Below are positions 1 through 64,000 of a DNA stretch of 64,000 nucleotides, one piece after another. The notes below the pieces were generated by a model. That model was not told where the DNA came from, made no database searches, and worked only from the letters and a program-made list of their open reading frames with translations. Numbering within the stretch: the first letter of the stretch is position 1; each line of letters opens with the position of its first letter. The stretch comes from Albidovulum inexpectatum (GTDB lineage: Bacteria > Pseudomonadota > Alphaproteobacteria > Rhodobacterales > Rhodobacteraceae), in assembly GCF_002927635.1 (NCBI RefSeq), contig NZ_PRDS01000002.1:390587-454586 (forward strand), in the 5' to 3' direction. The translations under genes and the position numbers were made by a program.

Positions 1-337
1 TCGCCCGGATCGCATCGGCCGAAGGGCCGATGAATGTCAGCCCCGCATCCGCGACGGCCTGCACGAAATCGGGATTTTCCGACAGGAAGCCATAGCCCGG
101 ATGGATCGCCTGCGCCCCGGCTTGCAGCGCAGCGGCGATGATCGCATCGCCACGCAGATAGCTTTCGGCCGGGCGTGCACCACCGATATGGATCGCATCA
201 TCGGCCAGCGCGACATGCATCGCATCCGCGTCGGCATCCGAATAGACCGCCACGGTGCCGATCCCCAACTTGCGACAGGTGCGAATGATGCGCACGGCGA
301 TCTCGCCCCGGTTGGCGATCAGGATCCTGTCGAACAT
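1..337 (-). CDS. mccA: Methylcrotonyl-CoA carboxylase biotin-carboxylase subunit, N-terminal part (cut by window edge)
   Basis: Only about the first 112 residues are inside the window; the gene continues past base 1. The reading begins [17 protein letters not shown], the standard start of the biotin-carboxylase fold, and later shows [10 protein letters not shown], also conserved in that domain. Biotin carboxylases of acetyl-, propionyl- and methylcrotonyl-CoA carboxylases look alike here. The assignment to MccA rests on the gene lying 34 nt downstream of mccB and ivd in one minus-strand operon. The subunit carboxylates its own biotin with ATP and bicarbonate and passes the carboxyl group to MccB. 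Biotin-carboxylase identity is firm; the substrate is inferred from context. Confidence 0.9.
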
Positions 338-371
338 CAGCCTTGCCCCCGAACAATCATGACCATTGGCC

Positions 372-1976
372 CTACATCCGGAACACGCCAAAGCGTGTTG
401 GTCCGATCGGCGCATTCAGCGCGGCCGACAGCGACAGGGCCAGCACCTCGCGGCTCTTGCGGGGGTCGATGATCCCGTCATCCCACAGGCGCGCACTGGC
501 ATAAAGCGGGTGGGATTGTCGTTCGAACATCTCGATCGTCGGGCGCTTGAATTCGGCTTCCTCCTCGGCGCTCCAACGACCACCCTGGCGCTCGATCGCG
601 TCGCGCTTGACGGTGGCCAGAACGCCCGCGGCCTGTTCCCCGCCCATCACCGCGATGCGTGAATTCGGCCAGGTCCACAGGAAACGGGGCGAATAGGCGC
701 GCCCGGCCATGCCGTAATTGCCGGCCCCGAAGCTGCCGCCCACGATCATCGTGATCTTGGGCACCGAGGTGGTGGCGACCGCGGTCACCATCTTGGCGCC
801 GTGCCGCGCGATGCCTTCGTTTTCGTATTTCCGGCCGACCATGAAGCCGGTGATGTTCTGCAGAAAGACCAGTGGTATCCCGCGCTGGCTGCACAATTCG
901 ATGAAATGCGCGCCCTTGATGGCGGATTCGGAAAACAGAACGCCGTTGTTGGCCACGATCCCGACGGGAATCCCCATGACATGGGCAAATCCCGTGACAA
1001 GAGTTTCACCGTAGCGCGGCTTGAATTCGTCGAACCGCGACCCGTCAACGATGCGGGCAATGACTTCGCGTATGTCATAGGGGGTGCGCAGATCGGGTGG
1101 AACCAGACCAAGGATCTCTTCGGGGTCATAGGCCGGATCTTCAGGCGATTGCAGCACAACCGTCTGCGGCTTGCGACGATTGAGCTGGGCGACAGCGCGG
1201 CGCGCAAGCGCCAAGGCGTGGGCATCGTCCTCGGCCAGGTAGTCGGCAACGCCGGACAAGCGCGTATGCACATCGCCCCCGCCCAGTTCTTCGGCGCTGA
1301 CCACCTCGCCCGTGGCCGCCTTCACCAGCGGCGGACCGGCCAGGAAGATCGTACCCTGCTCACGCACGATGATCGAGACATCGGACATGGCCGGCACATA
1401 GGCCCCACCCGCCGTGCACGAGCCCATGACGACGGCGATCTGGGCAATGCCAGCCGCGCTCATCCGCGCCTGATTATAGAAGATGCGCCCGAAATGATCC
1501 CGGTCGGGAAAGACCTCGTCCTGGTTGGGCAGGTTGGCGCCGCCGGAATCGACCAGATAGATGCAGGGCAAATGGTTCTGCTCGGCAATCTCTTGGGCGC
1601 GCAGGTGCTTCTTGACGGTCATCGGGTAATAGGTGCCGCCCTTCACGGTGGCGTCGTTCGCCACCACCATGACCTCTTGCCCCATGACGCGGCCGATGCC
1701 GGCAATCACGCCCGCGCAGGGGGCGGCGCCATCGTACATCCCATGCGCCGCCGTCGCGCCGATCTCCAGAAAGGGCGATCCGGGATCAAGCAGGTTGGCG
1801 ACACGCTCGCGCGGCGGCATCTTGCCCCGAGACACATGCCGGGCAAGCGCCTTCTCGCCGCCCCCCGCCGCGGCATGCGCAGCGGCCCGGGCAACGGTTT
1901 CGATCATCGCCAGATGCGCCGCACGATTGGCGCGGAACGTCTCTGACCCAGTAAGATCCGAGGAGGCGAGTTTCAT
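372..1976 (-). CDS. mccB: Methylcrotonyl-CoA carboxylase carboxyltransferase (beta) subunit
   Basis: The 534-residue protein has the usual length and sequence of the beta subunit, which moves the carboxyl group from biotin to 3-methylcrotonyl-CoA in leucine breakdown. Visible family landmarks are [10 protein letters not shown] near residue 50, [21 protein letters not shown] around 105-125, and the oxyanion-type glycine-rich stretches [15 protein letters not shown] (about 185-200) and [16 protein letters not shown] near 415-430. It starts 4 nt after the ivd stop and is followed by the biotin-carboxylase gene, so all three are probably one transcript. Propionyl-CoA carboxylase beta is the nearest alternative, but the GGTYYP signature and the ivd neighbour favour MCC. 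Confidence 0.95.
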
Positions 1977-1980
1977 CCCC

Positions 1981-3144
1981 CTACTCCATCGACTTCATCA
2001 GCTCGCGCCCGATCAGCATGCGGCGAATCTCGCTGGTGCCTGCGCCGATCTCCATCAGCTTGGCATCCCGGAAGAGCCGCGATACCGGCGTTTCGTTCAT
2101 GAAGCCCATGCCGCCCATGGCCTGCACCGCCTGATGGGCGACCTTCATCGCCTCTTCCGAGGCGTAAAGCACACAGGCCGCCGCGTCCTGCCGCGTCACC
2201 TGCCCCCGGTCGCAGGATGCCGCAACCGCATAGACATAAGCACGGGCCGAGTTCATCGCGGTATAGATGTCGGCGATCTTGCCCTGCATCAGCTGGAAGT
2301 TGCCGATCGGCTGACCGAACTGCTTGCGGGTCGCCAGATAGGGCATGATCTCGTCCATGCAGGCGGCCATGATGCCCAGACCGATCCCGGACAATACGAC
2401 CCGTTCGTAATCCAGCCCCGACATCAGCACCGCGACGCCGCGATTTTCCTCGCCCAGAACGTTTTCGAAGGGCACCTCGACATCGTCGAAGATCAGCTCG
2501 GCCGTGTTCGAGCCCCTCATGCCCAGCTTGTCGAAATGCTGGCTGGTCGAAAATCCCTTCATCGATTTTTCGACGATGAAGGCGGTGATGCCGCGGGCAC
2601 CCGCCTCGGGATCGGTCTTGGCATAGACGACCAGCGTCTGGGCGTCCGGGCCGTTGGTGATCCAGAACTTGGTGCCGTTCAGCACATAGTAACCATTGCG
2701 CTTTTCGGCCCGCAGCTTCATCGACACGACATCCGAGCCCGCGCCCGTCTCGGACATGGCCAGCGCGCCCACATGTTCGCCGGAAATCAGCGGAGGCAGA
2801 TACTTGCGCTTCTGCGCATCCGTTCCGTTCAGGTTGATCTGATTGACGCACAGGTTCGAATGCGCGCCATAGGAAAGGCTGACAGAGGCCGAAGCGCGGG
2901 CGATTTCCTCGACCGCGACGACATGGGCCAGATAGCCCATCCCCGCGCCGCCATATTCCTCGGGAACGGTGATGCCCAGCAGGCCCAGCTCTCCCATCTC
3001 GCGCCACAGCTCGGCGGGAAAGTCGTTCTTGCGGTCAATCTCGACCGCAAGCGGCTTGACCCGGCTCTGCGCCCAGGAATGCACCATCTCGCGCAGCGCT
3101 TCGATCTCGTCGCCAAGGTGAAAGTTCATGGATGCGGTGAACAT
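1981..3144 (-). CDS. ivd: Isovaleryl-CoA dehydrogenase
   Basis: This FAD-dependent acyl-CoA dehydrogenase (387 aa) converts isovaleryl-CoA to 3-methylcrotonyl-CoA, the step before MCC. The C-terminal region reads [11 protein letters not shown], where medium-chain enzymes carry their catalytic Glu. The base here is instead Glu247 within [10 protein letters not shown], which is the placement typical of isovaleryl-CoA dehydrogenases. The family stretch SETGAGSDV (131-139) is also present. The open frame extends 40 codons upstream, but ATG 3144 gives the family length and follows a GGGAGGGG ribosome site. A TGAAC-N4-GTTCA palindrome lies 19-32 nt upstream of this start. Confidence 0.95.
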
Positions 3145-3162
3145 GGCCCCTCCCGCCAGAAC

Positions 3163-3176
3163 TGAACATACGTTCA
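3163..3176. promoter_or_regulatory. Inverted repeat TGAAC-ATAC-GTTCA upstream of ivd
   Basis: Perfect 5-bp arms flank a 4-bp spacer, immediately upstream of the ivd ribosome site in the 142-nt gap that also serves the divergent creA-like gene. Position and symmetry suit a dimeric repressor of the leucine-degradation operon (TetR or MerR type regulators do this job in related bacteria). No regulator gene is in the window, so the binding protein is unknown. Confidence 0.4.
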
Positions 3177-3286
3177 ATTCATACGCCGCGCGCCGAGTCG
3201 GGTCAAGCGACACGACGGAACACTTTGGCCCCGTTCGGGGTTGTGGCAGGGTGGCACCCCGCACGCGATGAATTCAGGAGCACACG

Positions 3287-3748
3287 ATGCCCGCAAAACC
3301 CCTGCTGCTTGCCGCAGCCGCAACATTGTTCGCATGGCCTCTGCATGCCGAAGTCGTCGGCAAGGTCGGCGTGGACTGGGTCGGCAACGATATCATCATC
3401 GAGGCCATTCCCGACCCTGGCGTAAAGGGCGTAACCTGCCATGTGGCCTATTTCAGCCGCTCGATCATCGACCGGCTGAGCCAGGGCAACTGGTTCGAGG
3501 ATCCGTCGTGGTCGGCACTGGACTGCCGCCAGACCGGCCCCATCGAGATCGGCGACATCGACCGCGACAGGAACGGCGAGAAGATCTTCTCGGAGGGGAC
3601 CTCGCTGATCTTCAAGTCGCTGAGGGTCACAAGGATCTACGACGAACGCAATCGCACATTGATCTATCTGGCGCATGCCAACGAACTGACCCAGGGTTCG
3701 GGCAAGATGTCGATCTCGACGGTGCCGCTCTTCGACGCCGCACAGTAG
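3287..3748 (+). CDS. creA: CreA family periplasmic protein
   Basis: A 153-residue exported protein with a hydrophobic signal peptide ending about residue 21 (PLHA). The mature part follows E. coli CreA closely in pattern: VKGVTCHVAYFSR, then CRQTGPIEI, then SLIFKSLRVTRIYD and LIYLAHANEL near the C-terminus. Two cysteines (in GVTCHV and LDCRQ) could form a disulfide. The molecular function of CreA is not established. It is divergent from ivd across 142 nt and convergent with the small membrane gene that follows. Confidence 0.85.
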   Translation: MPAKPLLLAAAATLFAWPLHAEVVGKVGVDWVGNDIIIEAIPDPGVKGVTCHVAYFSRSIIDRLSQGNWFEDPSWSALDCRQTGPIEIGDIDRDRNGEKIFSEGTSLIFKSLRVTRIYDERNRTLIYLAHANELTQGSGKMSISTVPLFDAAQ

Positions 3749-3770
3749 AGAATGCCGGCGCGAGACGCCT

Positions 3771-4130
3771 TCAGAAGCGCAATTTCGTGCGCCGCGGAGG
3801 CGTTTCGCTGCCCATGACGATGATCAGCCCGAATACCAGCGGCACGATGAAGACCGTCAGATCGGGCGCGCCGTGACCCAGACTCGCGATATGGCCGGAC
3901 ATGGCGCTCCAGAACCAGAAAACCGCTTGCGCGCCAAACGCCGCCACACCAAGCAAGGCGGCCCGGCGACGATGCGCGAAAATGGCCGCCAGCAGGATCG
4001 GGAAGGCGGTCCACGCCATCTCGAAGGCGCCCACATCGACATTGCCGAGGCGGCGGGCAGCGACGTGCTCGGCCAGGGCGGGAATCATCAGGCTGATCGC
4101 AAACAGCGCGAGAAGGGTCAGGCGGGACAT
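3771..4130 (-). CDS. Small integral membrane protein of unknown function
   Basis: I do not recognise the family. The 119-residue product has about four hydrophobic segments: 3-20, 37-50, 55-73 and 88-105. Its C-terminus is basic (PPRRTKLRF). ATG 4130 is chosen because an AGGAGA ribosome site sits 8 nt before it; the upstream 57-codon extension of the frame has no such support and unusual composition. It ends 22 nt from the convergent creA-like gene and starts 112 nt downstream of gph on the same strand. Confidence 0.6.
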   Translation of the reverse strand: MSRLTLLALFAISLMIPALAEHVAARRLGNVDVGAFEMAWTAFPILLAAIFAHRRRAALLGVAAFGAQAVFWFWSAMSGHIASLGHGAPDLTVFIVPLVFGLIIVMGSETPPRRTKLRF

Positions 4131-4242
4131 TGGCAGATCTCCTGTCAGCAGCCGGAACCCTGTTCGGGGCGTAGCGCGCAGACAAGAAGCCGACCGGAAG
4201 GCACCCGTCGCGCGCAGAAGCCTGCCGATGGCCAGGAATGGC

Positions 4243-4905
4243 TCAGGCAAGAATCCGCTTGGCAAGCGCCCCCAGCCCGTCGAAATGGTCAAGCATTGCA
4301 TCCGGGTTCAGCCGCGCGATTCCCGGCCCCTCTGGCCCGAAGGACACCATGACGACCGGGACGCGCGCCGCGCGAGCGGTCAGAAGATCCGTCTCGGTGT
4401 CGCCGATCAGGAAGGACCGCGCAACATCCCCGCCCACCACATCAACCGCCCGCCGATACGGCGCCGGATCGGGTTTGCGCACGGGCAGCGTGTCGGCCCC
4501 CACCAGCGCGCCGAAGAGGTCCAGCACTCCCAGATGCCGCAGCAGGATACGTGCCAGCCGTTCGGGCTTGTTCGTGCAGATGGCGGTGCGATACCCCGCG
4601 CGCAGCAGCGCCTCGACCGCCTCGGCTGCTCCGGGATACAGCTGCGTATGATTGGCGATACCCTCTTCGTAGGCCTGCAGCAGGACGGGATAATCCGCCT
4701 CGACCTCGGCCTCGCCACCGATACCCAGCCGCCGATAGCCCAGCCGCAGCATCGCGCGCCCGCCATGAAAGGCCGTCAATGCATCCGCCACCGGATCCAG
4801 TACATCGCCATGCCCCCTGCGCCGGAAACAGGCGTTCGCCGCCGCGATCAGATCGGCCGAGGTATCGGCCAGTGTTCCATCCAGATCGAAGACGATCGTT
4901 CCCAT
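4243..4905 (-). CDS. gph: HAD-family phosphatase, phosphoglycolate phosphatase type
   Basis: The 220-residue protein carries all four haloacid-dehalogenase motifs: FDLDGT with Asp7/Asp9, Thr111 in ICTNKP, Lys144 in VRKPDP, and GDTETD with Asp169/Asp173. A helical cap lies between motifs I and II. The family removes phosphate from 2-phosphoglycolate, formed by Rubisco oxygenation or DNA repair; related HADs act on other small phosphomonoesters, so the substrate is a best guess. ATG 4905 follows an AGGAGA ribosome site. The gene is divergent from glmU. Confidence 0.8.
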   Translation of the reverse strand: MGTIVFDLDGTLADTSADLIAAANACFRRRGHGDVLDPVADALTAFHGGRAMLRLGYRRLGIGGEAEVEADYPVLLQAYEEGIANHTQLYPGAAEAVEALLRAGYRTAICTNKPERLARILLRHLGVLDLFGALVGADTLPVRKPDPAPYRRAVDVVGGDVARSFLIGDTETDLLTARAARVPVVMVSFGPEGPGIARLNPDAMLDHFDGLGALAKRILA

Positions 4906-5011
4906 GTTTCTCTCCTGCTGTAACCTGGCGTAAGGAGATGTGATGCCGCCACCCCTTGCGACCCGCCGGGTCATGGGTAAAACCTGCGCAACCCCAAGGG
5001 AAGACGAATTC

Positions 5012-6373
5012 ATGAGCAGATCCACCGCACTTGTCATTCTGGCCGCGGGCCAGGGCACACGCATGAACTCGGACCTGCCGAAGGTCCTGCACAAGCTGGC
5101 GGGGGCGCCTGTCCTCGCTCACGCGATGCGCGCAGGCGCCCAGATCGAGCCCGATCGCACGATCGTCGTCACTGGGCACGAGGCCGAGCAGGTCGAGCAA
5201 GCGGTGCGCGAATTCGACGAAGCCGCCATCTGCGTGCGCCAGACGGAACAGCTGGGCACCGGTCACGCCGTGGCACAGGCGCTGCCCGCGCTGGAAGGTT
5301 TCAGCGGACGGGTGATCATCCTGTACGGCGACACGCCGCTGGTTCGGCCCGAAACCCTGCAGGCGCTGGCCGACAACCCCGCCGAGATCGCGATCACGGG
5401 CTTTCACGCGGCCGACCCGCGCCGCTACGGCCGGCTGATCACCTCGGATCGGGGTCTTGAGCGCATCGTCGAATTCAAGGATGCAAAAGATGAAGAACGC
5501 GCCATAAGCCTTTGTAATGGCGGCATGATGGCGGTGTCATACCCGCTTCTGGCCGAATTGCTGGCAGAGATGAAGAACGACAATGCGGCCGGAGAATACT
5601 ATCTGACCGACCTGGTTTCCCTGGCCCGGGCCAGAGGTGCCCAGGCGGCCGTCGTGATGTGCAAGGAAGACGAGGTCCTGGGCGTCGATACCCGCAGCCA
5701 GCTTGCCCGCGCCGAAGCCCTGTTCCAGGCGCGCGCCCGGGCCGAGGCGCTGGAGAACGGCGTCACGCTGACCGCACCTGAAACCGTGTTCTTCGCGTTC
5801 GATACCGTCATCGGCCGCGACGCCATCGTTGGCCCCAATGTCGTCTTCGGTTCCGGCGTGACGGTCGAATCCGGGGCCGAGATCCGCGCCTTCTGTCATC
5901 TCGAGGGTTGCCACATCTCGCGCGGGGCGACGGTCGGGCCTTTCGCCCGGTTGCGTCCCGGCGCGGAACTGGCCGAGGATGTGCATGTGGGCAATTTCGT
6001 CGAGATCAAGAACGCAATCCTCGACGAAGGCGTCAAGGTCGGCCATCTCAGCTATCTGGGCGATGCCCATGTGGGCGAGCACACGAATATCGGCGCGGGT
6101 ACGATCACCTGCAACTATGACGGGGTGATGAAGCACCGCACCGAAATCGGTGCGCGCGCCTTCATCGGATCGGACACGATGCTTGTGGCCCCCGTGCGTA
6201 TCGGCGCGGGCGCATTCACGGCCACTGGATCGGTGATCACGCAGGACGTGCCTGCCGAGGCTTTGGCCATCGCCCGCGCGCGTCAGGAAAACAAGCCGGG
6301 CTTTGCCACGCGCCTTGTCGAGAAACTCAAGAAAGCCAAGGCCGCCCGCGCGGCCCGGCGGGAGCTGAACTGA
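5012..6373 (+). CDS. glmU: Bifunctional N-acetylglucosamine-1-phosphate uridyltransferase / glucosamine-1-phosphate acetyltransferase
   Basis: A 453-residue enzyme that acetylates GlcN-1-P and then couples it to UTP, giving UDP-GlcNAc for peptidoglycan and lipopolysaccharide. The N-terminal pyrophosphorylase domain shows LAAGQGTRM at 10-18 and the usual Lys at about 24. The C-terminal half is a left-handed beta-helix of hexapeptide repeats, with GAGTITCNYDG in the acetyltransferase site. ATG 5012 is preferred over the in-frame ATG 4940 because it gives the normal family start. The stop is one base before glmS, so the two are translationally close. Confidence 0.97.
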   Translation: MSRSTALVILAAGQGTRMNSDLPKVLHKLAGAPVLAHAMRAGAQIEPDRTIVVTGHEAEQVEQAVREFDEAAICVRQTEQLGTGHAVAQALPALEGFSGRVIILYGDTPLVRPETLQALADNPAEIAITGFHAADPRRYGRLITSDRGLERIVEFKDAKDEERAISLCNGGMMAVSYPLLAELLAEMKNDNAAGEYYLTDLVSLARARGAQAAVVMCKEDEVLGVDTRSQLARAEALFQARARAEALENGVTLTAPETVFFAFDTVIGRDAIVGPNVVFGSGVTVESGAEIRAFCHLEGCHISRGATVGPFARLRPGAELAEDVHVGNFVEIKNAILDEGVKVGHLSYLGDAHVGEHTNIGAGTITCNYDGVMKHRTEIGARAFIGSDTMLVAPVRIGAGAFTATGSVITQDVPAEALAIARARQENKPGFATRLVEKLKKAKAARAARRELN

Positions 6374-6374
6374 C

Positions 6375-8189
6375 ATGTGCGGTATCGTCGGAGTACTGGG
6401 CAACCACGAAGCCGCCCCGATTCTGGTCGAGGCTCTGAAACGACTGGAATATCGCGGCTACGATTCGGCTGGGATCGCGACGGTCAACAATGGCCGCCTG
6501 GATCGTCGCCGCGCGGTGGGAAAGCTGGTGAACCTGTCGGACCTTCTGGTGCACGAACCTCTGCCCGGCAAGGTTGGCATCGGCCATACGCGCTGGGCCA
6601 CGCACGGGGCCGCGACGCTGGGCAACGCCCATCCGCATGTGTCGGGTCCCGTCGCCGTCGTCCATAACGGCATCATCGAAAACTTTCGCGAGCTGCGCGA
6701 GGAACTCGCCACCAACGGCCTGCGCTGCGAAACCGATACCGACACCGAAATCGTCGCCCTTCTCGCGCGGCATTACATGGATCAGGGCCTGCCCCCACGC
6801 GAAGCCGCCCGCAGGACGATCCATCGCCTGCGCGGCGCCTTTGCCCTGCTGTTCCTGTTCGAAGGCGAAGACGACCTGCTGATCGCGGCACGGCAGGGGT
6901 CGCCTCTGGCCATCGGTCATGGGCAGGGTGAAATGTTCGTGGGCTCCGATGCCATCGCTCTGGCCCCCCTCACCGACCGCATCACCTATCTGGAAGAGGG
7001 GGACCATGCCTTCATCACCCGCAGCGGTGTCGAGATCTTCGACGCGCAGGACCAGCCGGTGACGCGCGAACCGGTCAAGGTGAGCATCGATGCCGCGCGC
7101 ATCGAAAAGGGCGGCTACAAGCATTTCATGGCCAAGGAAATCGCCGAACAGCCCGTGGTGCTTGCCGATGCCCTGCGCCATTACGTGCCCGGTGAACGCC
7201 TGAACCTGCCCGAGACGCTTGATTTCAGCAGCCTTGACCGGCTGACGCTGGTGGCCTGCGGCACGGCCTTCTATGCCTGCCAGATCGCCAAATACTGGTT
7301 CGAGACGCTGGCCGCCCTGCCCTGCGAGGTCGATATCGCTTCGGAATTCCGCTATCGCGAGCCGCCCCTGCCGCAGCGGTCGTTCGCGATCTTCGTCAGC
7401 CAGTCGGGCGAAACCGCCGATACACTGGCCGCGCTGCGCTATTGCCGGGGGCGTGTCGCGCGCGTCATTTCGGTCGTAAATGTCGAAACCTCGACCATGG
7501 CGCGCGAGTCCGATCTGGCATTGCCGATCATGGCCGGGCCGGAAGTCGGCGTTGCCTCGACCAAGGCCTTTACCTGCCAATTGGCGGTCCTGTTCCTGAT
7601 GGCGCTCAAGGCCGGACTTGATCGCGGCACGATCGATCAGGACCGCTTGCGGCAGCTTCTCGATTCCCTCAACCGCCTGCCCGGCCTGATGAACCAGGCA
7701 ATTGGCAGCGAGAGCGAAATCGCCCGCATCGCCGAAAGCGTGGCCGAGGCACAGGATGTCCTGTTCCTGGGCCGCGGGGCGATGTTCCCGCTGGCGATGG
7801 AAGGGGCGCTGAAACTCAAGGAAATCAGCTATATCCACGCCGAAGGTTACGCGTCGGGCGAACTGAAGCATGGCCCCATCGCGCTGATCGACAAGACTGT
7901 TCCGGTCATCGTCTTGGCGCCGCGCGACAGGCTGTTCGACAAGACCGTGTCGAACATGCAGGAGGTCATGGCCCGGCACGGCAAGGTCGTTCTGATCACC
8001 GACCGCGAGGGCGAGAACGCGGCCGCCGACGGCACCTGGCGCAGCCTGGTCATGCCCGAGGTGGCGCCCGAGCTTGCGCCGATCCTTTATGCCGTTCCGG
8101 CCCAGCTTCTGGCCTATCATGCAGCCGTGGCGAAGGGCACGGATGTGGACCAGCCGCGAAACCTTGCCAAATCGGTGACCGTCGAATGA
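6375..8189 (+). CDS. glmS: Glutamine--fructose-6-phosphate aminotransferase (isomerizing)
   Basis: This 604-residue enzyme makes glucosamine-6-phosphate from fructose-6-phosphate and glutamine, feeding GlmM and GlmU. Cys2 (MCGIVGVLG) is the N-terminal glutaminase nucleophile. Two SIS sugar-isomerase domains follow, with VSQSGETADT in the first and EISYIHAEGYASGELKHG in the second. The protein ends KSVTVE, as in the family. It is one nucleotide after glmU and overlaps the next gene by 4 nt (ATGA), suggesting a three-gene transcript. Confidence 0.97.
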   Translation: MCGIVGVLGNHEAAPILVEALKRLEYRGYDSAGIATVNNGRLDRRRAVGKLVNLSDLLVHEPLPGKVGIGHTRWATHGAATLGNAHPHVSGPVAVVHNGIIENFRELREELATNGLRCETDTDTEIVALLARHYMDQGLPPREAARRTIHRLRGAFALLFLFEGEDDLLIAARQGSPLAIGHGQGEMFVGSDAIALAPLTDRITYLEEGDHAFITRSGVEIFDAQDQPVTREPVKVSIDAARIEKGGYKHFMAKEIAEQPVVLADALRHYVPGERLNLPETLDFSSLDRLTLVACGTAFYACQIAKYWFETLAALPCEVDIASEFRYREPPLPQRSFAIFVSQSGETADTLAALRYCRGRVARVISVVNVETSTMARESDLALPIMAGPEVGVASTKAFTCQLAVLFLMALKAGLDRGTIDQDRLRQLLDSLNRLPGLMNQAIGSESEIARIAESVAEAQDVLFLGRGAMFPLAMEGALKLKEISYIHAEGYASGELKHGPIALIDKTVPVIVLAPRDRLFDKTVSNMQEVMARHGKVVLITDREGENAAADGTWRSLVMPEVAPELAPILYAVPAQLLAYHAAVAKGTDVDQPRNLAKSVTVE

Positions 8190-8797
8190 CGCCGGAACAG
8201 GCTCTGGCGCAACTTTCGGCACTGGTTCCCGAAGACGCCGCGCCGGGGCGGCACGAACTGGGCGTTCCGGCCGCGGCCCTGGATACCTGCGCGCGCGGCT
8301 GGCGCCAAAGCCTTGATCTGGGCACGCGGCTGCGGCTGGCCGATGCCCTTTGGCAGCAGCGATTTGCCGAAGCGCGGATCGCTGCCGCGAAACTGCTGAC
8401 GCAGGCGCGGCTTGACGATGACACGGCCGTCTGGGAGCGGGTCCGTACCTGGCTGCCCGTGATCAACCGGCGCGACCTGGCTGATGCCGTCGCTGCGGTG
8501 GGGGAGCGGCGGTTGATCGCCCTGCCCGACCGTATGGACGAGGTCGAACGTTGGATTGCCGCGCCGCGTGGCTTCACCCGCCGCGCCGCCTTTCTGATGA
8601 CGCAGCCCTGGGCACGGATGACTCATCCCAAACCCGCGGATATCGTGATCCGCGAGCGCGCCCTGGAATGGGCCATGCGCCTGAGAGCGGATCCAAGCCG
8701 CGAGGTACGCCACGCGGTCCAGACATGGCTGGCGCGCCTGAAACGCCACGATCCAGAGCGCGCAGCGGCCTTCGTCAGGGGCAAGCCGGGCGAATAG
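8186..8797 (+). CDS. Helical-repeat protein, probable AlkD-like DNA alkylation repair protein
   Basis: The 203-residue product is almost entirely predicted amphipathic helix, in the HEAT-like pattern of AlkD-type alkylpurine glycosylases. Matching segments are [17 protein letters not shown] (about 51-67), a [16 protein letters not shown] segment near 85-100, and [15 protein letters not shown] near 130-144. AlkD proteins remove positively charged 3-methyl and 7-methyl purines without base flipping. Similarity is judged by eye and the active-site residues were not verified, so a non-enzymatic HEAT protein is possible. It overlaps the glmS stop by 4 nt; moaA follows after 62 nt. Confidence 0.6.
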
Positions 8798-8859
8798 GTC
8801 GCAACCGAAAGTGCCGATTCTCCTTGTCGGGGAGACGCCCCGCTTCTACTGTTTGTCGC

Positions 8860-9861
8860 ATGACCCCGCTGATAGATCCATTCGCTCGGCCGATCTCCTA
8901 CCTGCGCGTTTCGGTGACGGACCGCTGCGACTTCCGCTGCACCTATTGCATGGCGGAACACATGCAGTTCCTGCCCAAGAAGGATCTGCTGACGCTGGAA
9001 GAACTCGACCGCCTGTGCTCGACCTTCATCCGGCTGGGCGTGCGCAAGCTGCGCATCACGGGCGGCGAACCGCTTGTACGGCGCGACATCATGACCTTTT
9101 TCCGCGGCATGTCGCGCCATCTGGACAGCGGCGCCTTGCAGGAACTGACGCTGACCACGAACGGGTCGCAGCTGGGCCGCTTTGCCGACGATCTGTATTC
9201 CTGCGGGGTCCGGCGGGTGAACGTTTCGCTGGATACGCTGGATCCGGCGAAGTTCCAGAAGATCACGCGCTGGGGCCGATTGCAGCAGGTGCTGGACGGG
9301 ATCGAGGCCGCCAAGCGCGCGGGGCTTAAGATCAAGATCAATACCGTTGCGCTGAAGGACTTCAACGAGGACGAACTGTTCCCGCTGATCGACTGGTGCG
9401 CGGCACAGCGTTTCGACCTGACCTTCATCGAGGTCATGCCGATGGGCGAGATGGGAGAAGAGGTCCGGCTGGGCCAGTACTGGTCGCTGCAGGATCTTCG
9501 TACGCGGATCGAACAGCGTCACGCTCTGACCGACCTGGCCGAACGCACGGGCGGGCCCGCGCGCTATGTCCGCGTCGAGGAAACGGGCCAGAAGATCGGG
9601 TTCATCACGCCGCTGTCCCACAATTTCTGCGAAAGCTGCAACCGCGTGCGCGTGACCTGTACGGGCGAGCTGTATATGTGCCTGGGCCAGGAAGATCGCG
9701 CCGATCTGCGCGCGCCCCTGCGGGCATCGGTGGATGATGCCCTGCTGGAACAGGCGATCCGCGCAGCCATTGCGCGCAAGCCCAAGGGGCACGACTTCGA
9801 CTATTCCCGTCAGGGCGTGAAGGGCCAGGTCAGCCGCCACATGAGTCACACCGGCGGCTAG
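8860..9861 (+). CDS. moaA: GTP 3',8-cyclase (molybdenum cofactor biosynthesis protein A)
   Basis: This radical-SAM enzyme (333 aa) starts molybdopterin synthesis by converting GTP to 3',8-cyclo-GTP. The SAM-binding [4Fe-4S] motif is CDFRCTYC (Cys23, 27, 30) and the second cluster uses Cys257, Cys260 and Cys274. The ITGGEP loop lies at 66-71. The protein ends HTGG, the C-terminal double glycine needed by MoaA. ATG 8860 gives the family start; the frame runs further upstream through the preceding gene. A strong hairpin terminator follows. Confidence 0.96.
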
Positions 9862-9881
9862 GTGCCCGCCAGGCGGAATGG

Positions 9882-9915
9882 AAAACGCCCGGCGCGATCA
9901 AGGCCCGGGCGTTTT
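9882..9915. terminator. Bidirectional Rho-independent terminator between moaA and lepA
   Basis: The arms AAAACGCCCGG and CCGGGCGTTTT are perfect 11-bp complements with a 12-nt loop, so either strand ends in a U run. It lies between two convergent genes and probably serves both. Confidence 0.85.
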
Positions 9916-9937
9916 GCATTCAAGGATCGGCCGCAGA

Positions 9938-11737
9938 TCAATTGTCCATCTTCAGCGCGTTGATGAATGCCTGCTGCGGGATCTCGACCTTGCCGAACTG
10001 GCGCATCTTCTTCTTCCCCGCCTTCTGTTTCTCCAGAAGCTTCTTCTTGCGCGTGACGTCACCGCCATAGCACTTGGCGGTCACGTCCTTGCGCAACGCG
10101 GGGATGGTTTCGCGCGCGATCACCCGGCCACCAATCGCAGCCTGAATCGGGATCTTGAACATGTGTCGCGGGATCAGCTCCTTGAGCTTTTCGCACATGA
10201 CGCGGCCGCGCGCCTCGGCCCGATCGCGATGCACCATGATCGACAGAGCATCCACGGGCTCTTCGTTCACCAGGATCTGCATCTTGACCAGATTGTCCTC
10301 GCGGTAGCCGATCATCTGGTAGTCGAAGCTGGCATAGCCCTTGGTCACCGATTTCAGGCGATCGTAGAAGTCGAACACGACCTCGGCCAAGGGCAGGTCA
10401 TAGACCACCATCGCCCGGTTGCCCGCATAGGTCAGGTCCAGCTGAATGCCGCGGCGATCTTGGCAAAGCTTCAGCACGTCGCCCAGATAGTCGTCCGGCA
10501 CCATGATCGTGGCCTTGATGCGCGGCTCCTCGATGTGATCGATATGGGTCAGGTCGGGCATGTCCGCGGGGTTGTGCAGGTCGCGTACCGTCCCGTCGCG
10601 CATGTGGATCTTGTAGACGACCGAAGGCGCGGTGGTGATCAGGTCCAGCCCGTATTCGCGCTCCAGCCGGTCACGCACGACTTCAAGGTGCAACAGCCCC
10701 AGGAAACCCATGCGGAAGCCAAAGCCCAGCGCGGCAGAGGTCTCCATCTCGAAGGTAAAGGAGGCGTCGTTCAGCGCCAGTTTCTCGATCGCGTCGCGCA
10801 GATCCTCGAAATCGTTGGCATCGACCGGGAACAGGCCGCAGAAGACGACCGGGATCGACGGTTTGAAGCCAGGCAGAGGCGCATCACAAGGCTTCTTTTC
10901 ATGGGTGATCGTATCACCCACGCGCGTGTCGCGCACCTGCTTGATCGAAGCCGTCAGCACGCCGATCTCGCCGGGTCCCAGTTCGGGGATATCCACCATC
11001 CTGGGCTTCAGGACGGCCAGCTTGTCGACGCCATAGACGGCGCCGGTCTGCATCATCTTGATCCGATCGCCCTTGCGGATCACGCCGTCGATGACCCGAA
11101 TCATGACGACAACACCCAGATAGGGATCGTACCAGCTGTCGACCAGCATCGCTTTCAGCGGCGCGTTCCGGTCGCCCTTGGGCGCGGGCAGGCGATGCAC
11201 GATCGCCTCGAGCACGTCGGGAATGCCCTGCCCCGTCTTGGCGCTGATCGGGATCGCGTCACTTGCATCGATGCCGATGACGTCCTCGATCTCGGCCTTG
11301 ACGCGCTCGGGGTCGGCGGCGGGCAGGTCGATCTTGTTCAGCACCGGCACCAGCTCATGGTCGGCATCGATCGCCTGATAGGCATTGGCCAGGGTCTGCG
11401 CCTCGACGCCCTGGGTTGCGTCCACGACCAGCAGGCTGCCCTCGACCGCGCGCATGGAGCGCGAAACCTCATAGGCAAAGTCCACATGGCCCGGCGTGTC
11501 GATCAGGTTCAGGATATAGGTCTTCCCGTCCTTCGCCGGATATTCGATGCGCACCGTCTGAGCCTTGATCGTGATGCCCCGCTCGCGCTCGATATCCATG
11601 TTGTCCAGGATCTGGTCCTTCATCTCGCGCTCGGCGACGGTTCCGGTCAGCTGGATCAGCCGATCGGCCAGAGTGGACTTGCCGTGGTCGATATGCGCCA
11701 CGATGGAGAAGTTTCGGATCTGAGAAAGCTCGGTCAT
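9938..11737 (-). CDS. lepA: Elongation factor 4 (LepA), ribosome-associated GTPase
   Basis: This 599-residue translational GTPase has the G1 motif AHIDHGKST at 14-22, the DTPG motif in [10 protein letters not shown], and NKID in [10 protein letters not shown]. The C-terminal LepA-specific region contains [17 protein letters not shown]. It acts on the ribosome during initiation or stalling; in vitro it can back-translocate tRNAs. ATG 11737 gives the family N-terminus (MTELSQIRN), while the longer open frame upstream reads into the zapE 3' end. It is convergent with moaA and 58 nt downstream of zapE. Confidence 0.97.
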
Positions 11738-11795
11738 GATCAGCGGGATATGCGCGGGATTTGATCGCCGGTCAATGGGGTGCGCGCATCGCCGG

Positions 11796-12908
11796 TCAGC
11801 CGCCCTGCGAAACCGGGGCCGTCTCCTCGATGGCCCAGTCAGCGGATTGCATCTCGCGCAACCGGCTGACCGTGCGTTCGAACTCGAACGCACCCTCGCC
11901 TTCGACATACAGCGATTCGGGCTCGGCCTCGGCCGAGCAGATGATGCGCACCCGCGCCTCGTATAGCGCGTCGATCAACGTCACGAAACGACGCGCCTCG
12001 TTGAAATTCTCGGCCGACAGGCGCGGGATCTCCTCGATGATCAGCACGCGCGTCGCTTCGGCAATGGCCAGGTAATCGGCAGGCCCCAAGGGGCGCCCGC
12101 ACAGGTCCCAAAACCGCGCACGCGCGACACCCGCGTGATAGTCGGGCAACACGACCTCGCGCCCCTTGACGGTCAGCCGCAGCGGACCCTCGCCCCCGCC
12201 GCCGGTCAGCTCGGTCCAGATGCGGTCGATCCGGGCGCGCGCCTCGGCATTGGCGGGCGTGAACCAGACCTTTTCGCCCTGCAGACGATGACGGCGGTAA
12301 TCCGTCTCGCTTTCGATCTGACGCACTTCAAGGTGACGTTTCAGAAGCGCGATGAAGGGCAGGAAAAGCTGACGGTTCAGGCCGTTCTTGTACAGATCGT
12401 CGGGCGGGCGGTTGGAGGTCGTGACCACCACCACGCCGCGGTCGAACAGCATCTGGAACAGCCGGCCCACGATCATCGCATCGGCAATGTCCGTGATCTG
12501 CATTTCGTCGAAGCAGAGCAGCCGCAGATCGTTGGCGATGCGTTCGGCCACGGGGCGGATTGCATCGTCAACGCCCGTCTTGCGCGCCTCGTGCAGGGCG
12601 GCCTGGACCTCTTGCATGAATGCATGGAAATGCACGCGCCGCTTTGCCTTGATGGCGACATTGGCATGGAACAGATCCATCAGCATGGATTTTCCGCGCC
12701 CCACACCACCCCACAGATACAGCCCTCGAACGGGCTCTGCCTTGCGCGCGAACAGGCCCGAAAGCAAGCCCCTGGGGCGCTTCTCGGCCGCTTCGACGGC
12801 GGCGCGGATGCGTTCGAATTCCGACAGCAAGGCACGCTGAGCCGCGTCCGGCCGGATTTCGCCCGCATGAACCTTTTCGTCATAGATCTGGGTCAGGGTC
12901 CGGGTCAT
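11796..12908 (-). CDS. zapE: Cell division ATPase ZapE / AFG1-like ATPase
   Basis: The 370-residue P-loop ATPase has Walker A GGVGRGKS at 67-74, Walker B LLCFDEM, and a sensor region [10 protein letters not shown]. The family name covers E. coli ZapE, which contacts FtsZ at constricting septa, and mitochondrial AFG1. The conserved C-terminal segment [11 protein letters not shown] and the [11 protein letters not shown] stretch support the family. ATG 12908 is the only start giving normal length; its ribosome site is weak (GGCGG). It is followed by lepA on the same strand. Confidence 0.93.
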
Positions 12909-12960
12909 GCCGCCAGATACCCCGCGCGGGATGAAAGGAAAAGACCGCACCTTCGTTCGA

Positions 12961-12989
12961 TTGTCGCCCCCCGCGCAATCGGCTAACCT
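12961..12989 (+). promoter_or_regulatory. Possible sigma-70 promoter for the M48-like gene
   Basis: TTGTCG (12961-12966) and TAACCT (12984-12989) are separated by 17 nt in the 121-nt gap between the divergent zapE and the downstream gene. The fit is reasonable but judged by eye only. Confidence 0.4.
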
Positions 12990-13029
12990 TTCCGCAATTG
13001 CATGAGGCAGCGAGCAGGCCCGCCCGCCG

Positions 13030-14061
13030 ATGACGGCGTTGAAAAAATACTTGCGACTGGAATGCACGGGGCTTTGGCGCCCCAGCCCCGACGCCCAGCG
13101 GCGCGAGGTGCTGGTGTCTTTTGGCGATGCGACACTGATCCTGGCCGATATCAAGAGCGAACGCGCCCTGGGGCATTGGTCCCTGCCCGCCATAATCCGG
13201 CTGAACCCGGGCGAGACCCCCGCGCTCTATTCCCCGGGCGAGGATGCCGGCGAAGAGCTGGAGATCGAAGACGAAACCATGATCGATGCTCTGGAGCAGG
13301 TCGGTGCGCTGATCCGCGCGCGCGAGCCGCGCCCCGGAAGGCTGCGCATCATCCTGCTTGGGCTGATCGTGGCCGCCATCGCGGCTGCCGCGGTCTTCTG
13401 GCTTCCCGATGCGCTGATCCGGCACACGGCCGGCGCCCTGCCGCTGGCCAAGCGGCAGGAAATCGGGCGCATGGCCCTGGCCGACCTGACCCGGCTGACC
13501 GGTGCGCCCTGTGCCATGCCCGAAGGCCGCGCGGCGCTTGCCCGTCTGCGTGACCGGCTGCTTGGCCGCAGGGGCGAAATCGTCGTGCTGCGCGACGGCC
13601 TGCGTTCGCCGGCCCATCTTCCGGGCGGCCTGATCCTGTTGCCGCGCGCCCTGGTCGAGGCAGCCGACAGCCCGGACGTTGTCGCAGGCGCGATCCTGGT
13701 CGAGGACGAGCGCCGCGAGGCCAGCCAACCCCTGGCCCCGCTTCTTCGTCACGCCGGCATCATGGCGACGCTGAAGCTTCTCACCTCGGGAGAGCTTCCG
13801 GCCAGCGCGCTGCGCGGATATGGCGAGGTTCTGTTGTCACGTGCGCCGGCCCGATCCGCCTTTGCACCCGCGCGCGAGGAAGACCTGATCGCCCGCTTTG
13901 CCGAGGCCGAACTGCCACTGACTCCCTATGCGCGTCATGTGGACCCCAGCGGCGAATCCGTCCTGAAACTGATCGAAGCCGACCCGATGCGCGGGATCGT
14001 CACCGATCCGGCACTGGGCGACACGGACTGGGTCGCGCTTCAGGGCATCTGCATGGACTGA
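13030..14061 (+). CDS. Membrane-anchored M48-peptidase-like protein lacking the zinc-binding motif
   Basis: The 343-residue protein has a soluble N-terminal part (1-100), one membrane helix (about 106-125) and a C-terminal domain. That domain follows the layout of M48 metallopeptidases: EIVVLRDGLRSPAHLPGGLILLP (written as two overlapping motifs, EIVVLRDGL at 183-191 and AHLPGGLILLP at 195-205), then SPDVVAG at 214-220, then LLT near 251. Active M48 enzymes have HExxH where this protein has EDERR (225-229), so it should not bind zinc or cleave. A regulatory or scaffold role is inference. It abuts the convergent upp gene with no spacer. Confidence 0.65.
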   Translation: MTALKKYLRLECTGLWRPSPDAQRREVLVSFGDATLILADIKSERALGHWSLPAIIRLNPGETPALYSPGEDAGEELEIEDETMIDALEQVGALIRAREPRPGRLRIILLGLIVAAIAAAAVFWLPDALIRHTAGALPLAKRQEIGRMALADLTRLTGAPCAMPEGRAALARLRDRLLGRRGEIVVLRDGLRSPAHLPGGLILLPRALVEAADSPDVVAGAILVEDERREASQPLAPLLRHAGIMATLKLLTSGELPASALRGYGEVLLSRAPARSAFAPAREEDLIARFAEAELPLTPYARHVDPSGESVLKLIEADPMRGIVTDPALGDTDWVALQGICMD

Positions 14062-14694
14062 CTATTTCGTGCCGAACATCCGGTCGCCGGCATCGCCAAG
14101 ACCCGGCACGATATAGCCCTGCTCGTTCAGGCATTCGTCGATTGCGGCCGCCACGATCGGCACGTCCGGATGCGCCTCGCGCATGCGCGCGACTCCCTCG
14201 GGCGCGGCCAGAAGGCACATGAACCGGATGTTGCGCGCGCCGGATTTCTTCAGCAGATCGACCGCCGCGGCCGAGGAATTGCCCGTGGCCAGCATCGGGT
14301 CCAGCACGATGACAAGGCGATTTTCCAGCTCGCCCGGCACCTTGTAGTAGTACTGCACCGGCTGCAGCGTCTCTTCGTCGCGATACAGTCCCACAAAGCC
14401 CACGCGTGCCGCAGGGATCAGTTCCAGAACGCCATCCAGAAGACCATTTCCGGCCCGCAGGATCGAGATCAGCGCCAGCTTCTTGCCGTCGATCACCGGG
14501 GCATCCATCGGGCAAAGCGGCGTCTCGATCCGCTTTGTCGTCAATTCCATCTCGCGCGTGATCTCGTAGGCCAGAAGCTGGCTGATCTCGCGCAGCAGGC
14601 GGCGGAACGAATTGGTCGAGGTTTCCTTGTCCCGCATCAGGGTCAGCTTGTGCTGGACAAGCGGATGCGTGACGACCGTGACATGTTCAGGCAT
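14062..14694 (-). CDS. upp: Uracil phosphoribosyltransferase
   Basis: This 210-residue enzyme salvages uracil with PRPP to UMP. The PRPP loop is [11 protein letters not shown], and the uracil site lies in the C-terminal [17 protein letters not shown]. Length matches the family (about 208). The start is set at ATG 14694, where a GGAG sits 7 nt upstream; the ATG at 14700 is too close to it. The first codons overlap the end of add, so the two are translationally coupled. It is the last gene of the salvage operon. Confidence 0.95.
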
Positions 14695-15676
14695 TGGCAT
14701 TCTCCAGTCGCTTGAGGACGGCCGCGCGCGTCTGCTCATCGCAGAATGCGGCCCGGGCGGCGTTCAAGGCAAGCTCGGAGAGATCGGATTCGTCCCATCC
14801 GAACGTATCGACCAGCATCCGGTATTCCCGTATCATCGTCGTGTGGAAAAAGGGCGGATCGTCCGTCGAGACGGTGACCTTCACCCCCCTCTCGCGCAGC
14901 TTCTCGATGGGATGCGACCGCCAGTCGGGATAAACCCCCAGCGCGATGTTCGAACCGGGACAGACCTCCAGAACGATCCCCGCCTCTGCGATCCGTTCGA
15001 CCAGCGCGAGGTCCTCGATCGCGCGCACGCCATGCCCGATGCGTTCGACGCGCAGATCGTCGATGACCGCCGCGACGCTATCGGGACCGCCCCATTCCCC
15101 GGCATGGGCCGTCAGCCGCAGGCCGGCTTCACGCGCGCAGTCGAACGACCACGCGAAATCGCGCGGTCGGCCCATCGTCTCATCCCCGGCCAGTCCGAAA
15201 CCGGTGATGAAATCGCCCGCGGTCTCGGCCGCGCAAAGTGCCGTTTCGCGCGCCTTCTCGGGCCCGAAATGCCGAATCGCGGTCACGATACCGCGCATCT
15301 CGATTCCGTCCTGCCGACGCGCCTCCTCGGCGGCCTCGCGGATCGCGCCCAGGTAATCGCGCCAGGCCACGACGTCGCGGCCGCCGCAGAAATCAGGCGA
15401 CAGGAAGCTTTCGACATAGATCACGCCCGAGTTCACGCATTCCTCCAGCACCGCGCGCGTCAGCCGGTAATAGTCCGCCGGCGTACGCAGCACCGAGGTC
15501 GCGGCCTCGTAGACCCGCAGAAAATCCCAGAAGTCGCGATAGGAATAGTTCCCGGACTCGTCAAAGATGCCCGATAGGTCTTCATTCCGTTCCTGCGCCA
15601 TCGCGCGGATCAGCGCTGGCGGCGCGGCCCCTTCCAGATGCAGATGAAGTTCCACCTTGGGCAGGCTGTGGCTCAT
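14687..15676 (-). CDS. add: Adenosine deaminase
   Basis: A 329-residue amidohydrolase that deaminates adenosine or deoxyadenosine to inosine. Metal-binding His11 and His13 are in ELHLHLEG, the catalytic region is HAGE, and the C-terminal metal site is in VSTDDPPFF. Some relatives prefer adenine or other purines; HLEG with HAGE is shared, so adenosine is likely but not certain. It begins 59 nt after deoB and overlaps the upp start, inside the cdd-deoA-deoB-add-upp operon. Confidence 0.9.
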
Positions 15677-15735
15677 GCGTCGTGTCTCCCTGGATTTCGC
15701 GCTGTGTGCCCCCTGTCGGGGCAAGAGGCAAGTGG

Positions 15736-16944
15736 CTACAGGAAGCTGCGGCCCGGCCCTTGCGGGGCCACGCCAAGATGGGCGGCAACAGATGCCCCGA
15801 CATCGACGAAGCCGACATGCCCGATTTCCCGCGCGCCAAGCCCCGATGCCACGATCGGAACCCGTTCCCGGGTGTGATCGGTGCCGATCCATGTCGGGTC
15901 GTTCCCGTGATCGGCCGTGAACAGCGCCAGATCGCCGGGTCTTAGAAGCTGCAGGAAGTCACCCACGCGCGCATCGAACCATTCCAGCGCGCGCGCATAG
16001 CCCGACACGTCACGCCTATGACCATAGGCAGAGTCGAACTCGACGAAATTGGCAAAGGTCAGCGAACCGTCCTCGGCCTGGCGCGCGGCCTCGATCAGGT
16101 GTTCGAGCAGCTCGGCATCGGTTCCCTTGCGCACATCGTCGATCCCGCGCATCGAAAAGATGTCGCCGATCTTGCCGATCGCATGGACCGGGCGACCCGC
16201 CGCATGAACCCAGTCGCACAAGGTCGGCGAAGGCGGTTCGATCGCGAAATCCCGGCGGTTCTTCGTGCGCCGGAAATTGCCGCAATCGCCCGTGAAGGGC
16301 CGCGCGATGACACGGCCGACCTTCATCGCATGCAGCGTGGGCGCGATATCGGCACACAGCTTCAGCAGCCGTTCGAGCCCGAAGCGTTCCTCGTGCGCGG
16401 CGATCTGGAACACGCTGTCGGCCGAAGTGTAGCAGATCGGCCATCCGGTGCGCATGTGCTCTTCGCAATGCTCCGCGATGATCGGCACGCCCGAGGCATG
16501 GCAATTGCCCAGCGTGCCCTCGGTCCCGGCCAGGCGCGCGACCTCTTTCATCAGCCATTCGGGAAAGGCGGGAACCGTGTCGGGGAAATAATGCCACTCC
16601 CACGGGACCGGCACGCCCGCCAGTTCCCAATGCCCCGAAGGCGTGTCCTTGCCCTTTGAAATCTCGGTCCCTGCCCCCCAAAGGCCCTGCGGGGTCGCGT
16701 CGAATCCGGGCATCGAGACGCCCGAGGCAAGCCGCACCGCCGCGCCAAGACCAACCCGGTCCAGATTGGGCATGCGAAGCGGGCCGGATCGCCCCTCTTC
16801 GGCGCGCCCCGCGGCGCAGGCTTCGGCGATATGGCCCAGCGTGTTGGCCCCCGTATCGGGCTGTCCCGCGTTGAAAAAGGCATCGGCATCCGGCGCGCCG
16901 CCGGCACCGACACTGTCCATCACGATCAGGAATGCGCGCGCCAT
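15736..16944 (-). CDS. deoB: Phosphopentomutase
   Basis: This alkaline-phosphatase-superfamily enzyme (402 aa) interconverts (deoxy)ribose-1- and -5-phosphate, linking nucleoside phosphorolysis to sugar metabolism. Metal ligands are visible in LIVMDSVGAGG near the N-terminus (Asp10), in the phosphothreonine region KDTPSGHWE, and in FTADHGNDPTWIGTDHTRE near the C-terminus. The ATG at 16944 overlaps the deoA stop codon by one base, and a GTG lies one codon earlier. It sits between deoA and add. Confidence 0.95.
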   Translation of the reverse strand: MARAFLIVMDSVGAGGAPDADAFFNAGQPDTGANTLGHIAEACAAGRAEEGRSGPLRMPNLDRVGLGAAVRLASGVSMPGFDATPQGLWGAGTEISKGKDTPSGHWELAGVPVPWEWHYFPDTVPAFPEWLMKEVARLAGTEGTLGNCHASGVPIIAEHCEEHMRTGWPICYTSADSVFQIAAHEERFGLERLLKLCADIAPTLHAMKVGRVIARPFTGDCGNFRRTKNRRDFAIEPPSPTLCDWVHAAGRPVHAIGKIGDIFSMRGIDDVRKGTDAELLEHLIEAARQAEDGSLTFANFVEFDSAYGHRRDVSGYARALEWFDARVGDFLQLLRPGDLALFTADHGNDPTWIGTDHTRERVPIVASGLGAREIGHVGFVDVGASVAAHLGVAPQGPGRSFL

Positions 16945-18251
16945 CACCCGATCCTTTCATAAATCAACGGTGGTTCGTCGGCCTCGTCCGGCCCGACCCG
17001 GAAGGCACGGGTGACCTGCGCGGCCGCTTCCTCGGCATCGGCGATGCTCATGGCGTGGATCCGGGCCAGGGGCTCTCCCCGGTCCAGCTGTTCGCCAAGG
17101 GCGACGATCCCCGAAAGCCCCACGGCCGGGTTGACCCGGTCGGTTTCCTTCAGGCGCCCGCCGCCCAGATGCACCACCACCTCGCCCAGCGCGCGAGTAT
17201 CTATGGCCTGGACGAAGCCCGCCTCGGGGCTGGTCACTTCCACCAGAACCGGCGCCGATGGCAGACGGTCGGGATAGCGTTCGACAAAGTCGGCGGGGCC
17301 GCCCAGTTCCCCCACCATGCGACCGAAGATCTCGGCTGCGCGGCCGGAATCCAGCGCCTCCTCGATCGCATCGGCGCCCTCTTCCGCATCCTCGGCCAGC
17401 CCGCAAAGCACAAGCGCCTCGGCCCCAAGGGCCACGGTCACGTCCCAAAGCGCCTGGTTGATGGTGGCGCCTGTCAAGGTCTCCATCACCTCCAGCACTT
17501 CCAGCGCATTGCCCGCGCAAGAGGCAAGCGGCTGGTTCATGTCGGTGATCAGGGCGGCCGTGGCGCAGCCCGCCCCATTCGAGGTGGATACAAGAGACCT
17601 GGCCAGCGCGCGCGCATCCTCAATCTCCTGCATGAAGGCGCCGCTGCCAACCTTGACGTCAAGGATCAACGCCTCGAGCCCCGCGGCCAGTTTCTTGGAC
17701 AGGATCGAGGCCGTGATCAGGTCGATCGACTCGACGGTGGCGGAAATGTCGCGGATCGCGTAAAGCCGCCGGTCGGCCGGGGCGATGTCACCGGTTGCGC
17801 CGACAATCGCGCAGCCGATATCGGCCACGATGGCGCGCAGACGTTCGACCGTGACGCCGGTGCGATAGCCCGGGATCGATTCCAGCTTGTCCAGCGTGCC
17901 GCCGGTATGACCCAGCCCGCGGCCCGAGATCATGGGCACGTAGGCGCCGCAGGCCGCGAGCGCGGGCGCAAGCAGCAACGAGGTGCAATCCCCCACACCG
18001 CCCGTCGAATGCTTGTCCACGACCGGCCCGGGCAGCGACCAGTCCAGAACCTGCCCGCTGTCGCGCATCGCCAGCGTCAGGGAGACGCGGTCGGACTCGG
18101 ACAGGCCGTTGAGAAAGATCGCCATGGCAAAGGCCCCGGCCTGGGCATCGGTCACCTCGCCCGAGGCAAGCCCCTTGGCAAACCACCGCGCCGCGGCCTC
18201 GCCCAAGCCCTTGCCATCGCGCACCGAGGCAATGATCGAACGCGCATCCAT
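16944..18251 (-). CDS. deoA: Thymidine phosphorylase
   Basis: The 435-residue enzyme cleaves thymidine or deoxyuridine with phosphate to the free base and deoxyribose-1-phosphate, which DeoB then uses. Family signatures are VDKHSTGGVGD (phosphate binding) and SGRGLGHTGGTLDKLE. Length equals E. coli DeoA (about 440). The start at ATG 18251 is one nucleotide after the cdd stop; the stop shares a base with the deoB start. The tight spacing implies one transcript. Confidence 0.96.
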   Translation of the reverse strand: MDARSIIASVRDGKGLGEAAARWFAKGLASGEVTDAQAGAFAMAIFLNGLSESDRVSLTLAMRDSGQVLDWSLPGPVVDKHSTGGVGDCTSLLLAPALAACGAYVPMISGRGLGHTGGTLDKLESIPGYRTGVTVERLRAIVADIGCAIVGATGDIAPADRRLYAIRDISATVESIDLITASILSKKLAAGLEALILDVKVGSGAFMQEIEDARALARSLVSTSNGAGCATAALITDMNQPLASCAGNALEVLEVMETLTGATINQALWDVTVALGAEALVLCGLAEDAEEGADAIEEALDSGRAAEIFGRMVGELGGPADFVERYPDRLPSAPVLVEVTSPEAGFVQAIDTRALGEVVVHLGGGRLKETDRVNPAVGLSGIVALGEQLDRGEPLARIHAMSIADAEEAAAQVTRAFRVGPDEADEPPLIYERIG

Positions 18252-18252
18252 G

Positions 18253-18657
18253 TCAGCCCCGGTGCATGTGTTCGGCCGAAAATCCGCCCGGCAGCAATTC
18301 GGGCACAGTGGCCTCTGCGATCCGGCCCTCGGTCGTGGCCATGATGACGCGCGTTTCGGCGCCGGCAAATTCGGCAATCTTCTGGCGGCATCCGCCGCAG
18401 GGCGGAACCGGCGCCGGGCTGTCCGCTATGATTGCAATCTCGGCGATTTCGGTTTCACCGGCCGCGACCATGGCCGCGATGGCGCCGGCCTCGGCACAGG
18501 TGCCTTCGGGATAGGCGACATTCTCGACATTGCACCCCACATGGACATGGCCGGTGGGCGTGCGGATCGCGGCGCCGACCTTGAAGCCGGAATAGGGCGC
18601 GTGGGCATTTTCCCGTACGGCACGGGCTGCCTGGATCAGCGATTGGTCGTGTGACAC
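18253..18657 (-). CDS. cdd: Cytidine deaminase
   Basis: This 134-residue zinc enzyme deaminates cytidine and deoxycytidine. The zinc site is TCAEAGAI (Cys plus catalytic Glu) and PCGGCRQ. The start is GTG 18657, which has AAGGAG 6 nt upstream. The alternative ATG 18672 overlaps that same ribosome site and is therefore unlikely. It is the first gene of the salvage operon and is divergent from maeB across 119 nt. Confidence 0.94.
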   Translation of the reverse strand: MSHDQSLIQAARAVRENAHAPYSGFKVGAAIRTPTGHVHVGCNVENVAYPEGTCAEAGAIAAMVAAGETEIAEIAIIADSPAPVPPCGGCRQKIAEFAGAETRVIMATTEGRIAEATVPELLPGGFSAEHMHRG

Positions 18658-18776
18658 GTGACTCTCCTTCATTGCGCCAGATGGTGCGCCGGGCCGATGC
18701 CGGATGCAAGGCCCCGCCCCTTTCGCCATGATGCCGAATGGTCTAAACCCTGCCGCAACGGAAACGGAGGTCGAAC

Positions 18777-21056
18777 GTGGACGAGGCACGGCACGAAAAC
18801 GCGCGGCAGGCGGCGCTGGACTATCACGAATTTCCCAAGCCCGGAAAGCTGGAAATCCGGGCAACCAAGCCCCTTGCCAACGGGCGCGACCTGTCGCGCG
18901 CCTATTCGCCGGGCGTTGCCGAGGCGTGCCTTGAAATCAAGGCCAATCCCACCAATGCCAGCCGATTTACGGCACGAGGCAATCTTGTGGCTGTCGTGTC
19001 GAACGGCACGGCCGTTCTGGGGCTGGGCAATATCGGCGCGCTGGCCTCCAAGCCGGTCATGGAGGGCAAGGCCGTCCTGTTCAAGAAATTTGCCAATATC
19101 GACTGCTTCGACATTGAGCTGAACGAAACCGACCCCGAGCGACTGGCCGAAATCATCTGCGCGCTGGAACCGACCTTTGGCGCGATCAACCTGGAAGACA
19201 TCAAGGCGCCCGATTGCTTCATCGTCGAGAAGATCTGCCGCGAGCGCATGAACATCCCCGTCTTCCACGACGACCAGCACGGAACTGCGATCGTCGTGGG
19301 CGCGGCGGCGACGAATGCGCTGCGCGTCGCGGGCAAGAGATTCGAAGACATCAAGGTCGTGTCGACCGGTGGCGGCGCGGCCGGGATCGCCTGTCTCGAC
19401 ATGCTGGTCAAGCTGGGCGTCCGGCGCGAAAATATCTGGCTGTGCGACCTTGCCGGGCTGGTCTGGAAGGGGCGCGAAGAGCAGATGACCCCGCAGAAGG
19501 CGGCCTTTGCCCAGGACACCGATCTGCGGACACTCGATCAGGTGATCGAGGGCGCTGACCTGTTTCTTGGCCTGTCCGGGCCGGGGGTTCTGACACCGGA
19601 CATGGTGCGCCGCATGGCGGATCGGCCGATCATCTTTGCGCTGGCCAATCCCACGCCCGAAATCATGCCCGAAGAGGCGCGCGCCGTTGCGCCGGACGCG
19701 ATCATCGCCACGGGACGATCGGACTATCCCAACCAGGTCAACAACGTCCTGTGCTTTCCCTTCATCTTTCGCGGCGCCCTGGACGTGGGCGCCACGACAA
19801 TCAATGACGAGATGAAGCTTGCCTGCGTGTCGGCCATCGCGCAGCTTGCCCGCGCCACGACCAGCGCCGAAGCCGCCGCCGCCTATCGCGGCGAGCGGCT
19901 GGCCTTTGGGCCCGATTACCTGATTCCCAAGCCCTTTGACCCGCGGCTGATTGGCGTCGTCGCGACCGCGGTGGCGCGCGCGGCGATGGAAACCGGCGTC
20001 GCCACCCGGCCGATCGCCGACCTTGACGCCTATCGCCAGCGGCTGGACGGGTCGGTCTTCCGCTCGGCCCTGATCATGCGGCCTGTCTTCGAATCCGCGC
20101 GCGCTGCATCGCGCCGGATCATCTTTGCCGAGGGCGAGGACGAACGCGTCCTGCGCTGCGCCAACGCGATGCTGGAGGAGACAACCGAACGCCCGATCCT
20201 GATCGGCCGGCCCGAAGTGGTCGAACGGCGCTGCGAGCGCGCCGGCCTGCCCATCCGCCCGGGCCGGGATTTCGAGATCGTGAACCCCGAAAGCGACCAT
20301 CGCTATCGCGATTACTGGCAAAGCTATCATCAGCTGATGGCGCGTCGGGGCGTGACGCCCGATCTGGCCCGCGCGATCATGCGCACCAACACAACGGCCA
20401 TTGCCGCCATTGCCGTTCATCGGGGCGATGCGGACAGCATGATCTGCGGCACATTCGGCCAGTATCTGTGGCATCTGAACTACATTACCCAGGTCCTGGC
20501 CCGGGATGGCTTCGCCCCGCAGGGCGCGCTGAGCCTGATGATCCAGGAAGATGGCCCCCTGTTCATCGCCGACACGCATGTGAATCCGGTTCCGACCCCG
20601 CAGCAGATCGCCACCGCGGCGATCGGGGCCGCCCGCCACGCGCGCCGTTTTGGTGTGACGCCAAAGGTGGCCCTGTGCTCGCAATCGACCTTCGGGAACC
20701 TTGACACGGATTCGGGTCGCCGCATGCGCGAGGCGCTGGCGATCCTGGACGCAACCGAGGTCGATTTCGCCTATGAAGGCGAAATGTCGGCCGATGCAGC
20801 GCTGGACCCCGATCTGCGCGCGCGCATCTTCCCCGACAGTCGGCTGGAGGGTCCGGCCAACATCCTGATCTTTGCCTATACCGATACGGCCAATGCCGCG
20901 CGCAACATGCTGAAGATGAAATCCGGCGGGCTGGAAGTCGGCCCCATCCTGATGGGCATGGGCAACCGCGCACATATCGTGACGACCTCGATCACGCCCA
21001 GGGGGCTGCTGAACGTCGCCGCGATCGCCGGGACCCCGGTTTCGGCGTACGGATAG
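18777..21056 (+). CDS. maeB: NADP-dependent malic enzyme with C-terminal phosphotransacetylase-like domain
   Basis: The 759-residue protein decarboxylates malate to pyruvate with NADP. The N-terminal part (about 1-430) is the malic enzyme, with [15 protein letters not shown] near the start, [15 protein letters not shown] and a GGGAAGIA Rossmann loop. The C-terminal 330 residues resemble phosphotransacetylase ([15 protein letters not shown]); in this hybrid family that half usually has no PTA activity but helps oligomerisation and acetyl-CoA control. GTG 18777 follows ACGGAGG by 6 nt. A terminator follows. Confidence 0.95.
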
Positions 21057-21090
21057 AGCCGGACGGATTCGCACCACGGCCTCTTGGCGG

Positions 21091-21121
21091 CGGGCGGAAT
21101 TTGCAAAGTTCCGCCCGTTTT
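21091..21121 (+). terminator. Rho-independent terminator after maeB
   Basis: Arms CGGGCGGAA and TTCCGCCCG (9 bp, perfect) flank a 9-nt loop, followed by TTTT. The loop region includes a TTTGCAAA octamer (21100-21107), the same motif seen upstream of prpE. Confidence 0.8.
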
Positions 21122-21149
21122 GCCTTTTGGATCAAGGCATTTTGGATTG

Positions 21150-21179
21150 TTTGCAAAACTCGTTGGCCTGATCTGCAAA
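21150..21179 (+). promoter_or_regulatory. TTTGCAAA / TCTGCAAA operator pair upstream of prpE
   Basis: TTTGCAAA at 21150-21157 and TCTGCAAA at 21172-21179 are 22 nt apart centre to centre, about two helical turns, some 100-125 nt before the prpE start. TTTGCAAA is the motif reported for ScfR-family short-chain acyl-CoA regulators such as PccR of Rhodobacter sphaeroides. A further copy is at 21100-21107 within the maeB terminator. No ScfR gene is in the window; the assignment rests on the motif and the propionate gene behind it. Confidence 0.55.
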
Positions 21180-21275
21180 ACATTGTCGCAGCAGAGGCTT
21201 CGATAACGGTAACAAGATTGCCCGAAAGGCTTCCCTCGCGTAACACCATGACGGACTCGAGGAGGAGGCAAGAAC

Positions 21276-23174
21276 ATGGGCTATGCCGAAACATATCAAC
21301 GCTGGAGATCCGATCCCGAGCGGTTCTGGATGCAGGCCGCCGAGGCAATAGACTGGGAGCGCAAACCGACGCGGGCGCTGTTCGATGAACGGTCGCCAAT
21401 CTACGAATGGTTCTCGGACGGCCTGGTGAACACGTGCTGGAACGCGGTGGACAGGCATGTCGCGGCCGGCCGCGGCGACCAGCCGGCAATCATCCATGAC
21501 AGCCCGATCACCGGAACGAAATCCGTCCTGACCTATGCGGAATTGCAGGACCGTGTCGCACGGCTCGCCGGGGCGTTGCAGGCACGCGGTGTGGAAAAGG
21601 GCGACCGGGTCGTGATCTACATGCCAATGGTGCCCGAGGCGCTGGTCGCCATGCTGGCCTGCGCGCGGATCGGGGCGATTCACTCGGTCGTCTTTGGCGG
21701 TTTCGCCGCGCATGAGCTGGCGGTGCGTATCGATGATGCGAAACCGAAGGCGATCATCGCGGCCTCGTGCGGGATCGAGCCGGGCCGTGTCGTGGAATAC
21801 AAGCCTCTGGTCGATTCCGCGATCGAACAGGCCCAGCACAAGCCCGACTTCACCATAATCCTGCAGCGCGATCAGGCCCGCGCCGACATGATACCCGGCC
21901 GCGACCTGGATTGGCACGAAGCCCAAGAGGGGATCGAACCCGCCCCGTGCATTCCGGTCGAGGGCAATCATCCCGTCTATATCCTTTACACCTCGGGTAC
22001 GACCGGAGCGCCGAAAGGCGTCGTCCGGCCCACGGCGGGCCATCTGGTCGCCCTGAACTGGACGATGCGAAACATCTATGACGTCGGCCCGGGGGACGTG
22101 TTCTGGGCGGCCTCGGATGTGGGTTGGGTCGTGGGCCACAGCTATATCTGCTATGGCCCCCTGATCGCGGGATGCACGACCATCGTCTTCGAGGGCAAGC
22201 CGGTGGGCACACCCGACGCGGGCACGTTCTGGCGCGTCATCGCCGAGCATGGCGTGCGCAGTTTCTTCACCGCCCCCACGGCCCTGCGCGCGATCAAGCG
22301 TGAAGATCCCGAAGGCAAGCTGATCGGACAATATGACCTGTCCGGCCTGCGCGCATTGTTCCTTGCGGGCGAGCGCGCGGACCCCGACACCGTTCAGTGG
22401 GCGCAACGCCATCTGAAAGTCCCGGTCATCGATCACTGGTGGCAGACCGAAACCGGCTGGGCCATAGCGGCCAACCCAATCGGGATCGAGGAACTGCCCG
22501 TGAAGATCGGCAGTCCGTCGGTTGCCATGCCGGGCTATGACGTGGAGGTGCTGGACGAAGGCGGCCACCCCGTCCCGCCGGGCACGCTGGGCGCGATTGC
22601 CGTGCGCCTGCCGCTTCCGCCGGGCACCCTGCCCACGCTGTGGAATGCCGAAGAGCGGTTCCGCAAGTCCTATCTGTCGCACTTTCCCGGCTATTACGAG
22701 ACGGGGGATGCGGGTTATATCGATGAAGATGGCTATCTCTACATCATGGCGCGCACCGATGACGTCATCAATGTCGCGGGCCACCGCCTGTCCACGGGCG
22801 CGATGGAAGAGGTTCTGGCCAGCCATCCCGACGTGGCCGAATGCGCGGTCATCGGGGTCGCCGACGATCTGAAGGGCCAGGTGCCGCTGGGCTTTCTGTG
22901 CCTGAATGCCGGATCGAACCGCAAGCCCGACGAGGTTGTCGCCGAATGCGTTCGCCTGGTGCGCGAGCAGATCGGCCCCGTGGCGGCCTTCAAGCAGGCG
23001 GTCGTGGTCGATCGCCTGCCCAAGACGCGGTCCGGCAAGATCCTGCGCGGAACCATGGCCAAGATCGCCGATGCACAGGACTTCAGGATGCCGGCCACGA
23101 TTGATGATCCCGCGATCCTCGACGAAATCCGCGAGGCCCTTGGCGCGCTTGGATACCCCAGATCAAAGCGGTGA
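21276..23174 (+). CDS. prpE: Propionyl-CoA synthetase (propionate--CoA ligase)
   Basis: The 632-residue adenylate-forming enzyme activates propionate with ATP and CoA. Motifs are YTSGTTGAPKG (ATP binding), the acetylatable lysine in KTRSGKILRG, and the PrpE-type segment VVGHSYICYGPLIAG followed by GTPDAGTFWR. Acetyl-CoA synthetase is the close alternative, but the GTPDAG pattern and length favour PrpE. An AGGAGG site precedes ATG 21276. Propionyl-CoA can reach malate through methylmalonyl-CoA and succinate, so the upstream maeB may be a metabolic partner (inference). Confidence 0.92.
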   Translation: MGYAETYQRWRSDPERFWMQAAEAIDWERKPTRALFDERSPIYEWFSDGLVNTCWNAVDRHVAAGRGDQPAIIHDSPITGTKSVLTYAELQDRVARLAGALQARGVEKGDRVVIYMPMVPEALVAMLACARIGAIHSVVFGGFAAHELAVRIDDAKPKAIIAASCGIEPGRVVEYKPLVDSAIEQAQHKPDFTIILQRDQARADMIPGRDLDWHEAQEGIEPAPCIPVEGNHPVYILYTSGTTGAPKGVVRPTAGHLVALNWTMRNIYDVGPGDVFWAASDVGWVVGHSYICYGPLIAGCTTIVFEGKPVGTPDAGTFWRVIAEHGVRSFFTAPTALRAIKREDPEGKLIGQYDLSGLRALFLAGERADPDTVQWAQRHLKVPVIDHWWQTETGWAIAANPIGIEELPVKIGSPSVAMPGYDVEVLDEGGHPVPPGTLGAIAVRLPLPPGTLPTLWNAEERFRKSYLSHFPGYYETGDAGYIDEDGYLYIMARTDDVINVAGHRLSTGAMEEVLASHPDVAECAVIGVADDLKGQVPLGFLCLNAGSNRKPDEVVAECVRLVREQIGPVAAFKQAVVVDRLPKTRSGKILRGTMAKIADAQDFRMPATIDDPAILDEIREALGALGYPRSKR

Positions 23175-23193
23175 CCGGCGATATCCGCCGATG

Positions 23194-23225
23194 GGGCCGG
23201 GCCGACGCGCCCGGCCCTTGCCTTT
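23194..23225 (+). terminator. Rho-independent terminator after prpE
   Basis: Arms GGGCCGGGC and GCCCGGCCC (9 bp, perfect) flank a 6-nt loop and are followed by TTGCCTTT. It lies 20 nt after the prpE stop and separates prpE from the lux-box promoter of the phosphorelay. Confidence 0.75.
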
Positions 23226-23254
23226 GATCGCAAACCCCATCCGAATGGGTCGAA

Positions 23255-23302
23255 ACCTGACGAATCGGACAGGTTGGCCCATCGCCCGTCGTTCTTTAAA
23301 TA
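23255..23302 (+). promoter_or_regulatory. Lux-box-like operator with adjoining -35/-10 elements
   Basis: Bases 23255-23274 read ACCTGACGAATCGGACAGGT, a 20-bp ACCTG-N10-CAGGT dyad. It agrees with the Vibrio fischeri lux box at 16 of 20 positions. TTGGCC (23274-23279) and TAAATA (23297-23302) are 17 nt apart and form a plausible promoter, putting the operator centre near -43, the classical position for LuxR-type activators that touch RNA polymerase. The transcript would start about 23307-23309, before the hybrid kinase. No luxR or luxI gene is in the window. Confidence 0.6.
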
Positions 23303-23379
23303 CAGGGCATATGCAACCATCGGGTGTATCGTGTGCCGTTTCGATTTCCAGTGTTCCGCGAACTGTCCGGGGGTTTCCC

Positions 23380-24888
23380 GTGCGGGGTGACGATCTGACC
23401 AATCAGCCGCAATCCGAAACCGATGCCCGCATGGCGCTGCTTGGTCACGATCTGCGCGCGGCAGTTTCCGACATTCTGGGCGGATTGCGCTTGATCGAGA
23501 CAGACCGTCTGGAGCCGGACATGCGATTGCAGATGGGCCGTGTGCGCAGCGCGGCCGACACGCTGGCATTGCTGCTGGAAGACGCGCTCGCAGCCCTGGT
23601 TGACCCGAACGACGCCAAAAGCGACCATGCCGAGGCGCTTCGTCTCAACACACTCTTGCGCGACATCGAGATGCGATGGTCCGGCCGGGCACAGGAAAAG
23701 GGTCTGCGCTTCGTTCTGGAACGCGATCCCGAAACCCCGGATCTGGTCGCGCTGGAGCGGATCGCGCTGGAGCGCATCCTGTCGAACCTGTTGTCCAACG
23801 CCATCAAATACACCGACGAAGGCGCCATCCGGCTGCGCGCAAGTGTCGGTCAGGACGGGGCCCTTGTGTTTTCAGTTACGGACGATGGTCCGGGCTTTGC
23901 CAAAGAGGCCCTGCAACGCCTGTTCGAGTTCGGCGGCAGACCCGAAGGCGCCGCGCGGCCGGGTCAGGGTCTGGGACTGCACATTTCCCATCGGATGGCC
24001 CAGCGCCTTGGCGGAGAAATAACTGTCGTCAACCTGCCCGACCACGGTGCATGCGTCACGCTGACCCTGCCGCGCACGGCCTGGGGGATGGCCGCCGCCG
24101 AGGATGTCCCGCCCCTTCCCGACCTGTCCGGCCTGCGAGTGCTGGTGGCCGAAGACAGCGCAACCAACCGCCTGCTGATCGAAAGGATGCTGGCGCATCT
24201 GGGCGCGGTCTCCGTTGGCGTCCGGGACGGGATCGACGCATTGGAACGTCTGGAGCGCGACGACTTCGACCTGGCGCTGATCGATATCGAAATGCCCCGC
24301 CTGAACGGGATCGAGGTCATGCGGGCGATCCGCGAGTCGCGTGGGGCCAGGCTGCCCATCGTGGCCATCACGGCCTATGTGCTGCGGGCAAATCGCGAGG
24401 CGATCTATGCCGCGGGCGCCGACGCGATCCTGGCAAAGCCATTGGGCGGGCTGGATTCATTCGGCCAGGCTCTGGCTCGGGTCGTGGGCCGTCATTCACC
24501 ACCCCCCCGGCCATCGACCACAGCGGGCGAGTCTGTCGCCTTTGACCGCGCAACCTTTGATCGGCTGATCGAGATTGCCGGGCCCGACGGGCGCCAGGAA
24601 TTGCTGGATCGTCTTGCATCGGATCTGCGCAACACCGAACGCGATCTGGTGGCGGCCCTGAAGGCCGACGACCGGGCCACGATCCGTTCCGCGACCCATG
24701 TGCTGATTGCGCTGGCCGGTGCGGTTGGCGCACGCTGCCTGCAGCATCAGGCACAGGACCTGAACCAGGCCGCGCATCGCGGCGACGGGACGATTGCCGA
24801 GCAGACCGGCAAGCGGCTGCTGGCCGATCTGGACCGCCTGATCCATTTCATCGACGACGAGCGTGCCAAAGGCGGGATGCGGACATGA
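23380..24888 (+). CDS. Hybrid histidine kinase without a sensor domain: HisKA - HATPase - receiver - HPt
   Basis: The 502-residue protein (from GTG 23380) goes straight into the dimerisation helix with His23 in LLGHDLRAA. The ATPase domain follows: N box SNLLSNAIKY (Asn140), DDGPGF (Asp168), GQGLGL at 196-201. Next is a receiver domain with ED at its start, phospho-acceptor Asp302 in IDIEMP and Lys353 in AKP, and a C-terminal HPt-like domain with His440 in ATHVLIALAG, where the usual Lys and Gly after the His are Ile and Ala. No membrane segment or PAS/GAF domain is present. ATG 23311 is an alternative start but lies almost on the predicted transcription start, whereas GTG 23380 has GGGGG 6 nt before it. 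The stop overlaps the LuxO-like gene (ATGA). Confidence 0.8.
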   Translation: MRGDDLTNQPQSETDARMALLGHDLRAAVSDILGGLRLIETDRLEPDMRLQMGRVRSAADTLALLLEDALAALVDPNDAKSDHAEALRLNTLLRDIEMRWSGRAQEKGLRFVLERDPETPDLVALERIALERILSNLLSNAIKYTDEGAIRLRASVGQDGALVFSVTDDGPGFAKEALQRLFEFGGRPEGAARPGQGLGLHISHRMAQRLGGEITVVNLPDHGACVTLTLPRTAWGMAAAEDVPPLPDLSGLRVLVAEDSATNRLLIERMLAHLGAVSVGVRDGIDALERLERDDFDLALIDIEMPRLNGIEVMRAIRESRGARLPIVAITAYVLRANREAIYAAGADAILAKPLGGLDSFGQALARVVGRHSPPPRPSTTAGESVAFDRATFDRLIEIAGPDGRQELLDRLASDLRNTERDLVAALKADDRATIRSATHVLIALAGAVGARCLQHQAQDLNQAAHRGDGTIAEQTGKRLLADLDRLIHFIDDERAKGGMRT

Positions 24889-26258
24889 CCGATGCGCCGC
24901 TTCTGCTGATCGAGGATACGCCCTCGCTGCGGCTGGTCTATCGCTCGGTCCTGCAATCGGCCGGCTACACGGTTGTCTGCGCCTCTGACGCCCAAGAGGG
25001 GATGGCGGCCTTTCGCAAGCATCGCCCGCATGTGGTTCTGCTGGACCTCGTGCTGCCCGATCGGGATGGCCTGACCCTGATGCGCGACATGCTGCGGGCC
25101 GACCCTTCGGCCAATGTCATCGTCATCACGGCAAATGGTTCGATCAACAAGGCGGTCGAGGCCATGCGTGCCGGAGCGCACGACTTCCTGGTCAAACCGT
25201 TCGACGAGTCACGCCTGCTCTCGGCGGTCGAGAATGTCTCCCGCGCCGCACGACCCGAACCCGCAGGAGCATCGCGATCGGACGCGCCGCCGGGAGAATT
25301 CATCGGCACTTCGCCGGCCATGCAGCAGGTCTATGGCCGCATCCGTTCCGTTGCCCGATCCATGGCAACGGTCTTCATCACCGGCGAAAGCGGGACGGGA
25401 AAGGAACTTTGCGCCCAGGCGATCCACGCGCTCTCCAGCCGCTCCAGCGGGCCCTTCGTGCCGCTCAATTGCGGGGCGATCCCGGCCGAGCTGATGGAGT
25501 CCGAAGTGTTCGGTCACGTCAAGGGCTCGTTCACCGGGGCGATCACCGACAAGCAGGGGGCCGCCGCCGCGGCCGATGGCGGCACGCTGTTTCTGGACGA
25601 AATCTGCGAACTGGATCTGAACCTGCAGACGAAGCTTCTGCGTTTCCTTCAGACCTCGATGATCCAGCCGGTCGGCGCAACGCAGGCGCGCAAGGTGAAT
25701 GTGCGCATCATCTGCGCCACCAATCGCAACCCGATGGAAGAGGTGCGGCGCGGCCGTTTTCGCGAAGATCTCTATTACCGTCTTCATGTCGTACCGATCC
25801 ACATGCCCCCGCTGCGAGATCGCGGCCGGGACGTCGTCGCGATCGCCGAGGCTGCCCTGAGGGACTTCGCGCGCGAGGAACGGCGGGGCTTCATGCGCCT
25901 GCATCCCGACGTGGCAAACCTGTTTCAGCGGCTGCGCTGGCCCGGGAATGTGCGCCAGCTGCTGAACGTGATCCGCCATGTCGTCGTTCTGAATGACGGG
26001 CTGGAGGTCACGCCCGAGATGCTGCCCATCGAATTGCATCACGAGGCCGAGCCCGGAGCATATGCCGCCGACGAAACCGGCCCTTCGATGACGCTTGACG
26101 GGCTGATCGGAAAGACCCTGGCCGAAATCGAACGCATGGTGATCGAGGAAACGATCGAACGCCATGGCGGGTCGGTGCCCAAGGCGGCGCGGGTATTGGA
26201 TGTCTCGCCTTCAACCCTGTACCGCAAGATCGAGGCGTGGAAGCGCGACGAACGCTAG
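24885..26258 (+). CDS. LuxO-like sigma-54-type response regulator (receiver - AAA+ - Fis HTH)
   Basis: This 457-residue NtrC-family protein has a receiver domain (Asp54 in LLDLVLPDRDG, Lys104 in LVKPF), Walker A GESGTGKE at 167-174, the sigma-54 contact loop as GSFTGA (214-219), Walker B GGTLFLDEI at 232-240, and a Fis-type HTH ending VSPSTLYRKIEAW. By eye it follows Vibrio LuxO closely (ADGGTLFLDE-C-E, LQTKLLRF-QT, VSPST-YRK). LuxO, when phosphorylated, activates sRNA genes with sigma-54. Here it overlaps the sensor-less hybrid kinase by 4 nt, so the pair should form a complete His-Asp-His-Asp relay. Target promoters are not identifiable within the window. Confidence 0.88.
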   Translation: MTDAPLLLIEDTPSLRLVYRSVLQSAGYTVVCASDAQEGMAAFRKHRPHVVLLDLVLPDRDGLTLMRDMLRADPSANVIVITANGSINKAVEAMRAGAHDFLVKPFDESRLLSAVENVSRAARPEPAGASRSDAPPGEFIGTSPAMQQVYGRIRSVARSMATVFITGESGTGKELCAQAIHALSSRSSGPFVPLNCGAIPAELMESEVFGHVKGSFTGAITDKQGAAAAADGGTLFLDEICELDLNLQTKLLRFLQTSMIQPVGATQARKVNVRIICATNRNPMEEVRRGRFREDLYYRLHVVPIHMPPLRDRGRDVVAIAEAALRDFAREERRGFMRLHPDVANLFQRLRWPGNVRQLLNVIRHVVVLNDGLEVTPEMLPIELHHEAEPGAYAADETGPSMTLDGLIGKTLAEIERMVIEETIERHGGSVPKAARVLDVSPSTLYRKIEAWKRDER

Positions 26259-26262
26259 GCGC

Positions 26263-27030
26263 CTACAGGAACTGCTCGCGGATCAGCCTTTCTTCCAGGC
26301 CGTGCCCGGGGTCGAACAGGATCCGGTGGCGGATCGACGGTTCGGAATGGACATCCACCGACACCACGTCGCGCACCGAGCGGCCATCGGCATCGGCCAT
26401 GACCGGGCGCTTCTCGGGTTCGAGAACATCGAAACGGACATGGGCCGTCTTGGGAAGAAGCGCCCCGCGCCAGCGTCTGGGCCGAAAGGCGGCCATCGCC
26501 GTCAGCGCAAGGATATCGGCCCCGATGGGCAGGATGGGACCATGGGCCGAGTAATTGTAGGCCGTGGACCCGGCGGGCGTACAGACCAGCGCGCCATCGC
26601 AGACCAGCTCCTCCATCCGCACCTTGCCGTCCACGCTGATGCGCAGCTTGGCCGCCTGCGGTCCCGCGCGCAACAGGGAAACCTCGTTGATGGCCAGCGC
26701 CTCATGCACGTCGCCATTGCGATCGACGGCACACATTGCAAGGGGGTTGATGACGGCTTCCTCGGCCCGGGCTAGCCGTTGCGGCAGATCCTTTTCGGAA
26801 TATTCGTTCATCAGGAAACCGATCGTGCCGCAATTCATGCCATAGACCGGCAGGTCCATCGACTGTGTCCCGTGCAGCGTCTGCAGCATGAACCCGTCGC
26901 CGCCCAGCGCCACGATGACATCCGCCTGATCCAGAGGCGCCGATCCGTATCGACTGGTCAACCGCTTCAGCGCCCGCTGCGCGGGTTCGGTCTCGCTTGC
27001 AAGAAATGCTATCTTGAGTGGTTCTGCCAC
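26263..27030 (-). CDS. nadK: NAD kinase
   Basis: The 255-residue enzyme phosphorylates NAD to NADP. The GGDG motif is in [15 protein letters not shown], and the second diagnostic stretch is [19 protein letters not shown] 27030 gives the family-like start ([11 protein letters not shown]); ATG 27057 would add nine residues and has a weaker ribosome site, so it remains possible. The gene is convergent with the LuxO-like gene (4-nt gap) and divergent from glyA. Confidence 0.92.
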
Positions 27031-27196
27031 GCCCTGCCCCCGTTTGTCACTTGGCATTGATCCACGGCTCCGCCCGCATTGACAAGCCCCCGCCACACAG
27101 GACGACACGACACCGGGCCGGGCAAAAGTTTCCGATAGTGAACGCCGCTTCGTTGCCATGCGACGACTGGTCGGATTCCGTCCTTCCTGCCTGCCA

Positions 27197-27210
27197 TGTA
27201 GTCCGCTACA
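27197..27210. promoter_or_regulatory. Small inverted repeat TGTAG-TCCG-CTACA before glyA
   Basis: Perfect 5-bp arms sit 31-45 nt upstream of the glyA start, in the 211-nt gap shared with nadK. It could be an operator or part of the 5' leader. I see no glycine-riboswitch-like structure in this gap and nothing else that stands out. Confidence 0.25.
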
Positions 27211-27241
27211 ACGCAGCCAACCGAAGCCTGAGGAGTGATCC

Positions 27242-28537
27242 ATGAACGCCCCGCAACGCGATACCGGATTTTTCGACCAGCCCCTGTCCTCGCGCGATCC
27301 CGAATTGTGGGCCTCGATTCAGGGCGAACTGGGCCGTCAGCGCGAAGAGATCGAACTGATCGCGTCCGAGAACATCGTCAGCCGCGCCGTGATGGAGGCT
27401 CAGGGTTCTGTCCTGACGAACAAATACGCCGAAGGCTATCCCGGGCGGCGCTATTATGGCGGCTGTCAGTTCGTCGACATCGCCGAGGAACTGGCGATCG
27501 AGCGCGCCAAGCAACTGTTCGGCTGCAAGTTCGCCAATGTTCAGCCGCATTCGGGCAGCCAGGCCAACCAGGGCGTGTTTACCGCGCTGTTGAAACCCGG
27601 GGACACCATCCTCGGCATGAGCCTCGACGCAGGCGGTCACCTGACACATGGAGCCAAGCCCAATCAGTCCGGCAAATGGTTCAACGCAATCCAGTACGGC
27701 GTTCGCAAGCAGGACAGTCAGCTTGACTACGATCAGGTCCGGGCGCTGGCGCAGGAACACAGGCCGAAGCTGATCATCGCGGGCGGCTCGGCCATTCCGC
27801 GGCAGATCGACTTTGCACGGTTCCGCGAGATCGCGGACGAGATCGGCGCGTGGCTGATGGTGGACATGGCCCATTTCGCGGGCCTCGTCGCGGGTGGCGT
27901 CCACCCATCGCCCTTCCCACATGCCGATGTCGTGACCACGACCACGCACAAGACCCTGCGCGGGCCCCGCGGCGGCATGATCCTGACGAACAACGAAGAG
28001 ATCGCCAAGAAGGTCAACTCGGCCATTTTCCCCGGCATCCAGGGCGGGCCGCTGATGCATGTCATCGCCGCCAAGGCCGTCGCCTTTGGTGAAGCATTGC
28101 GGCCGGAGTTCAAGACCTATGCAGCACAGGTCGTGCGCAACGCCCAGGCCCTGGCGGACGAGCTGATGAAGGGCGGGCTGGACATCGTGACCGGCGGCAC
28201 GGACACCCATGTGATGCTGGTCGATCTGCGGCCGAAAAAGGTCAAGGGTAACGACACCGAAAAGGCCCTGGGTCGCGCCCATATCACCTGCAACAAGAAC
28301 GGCATCCCGTTCGACCCCGAAAAACCGACCGTGACTTCGGGCATTCGTCTGGGCACCCCCGCCGGCACGACCCGTGGCTTTGGCGAGGAAGAATTCCGCC
28401 AGATCGCCCGAATGATCATCGAGGTAGTCGATGGCCTTGCGGCGAATGGGGCCGAGGGCAACGCCGAGGTCGAGGCCAAGGTGCGCGCCGAAGTCGCCGC
28501 GCTCTGCGCGCGCTTCCCGCTCTATCCCGACCTGTGA
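27242..28537 (+). CDS. glyA: Serine hydroxymethyltransferase
   Basis: This PLP enzyme (431 aa) interconverts serine and glycine with tetrahydrofolate, supplying one-carbon units. The PLP lysine is in [13 protein letters not shown], and the N-terminal [11 protein letters not shown] and [14 protein letters not shown] stretches are family hallmarks. A GAGGAG ribosome site lies 6 nt before ATG 27242. Length and start agree with bacterial SHMTs. It appears to be a single-gene unit with a weak hairpin after it. Confidence 0.97.
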
Positions 28538-28556
28538 ATCTCAATCATCATGGACT

Positions 28557-28587
28557 GCGGCCTCTGCATACCGGCGGGGGCCGCTTT
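28557..28587 (+). terminator. Possible terminator after glyA
   Basis: GCGGCC (28557-28562) and GGCCGC (28579-28584) can pair across a long 16-nt loop, followed by TTTCC. The stem is short, so this is a weak call. Confidence 0.35.
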
Positions 28588-28600
28588 CCATTTCCGGCGG

Positions 28601-28972
28601 TCACTGCGGCCCACGCCATGCCAACCAGGCAATGACCAGCACCAGCACCCCGAACACGGCTCGGCCCATCGCCGAAAGCGCGTCGAGGACGATAGCCCGC
28701 CGGCGCTCTCGGGCCCCCAACGGGCGCAGGTAACGCATGCAGGTCCGATAGGCGCGATCGGTCCGGTTTCGGTCGACCATCAGGCGCAACCGCGGATGCC
28801 GGTCCATGGCGGCGGCTTGGATCAATTCATCGGCCGCACGGCGGATACGGGCCGGCAACTTGCGTCTTGCGCGCGCCACGGCTGCATCCGGACTGCCCGC
28901 CTTGACGCCCAGCCGGGCCGCAATCAGGCGCGCCACCTCCTCTGCCTGCCGTTCGACCGAACCTTGCATCAT
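28601..28972 (-). CDS. Conserved small basic protein with C-terminal membrane helix
   Basis: I do not recognise a named family. The 123-residue product is rich in Arg and Ala (RARRKLPARIRRAADELIQ in the middle) and ends in one hydrophobic helix (about 98-117), so it may be tail-anchored with a basic cytoplasmic part. GGGAGGG lies just before ATG 28972; ATG 28969 is equally possible. It is convergent with glyA and divergent from the esterase gene, 76 nt away. Confidence 0.6.
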   Translation of the reverse strand: MMQGSVERQAEEVARLIAARLGVKAGSPDAAVARARRKLPARIRRAADELIQAAAMDRHPRLRLMVDRNRTDRAYRTCMRYLRPLGARERRRAIVLDALSAMGRAVFGVLVLVIAWLAWRGPQ

Positions 28973-29048
28973 GTGACCCTCCCCTCTCGACTTAGCGCAT
29001 GAACATGGGCACTGGAAGTGGCCGCGGCACTGCGTTAGGTCTGAGGCC

Positions 29049-29822
29049 ATGTTGAACTTCGACGAATACGGGGCGACGAACCCGGGCACGCCGATCATGA
29101 TCGTGCACGGCCTGTTCGGCTCGGCGCGCAACTGGGGCGCGATCGCGCGCCGCCTTGCCAGCGATCATCGCGTGATCGTTCCCGACATGCGCAATCACGG
29201 GCGCAGCTTCCATGCCGACACGCATCGATACGAAGACCTCGCGGCCGATCTGGCCGAGCTGATCGAGCATGTCGGCGTGCCGGTCGACCTGGTGGGGCAC
29301 TCGATGGGTGGCAAGGCCGCGATGCAGCTTGTCCTGACACGACCGGACCTGCTTCGCCGCCTGGTCGTCGCGGACATTGCGCCGGTCGGCTACGGGCACA
29401 GCCAGTCGCACCTGATCCGGGCCATGCGCAATCTTGACCTGAATGGCCTGACCCTGCGCAGTGAGGCCGACAAGCGACTCGCTGCCGATATCGAAAGCCC
29501 GCAGGTACGGGCCTTTCTTCTTCAATCTCTGGACCTGAAGTCAGACCCGCCGCGATGGCTGTTGAACCTCGACGTGCTGGACCGCGAAATGCAGCACATC
29601 ACCGGATGGCCGGGCACGCAGGGCCGGTTCGAAAAACCAACGCTGTTCCTTGCCGGCGCAAATTCGGACTACGTCTTGCCGCAGCATCGTGACACGATCA
29701 AAGACCTGTTCCCGCATGCCGTGATTGCACGGATTGCCGATGCGGGCCATTGGCTGCACGCCGAAAAGCCGCGCGAATTCGAAGACGCGGTCCGGACCTT
29801 CCTGTCTACGGCTTCAGTCTGA
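29049..29822 (+). CDS. Alpha/beta-hydrolase, YbfF/ABHD11-like esterase
   Basis: The 257-residue protein has an oxyanion region HGLFGSARNW (20-29), the nucleophile elbow GHSMGG with Ser85, a probable acid Asp207 in NSDYV, and His234 in AGHWLHAEKP. NHGRSFHAD near residue 49 is typical of YbfF-type acyl esterases. The natural substrate is unknown for most members; short acyl esters or acyl-CoA are reported for relatives. Its 3' end overlaps the convergent small membrane gene by 9 nt. Confidence 0.85.
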   Translation: MLNFDEYGATNPGTPIMIVHGLFGSARNWGAIARRLASDHRVIVPDMRNHGRSFHADTHRYEDLAADLAELIEHVGVPVDLVGHSMGGKAAMQLVLTRPDLLRRLVVADIAPVGYGHSQSHLIRAMRNLDLNGLTLRSEADKRLAADIESPQVRAFLLQSLDLKSDPPRWLLNLDVLDREMQHITGWPGTQGRFEKPTLFLAGANSDYVLPQHRDTIKDLFPHAVIARIADAGHWLHAEKPREFEDAVRTFLSTASV

Positions 29823-29996
29823 TTCCAGTCGGCGCGCCACGACCCACGCAACTGGAACCGCCAGCAGGGCGCCAATCGCTGCGGCAACGATGATTGACCA
29901 CATGTCAACCATCCCGACGGTCAGAACCGCGATGATACCCGCCCCGGCGAGAGTGACGCCGGCAAGCGTATAGATGATGAAAAACAGGCGCAGCAT
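29814..29996 (-). CDS. Small two-helix membrane protein (often misnamed CTP synthetase)
   Basis: A 60-residue protein made of two hydrophobic helices (about 3-28 and 33-53) ending in the basic tail ARRLESD. Similar tiny proteins in Rhodobacteraceae are frequently labelled CTP synthetase, but nothing here resembles PyrG, which exceeds 500 residues; the label should not be carried over. GGAGG lies 7 nt before ATG 29996, supporting real translation. Function is unknown. Confidence 0.65.
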   Translation of the reverse strand: MLRLFFIIYTLAGVTLAGAGIIAVLTVGMVDMWSIIVAAAIGALLAVPVAWVVARRLESD

Positions 29997-30063
29997 TCGT
30001 CAGCCTCCAACGTCTTGACGCCTGCACCTTAACAGCGTGAATCCGTGCCGGATTTGACCCTGG

Positions 30064-30366
30064 TCAAACGCAATCAAGGTCGAAACGGGCAACTCCGGTA
30101 TCGCCGGGCAACCGTGTTCGCATGGAGTTGGGAACCACCCTGCATCCGGTCGCCCTTTCCGCCACCTGTCGCATCAGGGCCGGCACATGCGCCCGTTGGG
30201 CACGGGGCAGGTAATTCATTCGCACGACCTCGACTTCGCTGCCCTTGTGATACACGACAAAGTCGATACCGTCCAAAGTCAGATCATGACGCTCGGCGCC
30301 GAAGAAATCGGGCGCGGGTGAAACGCAGGCGCCAGTGAAAAGAATCAAGAAGCATATCCATCGCAT
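30064..30366 (-). CDS. Small exported protein, possible lipoprotein
   Basis: The 100-residue product begins with a short hydrophobic stretch ending FTGAC, a near-lipobox with Cys14 (Thr at -3 is atypical). The mature part contains ATGCRVV and FDLDCV, two cysteines that could pair. No family is recognised. The ribosome site is poor. It lies at the left border of the low-GC stretch at 30.4-30.75 kb. Confidence 0.5.
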   Translation of the reverse strand: MRWICFLILFTGACVSPAPDFFGAERHDLTLDGIDFVVYHKGSEVEVVRMNYLPRAQRAHVPALMRQVAERATGCRVVPNSMRTRLPGDTGVARFDLDCV

Positions 30367-30500
30367 GGGACGAGTGTCCTGCCAGATGGTTAACCAAATC
30401 TTTGCGCGGGAGGACTTGACCGGGACCCAGCGGAAATTCCCGGCGCCGGCCGAACAGATATGCGTGCGATTGAAAAGCCCGAAGCCATCCGGAAAGAATA

Positions 30501-30526
30501 AGGGCCTGCAGTTTCCTGCAGGCCCT
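30501..30526 (-). terminator. Strong hairpin, probable minus-strand terminator of the polyamine cluster
   Basis: AGGGCCTGCAG and CTGCAGGCCCT are perfect 11-bp complements around a TTTC loop. On the minus strand the stem is followed by TTATTCTTT, a fair U tract, so it could end transcripts arriving from the amidohydrolase gene about 600 nt away. On the plus strand the tail is poor. Confidence 0.5.
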
Positions 30527-30651
30527 GATACTGTTTCAAAATACCCAACAGTCCACTCGGAATTACACCACTATCTCGGTAACCGTCACCACTTACTACC
30601 CTCTATAGGTGTATTAAAGCTTCGTTCATCATAAGAGGGAACTAGCATTTT

Positions 30652-30677
30652 GGGACATGTCCAAATGGACAAGTCCC
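30652..30677. repeat. Imperfect 11-bp palindrome with 4-bp spacer
   Basis: GGGACATGTCC (30652-30662) and GGACAAGTCCC (30667-30677) are complementary at 10 of 11 positions around AAAT. It lies 75 nt before the DUF1810 start. The preceding 12-mer CATTTTGGGACA (30646-30657) recurs exactly at 62164-62175. Confidence 0.5.
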
Positions 30678-30751
30678 GCCCAGCAAAGGACCGGATTGGT
30701 TGAGTATTCCAGGCGATTGGTGGAAACTTTCCCGCAAGTGGGGTGGGCCGC

Positions 30752-31260
30752 ATGGGGTTTGAACATCATATCGATGCCCAACGCAACACCTTTGAGCGTG
30801 CGCTTGAGGAATTGCGCTCGGGCCGCAAGCAGGGTCACTGGATGTGGTTCATTTTTTTTCGCAGCTTCGCGGGCTTGGCCGTTCGGAAATGGCGAACCGT
30901 TTCGGCCTGCGGGATCTGGAGGATGCATGCGCCTACGCCGCCGACCCGGTGCTGGGCCCTCGTCTGGCCGAGGCATTCCACGTAATCCTGTCACACCCAA
31001 CGGTAAGCGCCGAGCAGATTCTGGGCGAAGTCGACGCGATGAAGCTGCGATCCTGCGCCACGCTGTTTGCCTGCTGCAACGACACCCGGATCGCACCGCT
31101 GGCGCGCGAGGTTCTGCACAGATTCTATCGCGACATACCTTGCCCGCTTACGTTGCAGATGCTGTCCAAGGACGAAAGCGGCATCCGCTGTTCGATCAGG
31201 TCCGCCCAGAATGAACAGCCGGCGGGCATTATCTCGTCGTTGAAATCGTATTCAGGGTGA
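30752..31260 (+). pseudogene. DUF1810 family gene disrupted by a frameshift at a T8 run
   Basis: The first frame from ATG 30752 gives an N-terminal DUF1810 piece (RALEELRSGRKQGHWMWFIF). After the run of eight T at 30852-30859 the domain continues in another frame as SQLRGLGRSEMANRFGL, then YAADPVLGPRLAEAF, and later DAMKLRSCATLFA. Six T would restore the family sequence WMWFIF-Q-GLG without a gap. The domain should end near 31165; the frame then runs on to 31260 over the end of the convergent M20 gene. DUF1810 proteins are small and helical with no established function. A sequencing error at the homopolymer is possible. Confidence 0.75.
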
Positions 31261-32333
31261 TGCAGCATCGGCCCCGAGCCGTTGCCAACAAGAATATAGG
31301 CGCCGGGGCGTTCCTCGAGCATATAGGCGAAATCCTCGCCAGCCATGATCAGCGGTGCCTCGGCACATTCGCCCGCAACCCTGCGCGCGACCTCGGCGGC
31401 AAATTCGGTCTGCTCTGGCGCATTCACCATGACGGGATAGCCTGGCATGTAATTCAGCTCGGCCCGTGCGCCAAAGGCCTGGGCGATCGAACGGGCAATC
31501 TGTCCAAGGCGTTCCTGTGCGATGGCACGGGTTGTCTGGTCCAGACTGCGCACCGTGCCTTTCAACAATGCCTTCTGAGGGATCACGTTATAGGCGTCAC
31601 CGTCGGTTTCGAAGCTGGTAATGCTGACCACCGCCTGTTCGGTGGGATCGATATTGCGGCTGACAATGCCCTGAAGCGCAACGACGATATGGGCCGCGAC
31701 CAGGGTCGTGTCGATTGCTTCATGCGGACGCGCGGCATGACCGCCCCTGCCCTCGACCTCGATCTCGAACTGGTCGGCGGCGGCAAAAAATGGCCCCGGG
31801 CGAATGGCAAAACTGCCCGCCTGCATGCCGGGCCAGTTGTGCATCCCGTATATTTCCTGGATACCGAAACGCTCCATCAATCCGTCGGCGCACATCTCGC
31901 GCCCGCCGCCGCCGCCCTCCTCGGCGGGCTGGAAGACGACGATTGCCGTGCCATCGAAATTGCGGGTCTCTGCCAGGTATCTGGCTGCCCCCAGCAGCAT
32001 GGTCATGTGTCCGTCATGCCCACAGGCATGCATGCACCCTGGCACGGTCGAGGCATGGGGTCTTTCGACCGCTTCCTCGATCGGCAAGGCGTCCATGTCG
32101 GCGCGCAGGCCGATCACCCTGCCCTGGCTGTCACGCCTTCCCCGAATGATGCCCACGACCCCGGTCCGGCCGATCCCCTCGACCACCTCGTCGACGCCGA
32201 ATTCGCGCAGCAGCTCGGCCACGCGCGCGGCCGTACGATGCGTTTCGAACATCAGTTCGGGATGCGCGTGGAAATCATGCCTCCAGGCAATGAGCTCTGG
32301 CAGAAGATCGGCAAAGCGGTTTCGGATGGGCAT
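31125..32333 (-). CDS. M20-family amidohydrolase (hippurate hydrolase-like)
   Basis: This 402-residue metallo-amidase has the M20D pattern: HAHPELMFETHRTA near residue 20, CGHDGHM around 100, QPAEEGGGG near 135, and MAGEDFAYM near 340. Members hydrolyse N-acyl amino acids or hippurate-like amides. Its place just downstream of a PuuB-like oxidase and the putrescine transporter suggests an amide intermediate or acylated polyamine (inference). The conserved part ends near FWADLIEQRM; the last 20 residues run into the end of the convergent DUF1810 remnant. GGAG precedes ATG 32333. Confidence 0.88.
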   Translation of the reverse strand: MPIRNRFADLLPELIAWRHDFHAHPELMFETHRTAARVAELLREFGVDEVVEGIGRTGVVGIIRGRRDSQGRVIGLRADMDALPIEEAVERPHASTVPGCMHACGHDGHMTMLLGAARYLAETRNFDGTAIVVFQPAEEGGGGGREMCADGLMERFGIQEIYGMHNWPGMQAGSFAIRPGPFFAAADQFEIEVEGRGGHAARPHEAIDTTLVAAHIVVALQGIVSRNIDPTEQAVVSITSFETDGDAYNVIPQKALLKGTVRSLDQTTRAIAQERLGQIARSIAQAFGARAELNYMPGYPVMVNAPEQTEFAAEVARRVAGECAEAPLIMAGEDFAYMLEERPGAYILVGNGSGPMLHHPEYDFNDEIMPAGCSFWADLIEQRMPLSSLDSICNVSGQGMSR

Positions 32334-32411
32334 ACGGGCACTCTCCGGCATGGGCGACTGGGCGCAGATCGTCTGGCAAATTGCGCCGGGCCGCAAGGGG
32401 GCGCGACAGGA

Positions 32412-33743
32412 TCAGAACCGATCCCGCAGCCCGTACCAGGCATAGGCAACCGGCAGGACAAGCCTGCGCCACGCGCCACCCGGGATCGGTCGTGCCGGCG
32501 CGGCCATGACGGCAGGACTCCGACCGCGCCCAAGCGCCAGATCGGCCAGCAGCCTGCCCGCAAACGTGCCCATGGCCACGCCGTTGCCGTGATATGCAAA
32601 CCCGGCCCAGGCGGAAGGCCAGTCGCCAATCGGTCCCACATGCGGAACAAGGTCGCGCGACAGGCATACCAGACCGGACCAGTAAAAGGGCGTCTCGACC
32701 CGCGACCAGGCCGGGAACATTCTTTCAAAATCGCGCCGCAGCATGGCGCGCATCCGGGCCTGGGCAGCGGGACCGGCAAGGACGCCTCCGCGCATGCCGA
32801 ACAGGAAGCGGCGATCGGGCATCAGTCGGAAATAGTGCAGCAGATTCCGCGTATCGTAGGCCATCAGATCGGTGGTCCAGCCCTGGGCGGAAAGCTCGGA
32901 CTCGGTCAACTGCCGTGTCACAAGGATTGCCGATTGCGCGGGCAGATAGCGCCCCGCCATCCAAGGCGGGACATCCTCGCTGGAATAGCCATTCGTGGCG
33001 ACGATCAGGCGTCTTGCCACAAGACACCCGTCCTGCGTGCGCAGCCGATAGGTATCGGCCTGACGCTCGATGCCAAGGACCGGACTGTCCTCATGCAGGA
33101 TCGCACCATGCCGCCTGGCCGCCTTCGCAAGGCCGAGGGCGTATTTCAACGGATTGAGCGCAAACCCCATCGGGTAGAGGAGCCCGCCATGAAAGGCCGG
33201 GCTTGCCATGCCCCGTGAGGCCAGCTCCGAGGGCGTGAGCAGTTCGCAACGCAGGCCATGGGCGGACTCGAACACCGCCTGTTCATCGCGAAGCGCCGCG
33301 AGATCCCTGGGTCGGTGGGCCAGCATGACCTCGCCGTCGCGGGAATGGACATCGGCCTCGATGCCATTTTCCTGCAACAATTGCTGGACAAGTGCGATGG
33401 CCTCGCGCTGGGCCGCATTCCACTCATCCAGCGCCTGACTGCCGAAGCGGCGCAAGATCGCGCCGTCCGAAGCCTTTGCGCCACCAAGGCAGCAAAAGCC
33501 TCCGTTTCGACCCGACGCGCCAAAGGCGATACGGCCCGCCTCGACCACCACGACGTGGGCGCCGGCCTGCGCCAGATGCAGGGCCGCCGACAGCCCGGTA
33601 TATCCCGCCCCCACGATGGCGACATCGGCCCGTGCTTCTTCGGTCAACGGGCCGTCGAATTCGGGGCGCCGGACCGTCCGATCCCACCAGCATGCCTCGA
33701 CCGGACCCCGACCATAGGCATGCGGCTCGTAAATGCGGCGCAT
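32412..33743 (-). CDS. FAD-dependent amine oxidase, gamma-glutamylputrescine oxidase (PuuB)-like
   Basis: A DAO-type flavoprotein (443 aa) with a Rossmann GAGYTG at 45-50, a following FGASGRNGG loop and a C-terminal YHGNGVAMGT FAD segment. The layout and C-terminal YGLRDRF are those of PuuB-like oxidases, which oxidise gamma-glutamylputrescine or related amines with O2. It starts 3 nt after potI and belongs to the minus-strand transport operon. A second, different member lies at 40122-41423. The exact substrate cannot be told; no glutamate-putrescine ligase (PuuA) is in the window. Confidence 0.85.
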   Translation of the reverse strand: MRRIYEPHAYGRGPVEACWWDRTVRRPEFDGPLTEEARADVAIVGAGYTGLSAALHLAQAGAHVVVVEAGRIAFGASGRNGGFCCLGGAKASDGAILRRFGSQALDEWNAAQREAIALVQQLLQENGIEADVHSRDGEVMLAHRPRDLAALRDEQAVFESAHGLRCELLTPSELASRGMASPAFHGGLLYPMGFALNPLKYALGLAKAARRHGAILHEDSPVLGIERQADTYRLRTQDGCLVARRLIVATNGYSSEDVPPWMAGRYLPAQSAILVTRQLTESELSAQGWTTDLMAYDTRNLLHYFRLMPDRRFLFGMRGGVLAGPAAQARMRAMLRRDFERMFPAWSRVETPFYWSGLVCLSRDLVPHVGPIGDWPSAWAGFAYHGNGVAMGTFAGRLLADLALGRGRSPAVMAAPARPIPGGAWRRLVLPVAYAWYGLRDRF

Positions 33744-33746
33744 GGT

Positions 33747-34565
33747 TCAGGCCCGCGCCGCAGCCTGCTGGTCAGCCTCTCGCATGGCAATGGACCGTTT
33801 CGAGATCAGCGAGGCGGTGATGACCGCAGCCGTCACCAGTCCGATCAGGATCGTGGAGAGGGCGTTGATCTCGGGGCTCACGCCCAGGCGGACCGACGAG
33901 AAGATCTTCATCGGCAGCGTCGTCGAGGATGGTCCGGCGGTAAACGACGCGATAACGAGATCGTCCAGCGACAGCGTGAAGGCCAGAAGCCATCCCGAGA
34001 TCACGGCGGGCGCGATGATCGGCAGGGTCACCAGCCTGAAAGCCTGGAACGGTGTGCAGCCCAGGTCCAGCGCGGCTTCCTCAAGTGACCGGTCGAAGGT
34101 GACAAGCCGCGACGAGACCACGACCGAGACATAGCACATCGTGAAGGTCGTATGCGCCAGGGTAATGGTCATCACCCCGCGGTCCAGCCCGATCGAGATG
34201 AACAGAAGCAGAAGCGAAAGACCCGTGATCACCTCGGGCATGACAAGCGGCGCATAGATCATGCCGGAAAACAGCGTCCGGCCGGGAAAGCGCCCCCCGC
34301 GCACCATCGCATAGGCCGCCATCGTGCCCAGGATCGTTGCAAGCGTCGACGACATGACGGCGACCTTCAGCGTGACCCACGCCGCATCCAGGAAGGCCTG
34401 ATTGCGAAACAGCTCACCATACCACTTGGTCGAGAAACCGGCCCAGACGGTGACCAGCTTGGATTCGTTGAACGAGAAGATCACCAGGATGACCATGGGC
34501 AGATAAAGGAATGCAAAGCCCAGGGTCAGCGCGGTGGCGTTGAACCAGGAAAACCGGCGGTTCAT
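33747..34565 (-). CDS. potI: Putrescine ABC transporter permease PotI
   Basis: The 272-residue inner-membrane permease has about six membrane helices and the ABC-contact EAA loop (EEAALDLGCTPFQAF, about 160-174). It forms the transmembrane channel with PotH, powered by PotG. The ATG overlaps the PotH stop (ATGA), as expected for paired permeases. It is followed by a PuuB-like oxidase gene after 3 nt. Confidence 0.93.
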   Translation of the reverse strand: MNRRFSWFNATALTLGFAFLYLPMVILVIFSFNESKLVTVWAGFSTKWYGELFRNQAFLDAAWVTLKVAVMSSTLATILGTMAAYAMVRGGRFPGRTLFSGMIYAPLVMPEVITGLSLLLLFISIGLDRGVMTITLAHTTFTMCYVSVVVSSRLVTFDRSLEEAALDLGCTPFQAFRLVTLPIIAPAVISGWLLAFTLSLDDLVIASFTAGPSSTTLPMKIFSSVRLGVSPEINALSTILIGLVTAAVITASLISKRSIAMREADQQAAARA

Positions 34566-35458
34566 TGGTCGGCCTCCCTCTGCTTCTGCTCGTTGCGCTG
34601 GAACAGGATGATCGGGACGATCAGGATCGCCAGCAGCACCACCGCCACGGCCGAGGCCACCGGCCAGTCACGGTTCGCGAAGAATTCCTCGTAAAGCGTC
34701 TTGCCGATCATCAGGGTCTCGTTCCCGCCAAGGATCGAGGGAATGACGAATTCTCCGATCGCCGGGATGAACACCAGGAAACAGCCCGCGATGACGCCCG
34801 GCCGCGACAACGGGAAGGTTACCAGCCAGAAGGCCGACAGGCGTGAACAGCCCAGATCCTCGGCCGCCTCGATCAGCGACGTGTCCAGCTTCTCCAGCGC
34901 CGAATAGATGGGCAGGATCATGAACGGCAGATAGGTATAGACGATACCGATATAGACGGCCTTGTTGGTATTCATGATCGCTAGGGGTTCATCGATCAGG
35001 CCCAGCCACATCAGGGTCTGGTTCAGGAAGCCTTCGGTCGACAGGATGCCAATCCAGGAATAGACCCGGATCAGAAAGCTGGTCCAGAATGGCAATATGA
35101 CCAGCATCATCAGCGTCGGGCGCCATTCCTCGGGCGCGCGGGCCATGCCATAGGCAATCGGGTAGCCCACCAGCAGCGTGATCGCCGTCGAGATCGTCGC
35201 GATCTTCAGGCTGGACAGATAGGCCGTGTAATACAACGGATCCTGCGCAAGGAACGCGAAATTCTCGAAGTCCAGCGCACCGAAGAATTCGACGAGTCCC
35301 TGCCAACCCTGCGACAGGTCAAGTTGTGGCGTATAGGGCGGAATCGACAGCGCATAGTCCGACAGCGCGATCTTGAACACGATCGCAAAGGGCACGAGGA
35401 AGAAGAAGAAAAGCCAAAGATAGGGCGTGGCAATCAGCAGGACCCGGCGCCAGTTCAT
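34562..35458 (-). CDS. potH: Putrescine ABC transporter permease PotH
   Basis: The 298-residue permease has six predicted helices, the first at about 8-28 (LWLFFFFLVPFAIVF). Its EAA loop is EAAEDLGCSRLSAFW. ATG 35458 is used because the frame upstream lies in the potG end and gives an unusual N-terminus. It begins 11 nt after potG and overlaps potI by 4 nt. Confidence 0.93.
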   Translation of the reverse strand: MNWRRVLLIATPYLWLFFFFLVPFAIVFKIALSDYALSIPPYTPQLDLSQGWQGLVEFFGALDFENFAFLAQDPLYYTAYLSSLKIATISTAITLLVGYPIAYGMARAPEEWRPTLMMLVILPFWTSFLIRVYSWIGILSTEGFLNQTLMWLGLIDEPLAIMNTNKAVYIGIVYTYLPFMILPIYSALEKLDTSLIEAAEDLGCSRLSAFWLVTFPLSRPGVIAGCFLVFIPAIGEFVIPSILGGNETLMIGKTLYEEFFANRDWPVASAVAVVLLAILIVPIILFQRNEQKQREADQ

Positions 35459-35469
35459 GCCAATCCCCC

Positions 35470-36609
35470 TCAGCCCGGCAGGACGATGCCGGCGGTATCC
35501 GTGAAGGACAGCCAGACCGTATCGTCCCATGTGATGTCCCGGTTCGCGATGCGGCGAGCATTGGTCATCTGCGCCTTGACCATCAATCCGCCCGCGACCT
35601 CGACCTTGTAGGTCGAGATGTTGCCCAGATAGGCAATGTCATGCACCCGCCCCTGAATCACGTTCGCCCGATCCGTTGGCCTGCCCTTCGAGATAAGGAC
35701 CTTTTCCGGGCGGATGGCAAAGTGAACTTCGGCGCCCGGCGACGGCGGGTCGGCCGCCTCGGCGAGGATCTCGGGCTGGCCCTCGGCCCAGGCAATGGAC
35801 ACGCGGCCGCCAGCCTGCGGCGTGGCGCGTCCGCGGATGATGTTCACCTCGCCAATGAAGTCGGCCACGTAGACCGAATTCGGGCTCTCATAGATCCGGT
35901 CGGGCGTATCCACCTGCACGATCCGGCCATGGTCCATGACGGCGACACGGCTGGCCACGGTCATGGCTTCTTCCTGGTCGTGCGTGACGATGACAAAGGT
36001 CGTGCCGGTGCGCTCCTGAATGTCCATCAGCTCGAACTGGGTCTCCTGGCGCAGCTTCTTGTCCAGCGCGCCCAGGGGTTCGTCCAGCAGCAGAAGCTTG
36101 GGCGCCTTGGCCAGGCTGCGCGCAAGGGCCACGCGCTGGCGCTGCCCGCCCGAGATCTGGTGCGGCTTGCGGCGCGCGAATTTCTCGAGCCGCGTCAGCT
36201 TCAGCATCTTCTCGACCCGTTCGGCGATCTGCTCCTTTGGCAGTCCATCGCGCCGCAGACCGAAGGCGATATTGTCCCAGACATTCAAATGGGGGAACAG
36301 CGCATAGCTCTGGAACATCATGTTGACCGGGCGACGGTTGGGCGGAACCGGCACGATATCCTGCCCGTCCAGCAGGATCGTGCCTTCGCTGGGCGATTCA
36401 AACCCGGCCAGCATCCGCATCAGCGTGGTCTTGCCACAGCCCGAAGGCCCAAGCAGGGCAAAGAACTCCCGCCGGTAGATATCCAGCGTCAGATTGTCGA
36501 TCGCGATAAAGTCGCCAAAGCGCTTGGTGACGTTTCCAAACCGGATCAGGGGCTTTTCGTCGGGGTCATTCCAGGGGGCAAAGACGGGCCGATTGGCGGG
36601 CTGGGCCAT
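35470..36609 (-). CDS. potG: Putrescine ABC transporter ATP-binding protein PotG
   Basis: The 379-residue ATPase has Walker A GPSGCGKT at 54-61, the signature ISGGQRQRVALARSL, Walker B LLLLDEPLGALD and a C-terminal TOBE domain (IRPEKVLISKG region) that binds regulatory ligands. N-terminal APWNDP is typical of PotG. It lies 63 nt after potF with a hairpin between them, so it probably receives less transcription than the binding-protein gene. Confidence 0.94.
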   Translation of the reverse strand: MAQPANRPVFAPWNDPDEKPLIRFGNVTKRFGDFIAIDNLTLDIYRREFFALLGPSGCGKTTLMRMLAGFESPSEGTILLDGQDIVPVPPNRRPVNMMFQSYALFPHLNVWDNIAFGLRRDGLPKEQIAERVEKMLKLTRLEKFARRKPHQISGGQRQRVALARSLAKAPKLLLLDEPLGALDKKLRQETQFELMDIQERTGTTFVIVTHDQEEAMTVASRVAVMDHGRIVQVDTPDRIYESPNSVYVADFIGEVNIIRGRATPQAGGRVSIAWAEGQPEILAEAADPPSPGAEVHFAIRPEKVLISKGRPTDRANVIQGRVHDIAYLGNISTYKVEVAGGLMVKAQMTNARRIANRDITWDDTVWLSFTDTAGIVLPG

Positions 36610-36630
36610 GATGTCCTCGTGTTCGGGAAA

Positions 36631-36654
36631 GCCCCGCGCCGGCTGGCGCGGGGC
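36631..36654 (-). terminator. Hairpin between potF and potG, likely partial terminator
   Basis: GCCCCGCGCC and GGCGCGGGGC are perfect 10-bp complements around a 4-nt loop, followed by TTT on the minus strand. Such hairpins after binding-protein genes commonly keep their mRNA level above that of the downstream transporter genes. Confidence 0.7.
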
Positions 36655-36672
36655 CGTGTCAAGACTGACCGA

Positions 36673-37755
36673 TCAGGTGCCGGACTTGATCTTGGTCCAC
36701 ATCCGGGTGGCAAGCCGGTTGGTCTTCGAATCCCACGGCGAGACGGTGTAAAGGTTCTGCAGTGTCTCCTCATCGGGATAGATCGCCGGATCCCCGATGA
36801 CATCCTCGTTCAGGTACTGCTGGCTCGTCTTGTTGCCGTTGGCGTAATAGACATAGTTCGACGCCGCGGCCGCATTTTCAGGGTCCATCATGAAGTTGAT
36901 GAACTTGTGCGCCCCGTCCGGGTTTGGTGCATCCGCGGGGATCGCCATCTGGTCGAACCACATCAGCGCGCCTTCCTTGGGAATGTGATACTCGATCTCG
37001 ACGCCGTTGTCGGCCTCGGCGGCACGGTCGCGCGCCTGCAGGATGTCACCCGACCAGCCGAACGCGACGCAGATATCGCCATTCGCCAGGGCGTTGATGT
37101 ACTCGGACGAATGGAACTTCTGCACGAAGGGGGCCACGGCCGTCAGGACCGGTTCGGCCTTCTGGATCGTCTCCCAGTCCTGGGCATCGGGATCTTCACC
37201 CAGATACTTCAGCGCCGCCGGGATCATCTCGGTTGGGGCGTCAAGGAAATGCACGCCGCACTGGCTGAGCTTTTCCATGTTCGCCGGATCAAAGACCAGG
37301 GCGAGCGAGTCGACCGGCGCATCCTCGCCCAGAACTTCCTTGACCTTGTTGATGTTCACGCCGATCCCGGTCGTGCCCCACATGTAGTTGACCGAATATT
37401 CGTTGCCCGGGTCATACTTCGCCGTGCGCTCCATCACCACGTCCCACATGTGGACGATATTGGGCAGCTTGGACTTGTCCAGCTTCTGGAAGACGCCGGC
37501 CTGGATCTGCCGCTGCAGGAAGGTTCCCGTGGGAACGACGACGTCATAGCCGGAATTGCCGGCCAGCAGCTTGGTTTCAAGCAGTTCGTTCGAATCGAAG
37601 ACGTCGTAGATCAGGTCGATCCCGGTCTCCTTCTCGAACTTCTCCAGCAGCGATTCGTCGATGTAGTCCGACCAGTTGTAAACGTGGACCTCCTCGGCCC
37701 CGGCGATGGACGCCGCTGCAAGGCAGGCCGCCATCGTCATCCCCAAAGTACGCAT
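36673..37755 (-). CDS. potF: Periplasmic putrescine-binding protein PotF
   Basis: The 360-residue solute-binding protein has a signal peptide (MTMAACLAAASIAGA) with cleavage near residue 20 before EEVHVYNWSDYIDE, the usual start of mature PotF/PotD. Further family positions are WGTTGIGVN and FGWSGDILQARDRA. GGAGG lies 4 nt before ATG 37755. It is the first gene of the potFGHI-oxidase-amidohydrolase transcript and is divergent from gntR across 161 nt holding a TTTGATCAAA operator. Confidence 0.95.
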   Translation of the reverse strand: MRTLGMTMAACLAAASIAGAEEVHVYNWSDYIDESLLEKFEKETGIDLIYDVFDSNELLETKLLAGNSGYDVVVPTGTFLQRQIQAGVFQKLDKSKLPNIVHMWDVVMERTAKYDPGNEYSVNYMWGTTGIGVNINKVKEVLGEDAPVDSLALVFDPANMEKLSQCGVHFLDAPTEMIPAALKYLGEDPDAQDWETIQKAEPVLTAVAPFVQKFHSSEYINALANGDICVAFGWSGDILQARDRAAEADNGVEIEYHIPKEGALMWFDQMAIPADAPNPDGAHKFINFMMDPENAAAASNYVYYANGNKTSQQYLNEDVIGDPAIYPDEETLQNLYTVSPWDSKTNRLATRMWTKIKSGT

Positions 37756-37817
37756 GTTACCTCCTGTGTTCTGTTGGACCGCCGGCCACCCCTGACCGTC
37801 GCTCTTCCCCGGAACAG

Positions 37818-37827
37818 TTTGATCAAA
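37818..37827. promoter_or_regulatory. Palindrome TTTGATCAAA in the potF-gntR gap
   Basis: A perfect 10-bp palindrome 63-72 nt upstream of potF and about 90 nt upstream of gntR. The same sequence occurs at 38587-38596, with a near copy at 38616-38625, so it is probably the GntR regulator's operator. A half site (GATCAA) lies about 10 nt to its right. Confidence 0.65.
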
Positions 37828-37916
37828 TTTGGCGCGTCGATCAAGTTGGCATTCCGGGCATGCCCCATCTATCATGGACGGAATGAATTTCGCATATTCG
37901 CCGACAAGGGCAAGGG

Positions 37917-38591
37917 ATGAAAGAAATCACCGATCCGACAGCCGACGGCAAGGTTCCCACGCACGTGGTGACCTATCGCCGGCTGCGAGACATGATTCTG
38001 TTCGGTCAGCTTGCACCGGGACAATCGGTCACGATTCAGGGCCTGACCTCTCTGCTGAACGCGGGCATGACGCCCGTGCGCGAGGCGATCCGGCGTCTGA
38101 CGGCCGAGGGCGCGCTGGAATTTCTGGGCAACCGCCGCGTTGTCGTGCCGCAGCTGACCCAGTCGCAACTGGACGAGCTGGCCCATGCACGCCTGTCGAT
38201 CGAACCAAAACTTGCGAAGATCGCCGCACAATACATTGATGACGATGATATAATCATTCTGAAAGAGCGCGATCTGGAAATCGACCAGGCCATCGCGACG
38301 GGGGACATTCACCGCTATCTGTTGAACAATTATCAGTTCCACTTCACCCTGTATGAGCGCGCCGGCGCGCCAATCCTTCTGTCGCTTGCACGCATGCTTT
38401 GGCTGCGTTCCGGCCCGTCATTGCGCGTCGTATGCGGCAGGTTCGGAACCGCCAATCTGCCCGACCGGCATTCGGACACGCTTGCAGCCCTGCGCGCTCG
38501 CGATGGCGACCAGGCCGCGGCGGCCATCGCCGCCGATATCGAACAGGGAATCGAGCAGGTTCGCCAGTCCCTCGTGGTCGATTCAATTTGA
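37917..38591 (+). CDS. GntR-family transcriptional regulator (FCD type), likely polyamine-island regulator
   Basis: The 224-residue protein has an N-terminal winged HTH (about 15-85; TPVREAIRRLTAEGAL is the recognition region) and an all-helical FCD effector domain (90-215). FCD regulators bind small acids or amines and usually repress. It sits between the divergent potF operon and the downstream aminotransferase gene, both of which carry TTTGATCAAA sites. Its own stop codon lies inside one of these sites. Ligand (putrescine or an aldehyde/acid product) is inference. Confidence 0.88.
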   Translation: MKEITDPTADGKVPTHVVTYRRLRDMILFGQLAPGQSVTIQGLTSLLNAGMTPVREAIRRLTAEGALEFLGNRRVVVPQLTQSQLDELAHARLSIEPKLAKIAAQYIDDDDIIILKERDLEIDQAIATGDIHRYLLNNYQFHFTLYERAGAPILLSLARMLWLRSGPSLRVVCGRFGTANLPDRHSDTLAALRARDGDQAAAAIAADIEQGIEQVRQSLVVDSI

Positions 38592-38629
38592 TCAAATGCC
38601 GTTGACTTCAGCGTCTTTGATCATATCCT
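38587..38629 (+). promoter_or_regulatory. Promoter of the aminotransferase operon with two GntR-type operators
   Basis: TTTGATCAAA (38587-38596) and TTTGATCATA (38616-38625) flank and overlap a plausible promoter: TTGACT (38602-38607), a 16-nt spacer, and TATCCT (38624-38629). One operator is just upstream of -35 and the other lies in the spacer, a layout expected for repression. Confidence 0.55.
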
Positions 38630-38715
38630 GAGCAAAGGACGAACCCGGCCCGGCCCCGTCGCGGCCCGCCGATTCGCGAAATCATCCGAATTCCCAGCCA
38701 CAGATGGGGTCAGTC

Positions 38716-40116
38716 ATGACGAAGATCACGAACCACCTGCCCACGGCGGAGCTTCAGGCGCTGGACGCGGCGCATCACATGCATCCCTTTACGGATGACG
38801 CTGCCCTGGCAAGAAAGGGCGCCCGCATCATCACGCGCGGCAAGGGCGTCTGGCTGACCGACAGCGACGGGCACGAGATCATCGACGGCATGGCCGGGCT
38901 CTGGTGCGTCAATATCGGCTATGGTCGGCGCGAACTGGCCGAAGTTGCCGCGCGGCAGATGGAAGAGCTTTGCTATTACAATACGTTCTTTCAGACATCC
39001 CATGTGCCGGCCATCGCGCTGGCGGCAAAGATCGCACAGCTTGCGCCCGGCGATCTGAACCATGTCTTCTATGCCGGCTCGGGCTCCGAGGCGAACGATA
39101 CGAATATCAGGCTTGTCCGCCGCTATTGGGACGTCAAGGGCCAGCCCCAGCGAAAGGTCATCATCAGCCGCAAGAACGCCTATCACGGCTCGACCATGGG
39201 CGGGGCCAGCCTTGGCGGAATGTCGGGCATGCATGCCCAGGGCGGCCTGCCCATCCCCGACATCGTGCATATCAACCAACCTTACTGGTGGGGCGAAGGC
39301 GGCGACATGACGCCCGAGGAATTCGGGATCGCCCGCGCGCGCGAACTGGAGCAGAAGATCCAGGAAATCGGCGCCGACCGGGTCGCCGCCTTCATCGCCG
39401 AGCCGATCCAGGGCGCGGGCGGCGTGATCGTTCCGCCCGAAACCTACTGGCCCGAGATCCAGCGCATCTGCGACGAATACGGTATCCTGCTGATCGCCGA
39501 CGAGGTCATCACGGGCTTTGGCCGCACCGGAAACTGGTTCGGCAGCCAGACGATGGGCATCCGGCCGCATATCATGACGATCGCCAAGGGCCTGTCGTCG
39601 GGCTATGCCCCGATCGGCGGATCGATCATCTGCAATGAGGTCTATCGCACGGTGGCCGAGTCGGGCGAGGACTTCAATCACGGCTATACCTATTCGGGAC
39701 ACCCGGTCGCCTCGGCGGTGGCGCTGCGCAATCTCGAGATCATCGAGGATGAGGGCATCATCGATCACGTGCGCAACGTCGCTCACCCCTATCTGGCCGA
39801 GAAATGGAAGGGCCTGACCGAACACCCCCTGGTCGGCGAAGCCCAGCTTGTGGGCCTGATGGGGTCGATCGCCCTGACGCCGGACAAGGAGCGCCGGGCG
39901 CGCTTTGCGGCCGAGCCCGGGACGGTCGGTTATCGCTGCCGCGAGCGCTGTTTTGCCAATGATCTGATCATGCGCCATGTCGGCGACCGCATGATCATCG
40001 CGCCCGCGCTGGTCATCCGCCCCGAGGAAATCGACATCCTGATCGAACGCGCATGGAAGTCGCTGGACGAATGCTATGCCGAGATCAAGGCAGAGGGGCT
40101 TCTGAAGGCGGCCTGA
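38716..40116 (+). CDS. Class III aminotransferase, probable putrescine--pyruvate aminotransferase (SpuC-like)
   Basis: This PLP enzyme (466 aa) has GSGSEAND (121-128), ADEV with Asp262, and Lys291 in IAKGLSSGYAP. Sequence around HHMHPFTDD and GLWCVNIGYG is that of omega-amino acid/putrescine-pyruvate transaminases, which turn putrescine into 4-aminobutanal. ATG 38716 has GGGG 7 nt upstream; ATG 38704 has none. The flanking transporter, oxidases and GntR regulator support a polyamine substrate; beta-alanine or taurine remain alternatives. Followed after 5 nt by a PuuB-like oxidase. Confidence 0.87.
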   Translation: MTKITNHLPTAELQALDAAHHMHPFTDDAALARKGARIITRGKGVWLTDSDGHEIIDGMAGLWCVNIGYGRRELAEVAARQMEELCYYNTFFQTSHVPAIALAAKIAQLAPGDLNHVFYAGSGSEANDTNIRLVRRYWDVKGQPQRKVIISRKNAYHGSTMGGASLGGMSGMHAQGGLPIPDIVHINQPYWWGEGGDMTPEEFGIARARELEQKIQEIGADRVAAFIAEPIQGAGGVIVPPETYWPEIQRICDEYGILLIADEVITGFGRTGNWFGSQTMGIRPHIMTIAKGLSSGYAPIGGSIICNEVYRTVAESGEDFNHGYTYSGHPVASAVALRNLEIIEDEGIIDHVRNVAHPYLAEKWKGLTEHPLVGEAQLVGLMGSIALTPDKERRARFAAEPGTVGYRCRERCFANDLIMRHVGDRMIIAPALVIRPEEIDILIERAWKSLDECYAEIKAEGLLKAA

Positions 40117-40121
40117 ACGGC

Positions 40122-41423
40122 ATGGACATTCTGACAGCAAATGACCAGCCGGGGGAATACCCGCGTTCGTGGTATGCGGAAACGGCGGTTCCGCCCGGCC
40201 CCCTTGCCCCGGCAGAAGGCGAGATCCGATGTGACGTCTGCGTGGTCGGGGGCGGTTATACCGGATTGTCGGCCGCGCTGCATCTGGCCGAGCGTGGTTA
40301 TGACGTGACGCTGGTCGAGGCCCAGCGGGTCGGCTTTGGCGCCTCCGGTCGCAACGGCGGTCAGGTCGGCACGGGCCAAAGGCTGGAGCAGGACGAGCTG
40401 GAAAAGCTGGTCGGCCTGGATCATGCGCGCAAGCTTTGGGATATCGCCCAGGAGGCCGTCGCCCTGACGCGCGATCTGGCCGCGCGACACGCACCGGATG
40501 CGGGCTTTGCGCCGGGCATCATCCATGCCTGCCACCGCGCGCGCCTCGTGCCCCATGCGCATGCCTATGCCGAGAAGATGGCGCGTGACTATGGCTATGA
40601 TCAGATCCGTCCCCTTTCGCGCGAAGAGCTGCGCCATCTGGTCAACTCCCCCGCCTATCACGGCGGGGACATCGACATGGGCGGGGGGCATCTTCATCCG
40701 TTGCGTTATGCATTCGGACTGGCGCGTGCGGCACGCGCGGCCGGCGCACGGATCATGGAAATGTCACGCGTAACGCGGATCGAGCCCGGAGCGCGGGTCG
40801 TGCTGCACACCGACAAGGCGCGGATCTCGGCCGAACATGTCGTGCTGGCATGCAACGGCTATCTGGGCGGGCTGCAGCCCGAAGTCGCCAGGCGGGTCAT
40901 GCCGATCAACAATTTCATCATCGCGACCGAACCGATGGACCCCGCCGCGCAGGAGGAAATTCTGCGCAACAACCACGCGGTTGCGGATACCAAGTTCGTC
41001 GTCAACTATTTCCGCTTTTCGCATGATCATCGTCTGCTTTTCGGCGGATCGGAGAGTTACGGCTATCGGTTTCCGCGGGATATCGCCGCGCTGGTGCGTC
41101 GTCCGATGCTGGAAATCTTCCCACAGCTGAAAAATGTCCGCATCACCCATGCCTGGGGCGGGACGCTGGGCATCACCATGAACCGGATGCCGCATTTCGC
41201 CCGCATCCGCGGGAATATCCTGTCCGCTTCCGGATATTCCGGCCATGGCGTTGCGATGGCGACCATGGGGGGCAGGCTTCTGGCCGAGGCCATTGCCGGC
41301 CAGGCCGAGCGTTTTGACGTCATGGCCAGTGTTCCCTCACGCCCCTTCCCCGGCGGCACCTCGCTTCGGTGGCCGCTGCTTGTCCTGGCGATGGTCTGGT
41401 TCTCGCTGCGCGACCGGCTCTAG
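40122..41423 (+). CDS. FAD-dependent amine oxidase, PuuB-like (second copy)
   Basis: A 433-residue DAO flavoprotein with GGGYTG at 43-48, FGASGRNGGQVGTGQR following, and a C-terminal YSGHGVAMATMGG FAD segment. It resembles gamma-glutamylputrescine oxidase more closely than the copy at 32412-33743 does in this loop (QVGTGQR rather than FCCLGGAK). Both end LRDR-hydrophobic. It is cotranscribed with the aminotransferase. Having two oxidases suggests two amine substrates. Confidence 0.87.
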   Translation: MDILTANDQPGEYPRSWYAETAVPPGPLAPAEGEIRCDVCVVGGGYTGLSAALHLAERGYDVTLVEAQRVGFGASGRNGGQVGTGQRLEQDELEKLVGLDHARKLWDIAQEAVALTRDLAARHAPDAGFAPGIIHACHRARLVPHAHAYAEKMARDYGYDQIRPLSREELRHLVNSPAYHGGDIDMGGGHLHPLRYAFGLARAARAAGARIMEMSRVTRIEPGARVVLHTDKARISAEHVVLACNGYLGGLQPEVARRVMPINNFIIATEPMDPAAQEEILRNNHAVADTKFVVNYFRFSHDHRLLFGGSESYGYRFPRDIAALVRRPMLEIFPQLKNVRITHAWGGTLGITMNRMPHFARIRGNILSASGYSGHGVAMATMGGRLLAEAIAGQAERFDVMASVPSRPFPGGTSLRWPLLVLAMVWFSLRDRL

Positions 41424-41595
41424 GCCCAAAAAAGAACGCCCTTCCGCCACGGCATGCGGTGGGGTTGACCATGATCCGGGTTTCGCTTCTGCAAGCGGCC
41501 TCCATCTTTGTGCGCCACGAATTTTCGAAACTTTGTTCTGGCTTTTCCGGTCATACTACCCGCGATTGGGATTAATTCGTCGCATTCAAACATGT

Positions 41596-41616
41596 ATATG
41601 GGACGAAATTCCATAT
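41596..41616. promoter_or_regulatory. Inverted repeat ATATGG-N9-CCATAT before the YeeE/YedE gene
   Basis: Perfect 6-bp arms end 14 nt upstream of the start of the sulfur-transporter-like gene, so a bound repressor could block transcription or translation. The rest of the 206-nt gap shows nothing definite. Confidence 0.35.
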
Positions 41617-41629
41617 CGGGACATGACCA

Positions 41630-42697
41630 ATGCTTGAACAGCTCGGACTGGACTCTCTGGACCCCCGCAGCGCCTCGGTGCTGCTTGGGATTCTCATCGG
41701 CCTTGCATTCGGAGCCCTTGCCGAAGTCACCCGCTTTTGCCTGCGGCGCGCGATCGTTGTTGATGCGCCGGACCGCCGAAGCGCACAAGGCGTCTGGGCC
41801 ATTGCCTTTGCAGTGGCCATTGCCGGAATGCAGATTGCCACCGGCCTCGGCCTTGTCGATCTGAGCGAGCATCGCTTCCTTGCCCCGGATCTGCCGGTTT
41901 TGGCAATCGTGGTCGGCGGGTTGCTGTTTGGCGCGGGAATGGTCCTGACACGCGGCTGTGCTTCGCGTCTGACCGTGCTGGCCGGCACGGGGAACCTGCG
42001 CGCCCTGACCGTGATGATCGTCTTTGCCATTGCGGCACATGCCACGCTGAAGGGTGTGCTCGCCCCGGTCCGGACGGCGCTTGGCAGCATCATCCTGCCC
42101 GTCGGGGAAGCCGCCTCGCTTGGCGCGGTTCCCGGTGGGCCGATCGTGGCAACCGCCGTCCTGTCCTTGTTCGGGATATGGCTTGCGCTGCGCTCGGGCG
42201 CCGCACCGCGCATGCTGTTCCTCGCGGCATTGCTGGGGGCGCTGGTTCCGCTTGGCTGGTTGGGCACCGGTCTGGTTCTGCAGGACGAATTCGACCCGAT
42301 CGCGGTCGAAAGCCTGTCCTTCACCCTGCCCGCGGCCGAATCTCTGTTCTGGGTCATTGCCTCCAGCGCGGTCCCCGCGGGATTTGGAACCGGCCTGTTT
42401 GGGGGCGTTCTCGTCGGAGCGGCTCTGCTCTCGTTGATCGGTGGCCGCTTTCGCTGGCAGGGCTTCAGCACACCGCGAGAGATGGGCCGCTATCTGACCG
42501 GCGGCACACTGATGGGTGTTGGCGGCGTGCTGGCGGGTGGGTGCACGGTCGGAGCCGGGCTGTCCGGAGCCTCGACCCTGTCCGTTGCGGCTCTGCTGGC
42601 GCTGGGCGCAATCATCCTTGGTGCACGTCTTGCGGACCGGGCGTTCGATGCATCTGCCGCCGGATCCGCCGCACAAGCAGCCACACGGCCAGCATGA
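41630..42697 (+). CDS. YeeE/YedE family transporter (TsuA-like, sulfur compound uptake)
   Basis: The 355-residue membrane protein has about nine to ten hydrophobic helices and the conserved cysteines of the family: Cys110 in TRGCASR and Cys305 in GGCTVG. In TsuA such cysteines relay thiosulfate through the membrane. Cys37 (RFCLRR) is a further candidate. No sulfur-oxidation gene is adjacent. Its 3' 86 nt overlap the end of the convergent DUF3422 gene. Confidence 0.85.
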   Translation: MLEQLGLDSLDPRSASVLLGILIGLAFGALAEVTRFCLRRAIVVDAPDRRSAQGVWAIAFAVAIAGMQIATGLGLVDLSEHRFLAPDLPVLAIVVGGLLFGAGMVLTRGCASRLTVLAGTGNLRALTVMIVFAIAAHATLKGVLAPVRTALGSIILPVGEAASLGAVPGGPIVATAVLSLFGIWLALRSGAAPRMLFLAALLGALVPLGWLGTGLVLQDEFDPIAVESLSFTLPAAESLFWVIASSAVPAGFGTGLFGGVLVGAALLSLIGGRFRWQGFSTPREMGRYLTGGTLMGVGGVLAGGCTVGAGLSGASTLSVAALLALGAIILGARLADRAFDASAAGSAAQAATRPA

Positions 42698-43922
42698 CCG
42701 GCGGCACCAGGGTCGCCGTCAACATCCCCTTCGCGACGCCCAAGGGATCGGCCAGGGGATAGGCCAGATAGGCTGCAAGGTTGACGGCGTAATAGCTGAT
42801 GGCGACGACCGAAAGCCCCTCGACCGTATGTTGCAGCCGCAGAGCCAGGTCGGCACGCCGATCCATGCTTTCCAGCAGCCGCTGGTTCTGGGCCGACCTT
42901 TCGACATCGACCCGCGCCTGCAGCAATTCGGCGGCCCGCGCCGAGCGTGCCGCCATCTGCTCCAACCGGCGTTCGGCGGACTTGACCGTCCGCATCGCCG
43001 GGTCATAGCGGCGCATCATGAATTCCGCGAAAGTCTGGCGCCCATTGAAGCGACTTTCGCGCAATACTCCGATGCGCTGATTGACAATTGCCTCGTAAGC
43101 GCCGGTCGCGCCGAAGCGAAACGTGTTGCGCACCGCCAGCATCTCCAGCTCGGCCGATATCTGCAGCAGCGCGTGAAGCGTCTCTTCGGCATCGGTATCC
43201 CTGTTGGACATGCGCGACACCAGGTCCGACAGGCGGGGGTCAATTGCATTCAGCTGGGCATTCAGCTGACGCGCACGCCCCAGCCCCAGCATCGACATCG
43301 TGCGATAGGTTTCGATTTCGCACAGCCGCTGCACGATGCGGCCGACGCGCCGCGAACCGGTCCCGGGACGAACGAAAACGGCAAAGCGCATATGCCCGGC
43401 CGGATCGATCTGAAAGTCGGTCGCGACGATCGCAGCCTCGTCAAGGACCCACGAACAGGCCAGACTTTCAGGCACGAACCACTGTTCAAGGCGCTCGCGG
43501 ACGATGCCCAGATCCTCGGGAAGGGTTTCGATGCGCATGAGGATTGACACGATCCGGCAGCCCGGCGCGCGCGACAACCAGTCGGCAGGAAAGACCTCGG
43601 CTTCCGCGGGCGAAAAGGCCCTTTCGCCGACACCCTTGGCATGGGCCGTGTAGGTGACGAATTCGGTATGGCTTTCCCATTTCAGCTCATGCCGCCCGAT
43701 ACGGGCCGAATGATGCGTGGCGTCTTCGGGCGGATGCGCGGCGCCATGGCGGTCAAGCAGTTCCAGAAGATGCGCCCGATCCGCCGCGCGGTCGCGCGTA
43801 TGCGCGTTCTGCGGCTGCTTGATCGCCAGATAGACCGCATGCGAGGGAACCTCGATGGACGGAAACGGGCGGGCGTGAAGTTCGTTCACAAGCGCATAGC
43901 GCAGGGGATGGTCCTGAATCAT
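42612..43922 (-). CDS. DUF3422 family membrane-anchored protein
   Basis: The 436-residue protein matches the DUF3422 pattern: an N-terminal HPLRYALVNELHARPFP, a mid region GLGRARQLNAQLNAIDPRL, and two hydrophobic helices near 375-415. The central part has long helices that may form a coiled coil (about 270-360). The function of the family is unknown. It is convergent with the YeeE gene, overlapping it by 86 nt, and followed on the other side by the pntAB terminator. Confidence 0.82.
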   Translation of the reverse strand: MIQDHPLRYALVNELHARPFPSIEVPSHAVYLAIKQPQNAHTRDRAADRAHLLELLDRHGAAHPPEDATHHSARIGRHELKWESHTEFVTYTAHAKGVGERAFSPAEAEVFPADWLSRAPGCRIVSILMRIETLPEDLGIVRERLEQWFVPESLACSWVLDEAAIVATDFQIDPAGHMRFAVFVRPGTGSRRVGRIVQRLCEIETYRTMSMLGLGRARQLNAQLNAIDPRLSDLVSRMSNRDTDAEETLHALLQISAELEMLAVRNTFRFGATGAYEAIVNQRIGVLRESRFNGRQTFAEFMMRRYDPAMRTVKSAERRLEQMAARSARAAELLQARVDVERSAQNQRLLESMDRRADLALRLQHTVEGLSVVAISYYAVNLAAYLAYPLADPLGVAKGMLTATLVPPVMLAVWLLVRRIRRQMHRTPGPQDVHQG

Positions 43923-44049
43923 GGCCAGTCTGGGTCCTCAAGATCTGCCCACAGAGTAGCGTGCCGAACGGCAAGTGCACCCAAGCCTTGGCGTTCCCAA
44001 AGGCACACAATGGCATACTTGCATTCCTGCAACGCCCCGGAACGCAAAC

Positions 44050-44070
44050 GCCCCGCCACTGGGGCGGGGC
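44050..44070 (-). terminator. Terminator after pntB
   Basis: GCCCCGCC and GGCGGGGC pair around a 5-nt loop; on the minus strand the stem is followed by GTTTGCGTT. It lies 24 nt after the pntB stop. Confidence 0.65.
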
Positions 44071-44094
44071 GCAGCGCATGCAATCCCGGGCCGA

Positions 44095-45528
44095 TCAATC
44101 GATCAACGGCAACAGGCTGTCGATCGACTTCTTGGCGTCGCCATAGAACATGCGCGTGTTTTCCTTGTAGAACAGCGGATTCTCGATACCCGAATAGCCG
44201 GTGCCCTGCCCGCGCTTCAGTACGATCACCTGCTTTGCCTTCCAGACCTCCAGCACCGGCATTCCGGCGATGGGACTGTTGGGATCTTCCTGCGCGGCCG
44301 GGTTCACGATGTCATTGGACCCGATCACGATGACGACGTCCGTTTCGGGGAAGTCGTCGTTGATCTCGTCCATTTCCAGCACGATGTCGTATGGAACCTT
44401 GGCCTCGGCCAGAAGAACGTTCATGTGCCCCGGCAGACGACCGGCCACCGGATGAATGGCAAAGCGCACGTTCTTGCCCTTGGCCCGCAGCTTGCGGGTC
44501 AGTTCGGCGACCGAGTTCTGCGCCTGCGCCACCGCCATGCCATAGCCCGGCACGATGATGATGCTGTCAGCATCGTTCAGCGCGGCCGCCACGCCTTCGG
44601 CGTCGATCGCGACCTGTTCGCCCTCGATCTCTTGCGCGGGGCCACTTGTATTGCCAAAGCCGCCCAGGATCACGCTGATGAACGACCGGTTCATGGCCTT
44701 GCACATGATGTAGGACAGGATCGCACCCGACGAACCGACAAGCGCGCCCGTGACGATCAGCAGGTCATTGCCCAGGCTGAAACCGATCGCCGCCGCCGCC
44801 CAGCCGGAATAGCTGTTGAGCATCGACACCACGACCGGCATGTCCGCACCGCCGATGCCCATGATCAGGTGATAGCCGATGAACAGTGCGGCCAGCGTCA
44901 TCACGACCAGCGGCAGCGCGCCGCCGCTGTTGAAATACCAGATCATGCACAGCAGTGACAATGCGGCCGCCCCGGCATTCAGGGCATGGCCGCCGGGCAG
45001 CTTTTCGGCCTTCGAGCTGACCTTGCCCGCAAGCTTGCCAAAGGCAACGACCGAGCCGGTGAACGTCACCGCGCCGATGAAGATGCCCAGAAACAGCTCG
45101 ACCCTCAGGATATTGATCTCGACCTGCGTCTTGTGCGCCAGAACCGCGGCAAAGCCCTTGAGCCCTTCGCGCGCAGCCTCGTCGATGGCCAGAACGCGGC
45201 CAAGTTCCAGATGAGCGTTGTAGCCCACGAAAACCGCTGCCAGACCGACCAGCGAATGCATTGCCGCAACCAGCTGCGGCATTTCGGTCATCTGCACACG
45301 CTTGGCAATGTACCAGCCGATGACGCCGCCCGCGGCGATCAGGACAAGCGACAACAGCCACAGACCCGAACCCGGGCCGGCAAGCGTGGCCAGGACGGCC
45401 AGCGCCATGCCGATGATGCCATACCAGACGGCGCGCTTGGCGCTTTCCTGGTTCGACAGGCCACCCAGCGACAGGATGAAAAGAACCGCCGCAACGACAT
45501 AGGCGGCCGTGGTGAAACCGGTAACCAT
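44095..45528 (-). CDS. pntB: NAD(P) transhydrogenase subunit beta
   Basis: The 477-residue subunit has eight to nine membrane helices, then the NADP-binding domain with [10 protein letters not shown] (about 380), [14 protein letters not shown] and [15 protein letters not shown]. With PntA it couples proton entry to hydride transfer from NADH to NADP. GGAGG lies 8 nt before ATG 45528, and the gene begins 13 nt after pntA. The terminator just downstream marks the end of the operon. Confidence 0.96.
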
Positions 45529-45541
45529 CTGCGCGGCCTCC

Positions 45542-47116
45542 TTATGATTTCTGGAACATTGCAAGCATCCGGCGCGTCACCAGGAACCCGCCAAAGATGT
45601 TGATTCCGGCCATGAAGACCGACAGCGCGGCAAGGATGACCACCAGGGCCGACCCCGATCCCACCTGCATCAGGGCGCCAAGAATGATGATCGACGAGAT
45701 CGCGTTGGTGACCGCCATCAGCGGGGTGTGCAGCGAATGCGCCACGTTCCAGATGACCTGGAAGCCCACAAAGACCGCCAGCACGAACACGATGAAATGC
45801 TGCATGAAGCTGGCCGGGGCCACGGAGCCGACTGCCAGCAGCGCAGCGCCGCCAACGCCCAGAAGGATCGCCTGACGCTTGGTCTGTTCGCGGAATTCGG
45901 CCATTTCCATGGCGCGGCGCTCTTCCGGCGTCAGCTCGCGGGGCTTTTCCTTGGGCTTGGGCGCGGCAATCGCCTTCACCTTTGGCGGCGGCGGTGGGAA
46001 GGTGATTTCGCCTTCATGTGTCACCGTGGCCGAACGGATCACGTCATCTTCCATGTTGATGACGATCTGGCCGTCCTTGTTCGGCGTAAGATCCGACAGC
46101 ATGTGCCGGATGTTGTTCGAATAAAGCGAGGACGATTGCGACGCCATTCGGCTGGGGAAGTCCGTATAGCCGATGATGGTCACACCGTTTTCGGTGACGA
46201 TCTTTTCGTCCGGCCTGGTCAGCTCGCAATTGCCGCCCCGCTCGGCCGCAAGGTCCACGATGACCGAGCCGCGCTTCATCGCCTTGACCATGTCCTCGGT
46301 CCACAGCTTCGGCGCATCGCGCCCCGGGATCAGGGCCGTGGTGATCACGATGTCCATTTCGGGCGCCAGTTCGCGGAACTTTTCCAGCTGCTTCTGGCGG
46401 AACTCTTCCGATTGCGGGGCCGCATAGCCGCCCGTCGAGGCCGAATCCTGGTTCGAATCCTCGAAGTCCAGATAGACGAAATTCGCCCCCATGGATTCGA
46501 TCTGCTCGGCCACTTCGGGGCGCACGTCGAAGGCATAGGTGATCGCGCCAAGGCTGACCGAAGCGCCGATCGCGGCAAGCCCCGCAACGCCCGCGCCGAC
46601 GACCAGGACCTTGGCAGGCGGCACCTTGCCCGCCGCCGTCACCTGACCGGTAAAGAAGCGGTCGAAGTTGTTCGCGGCCTCGATCACGGCACGATAGCCC
46701 GCGATATTGGCCATCGAGGACAGGGCATCCATCTTCTGCGCGCGCGAGATCCGTGGCACCATGTCCATCGCGATGATCGTCGCGCCCTGCTTGGCGGCCA
46801 GCTCCATCAGCTTCTTGTTCTGCGCTGGATAGAAGAACGAGATCAGGATCTGCCCCTTGCGCAGGCGCTTGACCTCGGTTTCGGTGGGTGGGCGGACCTT
46901 GGCGACGACATCCACCGCCTTGTACAGCGCGGCCGCCGTCTTGATGACCGTGACACCCGCCGCCTCGTAGGCGGCATCTTCAAAGCCCGCCGCGGCCCCG
47001 GCGCCGGATTCGATGAAACATTCATGGCCCAGCTTGCGGATATGGGTGGCCGATTCCGGCGTCAGCGCGACCCGCGCCTCGCCCTTGGCCACTTCCTTTG
47101 GCACTCCGATCTTCAC
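45542..47116 (-). CDS. pntA: NAD(P) transhydrogenase subunit alpha
   Basis: The 524-residue subunit begins [18 protein letters not shown], the alanine-dehydrogenase-like NAD domain, with the Rossmann [12 protein letters not shown] near 175. A Pro/Lys-rich linker ([18 protein letters not shown], about 375-392) leads to four membrane helices at the C-terminus. GTG 47116 follows AGGAGG by 9 nt and gives the family start. The single-chain alpha form with membrane helices matches the E. coli type rather than the split PntAA/AB type. Confidence 0.96.
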
Positions 47117-47233
47117 CTGGTTCGTCCTCCTGTTCAGCGGATCCTTGGCGTTACTTCGGTAGGGCAAGACTGCCCGATGCGCAACATTCTTGCCCACGAA
47201 TGCTGCGACGCGGCAACGATATTTGCAGTTTTG

Positions 47234-47674
47234 TCACAACCAACGTCGCGTCGTGGCGCGATAGGCTTCGAACTCTTCTCCGAACTGGCGCGCAAGGCGT
47301 TCCTCTTCGTCACGAATGAAGCGCCGGTCGATCACCCACATGAAAACCGCAACCAAAGGCAGGGCCAGAAGAGCATTCCACCCGAAATACAGCCCCGTCA
47401 GCAGCACCGCATCGGCAAGGTATATCGGGTTGCGGGTCAGTCGAAACACGCCTCCGGTCACCAATGCGCTTGGGTCGCGACGGGGAATGACCGTCGTTCG
47501 GGCAAACAGCATCTGCAGGGCGGCCAGCCCCATCAGGACCACGGCCAGAACGACAAGGACCATCCCGATCACCGCGTTCCACGCGAACTGAACAGGCCAG
47601 AGTAAACCGATCAGCCAACCGGCAAAGGCAAAGCCAGCCAGCCAGACCGGCGGAAAATCAACCTCTTTCGCCAT
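47234..47674 (-). CDS. Isoprenylcysteine carboxyl methyltransferase-like membrane protein
   Basis: The 146-residue protein has three to four helices and the ICMT/PEMT-like end: TRNPIYLADAVLL (helical reentrant region, near 88-100) and EEERLARQFGEEFEAYRATTRRW at the C-terminus (quoted here in part: GEEFEAYR). Bacterial members probably methylate lipids or other substrates, as prenylated proteins are absent. It lies 117 nt upstream of pntA on the same strand and diverges from kynU. Confidence 0.72.
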   Translation of the reverse strand: MAKEVDFPPVWLAGFAFAGWLIGLLWPVQFAWNAVIGMVLVVLAVVLMGLAALQMLFARTTVIPRRDPSALVTGGVFRLTRNPIYLADAVLLTGLYFGWNALLALPLVAVFMWVIDRRFIRDEEERLARQFGEEFEAYRATTRRWL

Positions 47675-47823
47675 GGCGCGGTCCCTCCCCAAACTGCTGC
47701 CTCAAGCTCGGACACGAAAGGTGTTCGCATTTCGCGCCAAAGGCAAGGACGACGCTGCGCTCTTGCCTCGCGCCCCGGCCGCGGGCAGTCTCCGCCCTCG
47801 GATGGACCATGTGGACCTGTGCA

Positions 47824-49020
47824 ATGACAACCGACTTCGCCGCGACCCGTGCCCTATTCGATCTGCCCGAAGGCATCATCTATCTTGACGGCAATTCCCT
47901 GGGGCCGCTTCCGCGCGCCGCAATCGAGCGTTTGGACAGGACCGCTCGGGCCGAATGGGGACAGATGCTGATCACCGCATGGAACCGGGCGGGATGGATG
48001 GATATGCCGCGCAGGCTGGGCGACCGTATCGGGCGACTGATCGGGGCGCCGCACGGAACTGTCGTTCTGGGTGACACGCTTTCCATCAAGGTGCATCAGG
48101 CGCTTGCCGCCGCATTAGAACTGCGCGCCGACAGGCAGGTCATCCTGACCGACAGCGGCAATTTCCCATCGGACATCTACATGGCGCAAGGGTTGATCCG
48201 AACCCTGGGCCGGGGCCATGTCCTGCGCGTGGTCGAACCCGAGGAAGTCGCGGATGCGATCACCGAAGAGGTTGCCGTTCTGATGCTGACCGAGGTCGAT
48301 TATCGGACCGGGCGCATGCACGACATGGCCGGACTGACCGATCGCGCTCATCAGGCAGGTGCGCTGACCCTCTGGGATCTGGCCCATTCGGCTGGCGCGA
48401 TTCCGGTGGATGTCACCGCCGCCGGGGTCGATTTCGCGGTCGGCTGCACCTACAAGTACCTGAACGGCGGGCCCGGCGCGCCGGCATTCATTCACATGGC
48501 ACCAGACCTCGCGGATCGGGTTCGTCCGGCCCTGTCCGGCTGGCTGGGGCATGAGGCGCCATTTGCGTTCGATCCCGATTACCGCCCAGCACAGGGAATC
48601 GACCGGATGCGCGTCGGAACGCCTCCGATCCTGCAGATGGCCGCTCTCGATGCCGCGCTGGACGTCTGGGACGGCGTGGACATGTCCGACATTCGCACAA
48701 GGTCGATAGAGCTGTCGCAGGCCTTCATCGCCGGGGTCGAAGCCGCCTGCCCCGAACTTGTCCTTGCATCGCCGCGCGATCCGCTTGCCCGCGGCAGTCA
48801 GGTCAGCTTCAGGCACCCTGAAGGATATGCGATCATGCAGGCGCTGATCGCAAATGGCGTGATCGGCGATTTCCGCGCGCCCGACATTCTGCGGTTTGGT
48901 TTCACGCCACTTTACCTGTCGCCGGAGGATATCCGGCGGGCCGTGGAAATCCTGGCCGGGATCATGCACAACCGCGCGTGGGACCGGCCGGAATATCGCC
49001 GCCGCGCCAAGGTGACCTGA
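47824..49020 (+). CDS. kynU: Kynureninase
   Basis: The 398-residue PLP enzyme hydrolyses kynurenine to anthranilate and alanine. The N-terminal IYLDGNSLGPLP, the middle LWDLAHSAGA, and the PLP lysine Lys211 in GCTYKYLNGGPG are hallmarks, as is the later RVGTPPILQM. ATG 47824 is taken over ATG 47809 for better fit to the family; neither has a good ribosome site. No kynA or kynB gene is nearby. It is convergent with aroB, 4 nt apart. Confidence 0.93.
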   Translation: MTTDFAATRALFDLPEGIIYLDGNSLGPLPRAAIERLDRTARAEWGQMLITAWNRAGWMDMPRRLGDRIGRLIGAPHGTVVLGDTLSIKVHQALAAALELRADRQVILTDSGNFPSDIYMAQGLIRTLGRGHVLRVVEPEEVADAITEEVAVLMLTEVDYRTGRMHDMAGLTDRAHQAGALTLWDLAHSAGAIPVDVTAAGVDFAVGCTYKYLNGGPGAPAFIHMAPDLADRVRPALSGWLGHEAPFAFDPDYRPAQGIDRMRVGTPPILQMAALDAALDVWDGVDMSDIRTRSIELSQAFIAGVEAACPELVLASPRDPLARGSQVSFRHPEGYAIMQALIANGVIGDFRAPDILRFGFTPLYLSPEDIRRAVEILAGIMHNRAWDRPEYRRRAKVT

Positions 49021-49024
49021 ACGC

Positions 49025-50143
49025 TCAGCCCCGCCCCATCGACCGGGACAGAACCGACAGGACAGACTCGCGCGGGACATCCGAAGTCACGAAAGCCGCG
49101 CCGATATCGCGCGCAAGCACGAAGCGCAGCCGGCCATCGATCACCTTCTTGTCCTGCCCCATCAGCTCCAGCAAGGTCTGAGGTTCGGGCAAGTCGCCCG
49201 GAATGTCGGTCAGATCGCATTTCATGCCCATCGCCCGCAGATGGGCGCGCACGCGGCTGGGGCATTCCTGGGGGCACAGGCCCAGATCCTGGCTCAGCTG
49301 GAAGGCCAGCGCGCAGCCGATCGCCACGGCCTCGCCATGCAGAAGACGGTCCGAATAGCCGGTCGCCTTTTCCAGCGCATGGGCAAAGGTATGGCCAAGG
49401 TTTAGCAGCGCCCGGTCACCCTTTTCGGTTTCGTCGCGCTCGACGATCCGCGCCTTCATCTCGACCGAGCGCCGCACGGCCCTGCGGCGCAATTCCCGGT
49501 CACCGCGCGCAAGCGCCGGCCCGTTCTGTTCCAGCCAGGCAAAGAAGTCCGCATCGCCCAGAAGGCCGTATTTCACGACCTCGCCATAGCCGGCAAGGAA
49601 GTCACGCGGCGCCAGCGTATCCAAAACCCCGATATCGGCCAGCACCAGAGAGGGCTGGTGAAACGCCCCGATCAGGTTCTTGCCATGGACCGAGTTGATG
49701 CCGGTCTTGCCGCCGACCGAGCTGTCGACCTGCGCGAGAAGGCTGGTCGGGATCTGAACGAAACGGACCCCGCGGCGCAAAACGGCCGCGGCAAACCCCG
49801 CCAGGTCGCCGATTACGCCGCCCCCCAGTGCGATGACGATGTCGCGCCGTTCGATACGTTCGGACAGAAGCCAGTCCACCGTGCGAGAGAACTGCTCCCA
49901 CCCCTTGGTCGCCTCGCCCGGAGGCAAGGCAAGTGCCGGGCTGTCGATCCCCTGCAATCCGCTGCGAAGTGTATCCAGATGCAATGCAGCCACGTTCTCG
50001 TCCGTCACGATCGCGACGCGCGGGCGCGACAAGAGCGGCGCGATGAAGTCCCGGGCGCGCGCGACCAACCCGTCACCGATCAGGACGTCATAGCTGCGCG
50101 CGCCAAGTGCCACATGAACGGTGTCGGGCGGTGTCGTCTTCAT
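49025..50143 (-). CDS. aroB: 3-dehydroquinate synthase
   Basis: This 372-residue NAD-dependent enzyme converts DAHP to 3-dehydroquinate, the second shikimate-pathway step. Motifs are IALGGGVIGDLAGFAAA, PTSLLAQVDSSVGGKTGIN, and the metal-binding ALLNLGHTFAHALE and LLHGEAVAIG. The ATG overlaps the aroK stop (ATGA), the arrangement common in Alphaproteobacteria. Confidence 0.97.
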   Translation of the reverse strand: MKTTPPDTVHVALGARSYDVLIGDGLVARARDFIAPLLSRPRVAIVTDENVAALHLDTLRSGLQGIDSPALALPPGEATKGWEQFSRTVDWLLSERIERRDIVIALGGGVIGDLAGFAAAVLRRGVRFVQIPTSLLAQVDSSVGGKTGINSVHGKNLIGAFHQPSLVLADIGVLDTLAPRDFLAGYGEVVKYGLLGDADFFAWLEQNGPALARGDRELRRRAVRRSVEMKARIVERDETEKGDRALLNLGHTFAHALEKATGYSDRLLHGEAVAIGCALAFQLSQDLGLCPQECPSRVRAHLRAMGMKCDLTDIPGDLPEPQTLLELMGQDKKVIDGRLRFVLARDIGAAFVTSDVPRESVLSVLSRSMGRG

Positions 50144-50712
50144 GCCGTCTCCAGTATGTCGGGCCGCGTGGCGAGCGTCTCGATCACCTTGCGGGCCATG
50201 TCGTCGATGGAATAATGGGGCCGCGCCTCGACCGTCAGGCCAGCCTGGGCATAGATCGGCTCGCGCGCTGCCAGAAGCTCGGCCAGCGTCCGGCGCGGAT
50301 CGGGCGTGCGCAACAGGGGCCGAGTCGTCTTGTGGCGAACGCGCGACCACAACAGGTCAAGATCGGCCTTTAGCCAGACCGCCACGCCATGGCGCGCGAT
50401 TTCCTCGCGATTTCGCTCCGCCAGGAACGCGCCGCCCCCCGCAGACAGGATGCAGGGCGGACCGGCAAGCAGTCGGGACAGGACCTCTGATTCGCGCGCG
50501 CGGAAAAACGCCTCGCCATCGCGCTCGAAGATTTCGGCGACGGTCATGTTCGCGGCGCGCTCGATTTCCTGATCGGAGTCCACGAATGGCACGCCCAGCA
50601 TCCTGGCAAGCGCCGTTCCGACCGCCGTCTTGCCCGCCCCCATCATGCCAATCAGCACCACGGTGCGCTTCAACCTTGGCTTGGCGGGTCTATTCTGTCG
50701 CTTGGCCGGCAT
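50140..50712 (-). CDS. aroK: Shikimate kinase
   Basis: The 190-residue kinase phosphorylates shikimate. Walker A is GMMGAGKT (22-29), the shikimate-binding DSDQEIE and GGGAFL follow, and RPLLRTPDPR contains the lid arginine. ATG 50712 is the only methionine start of sensible length, with a short basic N-terminal extension and a weak ribosome site. It overlaps aroB by 4 nt and diverges from the small membrane gene across 141 nt. Confidence 0.95.
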   Translation of the reverse strand: MPAKRQNRPAKPRLKRTVVLIGMMGAGKTAVGTALARMLGVPFVDSDQEIERAANMTVAEIFERDGEAFFRARESEVLSRLLAGPPCILSAGGGAFLAERNREEIARHGVAVWLKADLDLLWSRVRHKTTRPLLRTPDPRRTLAELLAAREPIYAQAGLTVEARPHYSIDDMARKVIETLATRPDILETA

Positions 50713-50853
50713 CGTCTTGCCCAATCGTGATTCATGTGCCCTGAATGGCGTGAACTTGCCGGAAATGCCATATATAATCCGCGACAAGGCGCCAATCGGC
50801 AGCGCGGCAGACACGCAAACAAGACCAACAGGCAGGACGAGACAGGAAATCAA

Positions 50854-50991
50854 ATGATACGAATATTCAAGGCATTGGTCGTATTGGCGGTGCTCGTCCT
50901 GATCGGCGTCACGATCTACGCCTATCTGGGCGACATGCAGCCTGAACGCCGCGAAGTCCGCGAGCCGGTAGAGCTGAATGTGGGGCAGTAA
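50854..50991 (+). CDS. Small single-helix membrane protein
   Basis: A 45-residue protein with one membrane helix (about 6-25, ALVVLAVLVLIGVTIYAYL) and an acidic/basic tail MQPERREVREPVELN. GGAAA lies 5 nt before ATG 50854. Its last 14 nt overlap the start of the following exported-protein gene, suggesting translational coupling and that the frame is real. Function unknown; short ones like this are easily missed by gene callers. Confidence 0.6.
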   Translation: MIRIFKALVVLAVLVLIGVTIYAYLGDMQPERREVREPVELNVGQ

Positions 50992-52534
50992 GGGCACGTC
51001 GGCATGCGCGGCGGCGCTGTGGCTTGCGCTTGCGCCGCCGGCGCTGGCGCAGGACGACCAGCCGCTTTCGGCAATCGACTGGCTGTCGCGGTCGGTTTCG
51101 GGCCCGGCGCCGGCCCTTCCCAGCCCGGTCATTGCCCCGCCGGTGACCACAAGCGCAACGCCATCGACGATCGTCGTGCGCCCGATCGACGGGCCCACAC
51201 TGGACGGTCTGGGCCTGATACCGGCGTCGCGCGCAGGACTGCCAAAGGATCTTTGGGGAACCAGCCCGTCCGCCGAAATCGCGCGCCTGATCCGTGCCGA
51301 GCGGGTCGACACCCTGCCCGCGATTCAGTCGCTTCTGTATTCGCTGTTGCTGGCCGAGCTTTCCCCGCCAATGGATGCGGATGGCACGGGCGCCGTCTTC
51401 CTGGCGCGGGTGGACAAGCTGCTGGACATGGGCGCGCTTGACCAGGCACTCGCCCTGCTGGAGATGATCGACGACCCCGCGCCAGAGGTCTTTCGCCGAT
51501 GGTTCGACATTGCGCTTCTGACGGGAAACGAGAACCGCGCCTGCGCAATGATGTTGAAATCCCCCCAGATCGCGCCGACCTTTCCCGCGCGCATCTTCTG
51601 CCTCGCGCGATCGGGCAACTGGAATGCGGCGGCCCTTTCGCTGCGCACTGGCGAGGCGCTTGGCTTCATCGAGCCGGACATGGCCGAGCTGCTGGCGCGG
51701 TTTCTTGACCCCGACCTTTTCGAGGGTGAGCCCGATGCCCCGATGCCCGAACGCCCCTCGCCACTGGTCCTGCGGCTGATGGAGGCGATCGGCCAGCCGA
51801 TACCGACGACGCGGCTGCCCGTTGCCTTTGCCCATGCCGACCTGCGCCCGAATGTCGGATGGAAACCCCGCCTTGAAGCGGCCGAAAGGCTGGCGCGCAC
51901 GGGCGCGATCGAGCCGGCGCGCCTGTTTGCGATCTATGCCGAACGTTCGCCCGCGGCATCGGGCGGAGTCTGGGAACGTGTGCGCGCCGTTCAGGATTTG
52001 AGCCGGGCGCTGGACAAGGGCGATCGGGACGGCGTTGCACGGGCGCTGCCGACCGCCTGGCAGAAAATGGAAGAGGTCGAGCTCGAGGTTCCCTTCGCGA
52101 ATGAATTCGGCGCACGTCTTCTTGATCTTGACCTGTCGGGCGCGCCGGGACGCCTGGCCTTTCGCATTGCCTTGCTCTCGCCCGAATCCGGGCGCGCGGC
52201 GAAGGCCCTGCCCGATACGGCGACGCAGACCGACAGGTTCCTTGTGGCACTCGCCAACGGCAGGCCCCAGGGTGCAGCCCCGCCAAACCAGATCGGCGCG
52301 GCCGTGCAGGCGGCCTTTGTGTCCGGATCACCGCTGTCAGACCGCTTCATCCGCCTGATCGCCGAGGGCCGCCTGGGCGAATCGATCCTTCTGGCCATCG
52401 ACAACATCACCGACGGCGCGCGCGGCGATCTGCGCGAGGTCACCCAGGGCCTGACCCTGCTGCGCCATGTCGGTCTTGAACAGGTCGCGCGCCGGGCCGG
52501 GATCGAACTGATCCTGCTGGAGCGCCGGGGCTGA
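50978..52534 (+). CDS. Conserved exported protein of unknown function
   Basis: The 518-residue product has a signal peptide (ALWLALAPPALA, cleavage about residue 24 before QDDQ), a proline-rich segment to about 60, then a predicted all-helical body rich in Ala/Leu/Arg, resembling TPR or other helical-repeat proteins. No catalytic motif is seen. The ATG at 50978 overlaps the upstream small gene; xerD follows 3 nt after the stop. The aroK side of this locus is conserved in related genomes, but the role is unknown. Confidence 0.75.
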   Translation: MWGSKGTSACAAALWLALAPPALAQDDQPLSAIDWLSRSVSGPAPALPSPVIAPPVTTSATPSTIVVRPIDGPTLDGLGLIPASRAGLPKDLWGTSPSAEIARLIRAERVDTLPAIQSLLYSLLLAELSPPMDADGTGAVFLARVDKLLDMGALDQALALLEMIDDPAPEVFRRWFDIALLTGNENRACAMMLKSPQIAPTFPARIFCLARSGNWNAAALSLRTGEALGFIEPDMAELLARFLDPDLFEGEPDAPMPERPSPLVLRLMEAIGQPIPTTRLPVAFAHADLRPNVGWKPRLEAAERLARTGAIEPARLFAIYAERSPAASGGVWERVRAVQDLSRALDKGDRDGVARALPTAWQKMEEVELEVPFANEFGARLLDLDLSGAPGRLAFRIALLSPESGRAAKALPDTATQTDRFLVALANGRPQGAAPPNQIGAAVQAAFVSGSPLSDRFIRLIAEGRLGESILLAIDNITDGARGDLREVTQGLTLLRHVGLEQVARRAGIELILLERRG

Positions 52535-52537
52535 AGC

Positions 52538-53476
52538 ATGGACGCTGACACGCGATGGATCCAGACATTCCTGGAGGCACAGGCCGCAGAGCAAGGCGCG
52601 GCGCGCAACACGCTGCTTGCCTATGGGCGGGATTTGCGCGACTTCGCAGGCTGGCTGGGCGCACGCGGCCGCACCTTGGCCGATGCCGCACGAGGGGACG
52701 TCGAAGCCTATCTGATCTCGTGCGAGGCCGAGGGGCTGTCGCAGGCCACGCGCGCGCGACGGCTGTCTGCGATACGTCAATTGTATCGCTTTGCCCATGA
52801 CGAAGGCTGGCGCGCGGACAACCCGGCAATCCGCATTTCGGGGCCCGGCCGCCGCAAGGCCCTGCCAAAGGTTCTGAGCACCGAAGAGGTCGAAGCCCTT
52901 CTTGCACACGCGCGCCGGCACGGGCGGGACCGGCGCGAGATGTTGCGCAATGCCTGCCTGATCGAGCTGCTCTATGCGACCGGCATGCGCGTGACCGAAC
53001 TCGTCTCGCTTCCCGTGGCGGCGGTGCGGGGCGACCCGGCGATGATCCTGGTGCGCGGCAAGGGCGGCAAGGAGCGCATGGTGCCCCTGTCAGCGCCGGC
53101 GCGCCGGGCGATTGCCGCCTGGCTGGCCGAACGCGACGCAGCCGAAGAAGAAGCGCGGCAAACGACCGGCGCCGCACCCAGCCGTTTCCTGTTTCCCGCA
53201 CGGGGGCAGGCCGGGCACATGACGCGGCAGGCCTTCTTCCTGCTGCTGCGAGACATCGCCGCCGCAGCAGGCATTCGCCCCGAACGCGTCTCGCCCCACG
53301 TACTGCGCCACGCCTTTGCCACGCATCTTCTGGCCGGGGGCGCGGATCTTCGGGCCATCCAGATGATGCTGGGCCATTCGGACATCTCGACGACCGAGAT
53401 TTATACCCATGTCCTGGACGATACGCTGCGCGACCTGGTCCTGTCCCGCCACCCCTTGGCCAAGGACGACGGCTGA
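52538..53476 (+). CDS. xerD: Site-specific tyrosine recombinase XerD
   Basis: The 312-residue recombinase resolves chromosome dimers at dif with XerC. An N-terminal SAM-like domain (1-95) is followed by the catalytic domain with all six residues: Arg151, Lys175, His254, Arg257, His280 and nucleophile Tyr289 (TTEIYTHV). Choice of XerD over XerC rests on its location beside aroK and the HVLRHAFATHLLAGGADLR region; the two paralogues are hard to separate by eye. Confidence 0.9.
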   Translation: MDADTRWIQTFLEAQAAEQGAARNTLLAYGRDLRDFAGWLGARGRTLADAARGDVEAYLISCEAEGLSQATRARRLSAIRQLYRFAHDEGWRADNPAIRISGPGRRKALPKVLSTEEVEALLAHARRHGRDRREMLRNACLIELLYATGMRVTELVSLPVAAVRGDPAMILVRGKGGKERMVPLSAPARRAIAAWLAERDAAEEEARQTTGAAPSRFLFPARGQAGHMTRQAFFLLLRDIAAAAGIRPERVSPHVLRHAFATHLLAGGADLRAIQMMLGHSDISTTEIYTHVLDDTLRDLVLSRHPLAKDDG

Positions 53477-53547
53477 GCGCTCTTGAATGCGCGCCTTCGA
53501 CCACCCATAACCGGCGCGATGCGGCGCACTGACAAAGGGGACAACCG

Positions 53548-54846
53548 ATGACGGTATCCTTCGACCCAAGCCTGTGGCTGACTGCGGCGGCCATTCTGGC
53601 CCTGTTGCTTGTTTCGGCGTTCTTCTCGGGCTCTGAGACGGCGCTGACCGCCGCTTCTCGCGGCAAGCTGAAGGCCCAGGCCGACAAGGGCGACAAAGGC
53701 GCCGAGGTTGCACTGGAGGTCAAGGAGGACGGCGAGCGCCTGATCGGCGCGATCCTTCTGGGCAACAACGTGGCCAATATCCTGTCGGCCTCGCTGGCAA
53801 CCGCGCTGTTTTCCCGGCTGTTCGGCGCGAACGGCGTCGCTGTCGCCACGCTGGTAATGACGGCCCTGGTCCTGGTCTTTGCCGAGGTTCTGCCCAAGAC
53901 CTATGCCATCACCATGCCCGAAACGGCCGCCGCGCGCGTCGCGCGGCCGATCCGGCTGCTGATCCGGGTGCTCAGCCCGATCGTGTCGGTCGTGCGCGCG
54001 CTGGTGCGCGGCATGCTCAGCCTGTTCGGTGTGCGTGCCGACCCCGACAGCCACATCCTGTCGTTCCGCGACGAGATCATGGGAGCCCTGGCAATCGGCC
54101 ATTCCGAAGGCACGGTGGACAAGGAGGAACGCGACCGGCTTCTGGGCGCGCTGGACCTGCATGAACGCACGGTCGAAGAGATCATGCTTCACCGCAGCCA
54201 GATCGAGATGATCGATGCCGATGCCGCACCGGATGCGATACTTCGGTCGGTGCTGGCCTCGCCCCACACAAGGCTGCCACTCTACAGGGGCGAGCGCGAC
54301 AACGTCGTGGGCGTGATCCATGCCAAGGATCTGTTGCGTGCGGTCGAAAAGCTGGTCCGGGGCGAGGACGGAAACCTGTCCTCGATCCGCGATCTCGACA
54401 TCATGTCGATCGCAAAGCCCCCCTATTTCGTCCCCGAGACGACACCCCTGGACGAACAGATGCGTGAATTCCTCAAGCGGCGGACGCATTTTGCGCTGGT
54501 CGTCGACGAATATGGCGACCTGCGCGGATTGATCACGCTCGAAGACATCATCGAGGAAATCGTGGGCGAAATCGCGGACGAATTCGACACCGACCCCGAA
54601 CATCCGATCAAGCGCACCGAGTCGGGGGACTATATCGTGGATGGTGCGATGACGATCCGCGACCTGAACCGCGCGCTGGACTGGAACCTGCCGGATGACG
54701 AGGCCAATACCGTAGCCGGCCTGGTCATTCACGAAGCTCAGATGATCCCGAACGAGGGACAGGTCTTTTCCTTCCACGGCTACCGGTTCGAGGTTCTCAG
54801 CCGCAAGGAAAACCGGATCACGCGGTTGAAGATCCGTCCGCTGTAG
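53548..54846 (+). CDS. CNNM/CorC-type transporter or hemolysin-like protein (DUF21 - CBS pair - CorC-HlyC domain)
   Basis: The 432-residue protein has a DUF21 membrane domain with about four helices (1-150, including FFSGSETALTA near 26-36 and VFAEVLPKTYA near 110), then two CBS domains (about 185-330, with VVDEYGDLRGLITLEDIIEE), then the C-terminal CorC/HlyC domain (340-430). The family is tied to magnesium or cobalt efflux. Hemolysin in older names is not supported by function. It is 71 nt after xerD. Confidence 0.88.
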   Translation: MTVSFDPSLWLTAAAILALLLVSAFFSGSETALTAASRGKLKAQADKGDKGAEVALEVKEDGERLIGAILLGNNVANILSASLATALFSRLFGANGVAVATLVMTALVLVFAEVLPKTYAITMPETAAARVARPIRLLIRVLSPIVSVVRALVRGMLSLFGVRADPDSHILSFRDEIMGALAIGHSEGTVDKEERDRLLGALDLHERTVEEIMLHRSQIEMIDADAAPDAILRSVLASPHTRLPLYRGERDNVVGVIHAKDLLRAVEKLVRGEDGNLSSIRDLDIMSIAKPPYFVPETTPLDEQMREFLKRRTHFALVVDEYGDLRGLITLEDIIEEIVGEIADEFDTDPEHPIKRTESGDYIVDGAMTIRDLNRALDWNLPDDEANTVAGLVIHEAQMIPNEGQVFSFHGYRFEVLSRKENRITRLKIRPL

Positions 54847-54870
54847 GAGGCTGCAGGAAATCGTGGAAAC

Positions 54871-54889
54871 GGGGCGCCCGCGGCGCCCC
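54871..54889. terminator. Hairpin between convergent genes
   Basis: GGGGCGCC and GGCGCCCC pair perfectly around a 3-nt loop between the CNNM gene and the HerA-like gene. On the minus strand it is followed by GTTTCC; T runs are short on both sides, so efficiency may be modest. Confidence 0.55.
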
Positions 54890-54901
54890 CTTGGCGTGCT
54901 G

Positions 54902-56485
54902 TCAGCGTGACTTGAACAGCGACCCCAGGATACCGCGGACCAAGGCCTGGCCCGTCTTGGTGCCCAACTGACGCACAAGGCTTTTGCCAAAAGCCGTGGC
55001 AAGGCTGTCGCTGCGCGACGACCGGCGGCGCGAGCTTGACCGGCCCGTTGTCCGATCCTCGTAACGGCGCGTCTCGCGCGCGCGGCGCTCCTCCTCCTTC
55101 AAGCGCTCCTCCTCGGCTTCGGCGCGTGCGGCTTCCTCGGCCGCGGCCCTGGCGCGGGCCTGAAGCCGCTCGAAGGCAGAGTCGCGGTCGATCGACTTTT
55201 CGTATTTCAGGCCAAGATCGGATTGGGCGATGATCGCGCGGCGTTCTTCGTCCGGGATCGGGCCCAGTCGGCTGGCCGGGGGACGGATCAGGGTACGCTC
55301 GACCATACCCGGGATACCCTTGGCCTCCAGAAAGGACGTCACGGCTTCGCCCGTTCCGACTTCCTTGATTGCCGTTTCGGTATCGAAGCGCGGATTGGGC
55401 CGATAGTTCTGCGCCGCGCGGCGCAGGGCCTTCTGGTCCTTGGCCGTGAAAACGCGCAGGGCGTGCTGGATCCTGTTGCCCAGCTGGCTGAGCACATCCT
55501 CGGGCACGTCATCGGGATTCTGGGTGATGAAATACACCCCCACGCCCTTCGAGCGGATGAGACGGGCAACCTGTTCGACCTTGTCGATCAACGCCTTGGG
55601 TGCGTCGTCGAACAGAAGATGGGCTTCGTCAAAGAAGAAGACGAATTTCGGACGCTCGGGGTTGCCGACCTCGGGCAGCTCTTCGAACAGCTCTGACAGA
55701 AGCCACAGCAGGAATGTCGCGTAAAGCCGCGGCGAGGCCATCAGCTGATCGGCGGCAAGGATGTTGATCTGGCCGCGACCTTCGTGATTGCGCCGCATCA
55801 TGTCTGCCAGGTCCAGCGCGGGCTCGCCGAAAAGGTTGGTGCCGCCCTGGTTTTCCAACACCAGAAGCTGCCGCTGTATCGCACCGACCGACGCTTTCGA
55901 AATATTGCCGTAACGCAGCCCGACCTCGCTTGCGTTGTCGCCCAGCCACACGAGCATCGCCTGAAGGTCCTTGAGGTCCAGCAGCGGCAGTCCTTCCTCG
56001 TCCGCAATGCGGAAGGCGATATTCAGCACGCCCTCCTGCGCATCCGTCAGGTCCAGAAGCCGCGCCAGCAGAAGCGGACCCATTTCCGTCACGGTCGTGC
56101 GGATCGGGTGCCCCTTTTCGCCGAACAGATCCCAGAACGTGACCGGAAAGGATTGGTATTGCAGGTCATAACCGATCGTCTGGGCGCGTTTCATGAACGC
56201 GTCGTGCAGCTTGAAGCTCTCCGACCCCGGCATGGCCAGGCCTGCAAGGTCGCCCTTCACATCGGACAGGAAAACCGGCACTCCGGCGGCCGAAAAGCTT
56301 TCCGCCAGAATCTGCAATGTTACCGTCTTGCCCGTCCCGGTAGCGCCGGCGATCAATCCGTGGCGATTGGCATATTTCAGCAAGAGCTCTTGTGGCTCCT
56401 TGTAGCCCTCGCCCCCACCACCGACAAAGATCCCGTCTTCGGTCAACACGTCGCTTGCTCCGTTCTTCGCTGCGTTCGGCGCCAC
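54902..56485 (-). CDS. HerA-like ATPase (DUF853 family)
   Basis: The 527-residue P-loop protein has Walker A GATGTGKT at 47-54 and Walker [13 protein letters not shown] near 270. It ends in a highly charged helical region ([17 protein letters not shown], about 430-480) that may be a coiled coil, then a Ser/Arg-rich tail. DUF853/HerA-C proteins are hexameric translocases related to FtsK and HerA; what this branch does is unclear. The start is GTG 56485 (family-like length), with a GAGG 13 nt upstream, a poor ribosome site. Confidence 0.82.
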
Positions 56486-56609
56486 AATACAATCTTAACC
56501 TCAATGTGCCACAGTGATCTGACATCCAGGGCGGTGGGGTCCGCGCAGGATGTGCGATGTTCCTCCCTGACGGACTGGCCGCGCCGAAAAATGGCGCGGC
56601 CCTTTTCTT
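56486..56609 (+). ncRNA. Candidate small RNA 1 (ends at a terminator)
   Basis: A plus-strand terminator ends this stretch although no plus-strand gene precedes it (herA is on the other strand), so something here should be transcribed rightward. TACAAT at 56488-56493 could be a -10 element, with no clear -35. The 3' part contains CTCCCTGACGGACTGGCCG (56563-56581), complementary to candidate RNA 2. Boundaries at the 5' side are guesses. Confidence 0.3.
56577..56609 (+). terminator. Rho-independent terminator 1 in the herA-ialB gap
   Basis: GGCCGCGCC and GGCGCGGCC are perfect 9-bp complements around a GAAAAAT loop, followed by CCTTTTCTT. Only the plus strand gives a U tract. Confidence 0.8.
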
Positions 56610-56644
56610 GCGCTGAACACCGCCATGCGGCACGAAAATTCCTG

Positions 56645-56673
56645 TTGACGCAAGCAGGCCAAGCCACTAGCGT
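56645..56673 (+). promoter_or_regulatory. Possible sigma-70 promoter for candidate small RNA 2
   Basis: TTGACG (56645-56650), a 17-nt spacer, and TAGCGT (56668-56673). The -35 is near consensus and the -10 fits TAnnnT. Transcription would start near 56680 and reach the terminator at 56747. Confidence 0.45.
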
Positions 56674-56679
56674 TCCCAT

Positions 56680-56747
56680 CAATGACTAAGTCGGCCAGTC
56701 CGACAGGGAGCGAAAGATCCGAGAAGGGCCCCACCGGGGCCCTTTTT
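56680..56747 (+). ncRNA. Candidate small RNA 2, about 68 nt
   Basis: Defined by the promoter-like elements upstream and a strong terminator at its end. It would contain a 5-bp hairpin (GTCGG-CCAGT-CCGAC, 56690-56704) and then the terminator stem. No open reading frame of note is inside. The ialB start is 128 nt further on, so this is not simply the ialB leader. Name and family are not known to me. Confidence 0.4.
56725..56747 (+). terminator. Rho-independent terminator 2 in the herA-ialB gap
   Basis: AGGGCCCC and GGGGCCCT pair perfectly around ACC, directly followed by TTTTT. This is one of the best terminators in the window. Confidence 0.85.
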
Positions 56748-56875
56748 GATTCCACCGACGCCCGCCTCGGCCCATTGGCAAAAAGCCGCAACCGCGCGGA
56801 TTTGCGCGCTGACACGCCCCGCGGCAGATGGTATCCATCGGCCGGAAACCATCCGAGCAGACGGAAGAAACAAGC

Positions 56876-57499
56876 ATGACCATATTTGTCCGCAGCGTGA
56901 CCCTCGCCGCCATGATGGGGCTTGCCCTGCCCGCGATTGCGCAGGAAGCCGCACCTGAAACCACGCAGGGCGAGGCTGCGCAGACCACCCCGCAGGACGC
57001 GCCGAAAGTGCCCGAGCCCTATGTCAAGGAAACCTTCGGCGACTGGGAGCTTCGCTGCGTCAAGCTGGCCGAAGACAAGCCCGAGAGTTGCCAGCTGTAT
57101 CAGCTGCTGAAGGACAAGCAGACGGGCAACCCGATCATGGAGATCACCATGATCGCCCTGCCGCAGGCCAAGGATGCGCCCAAGGACCAGCCGGCCCCGA
57201 TCGCCGGGGCGACCGTGATCGTTCCGCTCGAGACGCTGCTGACCCAGAAACTGAACATCACGGTAGACAACTCGGAACAGACGCGCCGCTTCGATTTCAC
57301 CTTCTGCGCCGAGGTGGGTTGTGTCGCCCGCATCGGGCTTACCAAGGAGGATGTGGATGCGTTCCGCCGCGGCAAGGTGGCGACGATCTCGGTCGTTCCC
57401 GTTGCCAATCCGAATGTGACCGTGGACGTGGATCTGTCGCTGAACGGTTTCACGGCGGGGTTCGAGGCTGTCAGCAAGGCCAATGCCGCGCAGCAGTGA
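56876..57499 (+). CDS. Invasion-associated locus B (IalB) family periplasmic protein
   Basis: The 207-residue protein has a signal peptide (LAAMMGLALPAIA, cleavage near residue 22 before QEA), a Thr/Pro-rich linker, and the IalB fold: FGDWELRCVKL with Cys, ESCQLYQ, then FCAEVGCVARIGL. The cysteines probably form two disulfides. In Bartonella IalB aids red-cell entry; in free-living Rhodobacterales the role is unknown. GGAAGAA precedes ATG 56876. A terminator lies just after the stop. Confidence 0.88.
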   Translation: MTIFVRSVTLAAMMGLALPAIAQEAAPETTQGEAAQTTPQDAPKVPEPYVKETFGDWELRCVKLAEDKPESCQLYQLLKDKQTGNPIMEITMIALPQAKDAPKDQPAPIAGATVIVPLETLLTQKLNITVDNSEQTRRFDFTFCAEVGCVARIGLTKEDVDAFRRGKVATISVVPVANPNVTVDVDLSLNGFTAGFEAVSKANAAQQ

Positions 57500-57520
57500 T
57501 CTTCGGAATCGATCCTGTCA

Positions 57521-57545
57521 CGCCGCCCTGGACGGGCGGCGTTTT
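57521..57545 (+). terminator. Terminator after ialB
   Basis: CGCCGCCC and GGGCGGCG pair perfectly around TGGAC, followed by TTTT. It lies 22 nt after the ialB stop and before the convergent ketosynthase gene. Confidence 0.8.
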
Positions 57546-57556
57546 CCTTTGCTCCA

Positions 57557-58765
57557 TCAGGCCCGTTTCAGCGCGAGAACCGCGTTCAGGCCACCAAAGG
57601 CAAAGGAATTGGACAGCGCCGCATCGATCCGCGCCTGACGCGCCGCGTTGGGCACCACATCCAGATCGCATTCCGGGTCTGGCCTGTCGAAATTGACCGT
57701 GGGCGCGATCACGCCATCGCGCAAGGCCAGAATACAGGCCAACAGCTCGACCGCGCCGGTTGCACCCATCACATGCCCGTGCATCGCCTTGGTCGATGAC
57801 ACCATCACGCTGTCGGCTTGATTGCCAAGGGCCGCGCGCAATGCGGCGCATTCGATTCGGTCATTGGCCGACGTGCCGGTGCCATGGGCGTTGACGTACC
57901 CCACCGCTTCGGGTGCAAGCCGGGCGTCCAGCAATGCCGCGCGGATCGCCTGCTCGGCCCCCTGCTGGCTGGGCATGACGAGATCGGCGGCATCGGCGGT
58001 CATACCAAAGCCTGCAATTTCGGCCAGGATCACGGCTCGGCGCCGGACCGCGTGCTCCCATGCCTCGAAGACAAAGACCGCTGCGCCCTCACCCATCACC
58101 ATGCCGTTCCGGCTGGCTGAGAAAGGGCGGCATCCGTCCGGGGACATCACGCGCAGGCCTTCCCAGGCCTTCAGGCCACCGAAGGTCAGCATCGCCTCGG
58201 CCCCGCCGGTCAGAACAACATCCGCCATGCCGCAGCGGATCATCTGAAAGGCCAACCCCATCGCGTGATTGGCCGAAGAACAGGCCGTCGAGATCGTCAT
58301 CGTCGGACCTCGCAGGCCGAAACGCATGCCGACGTGAGACGCCGCCGCATTGGCCATCAGCCGCGGGATGGTAAAGGGGTGTGCCCGATTGCGTCCTTGC
58401 TGATAGACGGCGCGATAGCTGTCATCCGAAGTCTCGACCCCGCCGCCGGCGGTCCCCAGAATGACCCCCGCGCGCGGTACCAGAGATTCATCGACCTGCA
58501 ACCCGGCCGATCGCATGGCTTCATCCGCCGCGATCAGGGCGAATTGTGCAAAGCGGTCCAGCATCGCAAGATCGCGCGCCCCGAAATGATCCTCTGGCCT
58601 GTAATCCCTGATCTGGGCGCCGATGCGGATCTGCAGCCGGTCAAGGTCACGCAGTTCCAACGGGCCGATCGCGGAACGGCCATCGGCCATCGCAGCCAGC
58701 GTTTCGGGAACATTCCGACCCAGCGCATTGATGGTCCCCGCGCCGGTGATGGCGACGCGTCTCAT
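57557..58765 (-). CDS. Beta-ketoacyl-ACP synthase, NodE-like
   Basis: The 402-residue condensing enzyme has nucleophile Cys162 in STACSSANH, His294 in VNAHGTGTSAND, and Lys326/His331 in TKAMHGHVMGATG. Several stretches follow rhizobial NodE more than housekeeping FabF: LKAWEGLRVMSPDGCRPFSA, DLVMPSQQG, and PDPECDLDVVPN. NodE extends unusual acyl chains on a dedicated carrier protein. Here the gene overlaps the carrier-protein gene by 4 nt, with an LpxD-like gene upstream, so it probably elongates a special 3-hydroxyacyl chain. Similarity is judged by eye. Confidence 0.88.
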   Translation of the reverse strand: MRRVAITGAGTINALGRNVPETLAAMADGRSAIGPLELRDLDRLQIRIGAQIRDYRPEDHFGARDLAMLDRFAQFALIAADEAMRSAGLQVDESLVPRAGVILGTAGGGVETSDDSYRAVYQQGRNRAHPFTIPRLMANAAASHVGMRFGLRGPTMTISTACSSANHAMGLAFQMIRCGMADVVLTGGAEAMLTFGGLKAWEGLRVMSPDGCRPFSASRNGMVMGEGAAVFVFEAWEHAVRRRAVILAEIAGFGMTADAADLVMPSQQGAEQAIRAALLDARLAPEAVGYVNAHGTGTSANDRIECAALRAALGNQADSVMVSSTKAMHGHVMGATGAVELLACILALRDGVIAPTVNFDRPDPECDLDVVPNAARQARIDAALSNSFAFGGLNAVLALKRA

Positions 58766-59061
58766 CCGTTCCCGTGCGCGAGCAGATCCGTGACAGCGTC
58801 GATCACGTCCTGGACCGTGTCAAGGCGCAGTCCGGCGGTATCCGTTTCGTTCGCGTTGAATGGGACGGTGATGTCGAATGTCTCTTCGATGGCAAAGATC
58901 GTTTCGACCAGCGCCATCGAGTCCAGCCCCAGCGCCTGAAGCGAGACATCGGGACCAACGTCATCGATCGGGACAACCGCCTGGCGGGCTATGATGTCGC
59001 GCACCTGATCGGCGATCCCGTCCGCAGGCATCAGTTCAGTCGTCATGGAATGTCTGGTCAT
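58762..59061 (-). CDS. Acyl carrier protein, NodF/AcpXL-like
   Basis: The 99-residue carrier protein has the phosphopantetheine serine Ser48 in LGLDSMALVE, followed by TIFAIEETFDITVPFN. It is longer than housekeeping AcpP (about 78 aa) and has an extra loop before the last helix, as in NodF and AcpXL. ATG 59061 is chosen because GGAGG lies 6 nt upstream; ATG 59046 would trim five residues. It overlaps the LpxD-like gene by 26 nt and the ketosynthase by 4 nt. Confidence 0.9.
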   Translation of the reverse strand: MTRHSMTTELMPADGIADQVRDIIARQAVVPIDDVGPDVSLQALGLDSMALVETIFAIEETFDITVPFNANETDTAGLRLDTVQDVIDAVTDLLAHGNG

Positions 59062-60175
59062 CACGGGCCTCCTTGCGCCCGTTCTGCACCCTGCCTGTAA
59101 CGGCTTCACGAAGCTCGGCCACCTGCGCGAACAACCTGTCCAGGCGGCGAATGTTCTTCCATGCCTTTATGTGGGTGTCCATCTTCAGCGCCGGATAACC
59201 CAAGAGCACCCGTCCGGCCGGCGCGTTTGACATGATCTTGGTCGCGCCACCCGCGATCACCCCATCGCCTACAAAGATGTTGTCGGCAACTCCGCATTGC
59301 CCACCCAGCACGACCCTGTCCCCGATCCGTGCCGAACCGGCGACGCCCGTCTGACCGCACAGCAGACAATCCTGCCCCACGATGACGTTGTGACCCAGAT
59401 GGACGAGGTTGTCGAGCTTCGTGCCATTTCCGATCCGTGTCGCCCGAATCGTGCCCGAATCGATCGTCGCATTGGCGCCGATCTCGACATCGTCGCCGAT
59501 TTCCACGCCTCCAAGAGAGTGTATCCGCAGCCATTTCTGGTCGGCCTTTCCGCCCGATGTCTGGCCCAGCGTTTCACGCACCTCTTCGACGGCAGATTTC
59601 TCGGGCGTGACGAACGAAAAGCCATCCGACCCGATCACCGCGCCCGGCTGGCAGATGAAACGGTCACCGATACGGACATTGCGTCCGATACGGACACCGG
59701 CATGGATCAGCGCATCGGCACCGATCTGGCTGCCCTCGCCGATTGTCACCTGCCCGGCAATCCGGGCATTCGGTCCGATCCGCACGCCCGAGCCGATGAT
59801 CGTGTAGGGCCCGATGGACGCGCCCACGCCGATCTCCACGCCTTCGCCAAGGATGACCGTCGGATGGATCCCCGGCGCGATTGCCGGACCCGGATCAAGC
59901 TGCCGTGTCAGGGCCGACATCGCAAGGCGCGGACGCTGCACGAAGATGGCAGCCTGCAACCCAAGCACGCGCCAGTCCGCCCCGTCCCACAGGATGGCCG
60001 CACGGGCGCGGCCCTTTGCAAGACCGGCTGCATATTTCCGATCCATTGCCAGCGCCAGATCCTCGGGCCCGGCCTCGGCAGGCTCGGCCGCGCGACGGAC
60101 CCTCAGGTCAAGATCGCCCTCGGCTCGCGCGCCCAGGGCCTGGGCGATCTGGGCTATGGTATGGACCTCGGTCAT
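59036..60175 (-). CDS. lpxD: LpxD-like UDP-3-O-acylglucosamine N-acyltransferase
   Basis: This 379-residue left-handed beta-helix protein has an N-terminal uridine-binding-type domain (1-100) and hexapeptide repeats (GVEIGVGASIGPYTIIGSG region, about 110-300). The active-site histidine region is NLVHLGHNVIVG. LpxD adds the second 3-hydroxyacyl chain in lipid A synthesis. It is not in the usual lpxD-fabZ-lpxA-lpxB cluster here but heads an operon with a private carrier protein and ketosynthase, so it could be the only LpxD or a specialised paralogue. GGAG lies 8 nt before ATG 60175. Confidence 0.85.
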   Translation of the reverse strand: MTEVHTIAQIAQALGARAEGDLDLRVRRAAEPAEAGPEDLALAMDRKYAAGLAKGRARAAILWDGADWRVLGLQAAIFVQRPRLAMSALTRQLDPGPAIAPGIHPTVILGEGVEIGVGASIGPYTIIGSGVRIGPNARIAGQVTIGEGSQIGADALIHAGVRIGRNVRIGDRFICQPGAVIGSDGFSFVTPEKSAVEEVRETLGQTSGGKADQKWLRIHSLGGVEIGDDVEIGANATIDSGTIRATRIGNGTKLDNLVHLGHNVIVGQDCLLCGQTGVAGSARIGDRVVLGGQCGVADNIFVGDGVIAGGATKIMSNAPAGRVLLGYPALKMDTHIKAWKNIRRLDRLFAQVAELREAVTGRVQNGRKEARDDQTFHDD

Positions 60176-60211
60176 CGTGGACACTCCCATCCAAGGATTG
60201 CCACGACGGGT

Positions 60212-61876
60212 TTAGCCCCGCAGCGCGTCGAACTCCAGACCGGCGGCGCGAAGCGCATCAAAAATCCGCCCATCACGGCCATAGACGTCGCGTCGGAAAC
60301 GCACCTGGCCGAACCGATCGGGCCAGGCGGTGAAATAGACGATGTGCACCGGGACGGGCTGTTCCAGAGGCACCGTCGTTTCCCGGCCCGTACGCAGGTG
60401 CCTGTGGAATTCGACCTTGGGGTCATCGCTTTGCCGCTCGAGCAGGACATAGGCGAATTCGAAGGGCTGACCCAGCCGGATGCAGCCATGAGAGAACGCC
60501 CGGACCTCACGCGAGAACAGCGACTTGGACGGCGTGTCGTGCAGATAGATGTTCCACGGATTGGGGAACATGAACTTCACCAACCCCAGCGCATTGTCGT
60601 CATCAGGCGGCTGAGACATGTTGAAGGGAAAGTTGCGCGCGGTGAATTGCGTGAAATCGACTTTCGAACGGTCGATGACGCGCCCCCTGCGGTCGGTGAT
60701 CCTGAGATGGCGAACCGCATTCGGGTTCTTCTTCAGCTTCGGCAGGTATTCCTTGACCGCGATCGAGCGCGGCACATTCCAGGTCGGATTGATGACCATG
60801 TACTCCATCAGATCCGAGAATTCCGGGCTGCGCCTGTCGGGTTGATCCTTGCCGACCACGGTGATGGTCTCAAACCGCTGCTTGCCGTCGTCGATGACCT
60901 TTGCAGTAAAGTCGGGGATGTTGACCCAGACGTGACGTTCACCCAGATCCAGCCCGTTCATCCAGCGCAGCCGCTCGAGCGCCACCAGGACCGAGCGCAG
61001 ACGCTCCTCGGGCCCGACATTGATTTCAGCAAGGGTCGAGGGGCCGGCGATACCATCGGGTGTCAGGCCATGATCCAGCTGGAATTGCTGAACGGCCTTC
61101 TGGATCTCGCGTTCATAGACGGCGCTCAGAGTAGGCCGCAGATAGTCCATGCGAATCAGCCGATCGCGCAGCGCGACGACACGTGCCCCCGTGTCCCCCG
61201 GGGCCAGCTTCTTGCCCCCCGGCACGGCAGGCCCCCATCCCCCCGCTGCGATAACCTCGCGCAGGTCCAGCATTGCCCGACGCAGTTGATCGTATTGCGG
61301 CACCTGCGGCGCAAGGGCGCGCAGGTAGGCCCGCGGCTCTGACCGGGCAAAATCCTGTAGCAGTTTCAGCGGGTCGAGGCGCGGAACTTCGCGCACTATG
61401 CCCGGATCCACCTTTGCAGGCGTCAAGACGCCGGAATGCAAGGCCCTTGCATAGTCCAGAAAGGCCGCGCTCATCGCGACCTCGAGTTGCGCCCGGTCGG
61501 CCTGCGTCTGCATCGCCCCCAACCTGGCCAGCAGATCGCGGGAACGCGGCGCGAATGACGGCAGGCCATGCTCCTCGGCCCGCTCAAGCGCAGAGATCAG
61601 GGCGCCGCGGCGTACCTGGGCCTCCGGTGCCGTCCAAAGCGCGGCATAGTCGTGCTCGCGATAGAACCGGGCGATTGCCGGTCTTCCTGCCGCGGCCTCG
61701 GCAAGGGCCAGCCGGTACGAAAGATCGGGAACCCGAAGCGCCTTCTCTTCCTGCGCAGCCACGGGCTGAACAATGCCCGCCCCCAGCGCCACACCCAGCG
61801 CGATGGCGGCCGCGCGCGATACGCGGCGGACCACCCAACCCCGTGTGGACAAGAACCCGATCAATCCCAGTGACAT
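60212..61876 (-). CDS. L,D-transpeptidase, LdtD/YcbB-like (YkuD domain)
   Basis: The 554-residue protein has a signal or anchor sequence (about 17-41, ending VAAQ), a middle region, a peptidoglycan-binding-like segment (GDTGARVVALRDRLIR), and the YkuD catalytic motif HGCIRL with His463 and Cys465 (in FSHGCIRLGQ). Such enzymes make 3-3 crosslinks in peptidoglycan or attach lipoproteins. Size and domain order match YcbB/LdtD. The stop is 36 nt upstream of lpxD on the same strand. The divergent neighbour is YcbK-like, as beside E. coli ycbB. Confidence 0.9.
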   Translation of the reverse strand: MSLGLIGFLSTRGWVVRRVSRAAAIALGVALGAGIVQPVAAQEEKALRVPDLSYRLALAEAAAGRPAIARFYREHDYAALWTAPEAQVRRGALISALERAEEHGLPSFAPRSRDLLARLGAMQTQADRAQLEVAMSAAFLDYARALHSGVLTPAKVDPGIVREVPRLDPLKLLQDFARSEPRAYLRALAPQVPQYDQLRRAMLDLREVIAAGGWGPAVPGGKKLAPGDTGARVVALRDRLIRMDYLRPTLSAVYEREIQKAVQQFQLDHGLTPDGIAGPSTLAEINVGPEERLRSVLVALERLRWMNGLDLGERHVWVNIPDFTAKVIDDGKQRFETITVVGKDQPDRRSPEFSDLMEYMVINPTWNVPRSIAVKEYLPKLKKNPNAVRHLRITDRRGRVIDRSKVDFTQFTARNFPFNMSQPPDDDNALGLVKFMFPNPWNIYLHDTPSKSLFSREVRAFSHGCIRLGQPFEFAYVLLERQSDDPKVEFHRHLRTGRETTVPLEQPVPVHIVYFTAWPDRFGQVRFRRDVYGRDGRIFDALRAAGLEFDALRG

Positions 61877-61883
61877 GCCTGCA

Positions 61884-61914
61884 CCCGAAAACCACTTGTG
61901 GTTGGATTCTCGGG
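61884..61914 (-). promoter_or_regulatory. Possible RNA hairpin just upstream of the L,D-transpeptidase start
   Basis: On the minus strand CCCGA ... TCGGG encloses AACCA-CAAG-TGGTT, giving a two-part stem that ends 8 nt before ATG 61876. It could cover the weak ribosome site. As DNA the inner AACCAC-TT-GTGGTT could equally be an operator. Confidence 0.35.
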
Positions 61915-62187
61915 CATTTCGGTGACCAAGTCCATCGACGGGCATGGCGCCGATCTCCGGGTGCGAAACGTTGTCGCATTTCGGCAACGCCGGCCAAAGA
62001 TCCTGAAAACCGCCAATCCACACCGCGATTTGAGCAAATTCCCGCCGATCACATCGTCGCGATGGAACAAATTCGGCCTTCCGTGTTGGCCCGCCGCGCC
62101 TGTCGTGCCATAAAGGTGGCGCACTTGGGGACAGTCGAGATCAAGCCGCTGCAAAAGCTGGCACATTTTGGGACAGGCAACCTGACC
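61915..62187. other. Remaining divergent gap between the transpeptidase and the YcbK-like gene
   Basis: Together with the hairpin this gap is 311 nt. Apart from two direct repeats near the right end I see no gene. The transpeptidase frame stays open to 62023 but lacks support for an upstream start. Confidence 0.5.
62118..62176 (+). repeat. Two imperfect 17-bp direct repeats spaced 42 nt
   Basis: GGCGCACTTGGGGACAG (62118-62134) and GGCACATTTTGGGACAG (62160-62176) match at 13 of 17 positions. The 42-nt period is four helical turns. The second copy ends 12 nt before the ATG of the YcbK-like gene, where a ribosome site would be expected. Confidence 0.6.
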
Positions 62188-62757
62188 ATGACCGATAACG
62201 CTTCGAACGGATTCACCCGTCGCGGATTGCTTGCGGCATTCGCGGCCACCGCGGTCACGGCCGCACCGACCTATGCCAATGCCTTCGGCTTTCTGCGCGG
62301 CGCAGGCGATGTGCGGCGCATCCGCATGTATTCGGGACGTACGGGAGAAAGCATCGATACGATCTATTGGATCGATGGCGAATACATTCCCGAAGCCCTG
62401 AACGAGATCACCTATTTCATGCGGGATTGGCGCACGGGGACCACGAAGGACATCGATCCCCGCACCATCGATATCGCCGTCGCCGCACACCGACTGCTGG
62501 ACGTCAACGAACCCTACATGCTGCTGTCGGGCTATCGCTCTCCGCAAACGAATGCGATGCTGCGGTCGCGCTCGCGTGGCGTGGCAAGGAACTCACTGCA
62601 CATGAAGGGGCAGGCTGCCGATCTGCGCCTTCGCTCGCGCTCGGTCAGCCAGATCTATCGTGCTGCCACTGCCTGCAATGCCGGTGGAGTCGGCAAATAC
62701 TCGCGCTCGAACTTCGTGCACATGGATTGCGGACCGATCCGCACCTGGGGCGCGTAA
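62188..62757 (+). CDS. Tat-exported YcbK-like (DUF882, M15-type) protein
   Basis: The 189-residue protein has a twin-arginine signal (TRRGLLAAFAATAV, Arg11-Arg12) and a D-Ala-D-Ala-peptidase-like fold: GYRSPQTNAML near 120, HMKGQAADLRL (His-x6-Asp zinc motif) near 143, and FVHMDCG near the end. Relatives trim peptidoglycan or are inactive. Divergent from the L,D-transpeptidase, which suggests a cell-wall role. The ribosome site is poor, so start 62188 rests on the signal peptide. Confidence 0.88.
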   Translation: MTDNASNGFTRRGLLAAFAATAVTAAPTYANAFGFLRGAGDVRRIRMYSGRTGESIDTIYWIDGEYIPEALNEITYFMRDWRTGTTKDIDPRTIDIAVAAHRLLDVNEPYMLLSGYRSPQTNAMLRSRSRGVARNSLHMKGQAADLRLRSRSVSQIYRAATACNAGGVGKYSRSNFVHMDCGPIRTWGA

Positions 62758-62789
62758 CCGAATAATCCCTGCGCCAAGCCGCCGAATTG

Positions 62790-62820
62790 GGCCCCGCCAT
62801 GCGGGGCCTTTCGCGTTTTT
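62790..62820. terminator. Terminator between the YcbK-like gene and the phasin gene
   Basis: GGCCCCGC and GCGGGGCC pair perfectly around CAT, followed by TTTCGCGTTTTT on the plus strand. It can also serve the convergent phasin gene, though the minus-strand tail is less T-rich. Confidence 0.75.
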
Positions 62821-62829
62821 CGGGCGAAT

Positions 62830-63165
62830 TCAGATCGGCGTGTTGTCCTTGTCGCGCTTGTGCAGGTGACGCTCAAGCGCATCATGCATGACACGATTGC
62901 CGATATTGACGACCTTTCCGGTCTCTTCGGCGTAATCCTCAAAGGCCCTTTGCAGGAAGTCCAGATGGATCTGCATCAGTTTCGCCGGGTCGGTGCAGCC
63001 CAGCATCTGCTGCTGTGTTGCAAGGTCCAGGGCCAGGCGATTCGAAACGAACTGCATCAACTCGGTGCCGATTTCGCCCATCCCTTCGAACAACGCCGTA
63101 TAAAAGGCCATGACATCGGCAAAATCGGGCATTCCCGGCATTTTCGCCTTTGGATGTTCGGGCAT
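62830..63165 (-). CDS. Phasin family protein (polyhydroxyalkanoate granule)
   Basis: The 111-residue protein is nearly all helix after a Pro/Met/Lys-rich start (MPEHPKAKMPGMPD). MGEIGTELMQFVSNRLA and a QQQMLGCTDPAKLMQIHLDF stretch follow the phasin pattern, which coats PHA granules through amphipathic helices. GGAGGAG lies 5 nt before ATG 63165. No phaC or phaR gene is in the window, so the granule link is from family only. Confidence 0.75.
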   Translation of the reverse strand: MPEHPKAKMPGMPDFADVMAFYTALFEGMGEIGTELMQFVSNRLALDLATQQQMLGCTDPAKLMQIHLDFLQRAFEDYAEETGKVVNIGNRVMHDALERHLHKRDKDNTPI

Positions 63166-63233
63166 GATCTCTCCTCCTTTGACACCTTTACTATGCCACA
63201 ATTGGGGCCCTCCAGCCTTGATCTTGCGCAAGA

Positions 63234-63656
63234 TTGCCGCGCGCAACCTTGAAAACAGGCCCAGCTGACGCACGTATCGAAGATCTGCACCCGGGAAAGG
63301 ATCCGCGCCTGACTGCCAAGGCTCCCGAATGGCTTGAACGGTCGCTCAAGATCGCTGAATTCGAAGGTTCGTGCATCGACCCGTCATGCACGACCTGCGG
63401 CATGAGAGAGCTGCGCCTGATGTTGCACGGGCCTCTTGACGTCTCGCACGAAGACGTTCCGAGCCCCACGCCGGAGGAGGACGACGAGGACGAGGAGGAT
63501 CTTATCTGGATGATGGTGCGCGACCTTCCGGGCGATTCAGTACCTCTGCAGCGAATGCGATCCCTGTGTTTACAATTGGCCAATATCCGGAGACAGCGCC
63601 AAGAGGCACAGAACAGGCGCCGGCAGCAGGTGAAGGAACTGGAACAAACACTAGAG
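63234..63656 (+). pseudogene. Uncertain ORF, right end cut by the IS481-type element
   Basis: A frame with protein-like composition runs from TTG 63234 into the mobile element, which supplies its last residues and stop (63692). Visible features are CIDPSCTTCGMREL (CxxxxCxxC), an acidic run EEDDEDEEDL, and a basic helical end RRQRQEAQNRRRQQVKELE. There is no ATG or good ribosome site at its start, so it may also lack its 5' part. No family is recognised. Confidence 0.35.
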
Positions 63657-64000
63657 TGTTCACTTAACCTTCTTGACTTACGAATGACATGACGGTTTCG
63701 ATGGGCCGTCTGCCCTGGTTTCGGTAGCCCAGATGCGGGCGCTCGGTGTTGTAGTGCACCAGCCAGGCGTCGAGATCGGCCTGAAGCGCTTCCACCGTCT
63801 CGTAAAAGGTCTCGCGCATCTTCACCCGGAAGAACTCGTCCAGCACGGTGCGGTTGAAGCGCTCGACGAAGCCGTTGGTCTTGGGGCTGCGGACCTTCGT
63901 TCGGCGGTGCTCGATCCCGTTCAGGTCGAGGTAGAGCTCGTAGGGGTGGTTCTCGGTGCCGCAGAACTCGCGGCCATTATCCGTCAGCACGGCCTTCACC
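63657..64000 (-). mobile_element. IS481-family insertion sequence, one end (continues past the window)
   Basis: The element begins TGTTCACTTAACC at 63657 directly after ACTAGA (63650-63655), which matches the NCTAGN target typical of IS481. The transposase stop codon is 7 nt from this end. The other terminal repeat and target duplication lie outside the window. Confidence 0.7.
63664..64000 (-). CDS. IS481-family transposase, C-terminal part (DDE integrase core)
   Basis: About 112 residues are visible; the N-terminal part is beyond base 64000. The second catalytic Asp is in VLTDNGREFCG and the Glu in NGFVERFNRTVLDEF. HYNTERPHLGYRNQGRRP near the end is characteristic of this family. No frameshift is seen in the visible part, so the element may be intact. 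Confidence 0.9.
   Translation of the reverse strand, partial: VKAVLTDNGREFCGTENHPYELYLDLNGIEHRRTKVRSPKTNGFVERFNRTVLDEFFRVKMRETFYETVEALQADLDAWLVHYNTERPHLGYRNQGRRPIETVMSFVSQEG

Follow-up and report, generated by a model that had tools for sequence, protein, structure and literature searches.

A LuxO-type phosphorelay pair in Albidovulum inexpectatum lies behind a lux-type dyad and may receive a quorum-sensing input

The whole stretch of DNA that was analysed, 64,000 nucleotides in length and called the window here, contains a hybrid histidine kinase gene followed by a gene for a LuxO-type response regulator. A lux-type dyad and promoter-like elements precede the kinase gene. The following features were considered.

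21276..23174, + strand: acyl-CoA synthetase gene (presumably acs/prpE-like), an ORF, upstream neighbour and synteny marker
23199..23217, + strand: terminator-like hairpin between acs and the dyad
23255..23274, unstranded: lux-type dyad ACCTGACGAATCGGACAGGT, read from the letters; 17 of 19 promoters from the genus retain it
23274..23279, + strand: -35-like TTGGCC adjoining the dyad; TTGG near-invariant among the 17 dyad carriers
23297..23302, + strand: -10-like TAAATA, after a 17-nt spacer from TTGGCC; often TACAAN in relatives
23311..23331, + strand: conserved leader block (ATGCAACCnnnACTTGTAttc in relatives), beginning 8 nt after the -10
23311..24888, + strand: sensorless hybrid histidine kinase, start ATG 23311 or GTG 23380 (Pfam HATPase_c, Response_reg)
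24538..24885, + strand: C-terminal HPt domain of the kinase (alignment; solved HPt domains, LuxU among them, matched by a profile)
24885..26258, + strand: LuxO-type response regulator with receiver (Asp54), sigma-54 AAA+ domain with GSFTGA, and Fis-type HTH (Pfam, NCBIfam, structures, tree)
30655..30674, unstranded: second box of the same family, ACATGTCCAAATGGACAAGT, from the box-family scan

An earlier note had described a 20-bp dyad at 23255-23274, abutting TTGGCC-N17-TAAATA, and it is present exactly in this form. It is the sole exact match to ACCTG-N10-CAGGT within the 64-kb window. The pattern by itself is not rare, with three places in the 3.0-Mb genome versus two for the backward control; it is by its conservation that the dyad stands above chance. 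It was kept in 17 of the 19 genomes of the genus whose relay promoter could be read; a dyad was counted if it agreed with the consensus in at least 17 of 20 positions and adjoined TTGG, and if the -35 began 35-38 nt before the leader ATG. Thus, a chance dyad is ruled out, and the expectation of the earlier note that the dyad would recur upstream of orthologous pairs was borne out within the genus. The information content among the 17 carriers, aligned on the dyad and not including the dyad-less G004 and G021, was 1.51 bits per column for the dyad, 0.15 for the upstream flank and 0.18 for the downstream flank. Conservation extends past the dyad through TTGGCG and the leader block.

The upstream regions of 84 relay loci were compared, after four duplicate loci and rows of fewer than 380 residues (L145) had been dropped. 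The arm pattern was perfect in 14 of them, had one mismatch in 8 and at least two mismatches in 62. The relay dyad is restricted to this genus plus a few other loci. Of 112 unique relay loci, some of them cut by contig ends, 76 have a match to the acs/prpE-like neighbour. The centre of the dyad lies about 45 nt before the predicted transcript start. The -35 and -10 behind the dyad are weak, and no sigma-70 site was called at them by a generic promoter scan. Because of the terminator-like hairpin between acs and the dyad, the kinase-regulator pair is plausibly under its own promoter.

An ORF begins at the conserved ATG (23311 in the window). It is short and ends ahead of the kinase in all 19 relatives with a leader block; in the window it continues in frame into the kinase. 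GTG 23380 is equally possible as the kinase start. The relay loci L122 and L142 have no leader block. The idea that the leader pairs as antisense with transcripts driven by the boxes was dropped (16 pairs, combined p 0.20).

For the kinase, the order HisKA-HATPase-REC-HPt without a sensor had been claimed. HATPase_c (overlapping HATPase_c_2) and the receiver were the only Pfam matches, and no sensor domain was found in the kinase. The HPt domain was recovered with a 10-sequence profile of the C-terminus, whose top solved matches were HPt domains (LuxU 1y6d, E 0.016). HisKA was not matched by Pfam; the H-box was identified by reading the sequence. Numbered from ATG 23311, the residues are His46 in the H-box, Asn163 in the N-box, Asp325 in the receiver and His463 in the HPt domain. 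This last histidine was present in 53 of 53 hybrids, a comparison that left out three duplicates and five distant hybrids (L073, L075, L081, L090, L092). The phospho-accepting residues of the kinase-regulator pair are intact in sequence, and phosphate would pass from His46 via Asp325 and His463 to Asp54 of the regulator.

The regulator has the domain layout of LuxO, with receiver, sigma-54 AAA+ domain and Fis-type HTH all matched by Pfam. With NCBIfam, LuxO was the best model by 145 bits (539.9 bits versus 394.5 bits for ntrC), and the search of solved structures gave 402 bits for LuxO versus 302 bits for the next protein. In the tree the regulator was placed in the LuxO superclade (100/99, long branches), apart from the four NtrC-family paralogues of the genome. 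By these scores and the tree, a mere NtrC is ruled out. Three tests likewise rule out a true LuxO. The score is below the equivalog cut-off of 800 bits, the eight LuxO rows of Vibrio and Photobacterium form their own 100/100 clade with the window regulator in a separate 100/98 clade, and the glycine of the autoinhibitory LuxO linker (G145 in V. cholerae, G141 in V. angustum) is replaced by Glu138. This glycine occurs in 41 of the 116 rows of the family, four of those being duplicates. Of the HTH residues critical for qrr binding by LuxO, 7 of 11 are identical. On the basis of its sequence, the regulator is a member of the LuxO superclade, not a Vibrio LuxO; the earlier designation as LuxO-like is therefore retained as to the grouping with LuxO and against the NtrC paralogues, but not as to membership in the Vibrio clade. 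The LuxO-type relay is carried by 36 of 91 family genomes searched. LuxO was reportedly held to be absent outside vibrios in a paper of 2016.

Among named families, Vibrio LuxU-LuxO came closest in the NCBIfam, solved-structure and tree comparisons, and it shares the layout of an HPt domain and a LuxO-type regulator. Besides the separate clade, the sub-cut-off score and the linker Glu, the pair studied here differs from it by the fusion of HPt to the kinase and by the lack of an Rfam match in the window at gathering score, qrr-type small RNA included.

The regulator is expected to work with sigma-54. A match to the RpoN DNA-binding domain was obtained for 30 of the 36 regulator-bearing genomes of the family versus 11 of the 55 that lack the regulator (p 2e-9, phylogeny not corrected). 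The regulator is kept without an RpoN match in the complete genomes G001, G009, G062 and G068 and in the incomplete genomes G006, G088 and G134. In the window regulator GSFTGA stands where the sigma-54 contact motif GAFTGA is expected, the Thr being retained. GSFTGA and the RpoN-less relatives keeping the regulator are counted against our best explanation. The Thr of GAFTGA was lost in three of four complete RpoN-negative genomes versus 4 of 29 RpoN-positive genomes (p 0.023), a comparison weakened by the omission of the incomplete RpoN-negative G006 and G088, both with Thr.

The LuxO enhancer TTGCA-N3-TGCAA occurs at one place in the genome, beside a gene which we take to be AsnC-like; since the control was equally frequent, it is not used as evidence. 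Ten matches versus four in the control were obtained with the sigma-54 site scan of the genome, nine of them within ORFs and one before a presumably XRE-type gene. No target could be tied to the regulator by these two scans.

The layout of the pair is known from V. fischeri, where sypF and sypG are neighbouring genes. SypF is described as a kinase with C-terminal HPt that feeds the LuxO-like sigma-54 regulator SypG (PMC10162802, PMC12369376). With a C-terminal-HPt hybrid kinase adjoining a LuxO-like regulator, the pair has the same layout; the combination is thus not new. The pair differs from SypF-SypG in the sensorless kinase, in the lux-type box at the promoter and in its surroundings. The immediate neighbours are acs and a gene assumed to be nadK-like, and there is no syp polysaccharide locus.

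The genome has AHL machinery, with two LuxI-type and five Autoind_bind matches. A CerM/CerN-like pair is located at C2:317636-318805, and, apart from its GtaR-like and CerM-like proteins, the genome encodes two more LuxR-type proteins with HTH domains. Its luxR-luxI operon (gtaRI-like) carries a box that overlaps the -10 and belongs to one family with the relay dyad. As described for GtaR-GtaI of R. capsulatus and CerM-CerN of C. sphaeroides, luxR-luxI follows genes that we assume to be rplQ-like, the box lies over the -10 and the box motif is related; the LuxR-type proteins of these systems are described to act without AHL. The relay box differs from theirs, as it lies upstream of the -35. 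With the family pattern ACNTGNC-N6-GACANGT, 62+65 (127) strand matches were found in 22 same-genus genomes versus 9+3 (12) in the backward control. In 15 other family genomes 13+11 strand matches were obtained versus 13+9 in the backward control. The exact box stands at the start of the GtaR-type luxR in 20 of the 21 same-genus genomes having that luxR, G010 being the exception. All 18 luxR promoters printed, which had been picked because they bear a box, showed a TTGA(C/T)-type -35, 17 nt and a weak -10 inside the box. The same arrangement is reported for R. capsulatus GtaR (PMC6363796). Compared with the CerM motif TNT(N5)AAGACA(N2)T, the relay box has three deviating positions and the box of the luxR-luxI operon two. 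The intergenic boxes were rejected as drivers of small RNAs, several being found to precede small ORFs. Co-occurrence of LuxI and the dyad was uninformative, with LuxI in 87 of 148 genomes.

The earlier note had suggested a LuxR-type input to a LuxO-type relay. The AHL genes and the luxR-luxI operon with the same box family speak for the input, while the receiving regulator is not the Vibrio LuxO. We estimate at roughly 55% the probability that a SypF-SypG-like pair stands here behind a dyad of the luxR-luxI family, and that the GtaR-type LuxR, the predicted binder, activates the kinase-regulator pair from about -45 when AHL is scarce, so that AHL accumulating with crowding would turn the relay down. 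Activation by apo-GtaR is proposed by analogy to GtaR of R. capsulatus and CerM of C. sphaeroides, and the sign of regulation is taken from these paralogues only. CerM, a GtaR paralogue, is reported to bind DNA and to activate without AHL (PMC11655674). Relay abundance would be governed by the promoter box and relay phosphorylation by the kinase, so that AHL and a second cue, probably a cytoplasmic one, would be combined in the module.

Three genomes bear on the link between GtaR and the dyad. In G004 no GtaR orthologue was detected (best match 40%), and its relay promoter has kept the -35, the -10 and 14 of 15 leader positions, with only 5 of 20 positions left in the dyad slot. This erosion of the dyad only is counted as a natural test in favour of GtaR. 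G021 has GtaR (62%) and a box at luxR, yet its relay is without a dyad. G044 carries the dyad variant ACCTGCC...GGCAGGT without a GtaR orthologue (best 37%) or LuxI match, and its kinase (L084/L124, one locus) has lost the H-box His. Both G021 and G044, as matched here, fit binding by GtaR poorly. Also weighed against our best explanation are the 62 upstream regions with at least two arm mismatches, the deviations of the relay box from the CerM motif, the weak -35 and -10 and the lack of a target tied to the regulator.

Alternatively, an AHL-loaded LuxR-type activator could bind the dyad, comparable to LuxR at luxI of V. fischeri, and the relay would be on at high density. The site of a classical LuxR-type activator abuts the -35 and is centred near -45, as found for the dyad, and the two further HTH-bearing LuxR-type proteins are candidates. 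However, the box belongs to the family of the gtaRI-like operon, and for its characterised members, GtaR and CerM, activity in the absence of AHL is reported, so we regard this activator as unlikely. Somewhat more doubtful still is repression from the dyad by a LuxR-type protein, or a CerM-like instead of a GtaR-like binder. The CerM/CerN-like pair is present in the genome, and CerM is reported to bind a related motif and to activate from a position close to a predicted promoter (PMC11655674). Against this, in G004, where both the dyad and a GtaR match are missing, CerM- and CerN-like matches are retained, and the -10 is left uncovered by the relay box, unlike in luxR-luxI. That the dyad is the site of another regulator or an extended core-promoter element with no AHL link would agree with the conservation through TTGGCG and the leader block, with an exact pattern that is not rare genome-wide and with G044, but is improbable given the same-family box at the luxR start, the genus-wide box enrichment and the erosion in G004.

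In Vibrio the LuxO relay lies above, and separate from, the AHL LuxR-type proteins. If the proposed activation by GtaR is true, the order here would be the opposite one: a LuxR box would determine the relay quantity per cell. More tentatively, the AHL circuit may be wired by transcription into the LuxO-type relay in such a way that apo-GtaR activates the pair and represses luxR-luxI at low density, AHL reversing both. The lux box would then rebuild the low-density-on LuxO state that Vibrio gets by phosphorylation, a convergent rewiring. The parts are known and the proposed wiring is new. In Rhodobacterales, quorum sensing is described to feed the CckA-ChpT-CtrA phosphorelay (PMC11655674, PMC6473078). 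This is a different relay with a control called indirect (PMC11655674), whereas the box described here lies at the promoter of the relay itself. The main text of PMC11655674 makes no mention of LuxO, NtrC or HPt. The relay is a concrete candidate for the step in Rhodobacterales at which quorum sensing alters phosphorelay-controlled traits, the routes being described there as indirect. Given the dyad erosion in G004 and the varied relay forms of the family, the circuit can be tested in ordinary environmental strains.

Across the family the relay occurs in fused form, with standalone HPt and as receiver-HPt. Parsimony infers a hybrid ancestor with at least five changes, which rules out a recent fusion of LuxU and kinase. 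Labels were available for 81 of 111 rows (24 HPt, 57 hybrid); L120, L018 and L140 (cut by contig ends or with a receiver-HPt match alone) and 27 rows without a clear partner were unlabelled. The fused kinase-HPt is thus probably the ancestral state here, not a new fusion, and the layout is known already from SypF-SypG. The standalone-HPt forms of this family resemble a result reported for SypF, of which the HPt domain alone complements a sypF deletion (PMC10162802, PMC12369376).

The relay promoter was examined for conservation of the lux-type dyad. The window corresponds to C2:390587-454586 of a 3.0 Mb genome in 27 contigs, and its relay locus contains the following features:

21276-23174: gene upstream of the relay, presumably acs
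23199-23217: terminator-like hairpin between acs and the dyad
23255-23274: lux-type dyad, followed by a -35/-10-like pair
end at 24888: hybrid kinase gene
24885-26258: response regulator gene
3' of the response regulator gene, opposite strand: gene which we take to be nadK-like

As a bare pattern the dyad is unremarkable, with three sites in the genome and two in the backward control. The case for it rests on conservation. When 148 genomes were searched using the regulator as query, matches at E <= 1e-110 were obtained for 44, including 20 of the 22 same-genus genomes; G010 and G015 were without match. The relay upstream region was readable in 19 of these 20, as a contig end cuts that of G006. 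The earlier note had suggested checking whether the dyad is conserved upstream of orthologous gene pairs. It was kept in 17 of the 19 promoters, abutting TTGG and with at least 17/20 positions of a consensus derived from the same sequences that it scores. The promoters of G004 and G021 were without it. After alignment of the 17 carriers on the dyad, conservation was 1.51 bits per column within it, 0.15 in the preceding 60 nt and 0.18 in the region after the leader block. This block, ATGCAACCnnnACTTGTA (23311-23331), is strongly conserved at the nucleotide level at the same spot in the relatives. It forms the opening of a short ORF, whose stop precedes the kinase in the relatives. Outside the genus the dyad was also detected in G044 (16/20) and G060 (15/20). 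Among 84 relay upstream regions the 12-position arm pattern was perfect in 14 and had one mismatch in eight, some of these at unlike distances; most relay loci read were without dyad.

The same box family was found at luxR-luxI. Two LuxI-type and five Autoind_bind matches were obtained in the genome. One luxR-luxI pair lies downstream of genes presumed to be rpoA-rplQ-like, and the box of this pair, ACTTGTCTAAAGGGACATGT, overlaps the start of luxR. An exact box at this position was present in 20 of 21 same-genus genomes with GtaR-type luxR, the exception being G010. All 18 luxR promoters compared, which were chosen for carrying the box, showed a TTGA-type -35 element, 17 nt and then a weak -10 element inside the box. 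Following luxR, luxI was identified in 16 of these by ORF clustering and also in G020; beside luxR of G015 it was looked for and not found. The pattern ACNTGNC-N6-GACANGT, for which palindromic sites score on both strands, occurred 62 times forward and 65 times reverse in the 22 same-genus genomes (control 9 and 3). The counts were 13 and 11 (control 13 and 9) in 15 other genomes of the family, and 11 and 6 (control 3 and 7) in 24 genomes of the class. Passages of PMC6363796 describe binding of Rhodobacter capsulatus GtaR across the -10 element and start of its own promoter. For CerM of C. sphaeroides, PMC11655674 gives the site TNT(N5)AAGACA(N2)T and likens it to that of GtaR. Boxes such as TGTCTAAAAAGACATGT (locus L181) fit this motif exactly; the relay box and that of the genome's own luxR-luxI are poorer matches.

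G004 is a natural test of the link between GtaR and the dyad. No GtaR orthologue was detected in this genome; the best match (40%) sits beside a CerN-like match and the sole LuxI match. Its relay promoter keeps TTGGCG, TAAAGC and 14/15 leader positions, and the dyad slot only 5/20. Contrary to this link, GtaR is present and the dyad absent in G021, whereas G044 has a dyad variant and no GtaR or LuxI match. The kinase of G044 has lost the H-box His.

A GtaR-type LuxR probably binds two kinds of site, at luxR-luxI and at the relay. Bound over the -10 element of luxR-luxI it would act as a repressor, and at the relay, directly ahead of the -35 element, as an activator. Since GtaR and CerM are reported as active without AHL, we infer from these paralogues that cells would produce the relay at low density and less of it with AHL. 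The kinase, before whose H-box no sensor region was seen, would autophosphorylate on a cytoplasmic cue, and phosphate would pass from its receiver via the HPt to the regulator. Among the open-access papers listed by the literature searches, none describes in its title or the opening of its abstract a lux box ahead of a relay of the LuxO type. The main text of PMC11655674 mentions neither LuxO nor HPt.

The regulator reached 539.9 bits with the NCBIfam model LuxO (cut-off 800) vs. 394.5 with ntrC. Four paralogues of the genome reached 150-273 bits with LuxO, their top models being NtrX, NtrC or PgtA. The sequence-best solved structure was LuxO (402 vs. 302 bits). In a 43-row tree the window regulator, 30 relatives and eight LuxO rows were split from the four paralogues (100/99), and the root is unsure because the paralogue branches are long. 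The proposed grouping with LuxO instead of the NtrC-family paralogues was supported, but the LuxO rows form their own separate clade (100/100). In a comparison of 116 rows, including four duplicates, the linker glycine of LuxO (PMC4878744) was Gly in 41 and is Glu138 in the window; the sigma-54 contact loop was GSFTGA in 83 and GAFTGA in 21. Seven of the 11 LuxO-critical HTH residues listed in part of PMC11407668 are identical. Among the best 120 of 7094 regulator relatives, the source names of several point to Defluviimonas or Albidovulum, and LuxO is the name given to some by their sources. Passages of PMC4878744 state that LuxO is apparently absent from non-vibrio genomes; in contrast, many homologues are mentioned in part of PMC524169.

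An RpoN DNA-binding domain (E <= 0.001) was detected in 30/36 family genomes with the regulator vs. 11/55 without, some of these 11 matches being weak or partial (p 2e-9, phylogeny ignored). The contact-loop Thr was lost in 3/4 complete RpoN-negative vs. 4/29 RpoN-positive genomes (p 0.023), leaving out two incomplete RpoN-negative genomes, both with Thr. The only intergenic TGGCAC-N5-TTGC among ten genome matches (L104:1501-1515, G000:C6:116850) is a candidate sigma-54/LuxO-type target. It lies ~46 nt before a regulator gene which we take to be XRE-type, with TTGCAAAAAGCAA ~160 nt upstream.

The HPt His was kept in 53/53 hybrids compared and the HisKA His in 51/53. In the two exceptions, L045 and L084, other catalytic residues are also altered and the HPt His is intact. 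Short partners carried the HPt His motif in 29/35 cases; among the other six, L142 has a divergent HPt-like sequence with a His and others look unrelated. Parsimony on the regulator tree makes the ancestral form a hybrid and requires at least five changes. In the relay loci L018 and L140 the partner matches the kinase over its receiver and HPt alone, which may be a stage between the fused and the standalone HPt form. The closest known layout is SypF-SypG, where the SypF HPt alone restores function according to parts of PMC10162802 and PMC12369376.

A second box of the family lies on the minus strand in the region 30498-30674. Behind it come a -10-like TATGAT and, at a distance of ~130 nt, a hairpin that resembles a strong terminator (z -3.79 for a 125-nt fold). 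This box possibly drives a short LuxR-box transcript. Its counterparts in G009 (L182) and G006 (L214) have a common neighbour gene and, by eye, differing hairpin sequences. About 100 nt from this box a gene fragment, presumably resembling DUF1810, lies on the plus strand (~30750-31260) with an apparent frameshift at a run of T. Small ORFs stand behind the box in several genomes of the genus (L192, L201, L218, L200, L171, L175, L186). By eye they share FPELPP or FPEL(A/V)PP and a hydrophobic stretch, and they seem to form a family of small proteins under quorum control. Furthermore, L148:5619-6827 (G000:C2) holds a divergent LuxR-type pair arranged like CerM-CerN of C. sphaeroides, with no HTH in one member.
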